The notes below the pieces were generated by a model, which was given only the letters and a program-made list of their open reading frames with translations, ran no database searches and had not been told where the DNA came from. From Leptolyngbya sp. PCC 6406 (GTDB lineage Bacteria > Cyanobacteriota > Cyanobacteriia > Phormidesmidales > Phormidesmidaceae), in assembly GCF_000332095.2 (NCBI RefSeq), contig NZ_KI913949.1, positions 4,612,769 to 4,676,768 of the forward strand: a stretch of DNA of 64,000 nucleotides, given 5' to 3'. How positions within the stretch are numbered: the stretch's first letter is position 1; each line of letters opens with the position of its first letter. This document shows, piece after piece, positions 1 through 64,000 of the stretch. The translations under genes and the position numbers were made by a program.

Positions 1-2
1 GC

Positions 3-956
3 GGGGCGATGGACTGGCCTGCCTCCCAGAAAGAGTCTCAAAAGTGGTTCAACGGACTGGCTGCGGTCAACCAACAGGCTCAGGGGTCGAACCAACGTTG
101 GGTGGTGACGGGGGACCGTGAGAGCGACATCTTCGACTTCTTCAAAGCGCCACGGGAGTCGAATGTCGACCTGCTGGCGCGGGTGTGTCAACCGCGTCGG
201 GTCGAAATCACCACAGATGGAGTGGTCTGCCCGTTACCCATGACCAGTGCGCACCTCGACGACTACGGATATTATTGTGTGCAGATTGAGCGTCAGGTGG
301 AAGGCAAGCGACGCACCGTAGACCTGACGCTCCACCTGCAAGCCGCCACCGTTCAAATCTACCCCAACCAAGACTTGAGCCCGGCGCGCCATAAGACCCA
401 ACCCCTCTCGCTGGTCGTGGCGACGGAAGTCGCTTGTGTCGATGCCAAATCCCAAGCGGACTGCTTCGAGGCCGACAATGCCTTGTCCTGGTCGCTGCTG
501 ACCAGTTTGCCGATTGAACACGTGGACGACGTGCAACGCATTGTTCGGTTCTACGCTCTACGCTGGCGCATCGAACGACTGCATTTCACCCTCAAGTCAG
601 GGGCGTTAAATGTCGAGAAGTTACAGTTTGATGATGTCCATACCTTGGTCAATGCCTTAACCTTCTACTCAGTGGTCGCTTGGCAACTGTTGGGACTGAC
701 CTATGCCTTGCGACATGACCCGGAACAACCTGCGGAGACGATATTTGAACCCGATGAACTGACCCTGTTGCGTCATCTGTCGGGCCAACCGGTGGACTCG
801 CTGCGGCAGGCCACTCTCGCGTTAACTAGATTGGTTGGCTTTGCCCCGTCTAAGAAGCAACCCTGGCCAGGGGGCAAAGTCTTAGCCACGGCCATTGAAC
901 GCTTCTTTTTTGTTAAACAAGGGGCTGCTGCCGTTTCCAAACCCCTACAGGATTAG
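3..956 (+). mobile_element. IS4-family transposase, 5'-truncated by window edge
   Basis: This is the C-terminal part of a DDE transposase. The motif YALRWRIERLHFTLK fits the IS4 signature Y-(2)-R-(3)-E-(6)-K, and GDRESDIFDFF carries a likely second catalytic Asp, as in Tn5-like members. The frame is open to the left edge, so the ATG at 9 is probably internal and the first catalytic Asp lies outside the window. No internal stop is seen, so the gene may be intact. Downstream of its stop codon comes an interspersed repeat (957-1034) that also occurs twice elsewhere without a transposase. That repeat is therefore not proven to be the IS end. Confidence 0.85.
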
Positions 957-1034
957 CCTGGGAGAGGGCTAGGGTGAGGGGCCGAGTGTGCCACGATGGA
1001 ACGGCCAGGGTATTTACGCCGCAGAGTACTAATA
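957..1034 (+). repeat. Interspersed repeat R1, copy 1
   Basis: About 75 bp beginning with GAGAGGGCTAGGGTGAGGGG and ending GTATTTACGCCGCAGAGTACTA. Related copies lie at 15190-15297 (inverted) and 22541-22631. The CTA at its right edge is the TAG stop of the minus-strand nucleotidyltransferase gene. Confidence 0.75.
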
Positions 1035-1457
1035 GTCTGCCTTCATCCTTCTGCCTTCTGCCTTCATCTCAACGGGGCCAACTAACCAAACCGTTTCTGT
1101 TGTGAGGGTGGTGTACATGCGATTAGGGTGACGGCTCAGGGCTTGCCACGCCGCTAGGGTATACACCAAGGCATCTACGGGAACAGGAATGGTGGCAAAG
1201 TCCCAGCGCAGGGATAGCCTCGGGTCGATCCTAGACCCTCGCGGCTCCTCGGATGCCTGACTGCTGGTGACAATGATCACGATATCTAAATCACTGCCTA
1301 CTCCGGCTTGGTGACGGGCGTAGGAGCCAAAGTAACCCAGGGCTAAGATGCTGGGATCATTAGCGATTGCTGCCTCAGCCCACGCGATCGCGGCTGCCAC
1401 CACTGCCTGGTGGCTGGGCCATCGCATCACGGACGAATTCAGCGATCGCACGGGCAT
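1029..1457 (-). CDS. MNT-type nucleotidyltransferase domain protein
   Basis: A small protein of 142 residues with the nucleotidyltransferase signature GYFGSYARHQAGVGSDLDIVI, matching GSxxR...SDhD of the MNT/kanamycin nucleotidyltransferase fold. Such proteins transfer AMP to a partner and often act as antitoxins to HEPN toxins, but no HEPN gene is adjacent here. The ATG lies about 17 bases behind the speA stop, so the two genes are probably cotranscribed. The last dozen residues (ending KAEGRRMKADY) are translated from a heptamer repeat and the stop codon from the R1 repeat. The original C-terminus has therefore probably been replaced. Confidence 0.75.
   Translation of the reverse strand: MPVRSLNSSVMRWPSHQAVVAAAIAWAEAAIANDPSILALGYFGSYARHQAGVGSDLDIVIIVTSSQASEEPRGSRIDPRLSLRWDFATIPVPVDALVYTLAAWQALSRHPNRMYTTLTTETVWLVGPVEMKAEGRRMKADY
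1038..1065. repeat. Short tandem heptamer repeat (STRR-like)
   Basis: Four tandem heptamers of the type TGCCTTC/ATCCTTC, the short tandemly repeated repetitive sequences known from filamentous cyanobacteria. Here they are translated as the tail of the nucleotidyltransferase. Confidence 0.7.
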
Positions 1458-1474
1458 AATAAGGATCCGGGTTC

Positions 1475-3454
1475 CTAAGCCGACAGGTAGGTGTAGCGGC
1501 TGAGGCTGTGCTCATAGTGCTGGAGCAGGAGTTGCGATTCCTCCAGCGTGATGGCCTTGTCCTGGAGTGCCCGCTCCGTGCGGCGACGGATATTTTCGAT
1601 CAGATCCTCAGAGTCGTACTGGACATAACTCAACACCTCCGTCATGGTGTCTCCCTTGACCACATGCTCGATGGTGTAGCCCTGGGGAGTGAGTTGAATA
1701 TGGACCGTGTTGGTGTCGCCAAAGAGGTTGTGGAGGTTGCCCATAATCTCCTGGTAGGCTCCCCCCAGAAACAGTCCTAGGTAATAGGGCTGTTCCGGTG
1801 TGAGGGAATGGAGTTCCAAAACGGGTTTCACATCCCGTAGGTCAATGAACTGATCGATCTTGCCATCGCTGTCACAGGTAAGGTCCGCTAGGGTGCCCCG
1901 GCAGGTGGGTTCCTCGTCGAGGCGGTGGATGGGCAGGATGGGAAAGAGCTGGTCAATGGCCCAGCTATCGGGGGCCGACTGGAACACCGATAGGTTGATG
2001 TAGTAAATCGAGGCCAGACTCTTTTCCAGATTCTCCAAATCGTCGGGCACATAGTCTTCGTGGCGCACCACGTCTAGGATGCGGCGGCAACAGGACCAGT
2101 AGAGCCGCTCAATCTTGGCCCGATCCGTCAGACTTAGGTAGCCAAAGTTGAAGAGGCTAATGGCCTCGTCTTTGAATTGCACCGCGTCGTGGTATGCCTC
2201 TTGGTAGTTGTGGATGCTGACGGACTGGTAGGCATCGTAGAGTTCTCGCAGCAGGGCGTGGTCTTCGTCACTGGGGAGGACGGGGGTGGTGAGGCCGGGG
2301 GCCTCGCTGGTGCTGAGGACATCGAAGATCAGCACCGATTGGTGGGATGCGATCGCGCGGCCACTTTCACTAACCAGAGTGGGGACGGGGATTTCCCGAG
2401 CGGCGCAGGCTTCCTTGACCTCCGCCACCACATCATTGGCGTAGTTTTGGGTGCTGTAGTTCTTAGAAGCGTGGAAGTTGGTTTTGGACCCGTCGTAGTC
2501 GATGCCCAGTCCGCCGCCCACATCCAGATAGCCCATCTTTGCCCCCAGCCCCACCAGTTCCACATAGACCTGACAGGCTTCCCGCAGAGCATCCTTGACC
2601 ACGCTAATGGCAGAGATTTGGGAGCCGATGTGGAAGTGGAGCAGTTGCAGACAGTCCAGCATTTCCGCCTGCTTCAGGGTTTCCACCGCCGACAGCACCT
2701 CGGGGATGGTGAGGCCAAACTTGGCCCGGTCCCCTGCCGACCCCCCCCAGCGGCCAATGCCCTTGCTGCTGAGTTTGGCCCGCACCCCCAGGATGGGGCG
2801 AATCTTGAGGTGGCGGCTGGCGGCAATGACCAGATCCACCTCCTCCAACTGCTCCAGCACAATAATCGGGGTCTGCCCCAGCCGTTGGCTGAGCATCGCG
2901 GTTTCGATATATTCCCGGTCTTTATAGCCATTGCAGATAATCAGTGCCCCTGGCGTATTCAGGGTGGCTAGGGCAATCAGCAACTCTGGTTTAGACCCCG
3001 CCTCTAGGCCGAACTGGTGGGGCTGGCCAAAGCGCACCAGATCTTCTACTAGGTGGCGTTGTTGGTTGCACTTAACCGGGAACACGCCCCGGTAGGGGCC
3101 GTTGTAGTTGTAGCGGGCGATGGCGCGGGCAAAGCAGGCGTTCAGACGCTCTAGGCGATCTTCAAGAATGTCGGAGAAGCGAATCAAGATCGGTAGCCCC
3201 AAGTTTCGCTGCTTCAGGGACTCCACCAGTTCGTACAGATCTAGGGAACCGCCGCGAGCACCCCGAGGCGACACCGTTACATGGCCCGCTGCATTGATGG
3301 AAAAGTAGGGGTCGCCCCAGCCCTGAATGCGATACAGTTCTTCGCTCTGCTCAATGGTCCAGCGTTGGCGGGGCACAGGTCGCACCAATGCCGATCCGGT
3401 AGGGGAGGCAGTTCCCTTGGTTGTGTCCCCATTGTGCTGTTCCATGGCATCCAT
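1475..3454 (-). CDS. speA: Biosynthetic arginine decarboxylase
   Basis: Decarboxylates arginine to agmatine, the entry to polyamine synthesis, using PLP. The protein has a PLP-binding barrel with the conserved Lys in FPVKCNQ (about residue 128), the HFHIGSQ motif and the glycine-rich YLDVGGGLGIDYDG, all typical of SpeA. Full length for the cyanobacterial family at about 660 residues. The open frame extends to 3544, but the ATG at 3454 has a strong ribosome site (AGGAGG, nine bases upstream) and is preferred. The nucleotidyltransferase gene follows closely on the same strand. Confidence 0.93.
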   Translation of the reverse strand: MDAMEQHNGDTTKGTASPTGSALVRPVPRQRWTIEQSEELYRIQGWGDPYFSINAAGHVTVSPRGARGGSLDLYELVESLKQRNLGLPILIRFSDILEDRLERLNACFARAIARYNYNGPYRGVFPVKCNQQRHLVEDLVRFGQPHQFGLEAGSKPELLIALATLNTPGALIICNGYKDREYIETAMLSQRLGQTPIIVLEQLEEVDLVIAASRHLKIRPILGVRAKLSSKGIGRWGGSAGDRAKFGLTIPEVLSAVETLKQAEMLDCLQLLHFHIGSQISAISVVKDALREACQVYVELVGLGAKMGYLDVGGGLGIDYDGSKTNFHASKNYSTQNYANDVVAEVKEACAAREIPVPTLVSESGRAIASHQSVLIFDVLSTSEAPGLTTPVLPSDEDHALLRELYDAYQSVSIHNYQEAYHDAVQFKDEAISLFNFGYLSLTDRAKIERLYWSCCRRILDVVRHEDYVPDDLENLEKSLASIYYINLSVFQSAPDSWAIDQLFPILPIHRLDEEPTCRGTLADLTCDSDGKIDQFIDLRDVKPVLELHSLTPEQPYYLGLFLGGAYQEIMGNLHNLFGDTNTVHIQLTPQGYTIEHVVKGDTMTEVLSYVQYDSEDLIENIRRRTERALQDKAITLEESQLLLQHYEHSLSRYTYLSA

Positions 3455-3633
3455 GGCCTTGCTCCTCCTTGAAAATATGGCTCTCAAAATGCAGCTTGTA
3501 CAATGCCGATCCTCTTCCCGTGTGTTGGGGAAGAGATCCGTCATCCCCCCTATATTCTCCCAGGAAGCAGAGTGGTTTCATGCCGGCGTAGAAAAATGAG
3601 GATGGGCTGAGTCATTATCTTGAGCCTCAGCCC

Positions 3634-3813
3634 ATGCCCCTCATAGAGCAATTAAAACAAATTCCCGACCATCGCCATCTGCGGGGGCGTCGCCACCCCT
3701 TGTGGATGCTACTAATCCTGAGTTTGCAAGGAAGTCGGGTAGTCTTCGTATTGCAGGATACAATTCTCCTGGGGACTCCGACGGCCTCAGTCCTAATTCT
3801 CCTATCCCAGTAA
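3634..3813 (+). pseudogene. Transposase N-terminal remnant (ISAs1/H-repeat type)
   Basis: Reads MPLIEQLKQIPDHRHLRGRR and then HPLWMLLILSLQG, which resembles the conserved N-terminus of ISAs1-family transposases, with a stop after 59 codons. The rest of the transposase is missing. The fragment directly abuts the following hydrolase gene and occupies the place where its original start and promoter would be. Confidence 0.6.
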
Positions 3814-3818
3814 GCATT

Positions 3819-4697
3819 GTGGTCAAAGCCTTTGCGGTGCCAGCGGCTGCTTGGCAGCATCAGTTTATCCAGACGAACCGAGTCAGACTCCACTATGTCA
3901 CCCAAGGAGAGGGGGACTTAGTCGTTCTTTTGCACGGTTTTTTTGAGTTTTGGTACTCCTGGCGACACCAGATCCCAGTGTTGGCTCGCCGGTATAAGGT
4001 AGTTGTCCCCGATCTGCGCGGCTACAATGATTCCGAAAAGACTTCTAGCGGCCATGATTTGGTGACGCTTACCGCTGATATTGCAGGGCTAATTCGCGGT
4101 TTAGGCTATCGCACTGCCCATGTTGTGGGCCACGGCTGGGGAGGAACCGTGGCCTGGTCCTTAGCCCAAACCTCCCCCGAACTTCTGAAGCGGTTGGTGA
4201 TTCTCAGTGGGGTTCATCCTCACCAATGGCGGCAGACCCTAGGCCAAAATCTGGACTCCCTGCGGCGAAGCTGGCCCCTGGTGGTCTCTCAACTTCCCCC
4301 TCTGCCCGACTGGATTCTGCAATCCGTCGTTCCGGAACTAGTCACAAGGCTGTTTCAGTCGGAATCTGTTCGCAAGACGGCCTTTACGCGGCAGGATACC
4401 CAACTCTATGAGGCGGCTCTACGGAAACCGGGTGCGATCGCAGCGGCCATTCAACAATACAGCCAAGCCTTTAGCTGGCAGAGCTGGTTTACCAATACCC
4501 TGACGCCCCTCCCCATCACAACGCCCACCCTCGTACTGTGGGGGCAGGAGGACACCCTCCTGAGTCACCACCTAAATGACGGCATGGAACGATATATGAC
4601 AGCGCCTTTAGAACTAAGACAAGTGCCCCAGTGTGGTCATTGGATTCAACAGGAGGTGCCCCATACTGTGAATCGAGCCCTGTTAGATTTTCTATAG
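3819..4697 (+). CDS. Epoxide-hydrolase-like alpha/beta hydrolase, nucleophile lost
   Basis: An alpha/beta-hydrolase of the epoxide hydrolase/haloalkane dehalogenase group, shown by HGFFEFWYSWRHQIPVLA, VVPDLRGYNDSEK, a cap region and QCGHWIQQEVP near the end. Two key positions are changed. The family motif GHDWGG reads GHGWGG (codon 4134-4136), removing the Asp nucleophile, and the HGFPEF proline is Phe (3942-3944). The late Asp (GQED) and His remain. The frame is open from 3702, but that stretch is transposase remnant, so a GTG near 3819 is the likely start. The enzyme is probably inactive or repurposed. Confidence 0.75.
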   Translation: MVKAFAVPAAAWQHQFIQTNRVRLHYVTQGEGDLVVLLHGFFEFWYSWRHQIPVLARRYKVVVPDLRGYNDSEKTSSGHDLVTLTADIAGLIRGLGYRTAHVVGHGWGGTVAWSLAQTSPELLKRLVILSGVHPHQWRQTLGQNLDSLRRSWPLVVSQLPPLPDWILQSVVPELVTRLFQSESVRKTAFTRQDTQLYEAALRKPGAIAAAIQQYSQAFSWQSWFTNTLTPLPITTPTLVLWGQEDTLLSHHLNDGMERYMTAPLELRQVPQCGHWIQQEVPHTVNRALLDFL

Positions 4698-5050
4698 ATG
4701 GGCCGTAACGTCCCCAGAAGCATCCATGGGTACACTATGGATGCTTGGCGCTTGACTCACAAGTCGCGAAGGCGGGGTTAGTCCAGTCCTATCCTCCCTG
4801 GAGAACTTGACTAAGTCCCCAGTTTCGTGACCCAATTTGGGCAAGGCTTTATAGCTATAGTTGCAGCCCGACGTCGGCCCCACATCAGAATAGCCCCCGC
4901 CTTTTTAACCCCAGCGGTCGGGATTGTCGGTGTCCCCACAGGTGAGTCTATGCTCCCCTTGCTCTCCTATGGCCCACGGTAGACGCCATTGCTTTTTTGA
5001 TCACGCTGTATGGATAACCTCTGCCCGTACACCATGCACACGGGAACCCT
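4698..5050. other. Intergenic region with one hairpin
   Basis: A 353-base gap between the hydrolase and the FHA gene. It holds the hairpin at 4718-4746 and otherwise no convincing gene. A minus-strand frame (4692-4883) has no recognisable domain and no clear ribosome site. Confidence 0.6.
4718..4746. terminator. Perfect 10-bp stem, terminator-like
   Basis: AAGCATCCAT pairs with ATGGATGCTT across a 9-base loop, 21 bases after the hydrolase stop. There is no U-tract, so intrinsic termination is uncertain. Confidence 0.45.
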
Positions 5051-5791
5051 ATGCTAGACCCTAAAGCTCTCAGTGAATATGCCCTTGCCCACCTAGACTC
5101 TTCCCAGGAAGATGTGCAGCGCAGCTTAAATTTGTTTCAAGCTTTTAAGCGAGTCTACGATCAAAATCCTGCCCTTGTGACGGAGCTGCTAAATCTAGAA
5201 ACCCCGGCAGCACAGAGCACTCTGCGGTCAGACCATCTCTGCTATGTCCTAGGTTTAGTCACCGATAAACAGCCCTTAATCCTGACCAATTTGTTGAAGG
5301 GGCGATCGCAGATTTTCCTGCGGACTAGTAGCGGACTCCCCATTTGGACGATTGGGCGCGATCCCCAAAAGGCAGCCCTATCCCTACGTGATCGTCGCCT
5401 TTCTCGCTGTCATGCAGCCTTGGTGTATGACAAAAATCACGGGTTTATGATTCACGATTTGGGCAGTACCAATGGCACCTTTGTGAATGGAGTCCGGATT
5501 CGCCATGGTTATACCCTCCAGGATGGCGATCATATTCGCCTAGGGAGTCTCAACTTCCGGTTTTTCCACGCCACGGAGTTTCGTCGCACCGCTGCACCGT
5601 CGGCGGAAGTACTTCAGTGGCTAGATGATATGACCATTCCTCCTACAACGCCCATCCCTGAGGAAGAGAACATGGAACACGAGCCAGACAGTACTCCCAA
5701 TTTAGAAGAGACCCTTCATTTTCTCCGACGCAATAGTCGGGATGGCGGTACTGGAAATGGGCCATCCCACCCTAAGGGATCTCTGAATTAG
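5051..5791 (+). CDS. FHA-domain protein
   Basis: A 246-residue soluble protein with one forkhead-associated domain at roughly residues 95-175. The phosphothreonine-binding residues are visible: IGRDP, RLSRCHA and DLGSTNGTFVNG. FHA domains bind Thr-phosphorylated peptides, so the protein probably acts downstream of Ser/Thr kinases. The N-terminal 90 residues look helical and unlike a known catalytic domain, and the acidic C-terminus is low-complexity. Start is ATG. No partner kinase or phosphatase is adjacent. Confidence 0.85.
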   Translation: MLDPKALSEYALAHLDSSQEDVQRSLNLFQAFKRVYDQNPALVTELLNLETPAAQSTLRSDHLCYVLGLVTDKQPLILTNLLKGRSQIFLRTSSGLPIWTIGRDPQKAALSLRDRRLSRCHAALVYDKNHGFMIHDLGSTNGTFVNGVRIRHGYTLQDGDHIRLGSLNFRFFHATEFRRTAAPSAEVLQWLDDMTIPPTTPIPEEENMEHEPDSTPNLEETLHFLRRNSRDGGTGNGPSHPKGSLN

Positions 5792-5802
5792 AGCGTCTCC
5801 CC

Positions 5803-5849
5803 ATCATCAAAATGGGGACACCGTGACACGGTGTCCCCATTTTGATGAT
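5803..5849. terminator. 23-bp perfect inverted repeat with one-base loop
   Basis: Arms 5803-5825 and 5827-5849 are exact reverse complements around a single A. It lies 12 bases after the FHA stop. It may end transcription, but so perfect a palindrome is also typical of a mobile palindromic element. Confidence 0.6.
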
Positions 5850-5886
5850 TCTGAAGAGGTTTCCACCCATTTTTATGGGTAGGATG

Positions 5887-5995
5887 TATGGCGGTTCCCT
5901 AAATGTATGACGTACACCTCAACTTAATGACACTTCGGCGAACAAGGGGCTTAAGCCCCTTGTCTATCCTTAACCCGAGGGAGAACCGCTGTATA
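5887..5995. repeat. MITE-like element M1, copy 1
   Basis: About 109 bp with imperfect terminal inverted repeats of the type TATAGCGGTTCYC and a central palindrome AAGGGGCTTAAGCCCCTT. An inverted copy lies at 21614-21719 and a related core at 12138-12233. The TA at the tips suggests a Tc1/IS630-type target. Confidence 0.75.
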
Positions 5996-5996
5996 C

Positions 5997-6236
5997 CTAA
6001 ATCGCCTTCGTAAATAGAATTGCCCAGACCACGCCAGCAGAGGCGACGGCAACAAGCAAATTAGTAAATAAGCGACCGGTTTCTGAGTTGTAGCCGAGGA
6101 TTTTATCCTCTTGACCGGCGGTAAAAAAAAGAGACCAAGCCTGGTTGCCGCTGATGGCTTCAGAACGGTTAAAGGTGGGGCGAAAGACTACGGGACCGAG
6201 TAGTTCTTGGCGGGGAAAATCAAGATCGCTTCTCAT
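5997..6236 (-). CDS. Small membrane protein paired with a high-light-inducible gene (LilA-like candidate)
   Basis: 79 residues with a hydrophilic N-terminus, the stretch GQEDKILGYNSETGR and one C-terminal membrane segment (about 55-75). A good ribosome site (AAGGAG) precedes the ATG. It follows the Hlip gene by about 80 bases on the same strand, so the pair is probably cotranscribed. In Synechocystis the small protein LilA (Slr1544) is cotranscribed with hliB, and position and size fit such a protein. I infer the equivalence from context, since the chlorophyll-binding ExxNGRxA motif is absent. Confidence 0.55.
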   Translation of the reverse strand: MRSDLDFPRQELLGPVVFRPTFNRSEAISGNQAWSLFFTAGQEDKILGYNSETGRLFTNLLVAVASAGVVWAILFTKAI

Positions 6237-6316
6237 GGGAATGCTCCTTCAATAAATGGGCAGTAAATAAATGGGCAGGGAGTAGAAGCTGCCATGGGGC
6301 GTTGGAGGGAGACGGT

Positions 6317-6529
6317 CTAAAGTTGGGTGAGCCAACCGATGACGCCGTGGCCCGTCAGCACTTCAAATGCGATCGCGGAGATAAAACCAACCATGGCAAG
6401 ACGACCATTCATCCGTTCGGCGTAGACATTGAAGCCAAACTGCTGACTGTCATCCACGTAGACTTTGGGCTCAATAGCAAAGTTGTTCAAGCGGTTACCG
6501 TCTTCAGTGGTGTATCCGTTGGATGTCAT
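6317..6529 (-). CDS. High-light-inducible protein (Hlip)
   Basis: 70 residues ending in a single chlorophyll a/b-binding-like helix with the signature [20 protein letters not shown]. Glu and Asn of ExxNGR bind chlorophyll in the family. Hlips sit in thylakoid membranes and protect photosystem II assembly and newly made chlorophyll under excess light. The open frame reaches 6619, but ATG 6529 has an AGGA site and gives the normal family length. The next gene downstream is a small membrane protein that probably shares the transcript. Confidence 0.9.
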
Positions 6530-6839
6530 GGGTATTTCCTGTGGTGATGCCACCAACGTAACACAATGTAAATCGTTTTGTAAACAAATGTTGCAAAATA
6601 TTGACGTTCTGGCCATCACTAAAAGGTCCTCGGGTTCCTACAGTCCCCTGGGGCAGGGGCTGGACAGGTAAGCGGATCTGACAAAATCCAGTCAAATAGT
6701 GGCATTTCATGAGCCATTGGTGGCGGATCAAAGCCAACATGATTCCTGGCCTGTCATGCTCCAGACTGAACAGGTAGTCCTACGGATAGGGCCAATGGGA
6801 GATAAGTGCGATCGCACTTAGAATTGCGTAGTTCTGGGG
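6530..6839. other. Upstream region of the Hlip operon
   Basis: Should contain the high-light promoter of the minus-strand hli operon. I see no gene and no confident promoter motif. A HIP1-like GCGATCGC sits near 6808. Confidence 0.4.
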
Positions 6840-6859
6840 ACGCCAGTTTTCCCCAGTTC

Positions 6860-7014
6860 AAATGAGAATAGGTTCAATTCTGAAGAACGCACGCAGAGAT
6901 TGCCAGCCCGCCGTAAGGGGGCAACTTTAGGGCGGTTGGTCCTTTGCCAGGAAAGCGTCCTTACAGGTGAATTGCCTGACCTCGGGGGCTTTATGGGGTC
7001 AGGCAATTTTTTTT
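6860..7014 (+). ncRNA. Candidate intergenic small RNA ending at an orphan terminator
   Basis: No plus-strand gene precedes the strong plus-strand terminator at 6970-7014, so something short must be transcribed into it. The preceding 100 bases contain a GC-rich potential stem (GCCCGCC with GGGCGG) and GGTTGGTCCTTTGCCAGGAAA, reminiscent of the GGAAACA-type loops of cyanobacterial Yfr2 RNAs. The 5' end is a guess and the Yfr2 link is only a resemblance. Confidence 0.35.
6970..7014 (+). terminator. Intrinsic terminator on the plus strand
   Basis: AATTGCCTGACC pairs with GGTCAGGCAATT (12 bp, 15-base loop) and is followed by eight T residues on the plus strand. It overlaps the dapB stop codon, which is on the other strand, and has no T-run in the dapB direction. 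Confidence 0.8.
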
Positions 7015-7837
7015 AGAGAATTTGTTCGAGTCCGTAAATCAAAGACTTAAGGGGCAAAATACGGCGGATTGCCAGCAGTACCCCCGGCATGTAGCAGGCG
7101 CGATCGCTGGTGTCATGGCGCAGGGTATAGAGTTGCCCTGGAGCCCCAAACAATACCTCCTGGTGGGCGATCAATCCGGGTAGGCGCACACTATGGATAC
7201 GAATACCGTCGGCAGTAGTGCTTCCTCGTGCCCCCGCCAGCTTTTCGGTCTCTTCTACCTGGGGCGAGTTATAGGTCTTCTTCAACCCTTGCAACATTTG
7301 TGCGGTTTGCAACGCCGTTCCACTGGGGGCATCAGCTTTTTGGTTGTGGTGCAGCTCAATAATCTCTACATGCTCAAAGTATTGGGCCGCCTGAACTGCC
7401 GCCTGTTGCAGCAACACCATGCCAATGGAAAAGTTGGGAATAATCAGACAGCCAATGCTGGCCTTTTCAGCAAACTCTGCCAGATCCTGCAACCGTTCAG
7501 GGCTGAGGCCCGTGGTGCCGACAACGGGACGGACACCGTATGCGATCGCAGCCCGCACCGACTCATACACCGTGCCGGGATGGGTGAAGTCCACCATCAC
7601 CCCCAGCCCTTCACTCTGGGCCATCACCAAGGCAGCCTCCAGATCGGCGGTGATAGGCACCTCCACCGGACCACAGCCCACCACCTCGCCGATATCTTCT
7701 CCCTGTACGGCAGGATTCTTATCAATCGCACCCACCAGGGTCATATCCTCTGCCTGGGCAACTGCTTTAATCACCTCACGGCCCATTTTGCCGCAGGCTC
7801 CGTTGACAACAATAGGAATAGTGACTGGTGCTGCCAT
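7013..7837 (-). CDS. dapB: 4-hydroxy-tetrahydrodipicolinate reductase
   Basis: Reduces hydroxytetrahydrodipicolinate with NAD(P)H in the diaminopimelate/lysine pathway, feeding both peptidoglycan and lysine. The N-terminus has the Rossmann motif [12 protein letters not shown], followed by [12 protein letters not shown] and the substrate loop [13 protein letters not shown]. Full length at 274 residues. It is flanked by map on the same strand about 200 bases upstream, with an independent upstream region. Confidence 0.95.
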
Positions 7838-8042
7838 AGGTTGCTCTCTGATTCTGAGGAGGGTTTAGTCAGGCTGACACAATCGCCTGACGCCAACAGG
7901 ATTACCGTAATCTCTAACCCATCCTACTGGACTGCTGGTTGACAAGCATCAGGCCACGGAACAAACCGCTCCGAGGTATCTCGAAGCAAAGCATATGAGA
8001 TTCGCAAAAAGTGTTCCAGCCCCAACGAACATCGAACCCAGA

Positions 8043-8879
8043 TCACACCAGGGTGCGATCACTCAAAATTTCGTGCCCGCTTTCCGTCACTAGGACCGTG
8101 TGCTCAAACTGGGCCGACAGGGCCTTATCCACCGTCACCACGGTCCAGCGATCCTTGAGGGTACGGGTATGCTTGGATCCCGCATTCACAATCGGTTCAA
8201 TCGCCAAGGTCATACCCGCTTGCAGCGTGACATTGGGCAACTGACGGGTGCGAAAGTTGAACACCGATGGCGGTTCGTGGAGATTGCGCCCTACACCATG
8301 GCCCGTGTAGTCCTCCACGATACTGTAGCCGTAGCCCTGGACACAGTCTTCAATAGCCCCCGCCAGATCCAGCAGCGTATTGCCCGGTTTCACCTGGGCG
8401 ATCCCCGCGTACAGTGCCGCTTCTGCCGCTGCCATCAGCCGCTGTGCCGCTGGGGAAATTGCCCCCACCGCGATCGTAATACAGGAGTCCCCATGGAAAC
8501 CCTGGTAGTAGGCCCCCGTATCCACCTTGAGCAGGTCCCCAGCACGCACCACCTGACGCCGCCGGGGAATACCGTGAACCACCTCATGGTTCAAGCAGGC
8601 ACAAATACTAGCGGGGAAACCGTGGTAACCCTTGAAACTGGGGGTTGCTCCCATAGCCCGGATTCGCTCCTCGGCATAGGCATCTAGATCCGCCGTTGTC
8701 ATTCCCGGCTCCACCCGCTCCCCAATTTCCTTCAGCACCGTCGCCACAATCCGGGCAGCTTGGCGCATGATCTCAATCTCCGCCGCCCCCTTGATCTCCA
8801 CCCCCCGCACCCGGCGCTGTCGCTGTCGCCGTTCCCCCATAGGGGCCACCTTCGGCAACAACTGTGTCAAAAAATTCAT
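8043..8879 (-). CDS. map: Methionine aminopeptidase, type I
   Basis: Removes the initiator methionine from nascent proteins. The dinuclear-metal ligands of the pita-bread fold are all visible: [34 protein letters not shown] and FEHTVLVTE. The protein has 278 residues with a basic N-terminal extension of about 30 residues ([12 protein letters not shown]) that the minimal enzyme lacks. It is divergent from rplS. Confidence 0.95.
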
Positions 8880-9083
8880 GTCCAGTTCCTAAAAACCCGA
8901 TATTTGCCACACCAAAGCTTCAGCAGTGTAACGCGCCACCAGCTTCCAACCCCAGATCACCTAACCTCCGTTACAGCGTGACCACAGCCCGCCTCCAGCA
9001 CATACCCCCCATTCCCAACACGTTTATAGACAACAACCGAGGCCATGACCTACAATTGAAGACTGTGCGCTTTTAGAAAAACC

Positions 9084-9446
9084 ATGCATGCTGAAGAAGC
9101 GATTCGCTCCTTAGAAGCGGATTATCTCAAAGACGACCTCCCCCTGATCTATGTGGGCGACACCGTGCGTGTCGATGTCCGCATTCAAGAAGGGGGCAAA
9201 GAGCGAATTCAGCCCTACGAGGGCACCGTCATTGCCATGCGAAATGGTGGCATTAGCGAGTCCATCACCGTTCGGAAAATCTTCCAGGGGGTGGGCGTAG
9301 AGCGGGTTTTTCTGCTGCATGCCCCTCTCGTTGCTAGCATCAAGGTAATGCGACGCGGCAAGGCTCGTCGGGCCAAGCTTTACTACCTGCGCGATCGCAT
9401 CGGGAAGGCAACCCGTCTCAAACAACGGTTTGATCGTCCTCTATAG
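9084..9446 (+). CDS. rplS: 50S ribosomal protein L19
   Basis: Structural protein at the 30S-50S interface. The 120 residues show the family pattern [30 protein letters not shown] and [10 protein letters not shown] with a basic C-terminus. It lies just upstream of tRNA-Trp and the secE-nusG cluster, a usual cyanobacterial arrangement. Confidence 0.97.
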
Positions 9447-9532
9447 GCAAGCTCCGAAGATTGAGGCGGCGCGGGCTACCGCTCTGCCCATGTTACGATT
9501 AGAGAACTAGTTAGGACAGTCGAGTCCCCCAT

Positions 9533-9605
9533 GCGTCCTTAGTTCAGTTGGTAGAACGCAGGTCTCCAAAACCTGATGTCCGAGGTTCGAGTCCTCGAGG
9601 GCGCG
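9533..9605 (+). tRNA. trnW: tRNA-Trp (anticodon CCA)
   Basis: A full cloverleaf: acceptor GCGTCCT/AGGGCGC, D arm AGTTCAGTTGGTAGAAC, anticodon loop CTCCAAA, and T arm CGAGGTTCGAGTCCTCG with discriminator G. CCA is not encoded. Placement before secE is typical. Confidence 0.96.
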
Positions 9606-9625
9606 CTGGGCTAACACTGCTATCG

Positions 9626-9669
9626 ACCCAAAGATTCGCGAGGTTTTTCCTATAAGCGAATCTTTGGGT
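9626..9669. promoter_or_regulatory. Hairpin between trnW and secE
   Basis: ACCCAAAGATTCGC pairs exactly with GCGAATCTTTGGGT (14 bp, 16-base loop). No T-run follows. It may be a tRNA-processing or mRNA-stability structure in a trnW-secE transcript. Confidence 0.6.
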
Positions 9670-9709
9670 ACGATGGTGTTTTGGGTATTGCAAAGCTGAG
9701 GCAGTCGCA

Positions 9710-9952
9710 GTGGCTAAAAAGGAAGCAGAAAAAGAAGTCAAGCGGGATGCAGCAGCATCCGCAGGGAGTGGTGGTTTTAACCTCTCCCAATTCTTGAAAG
9801 GGACTCAAGAGGAGTTGGGTAAGGTTGTATGGCCAACTCGTCAGCAGCTCATCAGTGAGTCGGCGGCAGTGATCCTGATGGTGAGCCTTTCTGCCACCTT
9901 GATTTACTTTATCGATCAATTTTTTGGTTGGGCGTCCGGGCAGGTGTTTTGA
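9710..9952 (+). CDS. secE: Preprotein translocase subunit SecE
   Basis: The single-span bacterial type of SecE, 80 residues, clamping SecY in the plasma and thylakoid membranes. The conserved amphipathic stretch FLKGTQEELGKVVWPTRQQL precedes the C-terminal membrane helix. Start is GTG. The stop overlaps the first possible nusG start (TGATG), so the two are translationally coupled. Confidence 0.95.
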   Translation: MAKKEAEKEVKRDAAASAGSGGFNLSQFLKGTQEELGKVVWPTRQQLISESAAVILMVSLSATLIYFIDQFFGWASGQVF

Positions 9953-10611
9953 TGATCATGGCAGACGAATTTAGCCCCGATGATGGCCTTAACCCAAGTG
10001 ACGAGGGCATAGAGAATAATACCGAAGTCTCCCCCGAGTCCCTAAAGCGCTCTGCCCGCTGGTATGCAGTTCAAGTAGCCTCCGGGTGCGAAAAAAAAGT
10101 CAAACTGAGTTTGGAGCAACGTCTCCAGACCCTAGATGTGGCAGACCGGGTTCTCCAGATTGAGATTCCCCAAACCCCCATTCGCAGGATTCGCAAGGAC
10201 GGTACCCACCAAAACGCCGAGGAAAAAGTCTTCCCAGGCTATGTACTTATTCGCATGGCCCTTGATGATGAGGCTTGGCAAGTGGTAAAAAACACCCCCC
10301 ATGTGATTAACTTTGTGGGCGCAGAGCAGCGGCGCGCCTATGGCCGTGGGCGGGGACACGTAAAGCCGATGCCCCTTAGTCGCGGCGAAGTAGAGCGTAT
10401 CTTCAAGCAAGCCCAAGAGCAAAAACCCGTCGTCAAAATTGATATGGAGGCGGGCGATCGCATTACGGTGCTCTCTGGCCCCTTCAAGGACTTCGAGGGC
10501 GAGGTCATTGAAGTTAGCCCCGAGCGCAGTAAGCTCAAGGCATTGCTGTCCATCTTTGGACGGGATACGCCCGTAGAGTTGGAATTTAACCAAGTTCAGA
10601 AAGAGAGTTAA
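9952..10611 (+). CDS. nusG: Transcription termination/antitermination factor NusG
   Basis: Binds the RNA polymerase clamp and couples transcription to Rho and ribosomes. The NGN domain begins at RWYAVQVASGCEKKV and the KOW domain at GDRITVLSGPFKDFEGEVIEV. The N-terminal 35 acidic residues before NGN are a common cyanobacterial extension. The ATG at 9952 overlaps the secE stop, and ATG 9958 is an alternative. rplK follows after 3 bases. Confidence 0.96.
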   Translation: MIMADEFSPDDGLNPSDEGIENNTEVSPESLKRSARWYAVQVASGCEKKVKLSLEQRLQTLDVADRVLQIEIPQTPIRRIRKDGTHQNAEEKVFPGYVLIRMALDDEAWQVVKNTPHVINFVGAEQRRAYGRGRGHVKPMPLSRGEVERIFKQAQEQKPVVKIDMEAGDRITVLSGPFKDFEGEVIEVSPERSKLKALLSIFGRDTPVELEFNQVQKES

Positions 10612-10614
10612 TTA

Positions 10615-11040
10615 ATGGCAAAGAAGGTTGTCGCACTCATTAAGCTGGCTATTCCAGCCGGGAAAGCTAACCCCGCCCCCCCCATAGGTCCAGCCTTGGG
10701 GCAACACGGGGTTAACATTATGGCGTTCTGCAAAGAGTACAACGCTAGAACCGCTGAAAAAGTCGGCCTGATTGTGCCGGTGGAAATTTCCGTTTTTGAA
10801 GATCGCAGCTTCACCTTTATTCTCAAGACCCCTCCTGCTTCCGTGCTGATCAAAAAAGCCATCGGCATTGAAACCGGATCGGGGGAACCTAACCGGGTCA
10901 AGGTAGGCAGCATTACTCGGGCGCAACTCAAGGAGATCGCCGAGACAAAGATGCCTGACTTGAATGCTAACGATGTCGAAGCAGCTATGCGCATTATCGA
11001 AGGCACCGCCCGCAACATGGGCGTCACTGTGGCTGATTAG
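10615..11040 (+). CDS. rplK: 50S ribosomal protein L11
   Basis: Forms the GTPase-associated centre with 23S rRNA. The 141 residues show [20 protein letters not shown] with the thiostrepton-site prolines, and the C-terminal RNA-binding domain ending GTARNMGV. Second gene of the nusG-rplK-rplA series. Confidence 0.97.
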
Positions 11041-11142
11041 GTTAGGTATCTGCCCGACCTAAATAGAGCCCATGTCCGACTGAATCATTTATTTATCGGG
11101 GGAGAAGCAGCGCTTCGCTAATACCCCAAGGAGTTCATTACC

Positions 11143-11859
11143 ATGACGAAAAAAATTTCCAAGCGTTTGCAAGCCCTGCATGAAAAGGTCCAAGATAGGC
11201 TCTATGAACCAGCAGAAGCGCTACAACTCCTGAAGGATACTGCCACTGCTAAATTTGTGGAATCTGCTGAGGCTCATATCCGTCTAGGCATTGATCCAAA
11301 ATACACGGACCAACAGCTCCGCACGACTGTCATTCTGCCCAAGGGAACGGGGCAGACTGTGCGGATCGCGGTTATTGCTCGGGGAGAAAAGGTCAACGAA
11401 GCCAGTGAGGCTGGAGCCAATATTGTTGGTTCCGAAGAGTTGATCGAAGAGATTCAAAAGGGCATGATGGACTTCGATGTCCTGATTGCCACCCCCGATA
11501 TGATGCCCAAAGTGGCTAAGCTGGGACGACTGCTGGGTCCCCGAGGTTTGATGCCGTCCCCCAAAGGGGGAACCGTCACCTTCGATTTACCCCAAGCCAT
11601 TGAAGAATTCAAGGCGGGAAAACTAGAATTCCGAGCTGACAAAACTGGCATCGTTCATGTTATGTTTGGCAAGGTGAACTTTGAGGTTGGAGATTTACTA
11701 GTCAATCTCAAAGCGCTTCAGGAGTGTATTGATCGCAATAAACCCTCTGGTTCTAAGGGGCGCTATTGGCGCACGATTAATATATCTTCGACCATGGGTC
11801 CCGCGATTCCTCTAGAGATTAGTTCCCTACGGGATATTAAGCTTTCAGAGCTGACGTAA
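11143..11859 (+). CDS. rplA: 50S ribosomal protein L1
   Basis: L1-stalk protein and, in many bacteria, repressor of its own operon. 238 residues, with the signature [12 protein letters not shown] and [14 protein letters not shown]. It is followed by the L10 leader rather than directly by rplJ. Confidence 0.97.
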
Positions 11860-11954
11860 CCCAGTCTTCAGAAGCGAATCAAGAGAAGGCCAAGTTGCTA
11901 CAACATCTCATTTTGAGGACAAGCGCGACTCCAAAAATCCAGTGAGTTTTAACT

Positions 11955-12050
11955 GAATAGCAACCCAAGACAGCAGGCGCTGCTAAGCCAGCTTAATGTC
12001 CTGCCGAGGTGCATAGAAGAGATAGAGTTCCGCGATCGCGCTGTGGACCT
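11955..12050 (+). promoter_or_regulatory. Ribosomal protein L10 leader
   Basis: The segment from CAGCAGGCGC at 11971 through the CCTGCCGAGG reaching 12009 folds into the conserved L10 leader helix, in which CAGCAGG pairs with CCTGCCG and the kink-turn-like GAGG follows. In other bacteria the L10-L12 complex binds here to repress rplJ-rplL. Boundaries are approximate. Confidence 0.75.
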
Positions 12051-12063
12051 TTATCTTTCCTTG

Positions 12064-12089
12064 AACCCCGGCTCCCCACCGGGGTTTTT
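12064..12089 (+). terminator. Attenuator-like terminator in the L10 leader
   Basis: AACCCCGG pairs with CCGGGGTT across a 7-base loop and runs into TTTTT. Located just after the L10 leader helix and before rplJ, it is placed to act as an attenuator controlled by L10. Confidence 0.75.
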
Positions 12090-12137
12090 GATTTGGTGTA
12101 TGTTGAATGCCTGCTTGTCAGGTCTTTGCGGTTGCTA

Positions 12138-12233
12138 GATATAGCAAGAGTCACTATCGCTAGGACGTTTCAAAGCCTGGAACGAACAAGGGGCTTAAGC
12201 CCCTTGTCCTAACCTAGATGGCCACTGCCATAG
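12138..12233. repeat. MITE-like insertion between the L10 leader and rplJ
   Basis: About 95 bp with imperfect inverted ends (TATAGCAAGAGTCAC at the left, inverted CTATGGCAGTGGC at the right) around GAACAAGGGGCTTAAGCCCC, the same palindromic core as M1 elements at 5887 and 21614. It lengthens the untranslated region ahead of rplJ. Confidence 0.55.
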
Positions 12234-12285
12234 CGCTTGTCTTAGAGCTTCGCAACCATCCCTAACGAAAAGGAGGTGAGACTGA

Positions 12286-12819
12286 ATGGGGAGAACATCG
12301 GAGAACAAGAGAGAGATCGTTGCCGATCTTAAGACCATCCTAACGGAAGCCCAACTGGCCTTTGTGATTGATTACAAAGGTCTATCCGTTGCTGAGATGA
12401 CAGACCTGCGGAATCGTCTGCGGGAAAAAGGTGGCACCTGCAAAATTACCAAGAATACCCTCATGCACATCGCTGTCGATGGCGATGAGGCTTGGCAACC
12501 AATGCAGGATTTCCTGAAGGATTCCTCGGCATTCCTCTTTGTCAAAGAGGATTTTAGTGGGGCGGTTAAGGCTTACAAGGAATTCCAGAAAGCCACCAAA
12601 AAAACCGAACTGCGGGGGGGCGTCATGGAAGGACGTGCCCTTTCCAAGGAAGAGATAGAAGCCATTGGGGATCTGCCTTCCAAGGAGCAGCTATACGGGC
12701 AAATTGCGGGTGCCCTCAATGCTCTGGCAACCAAGCTGGCCGTGGGTATCAAGGAAGTGCCTGCTTCCCTCGCAAGGGGAATCAAGGCGGTTTCTGAGCA
12801 GGAAAGCGACGCCGCCTAG
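12286..12819 (+). CDS. rplJ: 50S ribosomal protein L10
   Basis: Base of the L7/L12 stalk. 177 residues, with FVIDYKGLSVAEMTDLRNRL and KITKNTLMHIA, and a C-terminal helix that anchors L12 dimers. A strong ribosome site (AGGAGGTGA) precedes the ATG. The gene is separated from rplA by the L10 leader, a terminator and a MITE-like insertion. Confidence 0.96.
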   Translation: MGRTSENKREIVADLKTILTEAQLAFVIDYKGLSVAEMTDLRNRLREKGGTCKITKNTLMHIAVDGDEAWQPMQDFLKDSSAFLFVKEDFSGAVKAYKEFQKATKKTELRGGVMEGRALSKEEIEAIGDLPSKEQLYGQIAGALNALATKLAVGIKEVPASLARGIKAVSEQESDAA

Positions 12820-12930
12820 TCTACACAAGCAAGCGGTTTACCTTTCCCAATAGGTGAGGTTATGGCCCCTGTGCAGACTCATCCCAGTTGACCGAATTTG
12901 ACCAAATTGACCCAAAAGGAGAGTTTTAGA

Positions 12931-13317
12931 ATGTCTGCTGCAACCGATGAAATTTTGGCAAAGCTACAAACCTTGACCCTGCTAGAAGCAGCGGAACTGG
13001 TTAAGCAAATTGAAGAGACCTTTGGCGTCAGTGCTGCGGCTCCTGTTGGCGGCATGATGATGGCGGCGGCTCCTGGCGCGGCGGCTGAGCCTGAAGAAGA
13101 GAAGACTGAGTTCGATGTGGTGCTAGAGGAAGTGCCCGCCGACAAGAAGATCTCCATTCTGAAGGCTGTGCGCGCTCTGACAGGTCTGGGGCTGAAGGAA
13201 GCGAAGGAGCTGGTTGAATCAGCACCTAAGGCTATCAAGGAAGGCGTCTCTAAGAATGACGCCGAAGATTCCAAGAAGCAAATTGAAGAAGCCGGTGGTA
13301 AGGTTTCTGTGAAGTAG
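12931..13317 (+). CDS. rplL: 50S ribosomal protein L7/L12
   Basis: Stalk protein that recruits translation GTPases. The N-terminal dimerisation helix, the Ala-rich hinge ([17 protein letters not shown]) and the C-terminal domain ([20 protein letters not shown]) are in order. The open frame begins at 12898, but ATG 12931 has a GGAG site and gives the normal length of 128 residues. Confidence 0.97.
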
Positions 13318-13327
13318 AAGGCCCTTT

Positions 13328-13381
13328 GGAGGCGCGATGGCCCTTTGGGGTCGGTCTTTAGGCCATTGCGATCGCGCCTCC
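13328..13381. terminator. Long hairpin after rplL
   Basis: GGAGGCGCGAT and ATGGCC pair with GGCCAT and ATCGCGCCTCC, with a 4-base bulge that completes a HIP1 octamer in the right arm. It lies 10 bases after the rplL stop. The T-run is lacking, so it may act as a stability stem rather than a terminator. Confidence 0.5.
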
Positions 13382-13569
13382 ACCCTTTGACTGAACGCTT
13401 TACCTACAAGCTCTATCTGAAACTCTGCAATCACTGCTGAAAGACCGTCACCATAACTAGCCGCTAGCAACTCATGGGAATTCCTGGTGTATTGTGGCTC
13501 CCTGGGGCAAGTGTTAGGCTGTATCCGATTTAGCGCGCCAAATATAGCGTTACGAGGTCGGATAGAGTG

Positions 13570-15192
13570 ATGACTTACTGCAAACAACTACGTGTCCTTA
13601 GTGTAGGGACCGCTTTCCTGCTATCAACCGCAGGTGCGATCGCAATTACAGCCCCCAATGGGGTAGCCCAGGGATTGAACCGTTCGACAACTCAGATAGC
13701 CCAAGCGGCTTTCTCCGATATCGGCGACAACATTTATCGTATCGAAATTGTACGAGCCGCCGACCTTGGCTTTATTGCTGGTCCGGGGGACGGCACCTTT
13801 CGCCCCAACACAACTGTCACCCGAGAGCAGGCTGTCTCTATTATTTTGGCCGCCATCGGCGTGACTGATGCCCAACTCGCCGCAGAAGTGGGCAACCTGC
13901 CTAGCCGTTTCCGTGATGTTCCGGCTGACCGCTGGAGTGCCAGCAAAATCACCTACGCTGCTACAACGGATATTGTGTCGGGTTACGCCGACAGTACCTT
14001 TAAGCCCACCCAGGCAGTGACTCGGGCCGAGCTGATGGCCATGCTCAGAAAGGTAGCCGACCGCTACTTCAGTGGCCGTCCCCAGCAGCCCAGCTTTGCC
14101 TTTGCCGACACCAGCACCCATTGGGCCAATGAGACCATTGCCTACCTGTCAGGCTACTGTAATGTCGCCACACCCCTAGGGGAGCAAGGGGTCAACTTTG
14201 CCCCTAACAACGGTGCGACCCGAGCCTTCACCGCTGCCGCAATTGTACGGCTCTATGACTGTAGCCAGACTGCCGCTGCTCCAGACACCACGCCTCCCCC
14301 AGACACGACGCCACCAGTCGCAACACCGATGGCAAGTTATGACGTTTTCACCCTCGCCCCTGGTTTTCTACCTGATCCGGCCACGGGTAGCGGCTTCTCT
14401 GGTGGTCCCAATACTGTACCCAACGCCTGTGGTTTCGGCGGCTTTATCAATTCAGCCACCCCAGATCACATCCTGACGGTAGAACAGTCCTTCTCTTATC
14501 TCCGCATCAACGTCACCTCCAATGCTGATGTCTCCCTGGTGATGCGCAATAACAAAACCGGGCAATACACCTGCATTGACGACTCCAACGGGACAGTCCT
14601 GCCCGAGTTCCAAGGCGCTTTGTCCACTGGAACCTATGACATCTGGATTGGGGATTTTGTGCAAAACCAGAGTTTTGCCTACGACATTTCGATTACTGAA
14701 TTTCCCCCTGCGGCTTCCGGTCCAGTCACTCCCTCCACCGACAGTAACAGCGCCTTCGCCCGACAGCTTTTGACTGCCCATAATCGTTATCGGACCGAGG
14801 TTGGAGCCACCAATCTGAACTGGTCTCCAGTTCTCGCGACCTCCGCCCAGCGCTGGGCCAATCAACTGGCTTCAGAGGGTGCTTTCTACCACAGCGCTGT
14901 TGAGCAACGCAATGGTGCAGGAGAAAATTTGGCTAGCAGTGGCCCTCCAGGTCGGCTTTCCGTCACGGATTTAGTCAATCTCTGGGGCGCTGAACAGCAG
15001 GCTTTTCTTCCGGGCAAGCCTTTCTCTGACTCTGCTTCTAATACAGGCCGCTGGCAGGATATCGGCCATTACACCCAGATTATTTGGCGCGCAACTACCA
15101 GTGTCGGCTGTGGCCTTGCCAGTACTGGGGGGCAAGACATTCTGGTTTGCCACTACGATCCTGCTGGCAATATCACGGGTCAGGTACCCTAG
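13570..15192 (+). CDS. SLH-repeat and CAP-domain cell-surface protein
   Basis: A secreted protein of 540 residues. After a signal peptide (hydrophobic core around residues 10-30) come three S-layer-homology repeats (about 45-235; DIGDNIYRIEIVRAADLGFI, FRDVPADRWSASKITYA, FADTSTHWANETIAYL), which usually bind secondary cell-wall polymers or peptidoglycan. A Pro/Thr linker leads to a beta-rich domain (about 255-380) and a C-terminal CAP/SCP domain (LLTAHNRYRTEVG, WANQLASEGAFYHS, GENLA, GHYTQIIWRATTSVGCG). The TAG stop is contributed by the edge of repeat R1. GTG at 13567 is an alternative start. Confidence 0.88.
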   Translation: MTYCKQLRVLSVGTAFLLSTAGAIAITAPNGVAQGLNRSTTQIAQAAFSDIGDNIYRIEIVRAADLGFIAGPGDGTFRPNTTVTREQAVSIILAAIGVTDAQLAAEVGNLPSRFRDVPADRWSASKITYAATTDIVSGYADSTFKPTQAVTRAELMAMLRKVADRYFSGRPQQPSFAFADTSTHWANETIAYLSGYCNVATPLGEQGVNFAPNNGATRAFTAAAIVRLYDCSQTAAAPDTTPPPDTTPPVATPMASYDVFTLAPGFLPDPATGSGFSGGPNTVPNACGFGGFINSATPDHILTVEQSFSYLRINVTSNADVSLVMRNNKTGQYTCIDDSNGTVLPEFQGALSTGTYDIWIGDFVQNQSFAYDISITEFPPAASGPVTPSTDSNSAFARQLLTAHNRYRTEVGATNLNWSPVLATSAQRWANQLASEGAFYHSAVEQRNGAGENLASSGPPGRLSVTDLVNLWGAEQQAFLPGKPFSDSASNTGRWQDIGHYTQIIWRATTSVGCGLASTGGQDILVCHYDPAGNITGQVP

Positions 15193-15297
15193 TACTGGGC
15201 GGCGGAAATACCCTGGCCGTTCCATCGTGACACACTCAGCCCCTCACCGTTCGGCTGAGCTCACGCCGAAGCCCTAGCCCTCTCCCAAGGGAAGAGG
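15190..15297 (-). repeat. Interspersed repeat R1, copy 2
   Basis: Inverted copy starting TAGTACTGGGCGGCGGAAAT and ending near GCCCTAGCCCTCTCCC. Its first three bases are the stop codon of the SLH/CAP gene. An extra palindromic GTTCGGCTGAGCTCACGCCGAA-like stretch interrupts it relative to copy 1. Confidence 0.72.
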
Positions 15298-15305
15298 GGA
15301 CCGGC

Positions 15306-15337
15306 AAAAAAGACTCCGGAATTCCGGAGTCTTTTTT
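15306..15337. terminator. Bidirectional intrinsic terminator
   Basis: A perfect palindrome with the core GACTCCGGAATTCCGGAGTC, flanked by six A residues and six T residues. It serves the convergent SLH/CAP and Tic20-like genes. Confidence 0.88.
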
Positions 15338-15341
15338 ATGA

Positions 15342-15845
15342 CTATGGCACCTGCATGTTTACCGCATCCGACAGCGTTGGAATCTGAGCCTCGCGACCGA
15401 GCACTGTCTGGGAGACGCAGTAAACCACTGCTGCCAGAATCCCCAGTACGACTACATTTACCAGGGTATCGAGGATAAGACCACCCCGGAGAATAGGTTC
15501 TAGGACCATGTTAAGAATCAATCGCCCCAAAATGAGGAGAATATCCAGCAGAATAGCCTGCATGGTATTGAAGCGGATAAAGCGGCTGATATTGGTATTG
15601 CGGACCACTAGACTCAGCAGCAGAATAAACACAATCAATCCAGCAAAGGGGAAGCCTGTATAAAGGCGTATCAGGGGAGACAGCGGCACCAAAATCAGGG
15701 TGAATATAGGAAACTGGGCAAACAGTCCAATATCGTAGCGAACCGCATAGAACAAGGCCAGTAAGCAGACCTCTACGAGGGGTAAGAGGTAGGGAAGAGA
15801 GCCGAAGAGTCGGTCTTGGGCCGTTACATTGCCGCGCCAAGTCAT
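15342..15845 (-). CDS. Tic20-family membrane protein
   Basis: 167 residues with four predicted membrane helices. The conserved stretch SRFIRFNTMQAILLDILLIL is diagnostic of the cyanobacterial/plastid Tic20 family, whose plastid members belong to the inner-envelope protein import channel. The role in cyanobacteria is not settled. It stands alone, converging on the SLH/CAP gene with a shared terminator. Confidence 0.85.
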   Translation of the reverse strand: MTWRGNVTAQDRLFGSLPYLLPLVEVCLLALFYAVRYDIGLFAQFPIFTLILVPLSPLIRLYTGFPFAGLIVFILLLSLVVRNTNISRFIRFNTMQAILLDILLILGRLILNMVLEPILRGGLILDTLVNVVVLGILAAVVYCVSQTVLGREAQIPTLSDAVNMQVP

Positions 15846-15883
15846 CCTAAAACTAAGCCTCCAAAAGATTGCTAACTATACTT

Positions 15884-15955
15884 GAGCTAATTTGCTTAGG
15901 ACACCAGATACCTCTCTGATGCTGAGGACTCAAGCAAATTGGCTCACAGTCTGGT
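15884..15955. repeat. Palindromic element R2, copy 1
   Basis: About 72 bp with inverted ends GAGCTAATTTGCTTAGGAC and GACTCAAGCAAATTGGCTC, and an interior containing CCTCTCTGATGCTGA. A copy in the opposite orientation lies at 21471-21530 behind ftsH. Confidence 0.65.
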
Positions 15956-16105
15956 CCTAAATCGGACTGACGACTGCTATTAAGCATCTGAAAAGTGTTG
16001 ACCTAGCTCAACTGGTCCAGCTCAACTGGTTTCTATGCTAACCGAGAGTCGGGGGTTCCTCAATCAGCTCTCCTTAAAATTATTCAAGGTGGGTAGCCAT
16101 GGGAA

Positions 16106-16303
16106 CTATTCAATGTGGGCAATACGAAACCCCATTTGACATTCATATTGGGCGGGTTGCTCCGCACTGGAATCCGCCAGCAAGCGCCCGCAGCATAGTC
16201 TGCCCTGACGCCAACGGGGTTGTCCTGCTTGGTTTGCCATCAAGCAACTTTGGCAGATAGCATCGGGGGCTAGAAGCTGGTTGTCCATCATTACAACCAA
16301 CAT
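16106..16303 (-). CDS. Small Cys-containing conserved-looking protein
   Basis: 65 residues with CQSC near the start, then GQPRWRQGRLCCGRLL and QPAQYECQMGFRIAHIE. Five Cys residues could bind a metal. A strong ribosome site (GGAGGTGAT) stands nine bases before the ATG. I do not recognise the family with certainty, but the compact Cys pattern and ribosome site support a real gene. It is the last gene of a minus-strand series that includes the HIT-like and CobW genes. Confidence 0.6.
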   Translation of the reverse strand: MLVVMMDNQLLAPDAICQSCLMANQAGQPRWRQGRLCCGRLLADSSAEQPAQYECQMGFRIAHIE

Positions 16304-16407
16304 AGGTCATCACCTCCCAGAGAACCTTCAAAGTATCCCATGGGCCTATTTTAGGTCAGCCCCTCGGTGGGCGGTGTGCCTGGGTACACACCTTAATGAC
16401 TGCGTAC

Positions 16408-16881
16408 TCAAGTTTTAGCAGAAAGATGGTTGCGGATCTGGATTGCGATCGCGGCAGCTTCATCCCATTTAGGCTTGGGTTGGAGCGATCGATAGACCTG
16501 TAATTCCAACCCTTGCAGCCCCAGTTCCACCTTGCCTGAATAGCGGGGCTGGAGCAGGAAATGGACATGGTAGGGGGGTTGATCCACCCAAGAGTTAATG
16601 TAAATCCGTTCTGCTCCGAGGGCAGCCACCATGGCCTGGGTCAGTCGCTGCAAAAAAGGCCCCAGAGTGGCTGCTTCCTTGGGGGTGAGATCCCAGAGAT
16701 TATCTCGATGGGTACGAGATTTGACCACAATCGCCCCCAGCCCATGGGCTCCGAGGCAGTGGTCCGCCACCCACCAGGCATTTTCAGCAATCATGCCGCC
16801 AGGAACCTGAACCTGACCCGCCAGAATTTGGCAGGCAAGACAGTCAGGATGCTCTAAGGGAGACTTGGAGACCTCAACCAT
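16408..16881 (-). CDS. HIT-like family protein
   Basis: 157 residues with the HIT-fold pattern: CLACQILAG at the N-terminus, GAIVVKSRTHRDNLWDLT in the middle and PYHVHFLLQPR near the end. Only two of the three His residues of the HxHxH motif remain, so nucleotide hydrolase activity is uncertain. The start overlaps the end of the CobW-type GTPase by 8 bases, implying coupled translation and perhaps a shared role. Confidence 0.78.
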   Translation of the reverse strand: MVEVSKSPLEHPDCLACQILAGQVQVPGGMIAENAWWVADHCLGAHGLGAIVVKSRTHRDNLWDLTPKEAATLGPFLQRLTQAMVAALGAERIYINSWVDQPPYHVHFLLQPRYSGKVELGLQGLELQVYRSLQPKPKWDEAAAIAIQIRNHLSAKT

Positions 16882-18007
16882 CCATCAGACAGGTATTGAG
16901 CTGTTCTCGCAGCACAGCATGGTCTAGGTTTTGGCCAATCAGCACCATTTGGTTCTTGGGACTCCCCTTCCACTCATCGTCATCCAGGGAAAAGCGCTTG
17001 CCACTGAGGTGAAAAATGTGGCGCTTAGGGCTTTCATCAAACCAGAGAATGCCCTTGGCCCGAAAGACGGATTCAGGAAGCTGGTTGTCTAGAAAATACT
17101 GAAACTTGCGAATAGCAAAGGGGCGATCGCTCTGAAAAGAAAGAGAGGTAAAGCCATCAATGGCTAGATGATCAGAGGCATAGGGACTATGGGTATGACT
17201 ATGGCCATGGTCTTCAGCATGGTGATCGTGATCGCCGTGGTCGTGCTCACAGTGGCCATGGTCGTGGTCGCAGTTGTCGTGATCATGGTCATCGTGGCCA
17301 TGGGAGCCATGATCATGGCCATTGTCGGGATTGGCCGCTGCAAAATACTGGTCTGACTCAAATAGGCCCACACTCAGAATCAAGGGTAGGGGCACCTCGG
17401 AGCGGGTGGTACGTAAAATCCGTGCCCCCTCCTTGATCTGCCGCAGCTTGACCTCTAGGAGATCCAGATCCGCCTCATCTACCAGATCCACCTTGTTGAG
17501 CAGAATAATGTCGCCGTAGGCAATTTGGTTGTAGGCGGCCTGACTATTGAAGAGATCGAGGCTGTAGTTTTCGGCATCCACCACCGTTACAATCGAGTCC
17601 AGACGGGTGAGATCCCGCAGTTCGGTCCCCAGGAAGGTAAGAGCAATGGGTAATGGGTCCGCCAGCCCTGTGGTTTCCACCACTAGATAGTCAATCTGGT
17701 TCTGACGCTCCAGCACCTTGTAGACAGCGTCCATCAAGTCATTGTTGATGGTGCAGCAGATGCAGCCGTTGCTCAGCTCCACCATCGTATCGTCGCTGCC
17801 GGGGGTGGTGATGAGGAGGTCATTATCAATACCAATTTCCCCAAACTCATTCACGAGGACGGCAGTTTTGAGCCCCGCCTGATTGCTGAGGATATGGTTC
17901 AGCAGGGTGGTTTTGCCACTACCCAGAAACCCCGTGATGATGGTGACGGGGAGGCCATGTTTGGTATCGTCAAGGGGCTGGGTGGCAAGGGGGGTGGCTG
18001 AAGTCAT
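16874..18007 (-). CDS. COG0523/CobW-type GTPase with His-rich insert
   Basis: A G3E-family metallochaperone GTPase of 377 residues. Visible motifs are Walker A GFLGSGKTTLLN, the metal site GCICC and the NKVD guanine motif. Between the two domains lies a His/Asp/Cys-rich stretch (about residues 225-275, e.g. HGHDDHDHDNCDHDHGH) expected to hold Zn, Co or Ni. The C-terminal CobW_C domain follows. In cyanobacteria such proteins commonly serve zinc homeostasis. No Fur-family box is visible in the 237 bases upstream, unlike the metal island at 26-36 kb. Confidence 0.88.
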   Translation of the reverse strand: MTSATPLATQPLDDTKHGLPVTIITGFLGSGKTTLLNHILSNQAGLKTAVLVNEFGEIGIDNDLLITTPGSDDTMVELSNGCICCTINNDLMDAVYKVLERQNQIDYLVVETTGLADPLPIALTFLGTELRDLTRLDSIVTVVDAENYSLDLFNSQAAYNQIAYGDIILLNKVDLVDEADLDLLEVKLRQIKEGARILRTTRSEVPLPLILSVGLFESDQYFAAANPDNGHDHGSHGHDDHDHDNCDHDHGHCEHDHGDHDHHAEDHGHSHTHSPYASDHLAIDGFTSLSFQSDRPFAIRKFQYFLDNQLPESVFRAKGILWFDESPKRHIFHLSGKRFSLDDDEWKGSPKNQMVLIGQNLDHAVLREQLNTCLMDG

Positions 18008-18060
18008 GGCTCAAGGTTTACAGGATAGACGGTGAGGTGAATAGGGCAACAGCGCGATGG

Positions 18061-18101
18061 CCAGAGGCCGGTCGGAGGCTATAGCCAGAGGCCGGTCGGA
18101 G
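18061..18101. repeat. 24-bp tandem duplication
   Basis: CCAGAGGCCGGTCGGAG occurs twice with a 24-base period, in the untranslated region ahead of the CobW gene. Confidence 0.6.
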
Positions 18102-18164
18102 ACCCACGCAGTTAACATACTCTCCATACTAGCGAGACGGGGCAGGGTCATGGACATCCCAACA

Positions 18165-18194
18165 GGATGCGTCATCCCAGTACGTGACGCATCC
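18165..18194. terminator. Hairpin between psaK and the CobW gene
   Basis: GGATGCGTCA pairs with TGACGCATCC across 10 bases. It is 50 bases behind the psaK stop and could end the psaK message. No T-run is present. Confidence 0.5.
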
Positions 18195-18244
18195 AATTCT
18201 TGAGCAATGGCATGGCACAACGGGATTCAGTCTTGGGAACATCC

Positions 18245-18523
18245 CTATAAAATACCGGCGCTACCCAGCCCTAGAACCATGCCTGCCCCAAGGATATGAC
18301 CCAAGCTAGTCGTGGCCAGCAGCTCCGGTAGCCCAAATCCTTCGAAGAGCCCAGGCAACGTAAAGGGCAGGGCAGGACCCGCCCCCGGATTTTTGATCGC
18401 GTAGCGGCCAATGGCAATCACAAAGAGATTAGCCGTGATCATGATTAGGGCGATCTGAAAGGACCATTGGGGGGTCGTGGGCGTAACATCGGCGAGCAGT
18501 AGAGACGCGGATGATAATAGCAA
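18245..18523 (-). CDS. psaK: Photosystem I subunit PsaK
   Basis: 92 residues with two transmembrane helices joined by a short loop (IGRYAIKNPGAGPALP), the PsaK pattern. PsaK sits at the edge of the photosystem I core and helps bind peripheral antenna. The start codon is TTG, supported by CAGGAG nine bases upstream. The gene is divergent from trpF. Confidence 0.93.
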   Translation of the reverse strand: MLLSSASLLLADVTPTTPQWSFQIALIMITANLFVIAIGRYAIKNPGAGPALPFTLPGLFEGFGLPELLATTSLGHILGAGMVLGLGSAGIL

Positions 18524-18658
18524 GGGTCTAAGCTCCTGAAGCTAAAAGAGAGTTGTCAAAACGAATTTTGCCAAAACACAGTTTTTGACAGAATACAGGG
18601 GATTATAGGCACCCCCGGAATGGGTTTCGCAGCTTGTTCAATAGAGTTAACAGACACC

Positions 18659-19339
18659 ATGACTGGTCTTTGGGTTAAAATTTGCGGGCTCATGGATCCT
18701 GAAGAGGCGGTGGCGGTGGCCCGTTGTGGAGCTAGTGCCATTGGCTTTATCTGTGTTCCCAGTTCGCCACGCTATGTCACCCCTACCCAGGTGGGAACCC
18801 TGGCAGCGGCCCTACGCCATGAGGGATGGGAGCAGGTGGAGCGGGTTGGTGTGTTTGCCAATGCCGATACCGATGCGATCGCGGTAGCCATCACCCAGGG
18901 CCACCTCACCACACTGCAACTCCACGGACAGGAGTCTCCGGAAGACTGCCGAGATCTGCGGGTCAGATACCCGGATCTAGCCCTGATCAAAGCCTTTCGC
19001 ATTCGGACTGCTGGGGATTTGGCCAAAATCGCTCCCTATACCGACACCGTAGACCGGATTCTACTAGATGCCTACCATCCCCACCTGTTGGGGGGCACCG
19101 GCCATACACTTGACTGGGATACCCTAAAGTCCTTTCGCCCCATATTGCCGTGGATCCTAGCTGGAGGTCTTACCCCAGGCAACATTGCAACCGCCCTAGC
19201 CCACCTCACCCCCGATGGCATCGACCTGTCCAGCGGCGTAGAAATCAGTCCCGGCCATAAGGATGTGACCCAGGTGCAGCACCTATTGCGCCAGCTTGAT
19301 ACAGTAATCCCCTCCGTAGCGCCACACCCAGGAAGCTGA
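18659..19339 (+). CDS. trpF: Phosphoribosylanthranilate isomerase
   Basis: Third step of tryptophan synthesis, a TIM-barrel Amadori isomerase of 226 residues. The catalytic Cys (VKICGL) and Asp (ILLDAYHP) and the phosphate loops (LAGGLTPGN, GIDLSSGVE) are present. The frame begins at 18620, but ATG 18659 puts the start just ahead of the first barrel strand, as in the family. No other trp genes are nearby. Confidence 0.95.
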   Translation: MTGLWVKICGLMDPEEAVAVARCGASAIGFICVPSSPRYVTPTQVGTLAAALRHEGWEQVERVGVFANADTDAIAVAITQGHLTTLQLHGQESPEDCRDLRVRYPDLALIKAFRIRTAGDLAKIAPYTDTVDRILLDAYHPHLLGGTGHTLDWDTLKSFRPILPWILAGGLTPGNIATALAHLTPDGIDLSSGVEISPGHKDVTQVQHLLRQLDTVIPSVAPHPGS

Positions 19340-19447
19340 CGGATTAGACTAAGAGTATTCCTGCTAAATACCTACCCAGTATTATCATCAAGAACCCTTA
19401 GGGGTGTAATCCCTAGGGCAACAGGCTTAATCGACATCGATCCACAG

Positions 19448-19467
19448 GATGATTTTTAGGTGGAATA
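19448..19467 (+). promoter_or_regulatory. 20-base element shared with the lipoprotein upstream region
   Basis: GATGATTTTTAGGTGGAATA, 64 bases ahead of ftsH. Almost the same sequence, with one extra T, occurs in the same relative orientation upstream of the Cys-repeat lipoprotein (23136-23156). Confidence 0.4.
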
Positions 19468-19473
19468 TTCCAG

Positions 19474-19495
19474 AAAGATATCTCAAGATATCTTT
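19474..19495. promoter_or_regulatory. Palindrome upstream of ftsH
   Basis: AAAGATATCT and AGATATCTTT are exact inverted repeats around CA, 36 bases before the ftsH start. Possible operator. Confidence 0.4.
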
Positions 19496-19530
19496 GACGT
19501 TGCACTAGACCGAGAAAGGCACTGTATTCT

Positions 19531-21450
19531 ATGGCTTCCCGACTGCCCCAGCATTCTACGCTGCGTCGCACCCTCCCTGTTACCGCCTCCGGCTTCATTG
19601 CCGTCGGGTGGTTATTGCTCCAAGCCTTAGTGGCTCTGCCTCCTGCCCTGGCCCAGACCCAGAGCACCGAGGATGAATTTACCTATGGAGACTTTTTGGA
19701 GAAGGTGGACGAGGGGCAGGTTCAACAGGTGGACATCGATCCCGAACGGGGGATCGCCCAAGTCCGCCTCAAGGGAGACAGTGATGCGGATGAGCCCCGT
19801 CAGGTCTTACTCTTCGCTGGAGATGGGCGCAACCCTGAGCTCATTCAGCGTTTGCGGCAACAGCAAGTAGATGTGGAAATCCAGTCGCCGGGGAGTGGGG
19901 GCGCGATCGCGTGGTTTGCCGCCAATACCCTGCTCGTGGTGGTGCTGGTATTCGGTGTGCTGCTGATCCTGCGACGCTCTGCCTCTGGGGCAGGGGGCGC
20001 GATGAACTTTGGCCGATCACGGGCTCGCTTCCAGATGGAGGCCAAAACTGGGGTTCAGTTCGAGGATGTAGCGGGGATTGAGGAGGCCAAGGAAGAACTG
20101 CAAGAGGTGGTGTCCTTTCTCAAGAATCCCGAGAAGTTCACCACAGTTGGGGCCAAAATTCCCCGAGGGGTGCTCCTTGTCGGCTCCCCAGGGACCGGCA
20201 AAACCCTATTGGCAAAAGCAATCGCCGGGGAGGCAGGCGTCCCCTTCTTCAGTATCTCCGGATCCGAGTTTGTGGAGATGTTCGTAGGGGTAGGAGCCTC
20301 CCGTGTCCGTGACTTGTTTAAAAAAGCCAAGGAAAACGCCCCCTGTATTGTCTTTATTGATGAAATTGACGCCGTAGGTCGCCAGCGGGGCACGGGCATC
20401 GGTGGTGGCAACGACGAGCGGGAGCAAACCCTGAACCAGCTTCTAACGGAAATGGACGGCTTCGAGGGCAACAGCGGCATTATCATCATTGCCGCCACCA
20501 ATCGGGTAGACGTGCTCGACTCGGCTCTACTACGTCCAGGCCGTTTTGACCGCCAGGTGATGGTGGATCTACCCACCTACCAAGGTCGCCTCGCCATTCT
20601 AGAAGTCCACGCCCGGAATAAGAAGGTGGACGATAGCGTTTCCCTCGGAGCCGTGGCCCGTCGCACCCCCGGCTTTTCTGGTGCGGAGTTGGCCAATTTA
20701 CTCAACGAGGCCGCCATTCTCACGGCTCGCCGCCGCAAAGAGGCGGTCACCATGCTGGAAATTGAGGACGCGATCGATCGCCTCACCATTGGTCTGAGCT
20801 TGACCCCCCTCTTAGACAGCAACCGTAAGCGGATGACTGCCTACCATGAGGTAGGCCATGCCCTGATTACAACGCTACTGCCCCACTCCGACGATCTGAA
20901 CAAGGTCACCATTATTCCCCGCTCCGGCGGAGTAGAGGGCTTTACCCAGTCCCTGCCCAATGAAGATCTGATCGACAGCGGACTCTATACGCGCAACTGG
21001 CTCCTAGATCGCATCACCGTTGCCCTAGGTGGTCTAGCGGCGGAGGCAGAGGTCTACGGTGACATGGAAACCACGACGGGGGCAGGCAGCGACATTAAGC
21101 AGGTGACCACCCTAGCCCGTCAGATGGTTACGCTCTACGGCATGTCAGATCTGGGACCTGTGGCCTTAGAAACCATGGACAGTCCGGTGTTCCTGGGGCG
21201 CAGCCTAGCCCCACGCTCGGAATATTCCGAAGAAATGGCCAGCAAGATTGACCAGCAGGTCCGCGCGATCGCACACCATGGCTATAACCGAGCCCGACAC
21301 ATGTTGCGGGAACATCGTGCTCTGATTGATCGCTTGGTAGATCGCCTGCTGGAGGTAGAAACCATGGAAGGCGACGAGTTCCGCAAACTGGTGAGCGAAT
21401 ATACGACCCTTCCGGAAAAATCCTTTGCCAAGAGCGGCGCTACACCCTAA
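19531..21450 (+). CDS. ftsH: ATP-dependent zinc metalloprotease FtsH
   Basis: Membrane-bound AAA+ protease that in cyanobacteria removes damaged D1 and other membrane proteins. Two N-terminal membrane segments (about residues 17-42 and 125-148) flank a lumenal/periplasmic domain. The AAA module has [19 protein letters not shown] and the SRH RPGRFDR. The zinc protease has HEVGH and [10 protein letters not shown]. 639 residues, normal length. I cannot assign it to FtsH1-4. It follows trpF by 191 bases and has its own upstream region. Confidence 0.96.
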
Positions 21451-21470
21451 CTCTTTAAGACCAGACTACA

Positions 21471-21530
21471 AGCCAACTTGCTTGAGCAATCAGCATCAGA
21501 GAGGCACTTGGTGTCCCCAGCCAATTCGCC
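21471..21530 (+). repeat. Palindromic element R2, copy 2
   Basis: GCCAACTTGCTTGAG, then TCAGCATCAGAGAGG and TTGGTGTCCCCAGCCAATT. Matches the reverse complement of 15884-15955. Confidence 0.6.
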
Positions 21531-21539
21531 AAAACTATG

Positions 21540-21586
21540 ACAACAGCTAAACTTCCAAGCTACGGGATGGAAGTTTTAGCTGTTGT
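21540..21586. terminator. Hairpin after ftsH
   Basis: ACAACAGCTAAA-CTTCCA pairs with TGGAAG-TTTTAGCTGTTGT (about 18 bp with one bulge). It probably ends the ftsH transcript. Confidence 0.6.
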
Positions 21587-21613
21587 GCTGTGAAGGATAG
21601 GTGCGCCGAAAGA

Positions 21614-21719
21614 TATAGCGGTTCTCACTCGGGTTAAGTACAGGCAAGGGGCTTAAGCCCCTTGTTCCCCGAATTGCCATCAAGTTGAGCTGTACCTCAT
21701 CCATTAGGGAACCGCTATA
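21614..21719. repeat. MITE-like element M1, copy 2
   Basis: 106 bp with terminal inverted repeats TATAGCGGTTCTC and (inverted) TATAGCGGTTCCC, and the core palindrome AAGGGGCTTAAGCCCCTT. It aligns end to end with the reverse complement of 5887-5995. Confidence 0.8.
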
Positions 21720-22224
21720 AATGCCCCGAAAGTTCCCCCAGGAATGCGGAAGATCAAAGCAGCAGCAACGGTCTATTCCGAGAGATTCCCCAGGGAAGCA
21801 CAGCGTGTTTTCCGATAGGGGCAATAATGTCCGTGTAAAGAAAATTTGGATACAGGTCTAGCTTCCGTAAACCTGCGGGTGGGTCAGAGACAGACTGCTC
21901 CCAGACCATGCGCTTCATGCCCGGAACATAGCCTTGACTTCACCCAACAGCTTATCTTTCAAAGCTTTGATAAAGTTCCTATCCTTCTCCCCACAGGGGC
22001 AAATCTTTTGGGCATCGTAGAAATAGGCGGTATCGAATAGCACCTTTCCTTGCCGCCCAGGAAGTTTTGGAGGCATGGCGGAGGGCGCATTCTACCCAGT
22101 GGTTCCAGACATGAACTTGACCCAGCTAAGGTCATCCATCGGTTCATGTCCCTACGGACTGTAGAACGTTTGCCCGAACGTATTTCCGCCCCTCATCTGG
22201 ACGTATTTTTGGAGAGTCGAGTCT
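21720..22224. other. Intergenic region without a supported gene
   Basis: Frames at 21846-22040 and 22050-22241 (plus) and 21959-22147 (minus) lack domains and good ribosome sites. The composition suggests decayed sequence. Confidence 0.5.
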
Positions 22225-22392
22225 ATGCGTATCTACACTAATCGAACCCTAGCAGCACTGTGGTCCTATCTACAATTAGCAGCCACTGCGGCGATACTGT
22301 TTGTGATCGTGTCCCAGGCAGTCAAGTTGTGGGGCAATGACACTAATCTTGAGCAGATTCAAAACTTGATTGAGAATAAGCAGACCAAGTAA
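22225..22392 (+). CDS. Candidate 55-residue single-span membrane protein
   Basis: ATG at 22225 opens a frame of 55 codons that begins MRIYTNRTLAALWSYLQLAA and continues through a hydrophobic span (AATAAILFVIVSQAVKLW) to a charged tail ending NLIENKQTK. GGAG lies ten bases upstream. One N-in membrane helix with a polar C-terminus is the layout of small photosynthetic or membrane accessory subunits, but I do not recognise a family. A hairpin follows at 22416. Confidence 0.5.
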   Translation: MRIYTNRTLAALWSYLQLAATAAILFVIVSQAVKLWGNDTNLEQIQNLIENKQTK

Positions 22393-22415
22393 GTAGATGT
22401 TGCGCCTAACCTATA

Positions 22416-22474
22416 CCAAGTCCAGCTTGAAATCTAGAGTTTCCCCACCGGGAAAACTCCACTTCTGGACTTGG
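22416..22474. terminator. Two-part hairpin after the small membrane protein
   Basis: CCAAGTCCAG pairs with CTGGACTTGG, enclosing a second stem formed by GAGTTTCCC and GGGAAAACTC. No T-run. Confidence 0.5.
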
Positions 22475-22540
22475 GCAAGGTTTAGGGCTGGCTGGCAGAA
22501 ATAGGCTTGCTATTCTGCCGCACTAGTCCAACATTTTCTG

Positions 22541-22631
22541 GTCCCCTCTCCCTGCCTCAGAGAGGGCTACGGTGAGGGGCCGGGGTGTATCACGACGAAA
22601 CGGTCAGAGTATTTACGCCGCCCAGTACTAG
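22541..22631 (+). repeat. Interspersed repeat R1, copy 3
   Basis: Runs from GTCCCCTCTCCCTGCC through GAGGGCTACGGTGAGGGGCC to GTATTTACGCCGCCCAGTACTA. Best match to copy 1 in the right half. Confidence 0.72.
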
Positions 22632-22677
22632 GATCTTGCCTTTCGGGAAATGGCCTACAAGTTTGAGTTCCACTCCT

Positions 22678-22718
22678 ATGGGTAGGGTGATGCCGATTAT
22701 TGGTCTCACCCTACCCAT
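22678..22718 (-). terminator. Hairpin downstream of the lipoprotein gene
   Basis: ATGGGTAGGGTGA pairs exactly with TCACCCTACCCAT (13 bp, 15-base loop), 29 bases past the lipoprotein stop. No T-run on the minus strand. Confidence 0.5.
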
Positions 22719-22746
22719 TTTATGCAGGGCAGACTTGGGGGGTAGT

Positions 22747-23016
22747 CTAGCTGCCAGCACAGGGATCGGCTTTTCCAGCACAGGGATCGGCTTTTCCAGC
22801 ACAGGGGTCAGCTTTTCCAGCACAGGGGTCAGCTTTTCCAGCACAAGGGTCAGCTTTTCCAGCACAAGGGTCAGCTTTTCCAGCACAGGGGTCAGCGGCA
22901 CAGGGATCGGGGGTGACCTCTTCGGTCGTGTCTGCACTAGGGGTAGCACCACAGCCAACGAACCCCACGGCTAGAACAGAGGAAATAGCAAGGGCACTGA
23001 GATATCTGGCGTTCAT
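22747..23016 (-). CDS. Small lipoprotein with DPCAGKA tandem repeats
   Basis: 89 residues. An N-terminal signal (YLSALAISSVLAVGFVGC) ends in a plausible lipobox, so the Cys is probably lipidated and the protein exported. After a short acidic spacer come DPCAA, six exact DPCAGKA heptapeptides and a final DPCAGS, each with one Cys. The regular Cys spacing could bind metal or form disulfides. Function unknown. ATG 23016 has AGGAG eight bases upstream and is preferred to the longer frame. The repeats are encoded by 21-base DNA repeats, so copy number may vary between strains. Confidence 0.72.
   Translation of the reverse strand: MNARYLSALAISSVLAVGFVGCGATPSADTTEEVTPDPCAADPCAGKADPCAGKADPCAGKADPCAGKADPCAGKADPCAGKADPCAGS
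22754..22896. repeat. Coding 21-base tandem repeat
   Basis: Nearly seven units of CCAGCACAGGGATCGGCTTTT (plus strand) with variants only at GGGATCGG/GGGGTCAG/AGGGTCAG. They encode the DPCAGKA heptapeptides. Confidence 0.9.
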
Positions 23017-23392
23017 ACATTTTTCTCCTGACATGTTCTCAATTGGACCTTTTGTAAGCCGCAATTACTATCAGCATTAAGCCTGTCTAGACTGAGAAAC
23101 CGCTGAGATTTTCCTGGTATCTAGCGGAGTTAGAGTATTCCACCTAAAAAATCATCTCCTGATTCCAGGGTCTCGATACTGAGATTGTCCTGCCCCATTG
23201 ATTTCCCAGGCTCCTCTCATGTCGTTCCCTGGCCCGAATATTAAGATGGGTTGCGATGGTCAAGGACCAGCCCTAAGAGGCCATCCTATTTCCTATGTCT
23301 GCCCCTAGACGTTACTGCTTCTAGGGGCAGGCCCAACATCAGCCCTCACTATTGCATCCCTAGATTTGCTCCCTTAGAGACTGGAGCTTTGT
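23017..23392. other. Intergenic region between lipoprotein and cupin genes
   Basis: Holds the 20-base element at 23136-23156 and a hairpin at 23299-23330 (CTGCCCCTAGA with TCTAGGGGCAG). No gene seen. Confidence 0.5.
23136..23156 (-). promoter_or_regulatory. Element shared with the ftsH upstream region
   Basis: On the minus strand this reads GATGATTTTTTAGGTGGAATA, 120 bases ahead of the lipoprotein start, matching 19448-19467. Confidence 0.4.
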
Positions 23393-24004
23393 ATGATGAC
23401 CGATCAAACCTGGCTCATTACCGACGATGGGGAACCCCTCGCCTTAGGAGTAGAGGCGGTGGCAGAACCAGAACACCCCTACCGCCTCTATCGGTTTCTG
23501 ACAGAACTGGAGGATATTTTGGCCGCAGAGGCCGATGATGTGGCGCGCCTCCGTGCGATCGCGCCCCGAGTCCGTAAACTCCTCATCAGCTCCTACTGGC
23601 TGCAACTGGAACACAATCAACCGGACCCCAAAACGGGCTGGGCAGTGAATTTTCTCTATCGGGAGCATCAATTTCCCCTGACAGTACAGATGGTGACCTG
23701 GCAGCCGGGAACCGTCTCCACCATTCATAATCATGGCACCTGGGGTTTGGTAGCTCTGGTTGGAGGACAAGAAAACAATCGGTTTTGGCGACGATCGCCC
23801 ACCCCCACTACCCCCCACCGATTAGAAACGGTCGGAGAGCTACTCTTAGGACCGGGAGACATCATTACATTTACCCCCGGAGCTATCCACCAAGTTGAAC
23901 CCTTAGGAAACGAACCCACCGTATCCTTCAATCTGTACGGGGTGACCCAATTGGACCAGAGGTATCAATTTGACTTGGCGACCCAGACTGCCCGTCTGTT
24001 TTAG
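23393..24004 (+). CDS. Cupin-fold protein, cysteine-dioxygenase-like
   Basis: 203 residues with a cupin barrel. Metal-binding motifs are visible: WQPGTVSTIHNHGTWGLVAL (HxH) and the late His in TPGAIHQVEP. The pattern resembles cysteine dioxygenase type I enzymes and their bacterial relatives. The substrate cannot be stated, because the Cys-Tyr crosslink pair is not evident. Start is ATG with GGAG upstream; a second ATG follows at once. It converges on the FeoB-like gene. Confidence 0.75.
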   Translation: MMTDQTWLITDDGEPLALGVEAVAEPEHPYRLYRFLTELEDILAAEADDVARLRAIAPRVRKLLISSYWLQLEHNQPDPKTGWAVNFLYREHQFPLTVQMVTWQPGTVSTIHNHGTWGLVALVGGQENNRFWRRSPTPTTPHRLETVGELLLGPGDIITFTPGAIHQVEPLGNEPTVSFNLYGVTQLDQRYQFDLATQTARLF

Positions 24005-24035
24005 TGCCGTGGTCTCGGCATGAGGGGCGAGCATT

Positions 24036-25727
24036 TTACCCAAGCACGGCACCGCCCCAGGCTAGAGCTAGGGAGAATAGGATCGCGGCGATCGCCTGCC
24101 TCACCATCAACGCCGCCGCAAACCGCACCGACTGCTCACGGGCGATGGTGAGGGCTGTCACCAGGCAGGGCAGCAGCACCCCAGCCAGATAGACCCCGGT
24201 CAAAATTTGTAGCGGTGTCAGCACTGAGAGGGTGCCCGGTTCAGCAAACAGCAGCAGACCATCCTTGCGAATTGAGGCCAAAATGACGGGTAAGGCCGCC
24301 TCTGGGGGCAAGTTAAACAGACCCATCAGGGGATTGATCAACCCTGCCAGAGTCGTAATTAGGCCCAGCCAGTCCAATACTGAGGCAATCAGCGTGATCA
24401 GCAAAAAAATAGGAATCGCGTTGGTGAAGAACTGGTTGAGGGTACCTTGGGTCTCGCGCCAGATCGCCGACCAGCGGGGCACTTCCAGAAACGTGCGCCG
24501 TTCGATCATCAGGGTGTTGTGGGTTGAGCGGGCGGCTTTGGGAGAAACCAGATGCGTATAAATCAGGGTGGTCAGGGTCAGGTAGGCTAAATAGGGCACC
24601 ACTAGGCCGGGCAAATTGGCGGCACTAAAAACCCCCAAGGTGGCCCCAAACTGGTACGAGCAGGCCGAGCCAAAGGCGATTGCACTGATACAGGTCTGCC
24701 GCGAACACCCCGAACAGGCCCGCGTACTGATCACCGCTGGCACATTGCAGCCAAACCCCATAATCACCCGCACCAGGTCGCGCCCCGAGAGGCCAAACGG
24801 TCGCAGCCAGGGGTGCAGGGCCACGGTCAGGCGCTCTACCAGTCCACTGGCCTTGTAAGCCCCCAAAAATAGGGCGTAGAGAACCACCGTGGGCACCGCC
24901 CAGACGAACAACAACGGCCCCATAGTGATCAGGCCATAGCGGCCCATCAAAATCTCCTGCGGGAGCGACGGCAAGCGTGACAGCAATGCCGCCAGCGGGG
25001 CTAGCCCCGCCTGCAACAGGGGGTCAAGTACACCCGCCACACCATTGGCTACCCAAACAGCGACCACCGCAGGCAGCAGCAGCAGTGCGATCGCCAGCAG
25101 TCCGCCCCAACGAGGATGCTCTAGCCAGGTGGGGACCGGTTCAATGCGCCAGCCCGCTGGAATTGGCTGCCACTGCTGGGGAAAGGGGGCCGGGGTCTGG
25201 AGCGACTGCAAAATCTGTAGGCGTTGGCCGGGGTGGAGATGGCGCGCATCCACCGGAATGAACCTGACCTGAGAGGCCTGCTCCCAACGACGCACCACCT
25301 GCCGGGTGAAGTCAGAGGGCAGCACCTTATCCCAAAAAGTGATCACCACTATCCCCTGCTTCCCCGCCGCCAGCGGCAGCAAATCTGTCAGATCGTCATC
25401 GACATGGGTCGCTTTAATCACCAGAAGGATGGTGTCATGGGCCTGGAGCTGGGCTAGGGCCGTGCGGGTGGTGGCGGTGTCGGAGCGAAAGAGAATGCCG
25501 GGGCTGTCGATCAAGATGTCGTCCCCGGTCTGGTAACTTTCGCAGGCTAGAGTTGATCCCTGAATGTTGCTGCTAATGGGAGACTGTCCGGTAAGCGCAG
25601 CAGCCAGTTCGGATTTGCCGGTACTTTCCTTGCCGACGATCACGGTGGTGCGTTGGGTGGGTGGGGCAGTGGGCATGGGGGATGGGGGGCTAACAAACAC
25701 AGTCGTTGTCGCAACAGGAGAGGTCAT
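24036..25727 (-). CDS. Divergent FeoB-like GTPase/transporter
   Basis: 563 residues. The membrane part has the FeoB gate hallmark GFGCNVPAVISTR and a second copy of the helix set, so it belongs to the ferrous-iron transporter B family. The cytosolic G domain is unusual: G1 reads GKESTGKSE and G3 DSPG, but the guanine-specificity motif NKxD appears as FWDK. Helices carry extra Cys (RACSGCSRQTC). The start overlaps the end of the upstream flavoprotein, so the pair is an operon behind a Fur-family box. It may carry Fe(II) or another divalent metal. A FeoA gene is not present. Confidence 0.78.
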   Translation of the reverse strand: MTSPVATTTVFVSPPSPMPTAPPTQRTTVIVGKESTGKSELAAALTGQSPISSNIQGSTLACESYQTGDDILIDSPGILFRSDTATTRTALAQLQAHDTILLVIKATHVDDDLTDLLPLAAGKQGIVVITFWDKVLPSDFTRQVVRRWEQASQVRFIPVDARHLHPGQRLQILQSLQTPAPFPQQWQPIPAGWRIEPVPTWLEHPRWGGLLAIALLLLPAVVAVWVANGVAGVLDPLLQAGLAPLAALLSRLPSLPQEILMGRYGLITMGPLLFVWAVPTVVLYALFLGAYKASGLVERLTVALHPWLRPFGLSGRDLVRVIMGFGCNVPAVISTRACSGCSRQTCISAIAFGSACSYQFGATLGVFSAANLPGLVVPYLAYLTLTTLIYTHLVSPKAARSTHNTLMIERRTFLEVPRWSAIWRETQGTLNQFFTNAIPIFLLITLIASVLDWLGLITTLAGLINPLMGLFNLPPEAALPVILASIRKDGLLLFAEPGTLSVLTPLQILTGVYLAGVLLPCLVTALTIAREQSVRFAAALMVRQAIAAILFSLALAWGGAVLG

Positions 25728-26808
25728 CGAGGAAGAGACCTTCTCGGCGGTAGGTTTCTAGGGGGGTGGTGTCGAGGCGGAGGCGGGTGGCGATCGCGCT
25801 AGCTACCACCGCAAACCGCTGGCGGAATTTGTAAATAAAGCAAAAGATCAGATCGCCGTGGCGGACGGAGGGGCCAACGACAAAGAGGCCGGGGGTGAGG
25901 GTGGATTCATCGTTATCGGTGAGGGCGGCATGGCCCTCTGACCAGTCAAACAACGGGGCGATTAGCTTCAGGCTGGTGTCGAAGCCGGTGCAGAGAATCG
26001 GGGGATGGGCGGTCACCCACTTTTGGTATTCGCTGTAGACGGCATAGCCGCCAGGGACGGGTTTGACCGCTTCGACGGCGGCATTGCCCACCAGGTCGAG
26101 GCGACCGGTGCGGTACACCATTTCTAGCCGCTGGGCGGTGTAGGGCGATAGGGCAATGCTGGGGTCGGTATCGGGGTCGGCCCAGGCGCTGCTGCGATCA
26201 AGCACCCTGACTGTTTTGCCCAGGGTGACCAAGTTGGCGGCGGCATCCATGCCGCTTTCGTAGCCACCAATGACGATAAAATCGTCGCCCTTTAGCTCAG
26301 TCCACGAGGGCACCTGGGAGTTGTGCAGACAGTGCTCTGCCCCCGGAAAGGTGTGTGTGCGGGGGTACTGATATTCTCCAGCGGCCCAGATCACAAATTG
26401 CGATCGCAACTGACCCAGGTCAGTATGCAGGGCAAAGCCACCGCCCAACAACGGTTCTACGCTTTTTACATCAATCCCCGTATGGATAGGCAGATCAAAA
26501 TGGCTGGCTACCCGCTGCAAATATTCCGCGTACTGCTGGCCATTGACATGCTCTCGCCGAAAGGCGATCGCCGGAGAGGTCTGCCGCGTCACCGCATTGA
26601 GATCGAGCAGCCCAAAGCCGTGGCTGGGAAACGACGGCGTAATCAAGTGCATTTCCTGGGGCCAGCGGCTGAAGGATGCGCCGACCTGATGGCGCTCCAG
26701 GATGACAAACCGCTTCACCCCTAGCTCTTGGAGCACCACCCCAATGCCAATTCCCGCCGCTCCCGCACCAACGACGACGACATCATAGGGAACGCTTGAT
26801 TTGGCCAC
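25690..26808 (-). CDS. CzcO-like FAD/NAD(P)-dependent flavoprotein with Cys-rich tail
   Basis: A flavin monooxygenase-type oxidoreductase. It has the FAD site VVVVGAGAAGIGIG, the NAD(P) site FIVIGGYESGMDAA, and a late FAD motif (LFVVGPSVRHGD). The C-terminus LSCCDNDCVC has five Cys in ten residues, suggesting metal binding. The open frame reaches 26889, but that would place the operator at 26837-26851 inside the gene, so GTG 26808 is the likelier start. Relatives are called CzcO in metal-resistance clusters. It overlaps the FeoB-like gene by 38 bases. Confidence 0.78.
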   Translation of the reverse strand: MAKSSVPYDVVVVGAGAAGIGIGVVLQELGVKRFVILERHQVGASFSRWPQEMHLITPSFPSHGFGLLDLNAVTRQTSPAIAFRREHVNGQQYAEYLQRVASHFDLPIHTGIDVKSVEPLLGGGFALHTDLGQLRSQFVIWAAGEYQYPRTHTFPGAEHCLHNSQVPSWTELKGDDFIVIGGYESGMDAAANLVTLGKTVRVLDRSSAWADPDTDPSIALSPYTAQRLEMVYRTGRLDLVGNAAVEAVKPVPGGYAVYSEYQKWVTAHPPILCTGFDTSLKLIAPLFDWSEGHAALTDNDESTLTPGLFVVGPSVRHGDLIFCFIYKFRQRFAVVASAIATRLRLDTTPLETYRREGLFLDDLSCCDNDCVC

Positions 26809-26836
26809 AGGAATACCAGAGGGAATACCTACAAAA

Positions 26837-26851
26837 TGATAATGATTATCA
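26837..26851. promoter_or_regulatory. Fur-family (Zur or Fur) box 1
   Basis: TGATAATGATTATCA, a perfect 7-1-7 inverted repeat, upstream of the flavoprotein/FeoB-like operon. The sequence is compatible with cyanobacterial Zur boxes and with the 7-1-7 core of Fur boxes. Confidence 0.85.
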
Positions 26852-26906
26852 TTCTTTCGTGCAACTAGAGTAATACCAATTCCCCGCAATAAGACTACAG
26901 ATGTCC

Positions 26907-27042
26907 GGCATCAACGTAAGCCGAGACAATATGGGCTCCGAGGAATTCAGGAGTCAGGAGTCAGAATCCAGTACTCTCCTAGATTCTGACTCCTAACTCC
27001 TAACTTCTCCCCACGACATTTGTCCCGCTTTGAGTTGATACC
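26907..27042 (+). repeat. MITE-like element M2, copy 1
   Basis: 136 bp with terminal inverted repeats GGCATCAACGTAAGCCGAGA and (inverted) GGTATCAACTCAAAGCGGGA. The interior is built of GGAGTCA-type heptamers arranged as a palindrome. Copies at 28956-29084 (inverted) and 54844-54979. Confidence 0.85.
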
Positions 27043-27101
27043 CCAGATGTCATCTAGCCCCCTTGGGGCGGCAAAGCCAACGACTTCGATAGAAATAAAG
27101 G

Positions 27102-28040
27102 CTACCCGGCCCAGGGCAGCCAGCCCGAACCCCGATGGCCAAAGTCGAACTGCTCGGGGTGAAAAATCTCGGCCAAAATTTCTAGGGAATCCACCAGGCG
27201 CGGCCCTGGACGGTTGAAGTACTGGTTGCCATCGGTAATGTAGACCCGCTGCTGGCGCACCGCCCTTAGGGTTTCCCAGGTTGGATGGTTGGCCAACGCC
27301 TGGGCCTCTCGACGGGTGACCGCTAGGTCGTAGCCACAGGGCATGATGACGATCACATCGGGGTCGGCAGCGGCCAATTCTTCCCAAGACATCCAGGGCG
27401 AATGGTGACCGGCGGTGGCCAATAGACACTGGCCACCGGCAAGTTGAACCAGCTCGGGCACCCAGTTACCGGCGGCCATCAGCGGTTCTGTCCATTCGAT
27501 GCAGACGACCGTTGGCTGCGGGGTCACGGTCGCGGCTCGGTGGGCGCAGGACTGAAGGCGGCACTGGAGATCGGCTAAAACCGCTGCTGTTTTGGTGGGC
27601 GCGGCCTCTCCTAAGAGGGTTGTGCCAATGCGTTCAATATCCGTCCAGACCTCTGCCAGTCGGTTGGGTTCGAGGGAAATAATCTGGGGATGACTCTGGG
27701 TGAGCTGAGCCACCGCCGCCTCTACCTCTCCCAGGCTGACAGCGCACACCTCACACTGGGCCTGGGTGACAATGTGGGTGGGTTTTAGGGCCTCTAGAAC
27801 CTCCAGGTTGACCCAATAGACGCTGAGAGCAGAGGTGAGGAGGTCGGTAACCCGCTGATGAATGGTGGCACTATCGCCAGCGGGGTTGAATTTAGGGGCC
27901 GTACAGACCGGCAGGGCTTGAACGGCGCAGGGATAGTCGCACTCGTGGCTACGGCCCACCAAGAACTCCCCCAGCCCAAGACCATAGACAATTTCAGTGG
28001 CACTGGGGATGAGGGAGATAATCCGGGGGGAGAATGGCAT
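27102..28040 (-). CDS. Cobalamin/siderophore-type periplasmic-binding fold protein without signal peptide
   Basis: 312 residues of the BtuF/FecB class III binding-protein fold, starting directly with IISLIPSATEIVYGLGLGE. Further conserved pieces are VGRSHECDYP, YWVNLEVLEALKPTHIVTQ and YITDGNQYFNRPGPRLVDSL. There is no signal peptide or lipobox, so the protein should be cytoplasmic and may store or sense a corrinoid or chelate rather than feed an ABC importer. It lies in the metal island between two M2 elements. No permease or ATPase gene is adjacent. Confidence 0.8.
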   Translation of the reverse strand: MPFSPRIISLIPSATEIVYGLGLGEFLVGRSHECDYPCAVQALPVCTAPKFNPAGDSATIHQRVTDLLTSALSVYWVNLEVLEALKPTHIVTQAQCEVCAVSLGEVEAAVAQLTQSHPQIISLEPNRLAEVWTDIERIGTTLLGEAAPTKTAAVLADLQCRLQSCAHRAATVTPQPTVVCIEWTEPLMAAGNWVPELVQLAGGQCLLATAGHHSPWMSWEELAAADPDVIVIMPCGYDLAVTRREAQALANHPTWETLRAVRQQRVYITDGNQYFNRPGPRLVDSLEILAEIFHPEQFDFGHRGSGWLPWAG

Positions 28041-28123
28041 AAAGTGACGACCTTGGGTGGAGACAGTGTTTATCGCTCTGTAGGAATTTTACGCGATTGG
28101 AAAATTGGGGTGATCGGGTGCCT

Positions 28124-28927
28124 CTATCCCGATATCGCTGCTGTGGCCACCCCTACTCCCACACAGACTGTGACGATCGCGCTGACCACAGACAACCGCT
28201 TCATCAGACCAGCAGCGATGGATGTTTCTTCTAACCACTGCCGAGCGTAGACGGCAACCAGCCCCAACGCCGTCAGCATTGAGGCCAGACCCAGGCTAAA
28301 CCAGCCCACCAGCACCAGGCCATAGGTGATTTGGTGGAGCGCGATGGCAGTCAGCAGCAGCACCAGGGCCGAAGGGCAGGGCACTAGGCCACCTGAGATG
28401 CCAACTGCCACCAGCGATCGCCAGTCTTCTGGGTGATGGTGGTTGTGATCATGGTGGTGGTGGTCGTGATTATGGTGATGGTGATCAGAATCGTGATGAT
28501 GATCGGGGGGGCCATGGCTGTGGTGGTGATCAGACCTCAGGCGCACGGCCAGCAGCTTGAGGCCGACCAGACAAATCACCACCCCGCTAAGCGCCCCCAA
28601 AATGGGATACACCCGATCAAGAACGATATACTGCGAGGCCAACAGCGTTGCCACCCCCAGCGCAAACACCGTCGCCATGTGGGTCACCGTGGTGGTAATG
28701 CCCAACCACAGTGCCGCCCCTGGGGTACCGCGACTGCCCACCAAATAAGCCCCCACCAGGGTTTTGCCGTGGCCGGGAGACAGGGCGTGAACGGCACCAA
28801 AGCCAAAGGCGATCGCCATGCCCAGGGCGATCGCCCCTGGTCTAGGCTGAGCGCCTAAAAGCTGGGTCAGCTGGCTGACTGCTTCCAGGTGGGCCAGCAG
28901 GGGCGGCAATATCGGGCATAGGGCCAT
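28124..28927 (-). CDS. NicO/RcnA-family Ni/Co transporter with His-rich loop
   Basis: Around 267 residues and six to seven membrane helices. The family motif HALSPGHGKTLVGAYLVG and the second half GISGGLVPCPSALVLLL are clear. A cytosolic loop is packed with His and Asp (DHHHDSDHHHHNHDHHHHDH), which binds divalent metals. The frame is open to 28978, but those residues come from the M2 element, so ATG 28927 is preferred. A Fur-family box lies 200 bases upstream, beyond the M2 insertion. Transport direction and metal are not evident. Confidence 0.85.
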   Translation of the reverse strand: MALCPILPPLLAHLEAVSQLTQLLGAQPRPGAIALGMAIAFGFGAVHALSPGHGKTLVGAYLVGSRGTPGAALWLGITTTVTHMATVFALGVATLLASQYIVLDRVYPILGALSGVVICLVGLKLLAVRLRSDHHHSHGPPDHHHDSDHHHHNHDHHHHDHNHHHPEDWRSLVAVGISGGLVPCPSALVLLLTAIALHQITYGLVLVGWFSLGLASMLTALGLVAVYARQWLEETSIAAGLMKRLSVVSAIVTVCVGVGVATAAISG

Positions 28928-28955
28928 GGCGATAGTCTCCGGTCTAGGACAGAGG

Positions 28956-29084
28956 GGTATCAACTCAAAGCGGGACAAATCTCTGGGGGAGGAGTTAGGA
29001 GCCAGAACCTAGGAGAGTACTGGATTCTGACTCCTGACTCCTGAATTCCTCGGAACCCATATTGTCTCGGCTTACGCTGATACC
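28956..29084 (-). repeat. MITE-like element M2, copy 2
   Basis: 129 bp inverted copy, inserted between the Fur-family box at 29127 and the NicO gene. Ends GGTATCAACTCAAAGCGGGA and (inverted) GGTATCAGCGTAAGCCGAGA. Confidence 0.85.
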
Positions 29085-29126
29085 CGGACAGAGTGCTGAT
29101 CAATGCTGCGGATTTGATTAATAGAA

Positions 29127-29141
29127 TGATAATCATTATCA
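29127..29141. promoter_or_regulatory. Fur-family (Zur or Fur) box 2
   Basis: TGATAATCATTATCA, a perfect 7-1-7 palindrome 52 bases ahead of yidD and about 200 bases ahead of the divergent NicO gene. Confidence 0.85.
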
Positions 29142-29192
29142 TAGTTTTGTCCAATCTCCCCACGACAGGATCGTTCCCGCTCCTCTAAAGCC

Positions 29193-29489
29193 ATGCTCCA
29201 AACCCTGCTGACTTGGCTGATTCAAGGCTATCGGATGGTTTTATCGCCGCTGTTGCCGCCCACCTGTCGGTTTACCCCCACCTGCTCGCAATATGCTCTG
29301 GAGGCGATCGCTCGCTACGGAGCCCTAAAAGGAAGCTGGCTGGCGATTCGCCGCATTTTGCGGTGCCACCCCTTCCACCCCGGCGGCTATGACCCCGTGC
29401 CAGAGGTGTTCTGGACGGTGGACACGATGCCTCTGAGTCGCGCCATCGAGAAATCTGCCCAAGTACCGAAACGGTGGCGCGATCGCTAA
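29193..29489 (+). CDS. yidD: Membrane protein insertion efficiency factor YidD
   Basis: 98 residues with the family signature [20 protein letters not shown] followed by [11 protein letters not shown] and [17 protein letters not shown]. YidD assists YidC/Oxa1 insertase at the membrane. Here it is not next to rnpA or yidC, where it usually sits, but directly behind a Fur-family box. It may therefore be a metal-responsive copy. The three conserved Cys could be relevant. Confidence 0.92.
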
Positions 29490-29585
29490 TGGTTCAACCG
29501 CCCTAGCCAGACCGAGATTATTGTGTTAATTCTTGCAAAGAAGATTTGAAAAGTGAAGCCCTTAACAAATGGGAGATTAACGGTC

Positions 29586-29729
29586 ATGGAAAACAACGAA
29601 AGTAAGTTTGGGTTTGTTAACTTTGCAGAAACCTGGAACGGTCGCCTAGCCATGCTGGGTTTTGTGATCGGGGTTGCCACCGAGATTTTGACCGGCCAAG
29701 GCATTTTGTCTCAAATTGGCCTCATGTAA
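29586..29729 (+). CDS. High-light-inducible protein, short HliC type
   Basis: 47 residues, with GFVNFAETWNGRLAMLGFVI carrying the chlorophyll-binding ExxNGRxAM motif and a single helix. Length and layout match HliC-type Hlips, which pair with HliD and chlorophyll synthase or photosystem II assembly complexes. The AAATGGGAGATTAACGGTC stretch supplies a GGAG site. A strong terminator follows. Confidence 0.9.
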   Translation: MENNESKFGFVNFAETWNGRLAMLGFVIGVATEILTGQGILSQIGLM

Positions 29730-29757
29730 GCTGCCGAGCCCAGTCTCAGATTTCTTT

Positions 29758-29788
29758 AGCCGGGGTGCGTTTGCACACCCCGGCTTTT
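29758..29788 (+). terminator. Intrinsic terminator after the short hli gene
   Basis: AGCCGGGGTG pairs with CACCCCGGCT (8-base loop) and runs into TTTT. Also placed to stop the convergent WD40 gene. Confidence 0.82.
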
Positions 29789-29796
29789 CAATGTCT

Positions 29797-30864
29797 TTAC
29801 ACTGCTGACCACACCAGCACCTCCCCTTGCTGCCCTCCAGCCGCCAAATGCTGCCCCCCAGGATGCCAGGCCAGGGCAGAGAATCCCTCTTGAGCCCCCT
29901 CTAAAATTTGGGCCGCATTCACAGCGGCTTGCCACAAAATAATCCAGCCATCCTCCGAGAGGGAAGCCAGCAGGCCCGTCTTGGGCTGAAAGGCCACATC
30001 TAGTACAGTGCCGCTGTGCAGATCCAGCAGCCAGCTTTCCCAATCTTCTCCTGGCACCAGCACCCCCATCACCACCAGTTCGCGGGTAGCCGCCGCTAAA
30101 ATCGGTGACTTATCCGCATCGGGAATGTCGGCCCAAGCCAGCTGGCGCACCTTGCCCGGAAACCCCTGAAGCAACGTCGGTAAGTCTGTCGGGGCAACCG
30201 GCGTCTGCTGCAAACAATGCACCTGAGCCCAGGTCAGCACGCCCACGCTATTGTCTTGATTGGCTGAGGCTAAGTACGCCCCCTCTGGCGACCATTGCAA
30301 GCGCCGACTGGCAGACAGTAGCTCCCATTGGTAGCGGGGCTTTTGCCACTGGGGTACCGCCCAAATATAAACCTGCTGCTGGGCCGAGACTGCAAAATGG
30401 TCCCCATTGGGAGACCAGCCTAAATCTTGGACATGAGCAGGCAGCACTAAGCTGGTGAGGATCTCCGCGCGATCAGCATCCCAAATTTGGACGGTCTTTC
30501 CCCGGTTGAAAGCCAGCCAATTTTCCTGGGGATGCCACTGAAGTCGGTCAACCCAGGCAGAACCGCATTCCAGACTATCTATCTCGTGGGGCAACTCGTT
30601 GTGCATCTGCCAAAGGGTGACATTGCCCGCTTGCCCCGCTGCGGCCAGCCATTGGCCATCGCCAGAGAAGTCAAGGGCATCGATCGAGAGACCACTGCCC
30701 GGTTGCAGTGGCACTGCCAGGAAGTTTTGCAGTAGCGACACCTCGCCGCCGCCACTGGCGATCGCCAGGGTATTGCCCACAGGTGACCAGGCCAGCGCAG
30801 TGACATAATCTGCCAGGGCGTGCTGGGCACTGAGCTCTACTAGGGGTTTTCGAGAAAGGGCCAT
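29797..30864 (-). CDS. WD40-repeat beta-propeller protein
   Basis: About 355 residues of WD40-like repeats (e.g. VTALAWSPVGNTLAIASGGGEVSLL, GQWLAAAGQAGNVTLWQ, HLAAGGQQGEVLVWSA), enough for six or seven blades and no other domain. The open frame reaches 30939, but the upstream gene ends at 30875 and ATG 30864 gives a propeller from the start. It is the second gene of a likely two-gene operon behind Fur-family box 3, suggesting a scaffold or metal-trafficking partner of the Zn-ribbon-like protein. This is inference from position. Confidence 0.8.
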   Translation of the reverse strand: MALSRKPLVELSAQHALADYVTALAWSPVGNTLAIASGGGEVSLLQNFLAVPLQPGSGLSIDALDFSGDGQWLAAAGQAGNVTLWQMHNELPHEIDSLECGSAWVDRLQWHPQENWLAFNRGKTVQIWDADRAEILTSLVLPAHVQDLGWSPNGDHFAVSAQQQVYIWAVPQWQKPRYQWELLSASRRLQWSPEGAYLASANQDNSVGVLTWAQVHCLQQTPVAPTDLPTLLQGFPGKVRQLAWADIPDADKSPILAAATRELVVMGVLVPGEDWESWLLDLHSGTVLDVAFQPKTGLLASLSEDGWIILWQAAVNAAQILEGAQEGFSALAWHPGGQHLAAGGQQGEVLVWSAV

Positions 30865-30874
30865 AGCTGGGCAA

Positions 30875-31384
30875 TTAGCGGGTTCTAAATCGGGGATAGC
30901 TGAGTTGAGCAACCGAGTCTGCGACGGTGGTGAGCTCAAAGTTCACGCTCGTCCAGCGGGGGGCTACCTGGGGCAGAGGGCTAAACAATAGGGGAATGCC
31001 AAACAGCTTATGTCCCAGGGGATATAGCCGCTTAAGGGAGGGCGACTCTCGGCCCATGCCGCCATCGAATAGGGTTTGATAGCGCTGGGCAATGGTGATT
31101 TGGGTAGCCCTGCGGCCCTGGCGATGCAGTTGGTCGAGGGCTTCGCCGATCTCAAACCGCAGGCCATCGACGTGAATGTGCTGGCGATACCAGAGGCTCT
31201 CCCACTGGTGCCAGCAGCGGCCCGACACGACATGAATCAACTCACCGGTGGTGCTGACCGCAAAGGCACCATGCCTGGGGCACAGGTAGGTATCGGTGAG
31301 AAACAGGGCCGGAATGGTGCGGTGGCAGTGGGGGCACCGAATCTCTGGGCCAAAGGCGGGGTAGTCGATGGCGGGGTGCAGCAT
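30875..31384 (-). CDS. TIGR02652-like protein with CxxC zinc-ribbon
   Basis: Around 169 residues. The N-terminus FGPEIRCPHCHRTIPALFLT followed by TYLCPRHGAF forms a CxxC...C...H ribbon that should bind zinc. The remainder (GRCWHQWESLWYRQHIHVDG, SLKRLYPLGHKLFGIPLLF) resembles a cyanobacterial family of unknown function (TIGR02652), which I recall rather than can test. ATG 31384 puts the ribbon near the N-terminus; ATG 31414 is an alternative. Fur-family box 3 lies about 70 bases upstream. Confidence 0.78.
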   Translation of the reverse strand: MLHPAIDYPAFGPEIRCPHCHRTIPALFLTDTYLCPRHGAFAVSTTGELIHVVSGRCWHQWESLWYRQHIHVDGLRFEIGEALDQLHRQGRRATQITIAQRYQTLFDGGMGRESPSLKRLYPLGHKLFGIPLLFSPLPQVAPRWTSVNFELTTVADSVAQLSYPRFRTR

Positions 31385-31454
31385 GGTGTTTATTACTGTT
31401 GCAAGATGACGCAAACGCTTCCGGCTTTTCCATGAGGCTCAAGGGTGACTAGAA

Positions 31455-31469
31455 TGATAATCATTATCA
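31455..31469. promoter_or_regulatory. Fur-family (Zur or Fur) box 3
   Basis: TGATAATCATTATCA, perfect 7-1-7 palindrome, between the TIGR02652-like/WD40 operon (minus) and the gene at 31619 (plus). Confidence 0.85.
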
Positions 31470-31618
31470 CAATAAAGCATGGGGACTGAGAATTGTTAGC
31501 GCTTTTCCTGACTCTTGGCTGGAAAGGAAATTCAGCGATTGCTATTCAGAGCCGATCACCTGATTCCCGAACAGATTCAGATGTTAAACTTAACGTCAAG
31601 TGATGGAGCAGAGACATT

Positions 31619-32029
31619 GTGGCAAGGGTTTTCACCGGTCGGGTCGTGATTCCAGGCGACAAAATCAACGAGTACTTTGAGGCACTGCAAAAAGCAGAGG
31701 CTGCCAGGGCACCGTTTCGTGAATCCTTGGAGCAGTTGAATCAGGAATTTGGTGAGTATTTAGCCACCAAATACGTTCGTAAAACGGTTCGGAAGCATAC
31801 GGGTATCGTGGATTTGTTTATCCACTTTATTTGTGGCTACACCGATGCCGAGCAGCTTGAAGACATCACCAAAGGAATGGTGAATAGTCACTTTCGCAGT
31901 TGGTACAAGCGGAAGGTGATGGATTCGGCAAGGGAAAGTGATTTACGGGTAGCACTACGGAAGTTTTTTCAGTTTTTGGCTGCCGAAAAAGCCATGACCT
32001 ATCAAAAAGTGCTAGATGCCTTGAAGTAG
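31619..32029 (+). CDS. Helical protein of unknown function, recombinase core-binding-like
   Basis: 136 residues, all-helical in appearance, beginning with GTG (GGAG upstream). The stretches IVDLFIHFICGYTDAEQLED and VNSHFRSWYKRKVMDSARES, then VALRKFFQFLAAEKAMTYQK resemble the N-terminal DNA-binding four-helix domain of tyrosine recombinases. No catalytic domain follows and no Arg-His-Arg-Tyr set is present. It could be a stand-alone regulator or a truncated integrase. Position behind Fur-family box 3 would fit metal control. Confidence 0.65.
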   Translation: MARVFTGRVVIPGDKINEYFEALQKAEAARAPFRESLEQLNQEFGEYLATKYVRKTVRKHTGIVDLFIHFICGYTDAEQLEDITKGMVNSHFRSWYKRKVMDSARESDLRVALRKFFQFLAAEKAMTYQKVLDALK

Positions 32030-32056
32030 CTATCATACGGCATCTGATTGACAAGC

Positions 32057-32339
32057 TCATTCAAGATTGCATGACCCTTGCAGATACTGCAAAGCAGCAC
32101 GCTCTGCCAAGTCCCGCACAAATGCTTGATGAATTGGGTCAGCAATTCCAGTTTGCAGCTCATTCAGCACCTCCATTATCCTATTCAAACACCCTCTGAA
32201 GCGATTCTCAAAGGTTTGCCATACCAAATATTCCTGTACCCCATTGCAGCGATAGGTATTCTGCCTCAGCGCCAGTCAGGCGATCGCCACTCTCCAAGGG
32301 TGGAATCGGAATGAAACGAGCAGGCTGTTGTAACACCAT
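32057..32339 (-). pseudogene. Uma2/DUF820 family pseudogene
   Basis: Minus-strand remnant of a Uma2 endonuclease-like gene. The start encodes MVLQQPARFIPIPPLESGDR, a typical Uma2 opening. After a large deletion another frame reads RCNGVQEYLVWQTFENRF, the typical Uma2 C-terminal motif. The nuclease core is missing. A frame behind it (MEVLNELQTGIADPIHQAF) could be a separate short protein. Confidence 0.65.
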
Positions 32340-32377
32340 AGTCAAGCTCTAGATCGATGAAGGAAATAGTATCGATT

Positions 32378-33271
32378 TTAGTCAACATAGCGCCGGAACG
32401 ATGCCCCAATGTCAGGCTGCTCCGGAATGCCTAGATCTTGACAAACAACTCGAAATCCCAAGTCATCATGCCCATCCTCTGCATCATCTGGAGCCCGAAA
32501 CGCCGATCGACAATTTGCGACAACATCATGCCAGGAGCCACCACGAATCACTCGTCGAGTTGAATCTCCATCCCAAATCCAGGCTGTACCATCGGTTGGA
32601 GCGCCATAGTAGTTGACATGCCAATGATCTACACACCATTCGTAAACATTGCCATGCATATCGTACAACCCAAACGCATTGGCGATCCCAAAGCTGCCGA
32701 CGGGGGTTGTCTGCTTCCCATATTTTTGGATCTTACTGCCTCTCGCTTGACTGTTGTAATTTGCCGCCGATCGATTGAGGACATCTCCAAAATGAAATGG
32801 GGTAGAAGTTCCAGCACGACAGGCGTATTCCCATTCTGCTTCGCTGGGGAATCGATAAGAACGACCTGTTTTGGCTACTAGTCTTTCACAAAATTCGATC
32901 GCTTCAAACCAGGAGATTTGCTCAACTGGATAATCAGCTCCCCGGTGGCAGGCGGAAATTGGCTCTAGTTCATCATGAATTAAAGGGAGATCAGCGATCG
33001 CTCTCCACTGAGCCTGTGTCACCAAAAACTTACCCATCCAAAAACCATTCACGGCCACAGGATGTTGAGGTATTTCATCTGGGGAATGCTCTATTTCATC
33101 AGGAGTAGCCCCCATTAAAAACGATCCACCTGGAATCCAAATTAATTCTAGATTGACTCCCAGTGCCAGTTTTTCCGTGAAACAGATTCCAGTATGGCGA
33201 GCAGAGTCGCTGACTTGACCCAATCCGTTGAGATAAACCGTCTCAAACTCAAAGGACGTTACGCCTGTCAC
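32378..33271 (-). CDS. Formylglycine-generating-enzyme-like (SUMF1/FGE) domain protein
   Basis: 297 residues with one FGE-sulfatase domain: IPGGSFLMGATPDE, GFWMGKFLVTQAQWRA, RFPSEAEWEYACRAGT, NAFGLYDMHGNVYEWC and VIRGGSWHDVVANCRSAFR. The C-type-lectin-like fold serves in formylglycine generation, EgtB-like oxidations or as a binding module; the paired active-site Cys of true FGE are not evident. It is the last gene of the thrS operon, starting one base after its neighbour. About 25 residues extend past the fold. Confidence 0.82.
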   Translation of the reverse strand: MTGVTSFEFETVYLNGLGQVSDSARHTGICFTEKLALGVNLELIWIPGGSFLMGATPDEIEHSPDEIPQHPVAVNGFWMGKFLVTQAQWRAIADLPLIHDELEPISACHRGADYPVEQISWFEAIEFCERLVAKTGRSYRFPSEAEWEYACRAGTSTPFHFGDVLNRSAANYNSQARGSKIQKYGKQTTPVGSFGIANAFGLYDMHGNVYEWCVDHWHVNYYGAPTDGTAWIWDGDSTRRVIRGGSWHDVVANCRSAFRAPDDAEDGHDDLGFRVVCQDLGIPEQPDIGASFRRYVD

Positions 33272-33272
33272 A

Positions 33273-33467
33273 TCAGGTCACTTCAATCACGACATTACTG
33301 ATGTGGGTAATCAACGTCTTGTCATCTTGAGTGATTACTTTGACATACCCACTGGCAATACAATATTCTACCGATTTCGCCTCAATTGCTTGTGATGAAG
33401 TCACCAAAGTTACTTTGGCGTTTTCAATGTAGTTCGTTGCATAGTGCTGAATGGTTGTCATCGTCAT
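33273..33467 (-). CDS. Small hypothetical protein
   Basis: 64 residues, mostly beta-strand in appearance (AKVTLVTSSQAIEAKSVEYC, SGYVKVITQDDKTLITHISN). No domain recognised. The stop nearly touches the start of the FGE-like gene, so the two are translationally coupled. Tight spacing in a run of minus-strand genes supports a real product. Confidence 0.55.
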   Translation of the reverse strand: MTMTTIQHYATNYIENAKVTLVTSSQAIEAKSVEYCIASGYVKVITQDDKTLITHISNVVIEVT

Positions 33468-33509
33468 TAATTTCCGACTAGATTGACTATGGTAATATCT
33501 TGTCTTTGG

Positions 33510-33890
33510 TTAGGGTTGAGGCCAGGGCGGAATTCTTGCCAAGATGCCTTTTTGCAGGGGCTCAGGACGTAATTGGCGCGGCACCAAGCCGTTAGGGCTG
33601 GCAGCGTATTGGATGGCCAATTTCGCGATCGCGCCAGCACTCTCCAGCGGTGGCAAATCGCCAAACATCAGCGTGGTTTTTTGAGGGGCAGCCAGGGCGA
33701 TCGCACAAAACCGATGGCAGGCGCTGAGGCATTCCACCGCCTCAAGGGTAAAGTCGGGCGGTAGGTGCCCCTGCTGCTGTAATTGCTGCAACTGTTGGCA
33801 GAGATGGTATCCCCCTCGGTAGCCCAGGTGCTCTCGCTGGGTTGCTGAAAAGGCGCAGGAGGTGCAAACAAATAGGGCATGGTGGGCCAT
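33510..33890 (-). CDS. DUF1636-like Cys-rich metal-binding protein
   Basis: 126 residues with LFVCTSCAFSATQREH at the N-terminus and VECLSACHRFCAIALAAPQK in the middle, then LMFGDLPPLESAGAIAKLA. The CxxC plus CxxxCxxxC pattern and thioredoxin-like-ferredoxin order match DUF1636, predicted 2Fe-2S or metal proteins often near cobalt or zinc genes. It starts 3 bases after the upstream gene, within the thrS operon. Confidence 0.75.
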   Translation of the reverse strand: MAHHALFVCTSCAFSATQREHLGYRGGYHLCQQLQQLQQQGHLPPDFTLEAVECLSACHRFCAIALAAPQKTTLMFGDLPPLESAGAIAKLAIQYAASPNGLVPRQLRPEPLQKGILARIPPWPQP

Positions 33891-33893
33891 GGT

Positions 33894-34151
33894 TTAGCTC
33901 CCTTGAACTGCTTTGATTACATCTGCCGTACTGATATCGCCAATAGCTTTGTGGATTTTGTACTGCTGCGTCGGCTGGGTGAGGATGATGATAGCCGTTT
34001 CTACCGGCGGGCAGCCAGGTTCTCGACACTGAAGCTGATTGATAGAAATAGTCGTTTCTGCATCTAACTTGAGCAGTTCCGCAATCTGAGCCTTAAGCCG
34101 CTGTAAAACCGCCGGATCAACAGTGGATTTGGGTTGAGAAAATAAGTCCAT
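33894..34151 (-). CDS. Small conserved-looking protein with CREPGCPP motif
   Basis: 85 residues with helical N-terminus (LQRLKAQIAELLKLDAETTI), then LQCREPGCPPVETAIIILT and QYKIHKAIGDISTADVIKAV. I have seen this arrangement next to metal-chaperone GTPases in other genomes but cannot name a family. ATG 34151 is preferred to 34166 by spacing. It lies between two other Cys-bearing genes in the thrS operon. Confidence 0.65.
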   Translation of the reverse strand: MDLFSQPKSTVDPAVLQRLKAQIAELLKLDAETTISINQLQCREPGCPPVETAIIILTQPTQQYKIHKAIGDISTADVIKAVQGS

Positions 34152-34170
34152 GGTAGAGGTTGACACTGGG

Positions 34171-34404
34171 CTATAGGGTAATCACTTGGTCGGGTATGTT
34201 GCCGCTGAGGGCAGGGTAGAGATCGGGGAAACAACCCACCGTCACCCTCTCCACCACATATCTGACGGCACAATGTCCTGGTTCTTTGCGCCCGGTTCCG
34301 GTAGGCGTACCCCAACAGGGTCCGTCCCCAGCTAAATTCCGCTCCAGAGCACACATGTCACACATCATCAGCACAATATTTTGCTCTTTGGCTACTACTG
34401 CCAA
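34171..34404 (-). CDS. Cys-rich DsrE-like C-terminal fragment
   Basis: A minus-strand frame with LMMCDMCALERN, GPCWGTPTG, GHCAVRYVVE and VTVGCFPDLYPALSGNIPDQ. No internal stop. The protein-like sequence continues upstream in frame (VFFDDHCFVLRQGDPIGER) as far as about 34467, inside the last codons of thrS, but no ATG or GTG is available there. TTG 34404 is the first conventional start. It looks like the C-terminal part of a DsrE/TusD-type protein whose N-terminus was lost when it became joined behind thrS, or it uses an unusual start. Confidence 0.5.
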   Translation of the reverse strand: MAVVAKEQNIVLMMCDMCALERNLAGDGPCWGTPTGTGRKEPGHCAVRYVVERVTVGCFPDLYPALSGNIPDQVITL

Positions 34405-34462
34405 CCTTTCACCGATAGGGTCACCCTGGCGTAAGACAAAGCAGTGGTCGTCAAAAAAGACC

Positions 34463-36334
34463 TTAAACCCTCCCCCGATCCGCGATCGCCCCCTCCATCC
34501 GCCCCTGCACCTCGACTACCGTCAATGCTCCTAGATCCCCACTATGACGAGTCCGCACACTCAGGGTCTGCTGTTCTACCTCTCGCTTACCCACCACCGC
34601 CACCACTGGAATTTTTGCCAGCTCGGCGGTGCGAATTTGCTTGCCGAGGCGATCGCCGCTGGCATCGACCTCCACCCGGTAGCCCTGCTGTTTCAGGGTC
34701 TGGGCCACCCCATTGGCATAGTCACGCTGGCCATCGCTCACCGGCAGCAACCGCAGCTGCACCGGGGCCAGCCACAGGGGGAAATCTCCGGCGTAGTTCT
34801 CCACCAAAATGCCAAAGAACCGCTCTAACGAGCCAAAAATGGCCCGGTGAATCATGATTGGGCGCTGCCGTGAGCCGTCGGCAGCAACATAGTGCAGGTC
34901 AAACCGCTCCGGCAGGTTAAAGTCCACCTGAATGGTGGAGCACTGCCACAGGCGACCGATAGCATCGCGAATTTTGATATCGATTTTGGGGCCATAGAAA
35001 GCACCGCCGCCCTCGTCGGTGACATAGTCCCAGCCCTTGCGAGCGAGGGCCTGTCGCAGGGCATCGGTGGCCAAGTCCCAGATGGCATCGGCCCCCACCG
35101 ATTTATCTGGACGGGTGGATAAATTAACCTCGTACTCGGTAAAGCCAAAGTCTGACAAAATCTGCTCGGTTAGATCCAGCACCGCCAAGATTTCATCGCT
35201 CACCTGCTCCGGCAGGCAAAACACATGGGCGTCATCTTGGGTAAAGCCCCGCACCCGCATCAGGCCGTGCAGCACCCCCGAGCGCTCGTAGCGGTAGACC
35301 GTGCCCAACTCGGCCCAGCGCAGGGGCAGTTCCCGATAGGAGTGCAGCCGATTTTGATAGGTCAAAACATGAAAGGGGCAGTTCATCGGTTTGAGCTGGT
35401 ACTGCTGCGATTCAATCGCCATCGAGTCAAACATGTTGTCTCGGTAGAACTCAAAGTGGCCCGAGGTCTTCCATAAGTCGAGGTTGGCAATGTGGGGAGT
35501 GTAAAGCAGGTCATAGCTGGCCGCCAGATGGGCATTGCGCCAGTAGTCTTCGATCAATAACCGCATTCGCGCCCCCTTGGGGTGCCAGAACACTAAGCCG
35601 CCCCCTGCCGCTTCCTGAATGCTGAACAGGTCTAGGTCTTGACCCAGGCGACGATGGTCGCGGCGCTTGGCCTCTTCCTTTTGGGTGAGATAGGCTTGTA
35701 GCTGCTCGGGGGTTTCCCAAGCGGTACCATAGATGCGCTGGAGTTGGGGCTGGGTTTCATCCCCGCGCCAGTAGGCTCCGGCCACACTTTCTAGGGCAAA
35801 GGCGGCGGGGTCAATTTCCCCGGTGTTGTTGAGGTGGGGGCCCGCACAGAGATCCCACCAGCAGGGCATGGGGGAGGGAATCGGGGCCGAAGGGGCATCG
35901 AATAGGGAAGGATCCGTTGTCCCCAGGGGCACACCCCCATCGGGGCAGCCGATGTAGTAGCGGGTGATGGGCTCTGCTGGGGGGATTCTATCAAGAATTT
36001 CCAGTTTATAGGGTTCGTTGAGTTGGGTGATGGTAGCCCGGAGCGCCTCCCGCTCTACGGTTTCACGAATGATCGGCAGGTTGGCGCGGATGATGCGCCC
36101 CATCTCCTGGGTGATCAGGGTCAGGTCTTCGGGAGTGAAGGGAGCGGGACGATCAAAGTCGTAGTAGAAGCCGGTTTCAGTCCAGGGGCCAATGGTGACC
36201 TTGGCCTCAGGGAAGAGCCGCTGGACGGCCATGGCTAGCACGTGGGCGCAGGTGTGGCGAATGCGCAGCAACCGCTGGGGATCCCTGGGAGACAGGGCAT
36301 CAATGGCGGGCTGGTGGCTCAATTGGCTGACCAT
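34463..36334 (-). CDS. thrS: Threonyl-tRNA synthetase
   Basis: Class II synthetase, 623 residues. It lacks the TGS domain, as is usual in cyanobacteria, and opens with the editing domain (HTCAHVLAMAVQRLFPEAKV). The catalytic zinc ligands are present (MNCPFH, the His in SGVLHGLMRVRGFTQDDAH, and PIMIHRA). The anticodon domain is complete. The start lies 20 bases from a degenerate Fur-family box. In Anabaena a second thrS copy is repressed by Zur, so this is a candidate for that paralogue. Five small genes follow on the same strand. Confidence 0.93.
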   Translation of the reverse strand: MVSQLSHQPAIDALSPRDPQRLLRIRHTCAHVLAMAVQRLFPEAKVTIGPWTETGFYYDFDRPAPFTPEDLTLITQEMGRIIRANLPIIRETVEREALRATITQLNEPYKLEILDRIPPAEPITRYYIGCPDGGVPLGTTDPSLFDAPSAPIPSPMPCWWDLCAGPHLNNTGEIDPAAFALESVAGAYWRGDETQPQLQRIYGTAWETPEQLQAYLTQKEEAKRRDHRRLGQDLDLFSIQEAAGGGLVFWHPKGARMRLLIEDYWRNAHLAASYDLLYTPHIANLDLWKTSGHFEFYRDNMFDSMAIESQQYQLKPMNCPFHVLTYQNRLHSYRELPLRWAELGTVYRYERSGVLHGLMRVRGFTQDDAHVFCLPEQVSDEILAVLDLTEQILSDFGFTEYEVNLSTRPDKSVGADAIWDLATDALRQALARKGWDYVTDEGGGAFYGPKIDIKIRDAIGRLWQCSTIQVDFNLPERFDLHYVAADGSRQRPIMIHRAIFGSLERFFGILVENYAGDFPLWLAPVQLRLLPVSDGQRDYANGVAQTLKQQGYRVEVDASGDRLGKQIRTAELAKIPVVAVVGKREVEQQTLSVRTRHSGDLGALTVVEVQGRMEGAIADRGRV

Positions 36335-36353
36335 GGCAGGCTAAAATGTAAAA

Positions 36354-36368
36354 TGAGATTGATTATCA
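36354..36368. promoter_or_regulatory. Degenerate Fur-family box 4
   Basis: On the minus strand this reads TGATAATCAATCTCA, a perfect left half and imperfect right half of the 7-1-7 box, immediately upstream of thrS and 178 bases from cysS. Confidence 0.6.
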
Positions 36369-36372
36369 TTTT

Positions 36373-36400
36373 TAGTCTACCGTGATTAGTCTACCGTGAT
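36373..36400. repeat. 14-base tandem duplication
   Basis: TAGTCTACCGTGAT twice in tandem, between box 4 and cysS. Confidence 0.7.
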
Positions 36401-36545
36401 AGGGGGAGGGGAGAGTATGGGTGGGGTAAGTTCCCAGATCTTCCATTTTTCCCTCAAATATTTCCTCAAATATTCCCTCAAGATTCACCGATTGGCTCGC
36501 GAAGGAATCCTAAACGGCTCATAACAGCACAGCAATATAGATACC

Positions 36546-38027
36546 ATGGCCCTCACCCTGTACAACACCCTCACAAAGCAACCACAACCCTTTATTCCTA
36601 TCCTGCCGGGGCAAGTGAGCATCTATTGCTGCGGGGTGACGGTCTATGATGATTGCCACTTGGGCCATGGGCGTTCCTACTTGACCTGGGATGTCCTGCG
36701 GCGCTATTTGCAGTGGCAGGGCTATGGTGTCCGGTATGTGCAGAATTTCACTGATATCGATGACAAAATTCTGCACCGCGCCCAGGCCGAAGGAACGACC
36801 ATGGCAGCGGTATCCGATCGCTATATCCAGCACTATTTTGAGGATATGCGTCGGCTCAACATACTGGATGCCCAAGTCTATCCTCGGGTCACGGAACACA
36901 TTGAAGACATTCATGCCCTGATTCGGCAGTTGGAGGCCAAGGGCTATGCCTACGCAGCAGGGGGGGATGTGTATTACCGAGTGGCCCAGTTTGCGGAGTA
37001 TGGGCAGTTGTCGGGGCGCTCCCTGGAGGGGATGCAGGTGGGGGCCAGTGGTCGGGCTTTGGTGGCTACTGCCAAGGCCAACCCGGCGGATTTTGTCTTG
37101 TGGAAGGGGGCAAAGCCAGGGGAACCGGCTTGGGATTCCCCGTGGGGGCCGGGGCGACCAGGCTGGCATATTGAATGCTCGGCCATGATTCGATCGCAGT
37201 TGGGCCTCACCATTGATATCCATGGCGGCGGCGGGGATTTGGTGTTTCCCCACCATGACAATGAAATTGCCCAATCCCAAGCGGCCCATGGCCAACCCCT
37301 AGCCCGTTATTGGCTCCACAACGGCATGGTGACTGTGGGGGGGGAGAAAATGTCTAAGTCCCTGGGCAATTTCACCACCCTTCGGGATTTGCTGGGGGGG
37401 CGGTGGGCACCCTACCCGCAGCCGGTGGAGCCGATGGCCGTACGGTTGTTTGTGCTACAAGGGCACTACCGCAAGCCATTGGATTTTACGGCGACAGCGA
37501 TCGCTACGGCGGTTCAGGGCTGGCATACGTTGAAGGCGGGATTACAGTTTGGCGATCGCCATGGCAAAACCCTAGGCTGGGCATCTCTCCAGCCCCCCGT
37601 GACCCTGTCTCCCACTGAGGAGAATACCTGGGTGCAGGCATTTCAGCGGGCTTTGGATCATGACCTGAATACCTCGGAGGGGCTGGCGGTACTGTTTGAC
37701 CTAGCCAAGGGGTTGCAGCGGGAGGGGAATCGCCTCCTTCACGAGGGCAAGACCCAGGTGGAGCCAGATCATCTCTGGCATCAGTGGCAGACCCTAGTGG
37801 GGTTGGGGCAGGTGTTAGGGTTGGAGGCCAAGGAAAAGGGGGATCGCCCGGTTGAGGCCCCCCCGCTAGTGGATGATTCAGCGATCGCTGAGTTAATCCA
37901 ACAGCGCCAACAGGCCCGTCAACAGCGGGATTTTGCCACGGCGGATCGGATCCGTGATCGCTTGGCTGGGGTGGGCGTTGTGGTGGTGGATCAACCGCAT
38001 GGGGCGGTGCGTTGGCACCGCCCCTAA
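36546..38027 (+). CDS. cysS: Cysteinyl-tRNA synthetase
   Basis: Class I synthetase of 493 residues. Signatures: the HIGH-type HLGHGRS after CGVTVYD, zinc ligands including Cys 30 region and GWHIECSAM, HHDNE, and GGEKMSKSLGN. Like ThrS it needs a catalytic zinc. It is divergent from thrS across a 211-base region that holds the degenerate Fur-family box. Confidence 0.96.
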   Translation: MALTLYNTLTKQPQPFIPILPGQVSIYCCGVTVYDDCHLGHGRSYLTWDVLRRYLQWQGYGVRYVQNFTDIDDKILHRAQAEGTTMAAVSDRYIQHYFEDMRRLNILDAQVYPRVTEHIEDIHALIRQLEAKGYAYAAGGDVYYRVAQFAEYGQLSGRSLEGMQVGASGRALVATAKANPADFVLWKGAKPGEPAWDSPWGPGRPGWHIECSAMIRSQLGLTIDIHGGGGDLVFPHHDNEIAQSQAAHGQPLARYWLHNGMVTVGGEKMSKSLGNFTTLRDLLGGRWAPYPQPVEPMAVRLFVLQGHYRKPLDFTATAIATAVQGWHTLKAGLQFGDRHGKTLGWASLQPPVTLSPTEENTWVQAFQRALDHDLNTSEGLAVLFDLAKGLQREGNRLLHEGKTQVEPDHLWHQWQTLVGLGQVLGLEAKEKGDRPVEAPPLVDDSAIAELIQQRQQARQQRDFATADRIRDRLAGVGVVVVDQPHGAVRWHRP

Positions 38028-38039
38028 TCGGGTGTTCGA

Positions 38040-38113
38040 TTCATTGCCCACCATTCCACGGAGGGCGAACAGCCGTTTCATTGCCCAACATCCTACGGAG
38101 GGCGAACAGTCGT
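38040..38113. repeat. 37-base imperfect tandem repeat
   Basis: Two units beginning TTCATTGCCC and containing ACGGAGGGCGAACAG, behind cysS. Confidence 0.6.
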
Positions 38114-38179
38114 TCGCCCCTACGCCCACAATATCTATGGGGGGTGACGAGTTCAGGCGGGAACTTGGTATAGTCTGGC

Positions 38180-38223
38180 GCACTCACTTAACAATTCATT
38201 GCAAATCATTGCAAAGTGAGTGC
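38180..38223 (+). promoter_or_regulatory. Hairpin upstream of the PilP-like gene
   Basis: GCACTCACTT pairs with AAGTGAGTGC (24-base loop containing TCATTGCAAA twice), 100 bases before the start at 38323. Confidence 0.45.
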
Positions 38224-38322
38224 ATCAACGGGGAAATTGCTACCCTCTAGGCAATCCTTGAACCTAAACCAGCGTTACCATAGCCGCACTGAGTTCCTAC
38301 AGATCTACGCTGAGAAGACCCT

Positions 38323-39348
38323 ATGACTGACACCCAAACTTCCCTACTCGATCCGGCCATAGCGGAGGGCGATCCAAGGCAATTGGTAGATCTGTATGCC
38401 GATCGCCTCATGGACGAGATCTTTGATGGGGTGGATCGGGCCTTGGAAGGAGACGCCGACGCCTTGAAAAGTCTCCAGAATCCTTTGACGGAGGAGGCTG
38501 GTTCTGTCCCTGGATTTTCCACTCCTGAATTTTCGGCGATGGCCTTTGGTGCTGGGGGAATGTCCTCTGTGCTTCTCCCCACTGCCGCTCCCTTGAGCAC
38601 TGGGGAAGCCCTCAACGACATGACCTTACCCTACGCCCTTGCCACAGCGAATGTCCCCGCTGAGGCGATGCCAGATCAGCGGCGCTGGTGGCACCGCTGG
38701 AGTGGCAATCGCCTTTTGCTAGGGGCAGCAGGGTTGTCCTTGGCAGCGACCTTGGGCCTGTGGTGGTCCTACCAGCGCCAGATGACCACCCCAGCGGTGG
38801 TGACGGCTCCAGCCCCGGCAACGGTCGCCACGAGTCCTGATGTAGAGTTTTTGGAATATTTGCGCCGATCCCTAGAGGTGATTTCCCAGGATGCGACAGC
38901 TTCGACAGCGGGTCCGGGCCTTGGCATTCCCGAGGTACCCATAGCCTTCAATGGCTCTCCTCTAGGGCTCCCCCCCCTAGGCGGTACGCTCCCCCCTGGG
39001 GTCGCCCTTCCCGGTGGCCCAGCCCAGATTAATGTGATTGAACGGGTTTACATTCCCTACCAAACCGGGCCAGCACCCGTTGCCAGCGGTACAGCCCCAG
39101 CGGCTCCCAGTAGTTCAGGACTCCCCGTCCCCTCGGCGACCCCTGTTGCTGTCCATACTCTGGTGGGAATTCTGGAATTGGGAGATCGTTCAGCCGCATT
39201 GTTTGAAATTAGCGGCGTGCCCCAGCGCGTATACATCGGCGAGCGCATTGGTAGTAGCGGTTGGTCTTTGGTGTCGGTATCTGATGGTGAAGCGGTAGTG
39301 CGCCGGAATGGAGAGGTGCGCTCTATTTATATTGGCCAGCAGTTCTAG
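38323..39348 (+). CDS. Single-span membrane protein with PilP/GspC-like C-terminal domain
   Basis: 341 residues. The cytoplasmic N-terminus (about 1-120) is acidic. A membrane helix follows (NRLLLGAAGLSLAATLGLWW, about 128-148), then a Pro/Ala-rich linker, and a C-terminal beta domain: LVGILELGDRSAALFEISGV, QRVYIGERIGSSGWSLV and GEVRSIYIGQQF. This repeats the pattern of PilP/GspC homology regions, suggesting a role in type IV pilus or secretion assembly. The TAG stop lies in the terminal repeat of a MITE-like element. Confidence 0.68.
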   Translation: MTDTQTSLLDPAIAEGDPRQLVDLYADRLMDEIFDGVDRALEGDADALKSLQNPLTEEAGSVPGFSTPEFSAMAFGAGGMSSVLLPTAAPLSTGEALNDMTLPYALATANVPAEAMPDQRRWWHRWSGNRLLLGAAGLSLAATLGLWWSYQRQMTTPAVVTAPAPATVATSPDVEFLEYLRRSLEVISQDATASTAGPGLGIPEVPIAFNGSPLGLPPLGGTLPPGVALPGGPAQINVIERVYIPYQTGPAPVASGTAPAAPSSSGLPVPSATPVAVHTLVGILELGDRSAALFEISGVPQRVYIGERIGSSGWSLVSVSDGEAVVRRNGEVRSIYIGQQF

Positions 39349-39473
39349 GGGCTGTGGACAATCCAAGCCAGATCCGTGGTTATGGGGCGGTTACAGCCCC
39401 TAGCTTGATTTCAGTAGGGCGTGGTCATGCCTACCCCGCAAGGTTTTTTCCGTTAATTGTCCACACACCCTAG
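39345..39473. repeat. MITE-like element M3
   Basis: 129 bp with terminal inverted repeats CTAGGGGCTGTGGACAAT and (inverted) CTAGGGTGTGTGGACAAT, 16 of 18 matching. The left end contains the stop codon of the preceding gene. No second copy seen in this window. Confidence 0.65.
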
Positions 39474-39534
39474 CCCTGGAATACCTTAGATACTGGGTCG
39501 GAAAGACCCCAGTGCCGTCTCTGGAGCAGCCCCA

Positions 39535-40131
39535 ATGGGCATTTTTGAAGATCTCAGTCGTTTTTTAGAAAGTCGTCTCGATCAGTTTCTCCAGGCTCAT
39601 CCCCATCTAGAACTGATGGCCCTTGAAGAACAACTTCGGGGCCAAGAGCAGGATGCTATTGCCCTCCTGGGGGATCTAAAGCGACGCCAAAAACAGCTAG
39701 AGGACAGTATTCTTGATACTGCCCAAGAGGTGCAGCGCTGGCATCAACGGGTGCGAAAGGCCCAATCCGCTAATCGCCTGGATTTAGTACAATCCGCTCA
39801 GGAGCGGGAAGCAGCTCTACTGCGCCAGGGAAATCATTTCTGGGGCCAGATGAAGGGCATCCAAGATCAAGTCGAAAAAACTCGTACTCTTCAACAACAA
39901 ATCCACACCAAGCGTCGAGAGTTGAAGGCGAAAATCGTGCAGGCGGAAGCTGACCGCGCCACCCAAAAAGCCCAGCAGACGTCCCCCGCTGCGGAGCCCT
40001 GGGGTACGGCAGGTTGGAACGAAAGTCCCTACCGCAGCAGCCAATCCTTCGGGGATCCTCTGGAGGAAACCTTCCAGCGTTGGGAGACCGAAGCAGAATT
40101 AGAGGATCTAAAACGCCAGATGGGGCGCTGA
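39535..40131 (+). CDS. Coiled-coil protein, TIGR04376-like
   Basis: 198 residues, mostly coiled coil (about 20-145), starting MGIFEDLSRFLESRLDQFLQ and ending with a conserved FQRWETEAELEDLKRQMGR. Both ends resemble a cyanobacterial family of unknown function (TIGR04376). A soluble structural or regulatory role is likely. The TPR gene follows on the same strand after 73 bases. Confidence 0.72.
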   Translation: MGIFEDLSRFLESRLDQFLQAHPHLELMALEEQLRGQEQDAIALLGDLKRRQKQLEDSILDTAQEVQRWHQRVRKAQSANRLDLVQSAQEREAALLRQGNHFWGQMKGIQDQVEKTRTLQQQIHTKRRELKAKIVQAEADRATQKAQQTSPAAEPWGTAGWNESPYRSSQSFGDPLEETFQRWETEAELEDLKRQMGR

Positions 40132-40204
40132 AAGTAGCCCTAATGCCTGCCGGCGGGCTCCAGACGGGCTCCAGATTGTCTAGCACTATCGTCCCCCTTG
40201 GTTT

Positions 40205-41128
40205 GTGTCTACTTTGTCTAGCCCTTCCTCCCAAGAGTCTCAGGTTTGGTACGGCCAAGCTAGCGCCCTGTATAGTCTGGGCCGCTATAGTGCCGCCATT
40301 GATAAGTTTGATCGGGTTCTGGCTTTGACTCCGCGCTACACAGAAGCCTGGGCTTACCGAGGCTATGCCCTCTATGAGTTAAAACGCTATGACGAGGCTC
40401 TGGAAAGCTTTCAACGATCGCTAGCCTTGAATGCTAGGTATGCCTTGGCTTGGCATGGGCGAGGAGTAGTACAAGCGAAACAGCGACAGTATGACGCTGC
40501 TCTTGAAAGTTTGGATCGTGCCTTGGCCCTGGATCCTGAAGACAGTAAAGCCTGGTATAACCGGGGTAAAACTCTAATGCGCCTGCAACGCTACTCGGAG
40601 GCAATTGAAAGCTTTGATGCCATGATTGACCGCCAGCCCCAGAGTCATCGAGCCTGGTACAACCGTGCCGTTGCTATGGCTAATCTCCGCCGCTATGCCG
40701 ATGCCCTCAGCAGCTTAGATACGGCGGTGGCGATTAAGCGGGACTGTTACTATGCCTGGACCTATCGGGGGCTGATGCTCAACAAGCTGCACCGGTTCGC
40801 CGAGGCTCAGGCTAGCTTTGACCGATCAATCCGTTTCAAAACGCCTAATCCCAATGCGACCTACGGTAAGGCAGTGTCCTATGCTCTCCAGGGTGATGCG
40901 GAGCAGGCTGCCTGGTATCTCCAGGAGGCTATGGTGTTGAACCCTGCTCTTAGTCGCACCACGGTTAAAACTGATCCTAGCTTTAGCGAGGTTCTAAGCA
41001 CGGGGGTCTTTCAAGCTCTTTTACAGATACCAGACGTGTCGGCCCCAGATGATTCGGGGGAAGATACCGTAAACTGGCAGGAGTATTCTGTCCTAGATGA
41101 TGGCCCGGATACCCAGGCTGACTTTTGA
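40205..41128 (+). CDS. Tetratricopeptide-repeat protein
   Basis: 307 residues with six to seven consecutive TPR units (e.g. QVWYGQASALYSLGRYSAAI, EAWAYRGYALYELKRYDEAL, KAWYNRGKTLMRLQRYSEAI), then an acidic tail. TPR proteins are protein-interaction scaffolds, with no catalytic residues here. Start is GTG. The end overlaps the helicase gene by 32 bases in another frame, implying coupled expression. Confidence 0.85.
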   Translation: MSTLSSPSSQESQVWYGQASALYSLGRYSAAIDKFDRVLALTPRYTEAWAYRGYALYELKRYDEALESFQRSLALNARYALAWHGRGVVQAKQRQYDAALESLDRALALDPEDSKAWYNRGKTLMRLQRYSEAIESFDAMIDRQPQSHRAWYNRAVAMANLRRYADALSSLDTAVAIKRDCYYAWTYRGLMLNKLHRFAEAQASFDRSIRFKTPNPNATYGKAVSYALQGDAEQAAWYLQEAMVLNPALSRTTVKTDPSFSEVLSTGVFQALLQIPDVSAPDDSGEDTVNWQEYSVLDDGPDTQADF

Positions 41129-42608
41129 TCGCGGTACTCTGATTCTCCATCCCCCGCCTGGGGGCAAAGCCTGGGTTGAATTTGCCACCTGGGATGATCG
41201 AGTTGAAAAATTTCGCGTCCCTGCCTGCCAATATCGGGCTCTGGTGGAAACGCTTCAGCGGGACGGAGTGTCCTTTACTGACGATGCCAAAGGGTTTACT
41301 CCCCTGGCGTTAACGCCCCAGTTGCAGCGCACCCCCTATCCTCACCAGGCGGAGGCGCTGCGGGCCTGGAAGGTGGCGGGACGCCGGGGGGTTGTGGTTT
41401 TGCCTACGGCGGCGGGGAAGACCTATCTGGCTCAAATGGCTGTGGCGGCCACCCCTCGCAGCACCTTGATTACGGTGCCTACTTTGGACCTGATGCACCA
41501 GTGGTATGACCAGTTGCTCCAGGCATTTCCGGGGACGGCGGTGGGACTGCTGGGGGGCGGATCCCGCGATGGTCTGGGTTCTGATTCTGGCAATTGCACT
41601 GCTATTTTGGTGGCGACCTATGACAGTGCTGCCATTCATGCGGAAACTCTGGGTAATCGCTATGGACTGCTGATCTGTGATGAATGTCATCACTTGCCCA
41701 GTAGCTTTAATCGGGTGATTGCGGAATATGCGATCGCACCCTATCGTCTGGGGCTCACCGCCACCCCCGACCGCAGCGACGGTCGCCATGGGGATTTAGA
41801 TACCCTGATTGGCCCTATTGTCTATGAGCAGCAGCCGGAGGATCTGGCGGGCACGGCCCTGGCTCCCTACGACATTGTGCCAATCAAAGTCCCTCTGAGT
41901 GATCTGGAACGGGTCCGCTACGACCGCTTAATTCAACAGCGCAACACCTTTCTCCAGGGGGCCAATATCTGGCTGGGGAGCGTAGAGGGCTGGCAACGGT
42001 TTGTCCAGGCTAGCGCCCAGTCCCAAGCGGGACGGCGGGCGATGCTGGCCCACCGGGAGGCTAAGACCATCGCCCTGGGTACGGAGGGTAAGCTGCGAAT
42101 TTTGACGGATCTGCTGGCGCAGCACCACCCTGAACGAGTGCTGATTTTTACCAATGACAATCAGACGGTGTATCGCATTTCCCAGGATTTTCTGATCCCC
42201 GCCATCACCCACCAAACCCCGGTGAAGGAGCGGCAGGTGGTGCTGGAACGGTTTCGTTCTGGAGTCTATCCAACCCTGGTGGTATCCCATGTGTTGAATG
42301 AGGGGGTGGATGTGCCGGATGCACGGGTTGCCATTCTCCTGTCGGGGACGGGCTCGACGCGGGAGTATATCCAGCGCTTGGGGCGAATTTTGAGGAAGGG
42401 ATCAGGATCCAAGCGGGCGATTCTGTACGAAGTGATTGCGGAGGAAACCAGTGAGGAAGCCACCTCCCGTCGTCGTCGCACGCCCTCCCCCCGGCGCGGG
42501 ACCGGGCAGTTGGAACTGCTGCCCTATGGGACAGGGGATCGGTCTACGCCCCTAGCAGCGGAGTCCTCTCCCCCGTGGCCTGAGCCTGAGTCGCCAGAGA
42601 AGGACTAG
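41097..42608 (+). CDS. XPB/Ssl2-like superfamily 2 DNA helicase
   Basis: 503 residues with SF2 motifs: VVVLPTAAGKTYLAQMA (I), LLICDECHHLP (II, DECH), LGLTATPDRSDG (III), VLIFTNDNQTVYRIS (IV), VVSHVLNEGVDVPDA (V) and QRLGRILRKG (VI). The N-terminal region before motif I resembles the damage-recognition part of bacterial XPB. A basic tail (SRRRRTPSPRRG) follows. Likely nucleic-acid unwinding in repair or transcription. The stop overlaps the stop of the convergent gene (CTAG). Confidence 0.88.
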   Translation: MMARIPRLTFDRGTLILHPPPGGKAWVEFATWDDRVEKFRVPACQYRALVETLQRDGVSFTDDAKGFTPLALTPQLQRTPYPHQAEALRAWKVAGRRGVVVLPTAAGKTYLAQMAVAATPRSTLITVPTLDLMHQWYDQLLQAFPGTAVGLLGGGSRDGLGSDSGNCTAILVATYDSAAIHAETLGNRYGLLICDECHHLPSSFNRVIAEYAIAPYRLGLTATPDRSDGRHGDLDTLIGPIVYEQQPEDLAGTALAPYDIVPIKVPLSDLERVRYDRLIQQRNTFLQGANIWLGSVEGWQRFVQASAQSQAGRRAMLAHREAKTIALGTEGKLRILTDLLAQHHPERVLIFTNDNQTVYRISQDFLIPAITHQTPVKERQVVLERFRSGVYPTLVVSHVLNEGVDVPDARVAILLSGTGSTREYIQRLGRILRKGSGSKRAILYEVIAEETSEEATSRRRRTPSPRRGTGQLELLPYGTGDRSTPLAAESSPPWPEPESPEKD

Positions 42609-43561
42609 GGTTCTAGGTATTCCACTGGACGGTGGCAGGTGGCAGGGACTACAGGAGCCCTCAGGGGCGGCATGGGGGGTTGGCCGGGGCTAAGTTGGGG
42701 TTTGGGTTTCAGTAGGCCCAGGGCATCCCGAAGGGCTGCCCGCACAGCGGGTTCAGGCTCCTGGGTGAGCATGAGGTGATAGCAATCAGCAAGGTGCGAT
42801 CGCACTGAAATCTCAGTCCCCGGTAGGTAGGCTGCTTCACCTTGGGCATCCTGGAGCCCCCATTGGGCCAGCCAGCGCACTGCGATTAATCGCTTTAGGG
42901 GATCGGCATCATAGAGGTGCTGCCAGCGCTGTTCAAGATGGGATAGATCGAGATGGGACAGGTCTCGCTGACCGGGGGCGGCAACCACAGCCTGAGTCGC
43001 AGAGTGCCTTTGCAGGGGAGGCTGGCGCTGGGGGGCAAATCCAAATCCCTCAGAAGGGGACAGGGCACCGCGATGGTCCCTGGGGGCTGGTCCCTGACCA
43101 TTGCGGTTCTGCCACAACAGCAACAGCGTTAGGACATTCAGCCCCCCAAGACTAACAAAGGCTAGGGTCGGCCACCCCCCCACCTCGGCCCACAACGCTG
43201 CCGTCAGGTAAGTTGCGCCAAACGCTCCAGTGCCCACCACCCAGGGCAAGGCTCCACTGCGCTGGCCGAAGCCCTGGCACATCCGCCTGAGATGCTGCCC
43301 CAGGGAGATCCCCAGCGATCGCGAGGAGAAGGAGGGCGCGATCGCGTAGCGATATACCCCCAGCCCCACCGCCACCGCTAGGAGAAGTTTGCCGTCCACC
43401 AAAGCTGCCATCAGGGCTAGAGCAAACCAGCGGCCATAGCGGCGAGAAAGGCGGGAATAGGGAGGATTGATTTGGCCCATCTGGCTCAAACCAGTCTGGA
43501 GACGGGGAGCAAAATCCTCTGCCCAGGGGAAATTGCGGCCCTTTGGTGCCACCTGTACCAC
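42605..43561 (-). CDS. Membrane protein with HEAT-like C-terminus
   Basis: 318 residues. Hydrophobic segments near 45-70 and 110-155 (e.g. ALALMAALVDGKLLLAVAVG, LAFVSLGGLNVLTLLLLW) suggest three or four membrane helices. The C-terminal part (QRWQHLYDADPLKRLIAVRW, EPAVRAALRDALGLLKP) resembles HEAT repeats in the cytoplasm. I do not recognise a named family. Its stop codon overlaps that of the helicase on the opposite strand. Confidence 0.6.
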   Translation of the reverse strand: MVQVAPKGRNFPWAEDFAPRLQTGLSQMGQINPPYSRLSRRYGRWFALALMAALVDGKLLLAVAVGLGVYRYAIAPSFSSRSLGISLGQHLRRMCQGFGQRSGALPWVVGTGAFGATYLTAALWAEVGGWPTLAFVSLGGLNVLTLLLLWQNRNGQGPAPRDHRGALSPSEGFGFAPQRQPPLQRHSATQAVVAAPGQRDLSHLDLSHLEQRWQHLYDADPLKRLIAVRWLAQWGLQDAQGEAAYLPGTEISVRSHLADCYHLMLTQEPEPAVRAALRDALGLLKPKPQLSPGQPPMPPLRAPVVPATCHRPVEYLEP

Positions 43562-43637
43562 GTTGACTGCCTGTGAAGTGAGTTGCCTTGATTATGCTCA
43601 CACAGGGCCGCAGTGGGGACAAGGGAGAAGCCTCATC

Positions 43638-45077
43638 TCAGGCAATCCCCAACCCCATCAACACAAAACGCAACAGGAAGATGGCTGCTAACAGCCAGAC
43701 CACCCATCCAATTTCCTGAAACTTCCCCTGGAAGGTCTTGATCAGCGGATAGGCAATAAAGCCTACCGCCAGACCCTCGGCGATGGAATAGGTCAAGGGC
43801 ATGAGCAGGATGGTGAGGAAACAGGGAATGGCCTCCGCTGGGTCAGACCAGCGAATACTGGCGGCACTGCCCATCATCAACACCCCCACCAGTAGCAGGG
43901 CTGAGGCCGTCGCATAGCCCGGAATCGCCGACAGTAGGGGAATAAAAAAGATGGCCCCCAGAAAACACAGGGCCGTCACCACCGCAGCAAAGCCCGACCG
44001 TCCGCCCTCGGCAATGCCCGAGGCGGACTCAATATAGCTGGTGACGGTGGAGGTACCGAGAATGGCTCCCGCTGTCGTCCCCACCGCATCCGCCAACAAT
44101 GCCTGATTGGCGCGGGGCAGTTCCCCCTGTTCATTCACATAGCCCGCTTGAATGCCGATGCCCGAGAGGGTGCCAATGGTGTCAAACAGGTCCACAAACA
44201 GAAACACGAACATGACCACGAGGAAATTGGTGATGCCCACGCTGCCAATTTGCCCCAGCCCGACAAAGGCTTGGCCAAACAAATCAGTAGGCCAGAGGGG
44301 CAATCCCACAACTCCCTGGGGCCAGGGGGAAATGCCCAAAATCCACCCCAGGGCTGCTGTGGCCAGAATTCCCCACAGCAGTGCGCCCTTGATGCGGCGG
44401 GCCAGGAAGGCGGAGGCAATCAGAATTCCCGCGATCGCCATCAGGGTTTCCGGTCGCCCCAGATCCCCTAGGGCGGTTTTGGTGGGGCCGTAGGCGACGA
44501 TGATGCCCGCCCCGCCAAAGTCCGGATCCCCTGACAAGGCTATATAGGCGATAAACAGGCCGATGCCCGCAGCGGTGGCCCGCTTTAACCCTTCGGGAAT
44601 GGCTTTGATAATGGCTGCCCGCAGGTTGGTCAAGGTGAGGATGATAAAGAGAATGCCCTCGATTAAGACTGCCGCTAGGGCCACCCGCCATTCAATTCCT
44701 AGGCCCAGCACCACGGAAAAGGCGAAGAAGGCATTGAGCCCCATGCCGGGGGCAAGGGCGATGGGGTATTTGGCCAGAATCCCCATAATGGCGGTGGCAA
44801 TTGCCGCCGAAATCCCTGTGGCTACCACCAGTTCTCCAAACAAGTCGCCAGTTTCGGTCAGGAAAATGGCGTTGGAGAGGATGTCGGGGTTCACCACCAG
44901 GATGTAGGCCATGGTGATAAAGGTGGTGATGCCCGCTACGATTTCGGTGCGGAGGTTGGTTTGCAATCCCTCAAAGTCGAAAAAACCCGCGATGGTCAGA
45001 GACCGGCCCACAGGGGCCATCGCGGTCACCATGCCAGAGGGTGCCGGTGATTTTTCAGGAGATTCGGAATTGTTCAT
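43638..45077 (-). CDS. NCS2-family purine permease (AzgA/GhxP type)
   Basis: About 479 residues and 12-14 membrane helices. Family markers: TEIVAGITTFITMAYILVVNP, APGMGLNAFFAFSV, VDLFDTIGTLSGIG and GTSTVTSYIESASGIAEGGR. These place it with adenine/guanine/hypoxanthine proton symporters rather than uracil or xanthine carriers. ATG 45077 is preferred to 45104. No purine genes are adjacent. Confidence 0.92.
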   Translation of the reverse strand: MNNSESPEKSPAPSGMVTAMAPVGRSLTIAGFFDFEGLQTNLRTEIVAGITTFITMAYILVVNPDILSNAIFLTETGDLFGELVVATGISAAIATAIMGILAKYPIALAPGMGLNAFFAFSVVLGLGIEWRVALAAVLIEGILFIILTLTNLRAAIIKAIPEGLKRATAAGIGLFIAYIALSGDPDFGGAGIIVAYGPTKTALGDLGRPETLMAIAGILIASAFLARRIKGALLWGILATAALGWILGISPWPQGVVGLPLWPTDLFGQAFVGLGQIGSVGITNFLVVMFVFLFVDLFDTIGTLSGIGIQAGYVNEQGELPRANQALLADAVGTTAGAILGTSTVTSYIESASGIAEGGRSGFAAVVTALCFLGAIFFIPLLSAIPGYATASALLLVGVLMMGSAASIRWSDPAEAIPCFLTILLMPLTYSIAEGLAVGFIAYPLIKTFQGKFQEIGWVVWLLAAIFLLRFVLMGLGIA

Positions 45078-45234
45078 GCATCTATCAAGGTAATCGGATA
45101 TCAAGAGGGACGGAATGGGGCGAATTCTAATACGGTTTTACCCACCCCAATCGCTGCCCTTGAACATTTCGCCCCCTCCCCAGCACCATCGCTATAGTGG
45201 AAGTCAACGGCGTTTCTAAATTTTGGTTTCCCCC

Positions 45235-45891
45235 ATGGTGTTATTTGGCTTTGGCAAAAAGCTCTCTATTCCTGACCCCAGCGAAGCCCTTCCGGGCCGT
45301 AGTGAAGCCCTTGCTGTACCCAAGGCTCATTACGTGAATGGTCACGACATTACGCCTCCCTTTCCTGCCGGGATGGAACTCGCCCTCTTTGGGATGGGTT
45401 GCTTTTGGGGCGCTGAGCGCAAATTCTGGCAAACCGAGGGCGTTTACTCCACGGCAGTGGGCTATGCCGCTGGCCACACCCCTAACCCCACCTATCGGGA
45501 GGTCTGCTCGGGGATGACGGGCCATAATGAGGTGGTGCGTGTGGTGTTTGACCCCAGCCAAGTCAGCTACGAGACCCTGCTGAAGGTGTTTTGGGAAAAC
45601 CATAACCCCACTCAGGGCATGCGCCAGGGCAATGACACAGGCACCCAATACCGTTCTGGCATCTACACCTATTCCGAGGTTCAGCAGCAACAGGCGGAGG
45701 CATCCCGTGATTCCTACCAGGCGGCGCTCAAGCAAGCGGGCCACGGAGGGGACATCACCACGGAAATTCTGGCGGCTCCTGAGTTTTACTACGCTGAGGA
45801 GTATCACCAGCAGTATCTAGCCAAGAATCCCGGCGGCTACTGTGGTCTCGGCGGCGTCGGCGTCGCTTGTCCTGTGGGGTTGGCTGTATAA
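45235..45891 (+). CDS. msrA: Peptide methionine sulfoxide reductase MsrA
   Basis: Repairs S-methionine sulfoxide in proteins. The catalytic motif [12 protein letters not shown], the substrate-binding Glu/Tyr region ([17 protein letters not shown]) and the resolving Cys near the C-terminus ([16 protein letters not shown]) are present. 218 residues from ATG 45235; the longer frame to 45223 lacks support. The Uma2 gene follows after 22 bases. Confidence 0.95.
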
Positions 45892-45913
45892 GTTGTAGGA
45901 GGGTCGAGGCAGA

Positions 45914-46477
45914 ATGACGATCGCCCCAGCTCCATCATTGCTGCTAAAGGATTTTTTGCAGTGCTCTAGTATTGAAGACTCCCCTGCCTGGGAGTTCGTC
46001 AACGGAGAGGCGGTCCAAAAGCCGATGCCAGGAGGTCAACATAGTCGTTTGCAAAAGCGCCTTGTCCAAGCGATTGAAAATGCTAATGGTGGGCTAGAAG
46101 CTTTACCGGAATTGCGGTGTACCTTTGGCGATCGGTCTATCGTGCCTGATATTGCTATCCTGCCCTTGGCTCGGGTGCCGGTGTCGGTATCCGGTGAAAT
46201 TGTTGCCACGGGCATTGAGTTTGCCCCAGACTGGGTCATTGAAATTCTGTCTCCCCAGCAGCAAGAGACACGGGTCACGCGCAATTTGCTGCACTGTCTG
46301 CGCCATGGCAGCCAGTTAGGTTGGCTGGTGGATCCTTTGACTCGGATAGTGTTTGTGTTCTACCCAGATCGTCTTCCCGATGAGATGCTGGGGACAGATC
46401 CGCTGCCCGTGTTGCCGGGAATCGATTTGGCATTGACGGCGGAGCAGGTGTTTGGCTGGTTAAGGGTGAATCCATGA
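45914..46477 (+). CDS. Uma2 family (DUF820) endonuclease-like protein
   Basis: 187 residues with a PD-(D/E)XK-type core: WEFVNGEAVQKPMPGGQHSR, SIVPDIAILP and PDWVIEILSPQQQ, the Uma2 pattern. These proteins are multiplied in cyanobacteria and of unknown function. Its stop overlaps the glycerate kinase start (ATGA), so translation is coupled. Confidence 0.85.
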   Translation: MTIAPAPSLLLKDFLQCSSIEDSPAWEFVNGEAVQKPMPGGQHSRLQKRLVQAIENANGGLEALPELRCTFGDRSIVPDIAILPLARVPVSVSGEIVATGIEFAPDWVIEILSPQQQETRVTRNLLHCLRHGSQLGWLVDPLTRIVFVFYPDRLPDEMLGTDPLPVLPGIDLALTAEQVFGWLRVNP

Positions 46478-47736
46478 CGCCTTTGGAAACGTTGCGATCG
46501 CTGTTTGATACCGCCATAGCAGCGGCCCAGCCCGAGCTACGCATCCCCCAGTTTTTGCCCGCCCCCCCAGCGGGTAGAACGGTGGTGGTGGGGGCGGGTA
46601 AATCCGCCGCCGCCATGGCCCGAGCGGTGGAGCAGGTGTGGCCCGGTCCCCTAGAGGGCGTTGTAGTCACCCGCTATGGCCACGGCGTTCCCACAGAGCG
46701 GATTCAAGTCTTGGAGGCAGCCCACCCCGTCCCCGATGAGAAGGGTAGGGCAGCAGCAGAACAGATCTGGCAAACTGTGGCTCCCCTGGGACCAGAGGAT
46801 TTGGTTCTCTGCCTGATTTCCGGTGGCGGATCGGCCCTGCTGACCCTGCCGCCGGAGGACATTTCCCTGGCAATACTGGCGGATATCAATCGCCAATTGC
46901 TGCGCTCCGGGGCCGATATCGTGGCCATGAATACGGTCCGCAAGACCCTGTCCCGCTCCTCGGGGGGACGGCTGGCGGCGGCGGCCTACCCAGCCCAGGT
47001 GGTGTCGCTGCTGATTTCCGATGTGCCGGGGGACAATTTGCGGGCGATCGCCTCTGGTCCAACTGTTGGTGATACCGTTACCGCCCAAGACACCCTAGGG
47101 ATTCTGATCCACTACGCCATTGATGTGCCGCCAGTGGTGCTGGACTACCTTCAGCGGGATCCCAATCCTGTCATTGCCCCTAGCGATCCCCGTCTGGCGA
47201 CGACCACGAACCATCTGATTGCCACCCCCCAGCAATCCCTGGAGGCCGCAGCAGCGAAGGCTCAAGCTTTAGGCTATACACCACTGATCCTCGGCAGTGC
47301 CATTGAGGGGGAAGCGAAACAGGTGGGTATCGTCCACAGCGGTATTGCCCATCAGGTAGTGCAGTATGGTCAGCCGATCACGCCTCCCTGTGTGATTCTT
47401 TCGGGAGGTGAAACCACGGTGACGGTGACGGGTAGCGGCGGTCGAGGGGGGCGTAATGGGGAATTTTTGCTGTCTCTGGCGGTAGCACTGAACGGCCTAG
47501 AAAAGGTGTGGGCGATCGCGGGGGACACCGATGGTATTGATGGTAGTGAAACCAATGCCGGAGCAATCCTCACCCCTGACATTCTGCAACGGGGCGGCGA
47601 TCGCGATCTCAACGCCGCCGACTACCTAGCCCGCCACGACAGCTACAGCTTCTTTGCCGCCCTGGATGCCCTAGTGGACACAGGACCGACCCTGACGAAT
47701 GTGAACGACTTCCGAGCCATCTTGATTGAGCCGTGA
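46474..47736 (+). CDS. Glycerate 2-kinase (MOFRL family)
   Basis: 420 residues of the GckA/TtuD family: the N-terminal DUF4147 domain (VVGAGKSAAAMARAVEQVW, CLISGGGSALLTLP, MNTVRKTLSRSSGGRLA, ISDVPGDNLRAIASGPTVGD) and the C-terminal MOFRL domain (GGETTVTVTGSGGRGGRNGE, AGDTDGIDGS). It phosphorylates glycerate to 2-phosphoglycerate, relevant to photorespiratory glycerate. The upstream Uma2 gene overlaps its start by 4 bases. Confidence 0.9.
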   Translation: MTPLETLRSLFDTAIAAAQPELRIPQFLPAPPAGRTVVVGAGKSAAAMARAVEQVWPGPLEGVVVTRYGHGVPTERIQVLEAAHPVPDEKGRAAAEQIWQTVAPLGPEDLVLCLISGGGSALLTLPPEDISLAILADINRQLLRSGADIVAMNTVRKTLSRSSGGRLAAAAYPAQVVSLLISDVPGDNLRAIASGPTVGDTVTAQDTLGILIHYAIDVPPVVLDYLQRDPNPVIAPSDPRLATTTNHLIATPQQSLEAAAAKAQALGYTPLILGSAIEGEAKQVGIVHSGIAHQVVQYGQPITPPCVILSGGETTVTVTGSGGRGGRNGEFLLSLAVALNGLEKVWAIAGDTDGIDGSETNAGAILTPDILQRGGDRDLNAADYLARHDSYSFFAALDALVDTGPTLTNVNDFRAILIEP

Positions 47737-47749
47737 GGGCCGGGGCTGT

Positions 47750-48733
47750 ATGGCAGCAATATTCGCCGCACCGGAGCACCGCTGGTTAGCTCTGATCGTA
47801 GGCAATACTCGCCTGCACTGGGGAGCCTTTGCGGGGGGGGATTTGTTGATGCAGTGGCATAGCCGCCATCTGCAACCAGAGGAGGCTATTGCCCTTTACC
47901 AGTCTGGGTTTGCCTCATCTCAGTGGGGCCGAATATTGGCAACCGCAACAGTTCAAGACGCGCTGGAGGGAGGTGAACAAACGGCTGCCCTTCTGGAGCA
48001 GGATGTATCCCTGCCCCCAGACTGGGGTGCCGTGCCCCTCTACAGCGCCTCCGTTGTCCCCCATCAAACTGTCCTGTGGCAGGAGTATTTCGGCTGGCGG
48101 GAAATCACCCTGGAGAACCTACCCCTGGGCAACCTGTACCCCACCCTAGGCATCGATCGCGCTCTAAATCTGCTGGGGGCGGGAGCCCGCTACGGCTGGC
48201 CGGTCCTAGTGGTGGATGGGGGCACAGCCCTGACCTTCACCGCTGGGGGCAATGGCCAAAAACCGGGCGCAGACCCTCCCGTCCTCCTGGGGGGAGCCAT
48301 TCTGCCCGGTGTGGGGATGCAGTTCCGTGCCCTGGGGCAACACACCGCTGCCCTGCCCACTGTAGCGGTAGCCCCGCCGGATCGGGCGTTGGTGGATCGA
48401 CGCTACCGCTGGGCCACCGATACCCCCAGCGCCATTCGCAGCGGCATTCTCCACAGCATTGCCGCCACCGTGGAGGACTACCTCACCGCCTGGGCCACAG
48501 ATTTCCCCCAGAGTTCCGTCGTCTTTACCGGGGGAGACGGGGGGATAATCTATGATTTGATTCACTCCAGGCTAGGCCATCCTGTCCCAATCCCTGGGGA
48601 TGCCCTTGCAGCGTCTCCCCAGAGCATCGCTCTAACGGGATTGAATCTCGTTCTGTATCACGATTCTGAGATCCCCTTCTGGGGACTTCAACAGGCCCGC
48701 GCCTGGGCTCAAGATCAGTCCAAGTCGCTATAA
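47750..48733 (+). CDS. coaX: Type III pantothenate kinase
   Basis: First step of coenzyme A synthesis. The ASKHA-fold motifs are VGNTRLHWGAF (phosphate 1, where DxGNT is usual; the Asp is absent), YGWPVLVVDGGTALTFTA and GGAILPGVGMQFRALGQHTA. 327 residues from ATG 47750; the upstream frame overlaps glycerate kinase. The first-strand Asp is replaced (ALIVGNT), which may reduce metal binding or reflect the cyanobacterial subgroup. Confidence 0.85.
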   Translation: MAAIFAAPEHRWLALIVGNTRLHWGAFAGGDLLMQWHSRHLQPEEAIALYQSGFASSQWGRILATATVQDALEGGEQTAALLEQDVSLPPDWGAVPLYSASVVPHQTVLWQEYFGWREITLENLPLGNLYPTLGIDRALNLLGAGARYGWPVLVVDGGTALTFTAGGNGQKPGADPPVLLGGAILPGVGMQFRALGQHTAALPTVAVAPPDRALVDRRYRWATDTPSAIRSGILHSIAATVEDYLTAWATDFPQSSVVFTGGDGGIIYDLIHSRLGHPVPIPGDALAASPQSIALTGLNLVLYHDSEIPFWGLQQARAWAQDQSKSL

Positions 48734-48748
48734 GAACAAAGCATTTCC

Positions 48749-49672
48749 ATGATCAGAATACTACGCAGAACTGTACTTTCCGGCTGTCTAGGACTCGCGA
48801 TCGCAGGTGCGATTGTCGCCTGTGGCGGGGGAACCCCCTCCGGCCTGGAGGAGACCCTGCCGCCCCTCCAAGTCGGAGCCATCCCCGATCAGGATCCAGA
48901 AAAAGTTCAGCGCCTTTACGAAATCCTCGCAGATTACCTGTCTACGGAGCTGGGTGTTCCGGTGGAATACCGCCCCGTCACTGACTATGCAGCGGCGGTG
49001 ACCGCCTTTCGGGTAGGGGATCTGGATCTGGTGTGGTTTGGGGGACTCACGGGGGTCCAAGCCCGTCTCCAAGTTGAAGGAGCCCAGGCCATCGCCCAGC
49101 GAGATATTGATGCTAACTTTCACAGTGTCTTCATTGCCAACAGTCGTAGCGGTCTGACGGAAATCAGCGACATCAGCGGCCTTACCGCCCTCAAGGGCCA
49201 TTCCCTCACCTTTGGTAGCGAGTCTTCCACCTCAGGTCGATTGATGCCCCAGTACTTTCTCCAAGAGGGGGGGGTTGAGCTAGCGGACTTCCAAGGGGAG
49301 CCGGGATTCTCGGGCAACCACGACGCCACCATCAAGTTGGTGGAGGCGGGCACCTATGAAATCGGCGTGCTGAATGAGCAGGTGTGGGAATCGCGGATTG
49401 CGGCGGGGGATGTGGATGAGACCCAGGTACAGGTAATCTGGCGCACCCCTGCTTACTACGACTACCACTGGGTGATTAGTCCCGTGGTTGAGGAGCGCTA
49501 CGGGGCCAACTTTATCCAGAAGGTCCAAGCCGCCCTGCTCAAACTGGATCCCAGCATCCCCGAACATCAGGAAATTCTGGACCTCTTTGGGGCCGAAAGC
49601 TTCATCGAAACCGAGAACAGCAACTACGACCAAATTGAGGCGGTGGGGCGGGAGATCGGCAAGATTCAATAG
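48749..49672 (+). CDS. PhnD-like solute-binding lipoprotein
   Basis: 307 residues with lipoprotein signal (GLAIAGAIVACGGG; lipobox IVAC) and a phosphate/phosphite/phosphonate-binding fold: LQVGAIPDQDPEKVQRLYEI, LGVPVEYRPVTDYAAAVTAF, DLVWFGGLTGVQAR, KGHSLTFGSESSTSGRLMPQ. No ABC ATPase or permease is adjacent, so it is an orphan component or serves a remote transporter. It overlaps the convergent carboxypeptidase gene by 7 bases. Confidence 0.88.
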   Translation: MIRILRRTVLSGCLGLAIAGAIVACGGGTPSGLEETLPPLQVGAIPDQDPEKVQRLYEILADYLSTELGVPVEYRPVTDYAAAVTAFRVGDLDLVWFGGLTGVQARLQVEGAQAIAQRDIDANFHSVFIANSRSGLTEISDISGLTALKGHSLTFGSESSTSGRLMPQYFLQEGGVELADFQGEPGFSGNHDATIKLVEAGTYEIGVLNEQVWESRIAAGDVDETQVQVIWRTPAYYDYHWVISPVVEERYGANFIQKVQAALLKLDPSIPEHQEILDLFGAESFIETENSNYDQIEAVGREIGKIQ

Positions 49673-51000
49673 GGCTGGTTTCGGGCCGGATCTCCCAGTT
49701 GATAGGGGGGCTGGCCCAACTTTACCTGGGGCTGAAACGTCTCGGGGGCGGGGGCTGCGCCCCAGTGGTCCTGGAGGGCGGCAAGGAGCACATCCTGTCG
49801 CGCTCGAAAGCCCTCCAGGTTATAGCCCTCGTTCAAGATTGCAAACCACACCGGACCGCGATCGCGGGTGGGGAAAAATCCTGCCAAGGAACTCACTGCG
49901 GCCAAACTTCCCGTTTTCAAGGCCGATTGGGGGGGCAGATCTCGGCCTTGTAAGGTGCCTACGTCCTGCCCAAATACCGGCATGACATCGGCAATGGAGA
50001 GACCATGGGGAGCGAGTTTACGCTGGGTGGCCATCAGCATCGCCACCACCGCCCGAGGGGAGATACGATTTTCGACCCCCAACCCGGAGCCGTTGATGAG
50101 GCGAATTTCCGCCACTGAAAGCTGGGCTTGCTCCGCAGCTATCGCGGTAACCGTGTTAACACCCCCCACGGTTTGGGCAATACCCTCCGCCATAGCGTTG
50201 TTACTGTAGATATTCATGGCCTTCAGCAGGGCTACCAGGGGTAGGGACTGGTGGCGCAGCACCCAGCCAGAAACTTCATTTATTGCCTGGGGATTGCCCA
50301 CGACGACAGTGCCCTCAACCTCAACCTGGGGCTGGGGAATGCCGGGGGGTAAGGTGTCGTACTGCTGCCGTGCCTCCCAGGGCCAGAGATCGGCATTGAT
50401 CCCCTGCCGCAGCATCTCCCCCGATCGCTGGGGATCGACCTCAAAGTTCATGGTGAAATCCCCCAGAATCACCAAATTTCCCGTCACCCGTTGAATGCCC
50501 GCCTGCTGGAGGGCATGGCCCAAGGCGATCGCCTCCTCCCAGACAAAGTAGGGGTCGCTGCCCCCCAGCACGACCAAATCCCCCTGGAGAACGCCGTCTA
50601 CCACGGTGCCGCGTCGTCCTAACCGTGTCTCGAAGCGATGGTCAATGGGCCACGCTCCTAGGGCTGCCAAGGTCGTCGCTAGTTTGGTCAGGGAGGCGGC
50701 GGAGAGGGGTACGGTGCCCTGGTTACTCGCGATCGCAGTTATTCCAGTTTGAATCCAGACCCCTTGGGTTTCTGGGGCGAATCCCAGACCCTCTAAATTC
50801 GCGAGATACTGATCTACAATGGCCTCCACCACAGGATCTGGGGCCATCATCTGAGCAATCCAGGGAGCCCGCCACTCCACCATCGTCACCCCCTCAGGCC
50901 AAGACATAGGCTGAAGGAGCCGCAGGGTAGTCCCTCCCCAGAGAAAGGCCAAAAAGCCCAAGAACCCAAGAATTGGGGGAAATATTATCACCGGAGTCAT
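49666..51000 (-). CDS. dacB: D-alanyl-D-alanine carboxypeptidase, PBP4 (S13) type
   Basis: About 444 residues. The three penicillin-binding motifs are present: SLTK (nucleophile Ser), YSNN and KTGS. An N-terminal membrane anchor or signal (VIIFPPILGFLGFLAFLWG) exports it. It trims or cleaves peptidoglycan stems. ATG 51000 is preferred to 51021, as it begins just before the hydrophobic segment. Confidence 0.9.
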   Translation of the reverse strand: MTPVIIFPPILGFLGFLAFLWGGTTLRLLQPMSWPEGVTMVEWRAPWIAQMMAPDPVVEAIVDQYLANLEGLGFAPETQGVWIQTGITAIASNQGTVPLSAASLTKLATTLAALGAWPIDHRFETRLGRRGTVVDGVLQGDLVVLGGSDPYFVWEEAIALGHALQQAGIQRVTGNLVILGDFTMNFEVDPQRSGEMLRQGINADLWPWEARQQYDTLPPGIPQPQVEVEGTVVVGNPQAINEVSGWVLRHQSLPLVALLKAMNIYSNNAMAEGIAQTVGGVNTVTAIAAEQAQLSVAEIRLINGSGLGVENRISPRAVVAMLMATQRKLAPHGLSIADVMPVFGQDVGTLQGRDLPPQSALKTGSLAAVSSLAGFFPTRDRGPVWFAILNEGYNLEGFRARQDVLLAALQDHWGAAPAPETFQPQVKLGQPPYQLGDPARNQPY

Positions 51001-51021
51001 CCTGTCACCGGGGTCACACAT

Positions 51022-51538
51022 CGGCCAACATCCTAGCTTTATCCTGACCCTGTCCCAGCGTTGTCATGAAATTTTCATCCCCCTATCACGGGAGCTTCAC
51101 CTAGCCCGACCATGATCGAGGTTGGCAGTTTCTAGAGATTCAAGGTGACACCGATCAGCCCTCGGGGATCAGTGCTACAGGCAATCTGTAATCAATCGAA
51201 AATTTGGGACTTACCCTATTACTTACACCAAAAAAAGAGGGAATAATCAGTAAATACAGACTAGAACAAACATTCGGTTTTCCGGGGGGGATGACCTACC
51301 CATGTCCATTGAGCGGAGATCGCATTCTAAATAGAGTTCCTCATCTAGAGATCCTCCAGCCATCTCCGACCTCTCTGGGTAAAAGGTTTCCTGAGACGTA
51401 CTACACAAGCTACATTGGTAGCACTTTACGCAACAGCAGAGTTGCTTTACTATAGTAAGCAAACTCATAACGATTCCGAGTTTTCACCGCCCCATCGGTT
51501 ACCCATGGGGACCGCATCGTCAGTGGAGGCCATATCCG
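51022..51538. other. Divergent upstream region of dacB and the sigma factor
   Basis: 517 bases without a supported gene. Contains the palindrome at 51442-51462. A plus-strand frame at 51204-51455 has no recognisable feature. Confidence 0.5.
51442..51462. promoter_or_regulatory. Palindrome upstream of the sigma factor
   Basis: TTGCTTTACTATAGTAAGCAA, a near-perfect inverted repeat (TTGCTT-ACT/AGTAAGCAA), 77 bases before the sigma gene. Its TTGCTT and TATAGT also resemble promoter hexamers but are too close to serve as a pair. Confidence 0.4.
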
Positions 51539-52522
51539 ATGCCCAAAGCCAAAGCCCGTAACTCCAAAGCCAAGCCCCTCTTCACCGCCGACGCTGTGCG
51601 CACCTATCTCCACGAGATCGGGCGGGTACCTTTGTTGACCCACGAACAGGAAATTGTATTGGGCAAGCAGGTTCAGCAGTTCATGACCCTGCTAGATCTG
51701 AAGACGCAAATGAAGGAGTCCCTCGGCCAAGACCCCAGCGATCAGGAATGGGCCGGGGCGGCACATTTGGATACAGCCACCCTCACTCAGCAACTGCACG
51801 AGGGGGAGCAGGCTAAGCGTCAGATGATTGAGGCCAATCTGCGCCTCGTGGTTGCGATCGCGAAAAAGTACCAAAAGCGCAACCTAGAGTTCCTCGACCT
51901 GATTCAGGAAGGCACCCTGGGACTAGAGCGAGGCGTGGAAAAATTTGACCCCATGAAGGGCTATAAATTCTCCACCTATGCCTACTGGTGGATTCGGCAG
52001 GCCATCACCCGAGCCATCGCCCAGCAGGCCCGCACCATTCGCCTACCCATCCACATCACCGAAAAGCTCAACAAAATCAAGCGGGTTCAGCGGGAACTCT
52101 CCCAAACCCTGGGGCGCAGCGCCACGGTGGGGGAAATCGCTGAAGCCCTAGAGCTAGAGGTGACCCAGGTACGAGAGTACCTAACCATGGCCCGTCAGCC
52201 CATTTCCCTAGATGTCCGCATCGGCGACAACCAAGATACGGAGCTGCAAGAGCTGTTAGAGGATGACACCGCCTCCCCCGAAGACTTTACCGTGCGAGAG
52301 TCCTTGAAGCAGGATATCCAAACCCTGTTGGCGGAGTTGACCCCCCAACAGCAGGAAGTCATCACCCTGCGCTACGGCCTCAACGACGGTAACGAGCTGT
52401 CTCTAGCGAAGGTGGGCAACCGCCTCAATATCAGCCGAGAACGGGTGCGCCAGCTCGAACAGCAGGCCCTCAAGCACCTGCGCCGCCGCAAGGCCAATGT
52501 GCGGGCCTATCTGGCCAGTTAA
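51539..52522 (+). CDS. Group 2 RNA polymerase sigma factor (sigma-70 family)
   Basis: 327 residues with regions 1.2 (DAVRTYLHEIGRVPLLTHEQ), 2 (ANLRLVVAIAKKYQKRNLEF, GYKFSTYAYWWIRQAITRAI), 3 (LPIHITEKLNKIKRVQREL) and 4 (LTPQQQEVITLRYGLNDG, NISRERVRQLEQQALKHLRR). It lacks the long region 1.1/non-conserved part of a primary factor, so it is group 2. I cannot tell SigB, C, D or E apart from this. A 17-residue basic head precedes region 1.2. Confidence 0.92.
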   Translation: MPKAKARNSKAKPLFTADAVRTYLHEIGRVPLLTHEQEIVLGKQVQQFMTLLDLKTQMKESLGQDPSDQEWAGAAHLDTATLTQQLHEGEQAKRQMIEANLRLVVAIAKKYQKRNLEFLDLIQEGTLGLERGVEKFDPMKGYKFSTYAYWWIRQAITRAIAQQARTIRLPIHITEKLNKIKRVQRELSQTLGRSATVGEIAEALELEVTQVREYLTMARQPISLDVRIGDNQDTELQELLEDDTASPEDFTVRESLKQDIQTLLAELTPQQQEVITLRYGLNDGNELSLAKVGNRLNISRERVRQLEQQALKHLRRRKANVRAYLAS

Positions 52523-52530
52523 TCGCCCCT

Positions 52531-53922
52531 TTAGGCTGCCCCAATCAGCCCCTCTAGGGCGGTTTGTAGATCCTGGGTGAGGTCGGCGACGGCTTGACGA
52601 CGACTTTGGCGGTAGGCCGGAATGCGATCGCTCACGGATAGGGGCGTCCCGACCGTGAGCTGGGCTACTTGAAGCCCGAGATAGGGGCGGGGAAAAGGAT
52701 TTTCCCCCTTGATCAGGGTCAGGGTGTCCCTCAGCAGCAGCAGAGTTTCTGCAAAGCGTTCAACGGTGGGTTTTTCCCGTACATACTGACCCGTGACCGC
52801 CACAAAACTTTCCACCAATCGCATGTGCCACATACGGAGGGAGGCTTCTTCGGCAATACGGTCGGCGAGGCCCCGTTCTACCGTCGAGAGGTGCCGGTGA
52901 TCGCGGAGTTCCTCCCGATAGATCCAGTCCCACCCCGCCTGCTCAATACGACGGCAGCGATCGATGACGCTGCCCTTACCCGGAAGCTGAAAAAAGGCTT
53001 CCGCTACCCCCAAGGCGGTGTCTAGTAGGGTTTGCAGCCGTTGGGCCAGATCTGCCCCTGCCGAGTCCTCGGTTCCCTGGGCAATGGGGGCGTGGTAAAA
53101 GTCGCGGTAGTACCCCTCCATCAGCGTGAGCAAATGGTTTCCTAGGGCAATCAAGCGGGGATAAAGGGCACGCACCTCTACCGCCGCCGTGGCTGGGGTC
53201 GGGGATAGTGGAGCCGCCGTCGGGGTCAGGCCGCAGTCTCGCTCTAGGGTGGTGAGTAACTCCCCGAGAGCGGTCCAGGGGGGTGTCTGGTACAGATAGC
53301 GAATCCCCAGGGGAACAATTACTACGGTCTCGGTGCGATCGCACTTTTGCAAATCTTCGGCACACCAAAAGCCAAACTGGGCAATTCCCGGCTCTAGGGG
53401 GCTAATGATCTCGGTGTGGCCATTGTTGCCGCCTTCAGGGGCCGCCGCCAGGGGAAATTGTCCCTGGGCAAAGAGCTGGCGAACGGACTTGAGGCCCTGA
53501 CGATCCACCTTACCCCGCTGGATGGGGGTGCCCCCCAGTTTACGGTAGAGCCAGCCCACCCCCCGACCGGCCCAGAGGGGAATGCCGCGATCGTAAATGA
53601 AATGGACATGGGGAATGGCGGTTAGGGGAATGCCCAGTTGCTTGGCCACTCGGGGCATTTCACACCAGATCAGGTGACCCAGACAATAGGCGTCTTCGGG
53701 GCTGGGATGGCGAAAGGCAATCAGAAACCGCACCTGCTGGTTTTGGAAGTCTTGAAACAGCCGCACCAAGGTCTCGGTGCCCTCGATGTGGACGGTTTTG
53801 ACGCTACTGCGCCAGCGCATCCATAGGGGCAGTAGGGTCTTAACCAGCCAATGGACCTTGGCATCAAAGGCGGGGGGTAGAAATTCTAGGGGAGGCTGAG
53901 CACCAGTGGAGGAGGGGGCCAT
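52531..53922 (-). CDS. 1-acylglycerol-3-phosphate acyltransferase-like protein
   Basis: 463 residues. The acyltransferase block has the H-x4-D motif in FRHPSPEDAYC, GVGWLYRKLGGTPIQRGKVD, and APEGGNNGHTE for the glycerophosphate-binding motif. The variant motifs are those of the long PlsC-like enzymes of cyanobacteria, which acylate lysophosphatidate in membrane lipid synthesis. The C-terminal 250 residues are helical and of unknown role. It converges on the sigma gene with an 8-base gap. Confidence 0.82.
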   Translation of the reverse strand: MAPSSTGAQPPLEFLPPAFDAKVHWLVKTLLPLWMRWRSSVKTVHIEGTETLVRLFQDFQNQQVRFLIAFRHPSPEDAYCLGHLIWCEMPRVAKQLGIPLTAIPHVHFIYDRGIPLWAGRGVGWLYRKLGGTPIQRGKVDRQGLKSVRQLFAQGQFPLAAAPEGGNNGHTEIISPLEPGIAQFGFWCAEDLQKCDRTETVVIVPLGIRYLYQTPPWTALGELLTTLERDCGLTPTAAPLSPTPATAAVEVRALYPRLIALGNHLLTLMEGYYRDFYHAPIAQGTEDSAGADLAQRLQTLLDTALGVAEAFFQLPGKGSVIDRCRRIEQAGWDWIYREELRDHRHLSTVERGLADRIAEEASLRMWHMRLVESFVAVTGQYVREKPTVERFAETLLLLRDTLTLIKGENPFPRPYLGLQVAQLTVGTPLSVSDRIPAYRQSRRQAVADLTQDLQTALEGLIGAA

Positions 53923-53956
53923 GGCAGGGGCAGGGGATATCTGAAGGCTCGAAATT

Positions 53957-54787
53957 CTAGGGTTTGGACGTTAGGGGCCGAGGACGAAATAGATGGGTGT
54001 GTTCAGGATTGTAAAGTCGCGATCGCGCTGGAGCAGCCCGCAGCGCAGGGCTAATCACATACAGCGTCGTGCGAATTAGATCCCGCTGCCGCGTCACAAC
54101 CGCCATTTCCGCCAGGGTCGTCAGGGCAATCACCTCGTCCGGCCACCCCAAACGATAGCAAATAGCCACCGGGGTATCGGCAGGGTAATGGGCCAGTAGC
54201 TTAGCCTGGGATGCCTCTACATGGCGAGCACTGAGATAGAGGCAGAGGCTGGCTTGATGGGCAGCTAGGGAAGTCAGTTCCTCCGCCTCCGGTACCTGAG
54301 TGCGGCCACTGATGCGGGTGAGGATAATAGACTGCACCAGCCCCGGCACCGTCAACTCCACCTTCAGCTTGGCAGCAGCAGCCTGGAAGGCGCTGATACC
54401 GGGAACCACTTCAAAAGGTACCGCCGCTGTCGCCAGCAGATCCATCTGTTCGTGGATAGCACTGTAAAGGCTGGGATCCCCAGACTGGAGCCGCACCACC
54501 GACTTACCCGACTGCACCCGCTCCACCATCAGAGGCACAATGCTCTCCAGCGTCAGGCTGGCGGTGGCGATTCGCTCTGCCTCGGGGCGGGTCCAGTCCA
54601 GCACCTGCTGAGGCACGAGGGAATTGGCATAGAGAATCACATCGGCCTGCTGCAACAGCCGCAGCCCCCGCAGCGTCAGCAGATCCGGATCCCCTGGCCC
54701 TGCCCCGACGATGTAGACCCCAGGGGTCAGGGCACTGGGGACCGGGGACTCGGTCATATCGGGAATGGACTGGAGAACTGGGGGCAT
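53957..54787 (-). CDS. cobM: Precorrin-4 C11-methyltransferase
   Basis: SAM-dependent enzyme of the corrin ring pathway. Tetrapyrrole methylase motifs: VYIVGAGPGDPDLLTLRGLR, LQSGDPSLYSAIHEQMDLL, PGISAFQAAAAKL and LYLSARHVEASQAKLL. 276 residues from 54787; ATG 54757 is an equally possible start. No other cobalamin biosynthesis gene is adjacent. The corrinoid-binding-like protein at 27102 is distant. Confidence 0.92.
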   Translation of the reverse strand: MPPVLQSIPDMTESPVPSALTPGVYIVGAGPGDPDLLTLRGLRLLQQADVILYANSLVPQQVLDWTRPEAERIATASLTLESIVPLMVERVQSGKSVVRLQSGDPSLYSAIHEQMDLLATAAVPFEVVPGISAFQAAAAKLKVELTVPGLVQSIILTRISGRTQVPEAEELTSLAAHQASLCLYLSARHVEASQAKLLAHYPADTPVAICYRLGWPDEVIALTTLAEMAVVTRQRDLIRTTLYVISPALRAAPARSRLYNPEHTHLFRPRPLTSKP

Positions 54788-54843
54788 CTATAAAAATTCA
54801 GAAAAAATTCAGAGTTTCGCAAAACCTCTCCTTGGATTAAGGG

Positions 54844-54979
54844 GGCATCAACGTAAGCCGAGACAATATTGGTTCCGAGGAATTCAGGAATCAGGAGTCA
54901 GAATCCAGTACTCTCCTAGATTCTGGCTCCTAACTTCTAACTCCTCCCCAAGAGATTTGTCCCGCTTTGAGCTGATACC
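54844..54979 (+). repeat. MITE-like element M2, copy 3
   Basis: 136 bp, direct match to 26907-27042 along its whole length, including both terminal inverted repeats and the heptamer interior. Confidence 0.85.
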
Positions 54980-55022
54980 CGATTAAGGAGAGGTATCAAG
55001 AACAGCGAGGATATCCAGAGGG

Positions 55023-56174
55023 TTAGGCAGACAACACTTTCTGAGCGGCGGTCAAGCCTGCACCGGGACTAAAGCCCTCGGCTCCGAGACTGGCCAGCGT
55101 AGCCTCTAGGGCACTAACGGCGGTCAGGATATCGCGATCGCACACAAAACCCAGGTGCCCCACCCGAAAGATTTTTCCCTTCAGATGGTCTTGGCCCCCG
55201 GCCAGAGCAATGTCAAACCGCTTCCGCATAGTGGAGCGAATCTGCTCCGCCTCAACCCCCTGGGGCATGACGGCAGTGACCGCTGGACTGGCACAGTCAT
55301 CTGCGGCAAACAGCGGTAGGTTCAGGGCGGTCATCGCGGCGCGGGTAGCCTGTTGCAGTCGCGCATGGCGGGCAAAGATGGCCTCTAGCCCCTCCTCCCG
55401 CATCATCTTCAAGGCCACCTGGAGCGCAAAAAAGAGGCTCACGGGCGGCGTAAAGGGAGTGGTGTTTTTGGCCCCATCCTTGCGATAGGCGGCAAGGTCA
55501 AAGTAAAACTTGGGCAAATTTGAGGTTTTCTGGGCAGCCCAAGCGCGATCGCTCATGGCCACAAAGCCCAATCCGGGCGGCACCATATAGCCCTTTTGGG
55601 AACCAGAAGCCACCACGTCGAGCCCCCAGGCATCCATAGGAACACTACAGGCCCCCAAACTGGTGACCGCATCCACCACCATCAGCGCTTCCCCATGGGC
55701 TTTCACGAGTTGGGCAATGGCTTCCAGGTCGTTGATCACGCCAGCGGAGGTTTCGCTGTGGGTAACAATGACGGCTTTGATGGACTTTGCCGCATCTGCC
55801 TCTAGGGCGGATTGGAAGGCAGCGGGCTCTAGGGGTTTGCCCCACTCCGCTTCAACGGTGTCCACCTGTAGTCCATAGGCGCGGCAAAGCTTGGCCCAGC
55901 GATCACCAAATTTGCCATTGCTGCCCACCAAAACGCGATCGCCGCTACTGAGAACATTGATAATGCCCGCTTCCATGGCCCCAGTGCCGCTGGCGGTCAC
56001 CATCAACACGTCATTTTGGGTTTGGTGTAGCCACTTCAGGTTTTCGGTGATATCCGCCATGATTTGGCTGAACTCACCACTGCGGTGGCCAATGAGGTGC
56101 TTGGCCTGGGCCAGCAAAACGCTTTCAGGCACCGGGGTCGGTCCCGGAATCATCAGCATAAATTTGTCATCCAT
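55023..56174 (-). CDS. Class V PLP aminotransferase (alanine/serine-glyoxylate type)
   Basis: 383 residues: MIPGPTPVPESVLLAQAKHL, HRSGEFSQIMADI, TASGTGAMEAGI, VVDAVTSLGA and the PLP Lys in GSQKGYMVPPGLGF. Close relatives in cyanobacteria were long mislabelled soluble hydrogenase 42-kDa subunit. The likely reaction is transamination of glyoxylate in photorespiration, with alanine or serine as donor. Substrate preference cannot be told from sequence alone. Confidence 0.9.
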   Translation of the reverse strand: MDDKFMLMIPGPTPVPESVLLAQAKHLIGHRSGEFSQIMADITENLKWLHQTQNDVLMVTASGTGAMEAGIINVLSSGDRVLVGSNGKFGDRWAKLCRAYGLQVDTVEAEWGKPLEPAAFQSALEADAAKSIKAVIVTHSETSAGVINDLEAIAQLVKAHGEALMVVDAVTSLGACSVPMDAWGLDVVASGSQKGYMVPPGLGFVAMSDRAWAAQKTSNLPKFYFDLAAYRKDGAKNTTPFTPPVSLFFALQVALKMMREEGLEAIFARHARLQQATRAAMTALNLPLFAADDCASPAVTAVMPQGVEAEQIRSTMRKRFDIALAGGQDHLKGKIFRVGHLGFVCDRDILTAVSALEATLASLGAEGFSPGAGLTAAQKVLSA

Positions 56175-56290
56175 CGGCGTGCCTAGGGGTAATCGTCAAC
56201 AAAAAGCGCATTTCCCAGCATTACATAAGTTTTCAGCCCTGGACTGAAACCTTTGGAGTCTGGGGAACGAAATTTTCGGTGTCTTGAAAA

Positions 56291-56318
56291 ATGTCCCCAC
56301 GCTGGAGCGTGGGGACAT
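56291..56318. terminator. 12-bp stem with TGGA loop
   Basis: ATGTCCCCACGC and GCGTGGGGACAT pair around TGGA. No T-run. Confidence 0.5.
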
Positions 56319-56461
56319 CTCCCCAGACGCTCCAGTCACCCGGAAACTGGGCAGGGCGGGTTTTGAGCCTCCCATGCTGAATTCCCCAGTCAATACGAGC
56401 CAAACCCGCCCCTACGGCGACATTCTGCATTGGGCGCGGAAACCGCGCCCCTACCCCCACG

Positions 56462-56789
56462 CCCCAATATCGGTCACCCCTGACCCACCCCGCCCTTCGG
56501 GCACCCCTCCCAAGAGGGGATGGTAGGAAGAGGTTCCTTGAGCACAGCCAAGGGATGGCCCCTACGGAAATAACCCCAACACCCCTGCAAGAGCGAGCGC
56601 CGCTCGCCCCTACCCACCCCAATACCGGTCATCCCTGACCCACCCCGCCCTTCGGGCACCCCTCCCAAGAGGGGATGGTAGGAAGAGGTTCCTTGAGCAC
56701 AGCCAAGGGATGGCCCCTACGGAAATAACCCCAACACCCCTGCAAGAGCGAGCGCCGCTCGCCCCTACCCACCCCAATACCGGTCATCC
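56462..56789. repeat. 155-base tandem duplication
   Basis: Two nearly identical 155-base units (56462-56616, 56617-56771) plus the start of a third, each opening CCCCAATA and containing ACCCCGCCCTTCGGGCACCC. Confidence 0.9.
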
Positions 56790-56914
56790 AGCAACAAGGG
56801 CAACCACAAGGGATTGCCCCTACGAAATCTATCTGTCACCCCCTGCATTGGGCGCGGAAACCGCCCCCCTACGGGATCAATTCAAAACTCAAAACTCAAA
56901 ACTTTCTGCCACCT

Positions 56915-56962
56915 ATCACCCCAACACCCCATCACCCCAACACCCCATCACCCCAACACTCC
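56915..56962. repeat. 16-base tandem repeat
   Basis: Three units of ATCACCCCAACACCCC, seven bases before the end of the DUF3782-like gene. Confidence 0.85.
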
Positions 56963-56969
56963 CCCACCC

Positions 56970-57671
56970 TCACCAAGTTCTCGGCTGGAACCGATCATCG
57001 TTCAAAATCTCCACCGTCTCCCCCGACTGGGCCAAGACAAACAACCCCTTGCGATAGGCATAGCGGGCCACCTCCTGCGGCACCACCATCCCCGCCACTG
57101 CACCCATAGCCTGCACATCGCTGTAGCGGGGCATCAATTGCTTGAACTTCGCGAGTCGCTCTAGGTGCTCATCCACATCCCCTTGAGACAGCTTGCTTTT
57201 CACTTCCACGAGGATAGCTTCGGTGGTGTTGACCACTAGGAGGTCGATCTCAAACCCCGCGTCACCCCGCTGGATCGACACCTCCGGCAGGATTTCATGA
57301 ACTTCAATACCCCGCTGTTGAAATAGGCGCAACACCGCAGGCCGCACTTGCCACTCCACGAATTCCCCCAAGCGGTTGCCCAGTTTGCCGAGTTCCTGTT
57401 GCAGTTGTTTCATGCGGCGATCGTTCTCTTCTACTTGCAGGCGGAACTTGCGATCGTTCTCTTCTACTTGCAGGCGGAACTTGCGATCGTTCTCTTCTAC
57501 TTGAAGATGGAACTGGCGATCGGTTTCTTTTTGAGCGTCGGACAGCTCTTTTTGCGCGTCGGACAACTCTTTTTGAGAGTCGGACAGCTCTTTCTGAGAG
57601 TCGGACAGCTCTTTCTGAGAAATTGCCAGTTCATTCAGAATCCGCCAAATGTCATCGGTGGTGGTGGCCAT
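56970..57671 (-). CDS. DUF3782-like coiled-coil PD-(D/E)XK nuclease-fold protein
   Basis: 233 residues. The N-terminal half is an extended coiled coil built of tandem units: SQKELSD/AQKELSD five times, then ENDRKFRLQVE three times. The C-terminal half has a nuclease-like core, FEIDLLVVNTTEAILVEVKS, with D...ExK spacing. Such proteins are abundant in cyanobacteria and unassigned. It is divergent from the NACHT-FGE gene across 218 bases. The coding repeats suggest length variation between strains. Confidence 0.78.
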   Translation of the reverse strand: MATTTDDIWRILNELAISQKELSDSQKELSDSQKELSDAQKELSDAQKETDRQFHLQVEENDRKFRLQVEENDRKFRLQVEENDRRMKQLQQELGKLGNRLGEFVEWQVRPAVLRLFQQRGIEVHEILPEVSIQRGDAGFEIDLLVVNTTEAILVEVKSKLSQGDVDEHLERLAKFKQLMPRYSDVQAMGAVAGMVVPQEVARYAYRKGLFVLAQSGETVEILNDDRFQPRTW

Positions 57672-57889
57672 GGCAAGTCAGGGCGTTTCGAGGAACATAG
57701 TTTTATTGTATTCAGTTCGTTGCGGTATCCAATGCCAATGCCATAACAACAGCCCCAAGACAAAATCCTCGGGTGCAGCCACGAAGCGATGCACCGTGAT
57801 GGGATTAGCCTCGGGGCTGAGGGGGTGGGTATACTCTGGGCATAATTCCGAACATTTCGGAACATTACTATTTCTCCCGGCATGGGTCT

Positions 57890-60800
57890 ATGGCGCAAGT
57901 TTGGTTGATGCTGCTCTGGTTGATTGCGCCCGTAGAGGCGATCGCACTGACCCCGCCATCCTTGGCCATGCCCCTCCAAGTGGAGCCCAGTCCCATTGCC
58001 TGGGGGGCTAGTCGCCGCCCCCTGGCCCAGTTGCCCCCCAATCCCCCGCCTTGGCTACAGGCCCACCCCACCCTGACCAAAGCACTGGCCACTGTCGGCG
58101 GCTTCGCCCTGGTCTACCTGCTGGCGCTGGGGTTCACGCCCCGTTGCCTACTGTGGCTCCCCGGCCAACTCAAAATCCCCAATACCCCTATTGACCTGCC
58201 CATCGGCCTCCTGCTGTGGCTGAAATACCGACCCCGCGTCTTGGATTGCTGGGTGGCGGATGTGCTGCCCGAAGTGCGGGCCACCTTTCTCCGGATGCCC
58301 ACCGTCGAGGCTCGCACCATCCACATCCCGATCCAGATCTGGCTGGATGGCCAGCCTGTGGATCACCTCACCCCGGCGGATCTGCGGCCCCGGTTCCAGC
58401 ACTCTGCCCCTTGCCTACTGTTGGTGGGAGAGGGAGGCGTGGGTAAAACCAGCCTCGCCTGCCAGATTGCCCGCTGGGGGCTAGGGCCAGAAAAGACCTC
58501 CGGCCAGCGCCAGCGCCAGCGCCAGCGCCAGCGCCAAGACCATTCCCCCGCCCTGGCTCCCTACCGGATGGTGCCAATGCTGATCGAGCAGGAATTGGGC
58601 GATACCCCCCTGCTCACCATCCTGCAAACCCAACTGCCCCGCACCGCCGACGGCAGCTTCATTGCCGAGGAACTGCTGATCGCCCTACTGCGCCAGCGAC
58701 GCATTTTGGTGATTTTGGACCATGTCTCAGAGCTGAGCGACGAGGGCTATCGCGCCCTGCAAGCTGCCCTCGACGCGACCCCCATCAATGCCCTAATCAT
58801 CACCTCTCGCCTGCCGGAAAAAGCCCTGGGCCGCGCCGCCCCCCATGTCTTGGAACCCCGCAAGATCGAGGGAGAACACCTCTCCAGCTTTATCCAGCCC
58901 TACCTAGAGGCCCAGGACAAACGCAATCTGTTTGAAGACGACGGCGAATTTTTTAGCGCCTGCACCCGCCTGTCGCGGATGATGGCCGCCACGCTGCAAA
59001 AGGCCACCGCCCTGCTGGTGCGCCTCTATGTGGATCAAATTATCGATGTCGGCGGCCTGAAAACCGCCCAACTGCCAGACAACATCCCGGAGCTAATGTT
59101 GCGCTACCTGTGCTGGCTCAATCGCCCGGAACAGATAGCCGCCCCCCGCCGCTGCGACAACGATACCCTGCGGCGGGATGCTCAGCTTGTGGCCTGGGAA
59201 TGCCTGCGGGCCACCTACCGCCCTGCCGCCGCCCCCCGTACCGCCGTCCTAGCGGCCCTCACCGCCGCTGACCCCGGTACCGCTGCCGAACGTCTTGCCT
59301 ATCTGCAAGCACCCCTGGGCTTGGTGCAAACCTCTCTAGGGGAAACCACGGTGCGCATCGTCCTCGATCCGGTGGCGGAATACCTGGCGGCCTTGCAGGT
59401 GGTGGACTATTGCCAAGGCACCGATCTGGACTCCGGTTGGCAATTGTTTTTAGAAACCGTGGATGCCGAACCCGAAAATATTGCCGCCATGCAGGGCTTT
59501 TTGCTGGCGGTGCGGAACTGCTGTGAACCCCACCGCAAGCAGTTACCCGCAGAGGTGCTGGAGGGGCTCAACCAACGGGCGGAGCTGGACGAGGTGGCCC
59601 TGGAGCAGGCACGGCGACGGCAGCGCATCAGCAAGCTGATCGATGACCTCTACGACAACGATGACCGCTACCTGACCCAGGCCATTGATAACCTGCGCCA
59701 GGAGGGCATCTATGCTGCCAAGGCCATTCCTGATCTGGTGAAGGTGCTGACCTCTCCCCAGCAGGAAACCCCGGTGCGCGTTGCCGCCATGACCGCCCTG
59801 ATGGCGGTGCAGGGGGATATCTCGGCCCTGGAGACCCGGTTGCGCCAGTGCCTTGGCCATCGCCGCGACGTGCCAGAGGTGCGGGTGGCGGCGATGCAAA
59901 ACCTGGTGCAGTTGGCCCTACGGCCAGCCCAGAATGCCACCCTAGGGACGCAGATAAAAACGCAGATAGAAACGCCAGTAGGGACAGATCCCGGTTGTGT
60001 GCTCCTCCTGGAGCAGGTGTTTGGCGACGAGACGGAGGTGGGGGTGGTGCGGGTACAGGCGGGGGAAGGGCTGCGGAAGCTGGGCCACCTGAGCGATTTG
60101 CTGGTGGTGACGGTGACCGATGCCCACCACCAAACCATTGCCCTGGTGCCGCCACCCCCCAGCCACACGGTAGATCTGCCCGGTGGGGTGACCCTAGATC
60201 TGGTGCAAATCCCCCCTGGGGAGTTTTGGATGGGCTCAGATCCAGAGGAAGAGGGTAGCTACAGCGATGAACAGCCCCGCCACCGGGTGACGGTGCCGGA
60301 GTTTTGGCTGGGTAAGTTTGCCGTCACCCAAGCCCAGTACGAGGCGGTGATGGGTCGCAACCCAACCTATTTCCCTGGGCAAGACAATCCGATGGAAGGT
60401 GTTTCATGGCATGATGCTATCGCTTTCTGCGAAAAACTCTCGACAGTGACAGGACAAATATTTCGCCTACCCAGTGAGGCTGAGTGGGAATATGCCTGCC
60501 GTGCAGGCACAGAGACACCGTTTCACTACGGGCTAACGATCACTACAGAACTTGCCAACTACTGTGGGACCGATGAGATACAGGGTAATAGCATTATTAG
60601 CGGATCCTATGGCCCCGGCCCAAAAGGAACCTATCGTGAGCGAACGCTATCCGTAGGACAGTTTCCTCCTAATGCTTTTGGTCTCTACGATACACATGGC
60701 AATATTTTAGAGTGGTGTCAAGATCCATGGCATAACAATTATGAGGGAGCACCCACAGATGGGAGTGCTTGGATAGAGGGACAAAACCACAGTAACAGAA

Positions 60801-60916
60801 GGGTTTTACGCGGTGGAGCATGGCTTGACGCTCCAAGTACCTGTCGTTCAGCTTGTCGAGTTACCTACGTATATACCCAACGATTTCACACCGTTGGGTT
60901 TCGGGTGTCCTGTTGA
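57890..60916 (+). CDS. NACHT/STAND NTPase with HEAT-like and FGE-like domains
   Basis: 1008 residues. A hydrophobic N-terminus and a membrane helix (about 66-84) precede a STAND NTPase: Walker A LLVGEGGVGKTSL (180-188), Walker B RILVILDHVSEL (Asp 277), and a GxP-like helical region. A Gln-Arg repeat (206-216, from a CAGCGC hexamer repeat) interrupts it. HEAT-like helices follow (about 630-750), then an FGE/SUMF1 C-type-lectin-like domain (765-1008; GEFWMGSDPEEEG, PSEAEWEYACRAGTETPFHY, LRGGAWLDAPSTCRSACR). STAND proteins often sense invaders or stress. The last 170 codons are visibly AT-richer than the rest. Confidence 0.85.
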   Translation: MAQVWLMLLWLIAPVEAIALTPPSLAMPLQVEPSPIAWGASRRPLAQLPPNPPPWLQAHPTLTKALATVGGFALVYLLALGFTPRCLLWLPGQLKIPNTPIDLPIGLLLWLKYRPRVLDCWVADVLPEVRATFLRMPTVEARTIHIPIQIWLDGQPVDHLTPADLRPRFQHSAPCLLLVGEGGVGKTSLACQIARWGLGPEKTSGQRQRQRQRQRQDHSPALAPYRMVPMLIEQELGDTPLLTILQTQLPRTADGSFIAEELLIALLRQRRILVILDHVSELSDEGYRALQAALDATPINALIITSRLPEKALGRAAPHVLEPRKIEGEHLSSFIQPYLEAQDKRNLFEDDGEFFSACTRLSRMMAATLQKATALLVRLYVDQIIDVGGLKTAQLPDNIPELMLRYLCWLNRPEQIAAPRRCDNDTLRRDAQLVAWECLRATYRPAAAPRTAVLAALTAADPGTAAERLAYLQAPLGLVQTSLGETTVRIVLDPVAEYLAALQVVDYCQGTDLDSGWQLFLETVDAEPENIAAMQGFLLAVRNCCEPHRKQLPAEVLEGLNQRAELDEVALEQARRRQRISKLIDDLYDNDDRYLTQAIDNLRQEGIYAAKAIPDLVKVLTSPQQETPVRVAAMTALMAVQGDISALETRLRQCLGHRRDVPEVRVAAMQNLVQLALRPAQNATLGTQIKTQIETPVGTDPGCVLLLEQVFGDETEVGVVRVQAGEGLRKLGHLSDLLVVTVTDAHHQTIALVPPPPSHTVDLPGGVTLDLVQIPPGEFWMGSDPEEEGSYSDEQPRHRVTVPEFWLGKFAVTQAQYEAVMGRNPTYFPGQDNPMEGVSWHDAIAFCEKLSTVTGQIFRLPSEAEWEYACRAGTETPFHYGLTITTELANYCGTDEIQGNSIISGSYGPGPKGTYRERTLSVGQFPPNAFGLYDTHGNILEWCQDPWHNNYEGAPTDGSAWIEGQNHSNRRVLRGGAWLDAPSTCRSACRVTYVYTQRFHTVGFRVSC

Positions 60917-61290
60917 ATTTAACGGGTGACAAGAGCACTCAATGCCTACGGTACAGGGCTTTTGACGCAATCCGGCCCCATCCCGGTGATGGCCGGGGCA
61001 GGTTTTGAGCGTACCCTTGCCCCCAGGTATCGACAACGATCGGTCAAACCTGCCCCTACGGGGATATCATTCGACCCACATCCCGCCATCAAAACCCGCC
61101 CTACCCATGACCACCACCATTCCGATCTTGATCATCGGCAATCCGGTCCCTTCCCGGTGGTGGCCGGGGCAGGTTTTGAGCGTACCCTTATCCCCAGGTA
61201 TTGCCAGCGATCGGCCAAACCTGCCCCTACGGGGATGTCACCCCACTGTCCCACCCCTTACGGATGGGACTTTATTTGTGTGCAAATCCC
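60917..61290. other. Intergenic region with direct repeats
   Basis: 374 bases dominated by the duplicated block listed at 60967-61240. No gene supported. Confidence 0.6.
60967..61240. repeat. Two direct repeats about 100 bases long, 171 bases apart
   Basis: Units at 60967-61065 and 61138-61240 open GCAATCCGG and share GGCCGGGGCAGGTTTTGAGC and AAACCTGCCCCTACGGGGAT. Each unit can fold on itself through GGGGCAGGTTT/AAACCTGCCCC. Confidence 0.85.
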
Positions 61291-62517
61291 TTACGTCCCC
61301 AGAGATTGCCCCGCTAGCCACCCTGTTGTCCAGGCGCTCTGAAAGTTAAACCCCCCCGTCACCCCGTCGATGTCTAGGATTTCCCCGGCCAAAAAGAGGC
61401 CGGGGCAGCGGCGGCTCTGGAGCGTCTTGAAGTCCACCTCCTCCAGTTTGACCCCGCCACAGGTGACAAATTCATCCTTAAAAGCCCCTTTGCCCTGTAG
61501 GGCATAATGCCCCTGATGCAATTCCGTCACCAGACGATTGAGCCCAGCTTTGGGTAGATTGGCCCAGGTCAGGGTTTCCGCCAGGTCTGCCCGTGCCACC
61601 AGATAGCGCCAGAGTCGCCGGGGCAGGTCTACCGGACTGGAAGTTGCGATCGCACGTTTGGGAGTCTGCTGCCGCATAAGTTGTAGTGCTTCACGCAATG
61701 CCTCTAGGGACATATCGGGCAGCCAGTTGATCGTTAGTTCCCCTCGATAGCGCTGGTCGTGCAGCAGCCGTGCGCCCCAGGCGGAGAGTTTGAGCACCGC
61801 TGGCCCACTCAGACCCCAATGGGTGATCAGCAGCGGCCCCGACTGGATCAGGGGTTTACCGCCAACCACCGTCAATTTCAGATCTACGGGCTCCACCGCC
61901 ACCCCCGCCAAGGCACGTAAGGCACCATCGGGCACTGTAAAGGTAAACAGGGAGGGAACAGGGGACTCAATAGTGTGGCCTAGGGCAGCGGCAATGCGAT
62001 GGCCCTGGAGACTGCTGCCCGTCGCTAGGAGAATGCGATCGCACTCCAGGACTTCCCCAGCCCGCAGATGCACCGTGAAGCCGACCCCTTGGCGCTGGAC
62101 CGATTGAACGGCAGCCCGCGATCGCACCCGTACCCCTAACCGTCGCGCCTCCCCCTCTAAACAGTTGATGATGGTTTCCGAGTCGTCCGTGACCGGGAAC
62201 ATGCGCCCATCAGCTTCCACCTTCAGCTTGACCCCCCGTGTCTCGAACCAGGCCACCGTATCCCGAGGCTGAAAGCGGCTGAAGGCTCCCCGCAGGGCTT
62301 TTCCACCCCGAGGATAGTGGGGCACCAAGAGGGCCGGGTCAAAGCAATGGTGGGTGACGTTGCAGCGCCCACCCCCGGAAATACGGACTTTGGCTAGGGG
62401 ATCCGTCGCCGCCTCTAGCAGCACCACCCGCGCCTGGGGATGGGCCTCGGCAGTTGCGATCGCACCAAAGAAGCCCGCCGCGCCGCCCCCGATCACCACA
62501 ACATTGAGGGTTTTCAT
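61291..62517 (-). CDS. HI0933/BaiN-type flavoprotein
   Basis: 408 residues. Rossmann FAD site VVIGGGAAGFFGAIA, the family signature KVRISGGGRCNVTH, LLATGSSLQGHRIAAALGH and the C-terminal LFLAGEILDIDGVTGGFNFQ. Members are NAD(P)H-dependent flavin reductases of mostly unknown substrate. Full length and alone on the strand apart from the GNAT gene 45 bases upstream, with which it may be cotranscribed. Confidence 0.9.
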   Translation of the reverse strand: MKTLNVVVIGGGAAGFFGAIATAEAHPQARVVLLEAATDPLAKVRISGGGRCNVTHHCFDPALLVPHYPRGGKALRGAFSRFQPRDTVAWFETRGVKLKVEADGRMFPVTDDSETIINCLEGEARRLGVRVRSRAAVQSVQRQGVGFTVHLRAGEVLECDRILLATGSSLQGHRIAAALGHTIESPVPSLFTFTVPDGALRALAGVAVEPVDLKLTVVGGKPLIQSGPLLITHWGLSGPAVLKLSAWGARLLHDQRYRGELTINWLPDMSLEALREALQLMRQQTPKRAIATSSPVDLPRRLWRYLVARADLAETLTWANLPKAGLNRLVTELHQGHYALQGKGAFKDEFVTCGGVKLEEVDFKTLQSRRCPGLFLAGEILDIDGVTGGFNFQSAWTTGWLAGQSLGT

Positions 62518-62561
62518 CAGCCCACAAACCTCACCTAGGCAAACGGGGCAGGATTAGCCTA

Positions 62562-63083
62562 TCAGCCGTCTCCCCGTCCTTGAGAACTCAAACGTAAAAA
62601 CTCAGGCCGCAGGATCGACATAATTTCCGCCGAGGCAAACCCCTCAGAAGTTTTGATCGACTCCCGCAGACAACCCTCCGTAACAAACCCCAGGGTTTGA
62701 TACAAGTGGCGGGCGCGATCGTTAGTTGTGACCACATCCAGCCACACTCGGTGAGCCTTGAACTCATGGAACGCACGACATAGCACCTGAATCAGGGTGG
62801 CCCGTCCATAGCCCTGTTCCTTTGCCGTAATCACTAAGCGCTGGATCAGCAGACTTTGGTCTGGGTTTTTCACCCCTACCAAGATGACATAGCCCACGGA
62901 CTCCGCTTCGGCATTCATCACAATCCAATGGCGCTCGTCAGGATGAGTACAAGCCTGCCAATGGCGCTCCCTGGTCCATTGGCGAATAAAGCAGGCATTC
63001 TCCGCCGCCTGCTCCGCTGCCCGCACAAAGGCCAGATCCGCCTCAATCGTAGGCCGTAGGGTAATGGATGCGGTAGAGATCAT
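62562..63083 (-). CDS. GNAT-family N-acetyltransferase
   Basis: 173 residues with the RimJ/RimL-like GNAT fold: ITLRPTIEADLAFVRAAEQA, GYVILVGVKN, RLVITAKEQGYGRATL (acetyl-CoA loop Q-x-x-G-x-G/A) and NDRARHLYQTLGFVTEG. It acetylates an amine on a protein or small molecule, target unknown. It lies between the solute-binding gene and the flavoprotein. Confidence 0.87.
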   Translation of the reverse strand: MISTASITLRPTIEADLAFVRAAEQAAENACFIRQWTRERHWQACTHPDERHWIVMNAEAESVGYVILVGVKNPDQSLLIQRLVITAKEQGYGRATLIQVLCRAFHEFKAHRVWLDVVTTNDRARHLYQTLGFVTEGCLRESIKTSEGFASAEIMSILRPEFLRLSSQGRGDG

Positions 63084-63128
63084 TTGTCATGGAGATAGCG
63101 ACTACCCATACCCCCCTAAAAGAAAACC

Positions 63129-63869
63129 CTAAAAGGGATAGCTCCTGTAGGGAATCCACTGCGCCCAGAGCTTTGCCAGAGTGCCATCAGCAATTAGACC
63201 ATTGAGGGTATCATTTAACGCCTCCAGCAGTTCCCGGTTTCCCGGCAACACCCCCACCCCAAAAGGCCGCTGAGTGGGAATCTGAAACGCCACCCGCAAG
63301 CTTGTATCCTGGGCCTCCGCCGCCATTAGCACCAGCTCATCCTCCATAATGGCGTCGATGCGTCCCTGGCGGAGGGCATTCAGGAGGGTTTCAGGGATCG
63401 GGTCATCGCAGCTAAAGGGCACCATCACCACATCAGGCGGAAAAACCTCCGCCAGAGTATGGCTGGTGCTGCCGCTCAAAATGCCCAACTGCCGACCGCT
63501 GAGGTCTTCCTTGCGGGTAATGGGGCTTTCTTCCCGGACCAACACTGCTGTGTCAAAGCGGCCATAGGGCCGAGTAAAGTCGGCCCAAGCTCGCCGCTCT
63601 TGGGTAATCGCTTGATTGAACCAGACCACGTCATGCTGACCCTTACTCAGCTCTAGATAGAGCTTTTGTAAGGGCAAGGCACACCAGACCGGTTCTAGGT
63701 TGAGGCGTTTACATACGGCCCGAGCCACAGCGGGCTCATAGCCCATCCACTCACCGCCATCAACAAAGCTCATGGGACGAGCTTCAATGGCGCTGGTGAC
63801 GATGCGAAGCTGACCGGGCTCGACGGTAATGGACTCGACTGCGGTAGGCACGCTCAGCAAATAGCTCAC
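63129..63869 (-). CDS. Amino-acid-type (SBP_bac_3) solute-binding protein without signal peptide
   Basis: 246 residues with the polar-amino-acid binding fold: LRIVTSAIEARPMSFVDGGE, GYEPAVARAVCKRLNLEP, GQHDVVWFNQAITQERRAWA and FGVGVLPGNRELLEALND. Start is GTG. The frame continues upstream to 63939 without a better start or a signal peptide, so export is not shown. No transport partner is seen. It could be a sensor-like or truncated protein. Confidence 0.8.
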   Translation of the reverse strand: MSYLLSVPTAVESITVEPGQLRIVTSAIEARPMSFVDGGEWMGYEPAVARAVCKRLNLEPVWCALPLQKLYLELSKGQHDVVWFNQAITQERRAWADFTRPYGRFDTAVLVREESPITRKEDLSGRQLGILSGSTSHTLAEVFPPDVVMVPFSCDDPIPETLLNALRQGRIDAIMEDELVLMAAEAQDTSLRVAFQIPTQRPFGVGVLPGNRELLEALNDTLNGLIADGTLAKLWAQWIPYRSYPF

Positions 63870-64000
63870 AGAAACCTCAGTCTTCCTAATAACACGGGGA
63901 AGCGGTAAACGACAAATCCCGACAGGAGTATTTGTGATTTATTTTATTGATAACTGCCATGGACAGTAGCAGGGTCGCCCCCCTTTGCAAAGAGACCTCT
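63870..64000. other. Right edge, no gene seen
   Basis: 131 bases upstream of the solute-binding gene. No promoter or RNA recognised. Confidence 0.4.

Follow-up and report, generated by a model that had tools for sequence, protein, structure and literature searches.

The gene at positions 57890-60916 of the window (the whole 64,000-nt stretch of Leptolyngbya sp. PCC 6406 DNA that we analysed) probably encodes a frozen sensor of the DGR type, a membrane-anchored, NLR-like STAND protein acting as a one-gene system. Its single open frame on the + strand specifies 1008 aa, in which a membrane-anchored STAND NTPase is followed by NCH4, a HEAT-like spacer and a tail of the FGE/C-type-lectin (CLec) type. 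The central feature, which an earlier sequence-only reading of this DNA did not contain, is a DGR-type variable region (VR) at the C-terminus of the FGE domain, with 12 relatives in the same genome. The gene belongs with DGR targets by architecture and descent, and it is not a live target by any test made here; apparently, its tail can no longer be rewritten. Since the VR has no template match, the hairpin found 3' of several related genes is missing, the base composition of the tail is deviant and the reverse transcriptase (RT) of the genome is interrupted, the sensor is most likely fixed in this strain, as a retired or imported specificity.

The first 20 residues of the protein are hydrophobic and signal-like in sequence, and a hydrophobic, probable transmembrane helix covers residues 60-81 (58067-58132, +), as indicated by the sequence, a low-confidence model helix and its alignment in relatives. 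The Walker A motif or P-loop GEGGVGKTS (residues 180-188; 58427-58453, +) and a Walker B-like motif, ILVILDHVSE (residues 272-281; 58703-58732, +), contain residues that are invariant in a seven-member alignment of the focal family (E181, G182, G183, G185, K186, T187 and S188 in the former, D277, H278, S280 and E281 in the latter). Slightly behind the P-loop, at 58503-58536, lies a six-base coding microsatellite (GCCAGC x5.7, encoding RQRQRQ), the length changes of which would stay in frame and which is missing from the aligned relatives. Further on, we located the NACHT C-terminal helical domain 4 (NCH4; residues 527-567; 59468-59590, +; PF22731, 6.5e-11), a HEAT-like helical spacer seen as model helices (residues ~592-730; 59663-60079, +) and the FGE-sulfatase/C-type-lectin-type domain (residues 770-1006; 60197-60907, +; PF03781, 1.3e-50), which also matches PvdO, TvpA and FGE structures.

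An AlphaFold model built from 7 sequences (mean pLDDT 64.8, below 50 in the VR region) was usable for the STAND and helical parts and poor in the FGE tail. Its best PDB fold matches were NOD2 and NLRC4; next came PvdO and TvpA, which match the tail, and Avs4 ranked lower. The protein thus combines a P-loop NTPase core with a C-terminal helical domain, as STAND NTPases and bacterial NLR-like proteins do; no known N-terminal effector domain, nuclease or other, was detected in it. The P-loop, the NCH4 domain and the NOD2/NLRC4 folds bear out the STAND NTPase recognised by the sequence-only reading. Of the NACHT-HEAT-FGE fusion that it described, the FGE part is certain, while in the focal protein itself the Pfam matches for NACHT and HEAT stay below the cut-offs: AAA_16, NB-ARC and NACHT match weakly around the P-loop, and HEAT is sub-threshold, HEAT_2 passing at the equivalent place in relatives.

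The clear homology of the tail to FGE and PvdO could mean that the domain is an enzyme, a formylglycine-generating or other oxidase tethered to a regulatory STAND protein. However, human FGE carries two cysteines in GGSYMCHRSYC, which we take to be the catalytic pair, and the aligned focal segment, GGAWLDAPSTC, has only one of them, so that the domain lacks the complete active site of a formylglycine-generating enzyme. The position of the replaced cysteine corresponds to a variable N in DGR templates, and relatives are diversified there. We therefore regard an enzymatic role as extremely unlikely.

Relatives of the same architecture are bona fide DGR targets elsewhere, as VR-TR matches in cis in two genomes and with another contig in a third demonstrate. 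Homologues of the N-terminal 760 residues occur in 20 of 143 genomes, the home genome counted. The orthologues in G007 and G047 belong to VP-Avd-RT-TR cassettes in cis (Avd NF033474, RT PF00078), and the second-closest relative, the G068 orthologue (57-59% identity), has the TR that its VR matches on a different contig. Mismatches between VR and TR fall at template A in 10/10 cases for G007 (P 8e-7), 18/19 for G047 (P 2e-11) and 12/12 for G068 (P 3e-9), these hypergeometric values treating mismatches as independent in pairs that were chosen for similarity. By descent of its architecture, the focal protein is accordingly a member of the DGR variable-protein family. No template could be matched to the orthologues in G051, G019, G045, G062 and G070, which is weak evidence given the draft state of several of these assemblies. 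That same-architecture relatives are diversified in this way, as published for STAND-CLec proteins (PMC10907252), supports the earlier view of a STAND protein with a variable C-terminal sensor in the style of conflict systems.

With the focal protein as query, the home genome yielded 13 full FGE matches, several of which end long ORFs. A search with an NNN-rich, template-like peptide returned two template repeats and 13 VR-like tails, including the focal one. Scans of genome contigs gave nothing, or FGE domains only. The template TR1 lies on contig C3 beside Avd (NF033474) and an RT, in a DGR that comprises Avd, RT, TR1 and two targets (L013:6860-10607). Each of these targets differs from TR1 by 14 nt, 14/14 at template adenines. 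The second template, TR2, is a gene-less relic at C1:1592254. These are the only two TR-like sequences found in the home genome, whose assembly is nearly complete (99.96%).

The RT of this DGR is split by a 468-nt insert (L013:8347-8814), its first 192 codons being in one frame and the remainder in another. The insert is transposon-like: its 15-bp ends are perfect inverted repeats, and 8 bp of the target, CCCTGCTG, are duplicated. None of the other RT matches in the home genome was seen beside Avd and a TR. Avd is present and no intact DGR RT was found in this genome, with some doubt left by 100 nt that are masked inside the insert, at L013:8498-8597. Separately, a 659-aa RT ORF on contig C2 precedes a 92-aa ORF that is Cas2-like by eye (L021:1781-4038), and may represent a CRISPR-associated RT.

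Not all of the home tails trace to these templates. Two targets on C2 (L015:5137-5235 and 7190-7288) match the template of a different genus, G051 (L100:3265-3363), with 15 and 17 differences, all at A. No template of this kind was found in the home genome, and the match suggests transfer or loss of DGR parts. Three chromosomal proteins (L016, L017 and L018) comprise two caspase-FGE proteins and one NACHT-GUN4-FGE protein. When their VRs are compared, 20 columns vary, of which 18 fall on codon positions 1-2. This is the pattern expected of DGR writing, and all three VRs appear to derive from a single template, which the assembly lacks. A solitary FGE ORF of 297 aa within the window (32378-33271, -) has a VR-like tail that matches no template; it shows 29 non-adenine mismatches to TR1 and a GC3 of 0.41 throughout.

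The VR equivalent of the focal gene, RGGAWLDAPSTCRSACRVTYVYTQRFHTVGFRV (60809-60907, +), differs from TR1, the nearest home template, at 45/99 positions, 25 of which are not at A. In an active DGR, VR and TR differ nearly only at template adenines, and the focal VR does not show this pattern. As its source, TR1 and TR2 were rejected on at least 25 non-adenine mismatches, the templates of relatives on 25 non-A mismatches for the best of them, and a template deduced for the three chromosomal VRs on 50 mismatches, 20 at A. No sequence in the loci examined templates the focal VR with fewer than 18 violations, where controls score 0-1, and the match with 18 mismatches, in Dulcicalothrix, is an A-rich chance match. 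NNY codons at 11/13 template-N positions of the focal VR (p = 0.03) lend weak support to a DGR past of the tail. This past is otherwise suggested by homology, as the present VR is underivable from any known template; the gene could also have acquired a tail that never was a DGR target.

Several VR genes are followed, past their stop codon, by an imperfect inverted repeat, CTATAGTACTTTTGCACTAT, whose loop is TTTT. It occurs 13 times at up to one mismatch in 388 genomes of the class, the reversed control pattern giving 0, and not at all in viral contigs. A two-mismatch search added a site in G062, bringing the total to 14 (L218, L220 and L222 on C1; L215-L217, L219, L221 and L223-L228). At 13 of the 14 sites, which come from several genera, an FGE VR read in frame precedes the repeat, its GFR codon being 39-63 nt away; the remaining site has an out-of-frame VR-like sequence before it. 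Four sites are at focal orthologues (G051, G045, G062 and G070) and three at home chromosomal genes, namely the two caspase-FGE genes and the NACHT-GUN4-FGE gene. The focal gene itself ends in GFRVSC with the stop codon directly behind, and the sequence-conserved hairpin of the family is not in the window, where a short fold of another sequence reaches -4.9 kcal/mol. The BPP-1 DGR requires a hairpin 3' of its VR, and phage DGR hairpins have GC-rich stems and GRNA loops (PMC3240598), whereas CTATAGTACTTTTGCACTAT is AT-rich with a TTTT loop; judging by its sequence and position, it is a candidate DGR target element or just a common flank.

One could still suppose that the focal gene is a live target in trans of a DGR whose template and RT escaped detection. 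The target in G068 has its template on another contig, remote targets have been described in cyanobacteria (PMC7517822), and the three chromosomal home VRs are likewise without a template. Against this stand the completeness of the genome with its two TR-like sequences, the interruption of the sole RT in a DGR context, the missing family hairpin and a VR identity of 54/99, which passes only a loose 50% criterion. We consider such a live target improbable.

The tail also departs from the rest of the gene in composition. GC3 drops from 0.75 to 0.40 at ~60398, over the last 172 codons (60398-60916, +); six other home FGE genes that we compared have a GC3 of 0.60-0.71 there and no such break. The break therefore points to a swapped tail. 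Rather than decaying, the gene could have received its distal FGE half by recombination from an FGE gene that never was under DGR control, replacing a DGR-controlled tail, in agreement also with the missing hairpin and 3' tail. However, no donor was found in the 388 genomes, where the best DNA matches reached 71-73% and included the G051 orthologue, and protein identity to orthologues over residues 836-970 (62-66%) is not lower than elsewhere. We hold a domain swap of this kind to be a serious, if somewhat doubtful, alternative.

The sequence-only reading had proposed that the focal gene forms a conflict system with the divergent ORF 218 bp away, a coiled-coil, PD-(D/E)XK-like protein of 233 aa (56970-57671, -). 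In such a pair, the neighbour would serve the STAND sensor as effector nuclease. The divergent ORF is there, but its nuclease-like character is barely substantiated: its match to PDDEXK_10 reaches 21.6 bits against a cut-off of 21.2, and it is best described as a weak PDDEXK_10/DUF3782/NERD-type protein with coiled-coil repeats. The pairing itself did not hold up. The neighbour belongs to a multicopy family, with six other copies in the home genome (four 70-93% identical, two 43-44%) and ~16 matches in G070. At the loci of ~15 genomes with focal homologues, only G070 has such a gene nearby; it is absent beside the closest orthologues (G051, G068 and G019), some of these contigs being short. 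Being multicopy and near a focal homologue in G070 only, the gene is best seen as a chance neighbour outside the unit, and a two-gene system, already largely refuted, is highly unlikely in spite of the divergent arrangement, the weak nuclease match and the homologues near the G070 orthologue.

Repeats do flank the two genes on both sides, as had been noted, and they do not both delimit a patch. On the left is an intergenic 155-bp tandem duplication (56462-56771, +; x2, 99%). On the right is a 103-nt direct repeat pair of 90% identity starting at 60967 and 61138 (60967-61240, +); it is related to a dispersed genomic repeat, with relatives at seven other places in the home genome, and therefore marks no boundary. 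Housekeeping-type genes occupy 51539-56174 and 61291-63869, with no defence island; the surroundings include a sigma factor, an acyltransferase, an aminotransferase, an HI0933-like flavoprotein, a GNAT and a solute-binding protein.

A survey of neighbours around homologous fusions, envisaged in the sequence-only reading as a check on a link to defence, spoke against a shared defence context: except for DGR parts and generic kinases, focal orthologues have no neighbours in common and no common defence island. PADLOC gave no match for the focal protein or the G051 orthologue. Its PD-T4-6 kinase matches near two orthologues are generic Ser/Thr kinases, to which we gave no weight. A strong PsyrA match, which likewise carried no weight for us, lies together with an ORF that looks RecQ-like by eye ~2 kb from the G070 orthologue (L067:1883-5269).

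Since the orthologues are without common defence neighbours, a non-defence signalling role is possible for the focal protein. It might be a regulator of cyanobacterial signalling or development, its tail being DGR-tuned in some strains. The gene is solitary and the neighbourhoods are of the housekeeping type, and regulation has been proposed for cyanobacterial DGR targets (PMC7517822). The STAND-CLec architecture, on the other hand, fits conflict and cell-death systems better, as do the caspase-FGE and NACHT-GUN4-FGE paralogues in the home genome, and we consider a regulator rather unlikely.

As a frozen sensor, the focal protein may, by analogy with related families, recognise a ligand. Its FGE tail would bind a phage, foreign or kin-derived protein, nucleotide exchange would then open the STAND core and let it oligomerise at the membrane; the response would come from the membrane segments clustered in this way or from a partner that is recruited.

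DGR-diversified STAND NTPase-CLec proteins have been published as putative antigen sensors (PMC10907252), and, in conflict systems of cyanobacteria, an association of FGE tails with DGRs has been described (PMC7159879). The closest parallels are the DGR 3 and DGR 6 sensors of Thiohalocapsa PB-PSB1 (Dore et al. 2024, PMC10907252), which likewise have a central NACHT/STAND part and a C-terminal FGE/CLec tail, theirs carrying the VR, and of which membrane-placed versions are described. The focal gene differs from them by its NCH4 domain and HEAT-like spacer and by standing alone, without TR, RT or Avd; its VR is underivable from any template found. The cyanobacterial DGR targets reported in 2020 (PMC7517822) resemble the home set in their dispersed CLec paralogues, varied N-terminal domains and plasmid-borne DGRs; the text of that study does not use the word NACHT, and the focal VR fails the adenine test. 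VMAP ternary and related conflict systems (Kaur et al. 2020, PMC7159879) are also cyanobacterial and have DGR-linked FGE (FGS) tails, but consist of vWA-MoxR-VMAP clusters, of which nothing lies next to the focal gene. Avs and bNACHT antiphage STANDs share the STAND core with a C-terminal sensor, whereas the characterised members have other sensors and the focal protein no detected known N-terminal effector. Treponema denticola TvpA, a solved DGR-type variable protein, and PvdO have the FGE fold of the focal tail and no NTPase domain.

With the focal gene, an already described class gains one further member. It has been proposed that STAND sensors diversified by DGRs may provide bacteria with adaptive immunity, and the home genome holds, side by side, template-exact sensors, sensors whose template is missing, one that matches nothing and an interrupted RT. 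We put forward, tentatively, that cyanobacteria keep sensors of the conflict type, namely FGE proteins linked to STAND, caspase or AAA domains, that were written by DGRs and then frozen, as a 'memory' beside writable ones. A sensor may freeze when its template or its 3' hairpin is lost or when the RT takes up an insertion, and the hairpin ~40 nt behind the VR may mark a cross-genus class of addressable genes from which the focal gene has dropped out. With a family that spans orthologues with a DGR in cis, with a DGR on another contig and with none, this genome makes the writing versus the fixing of specificity open to test.
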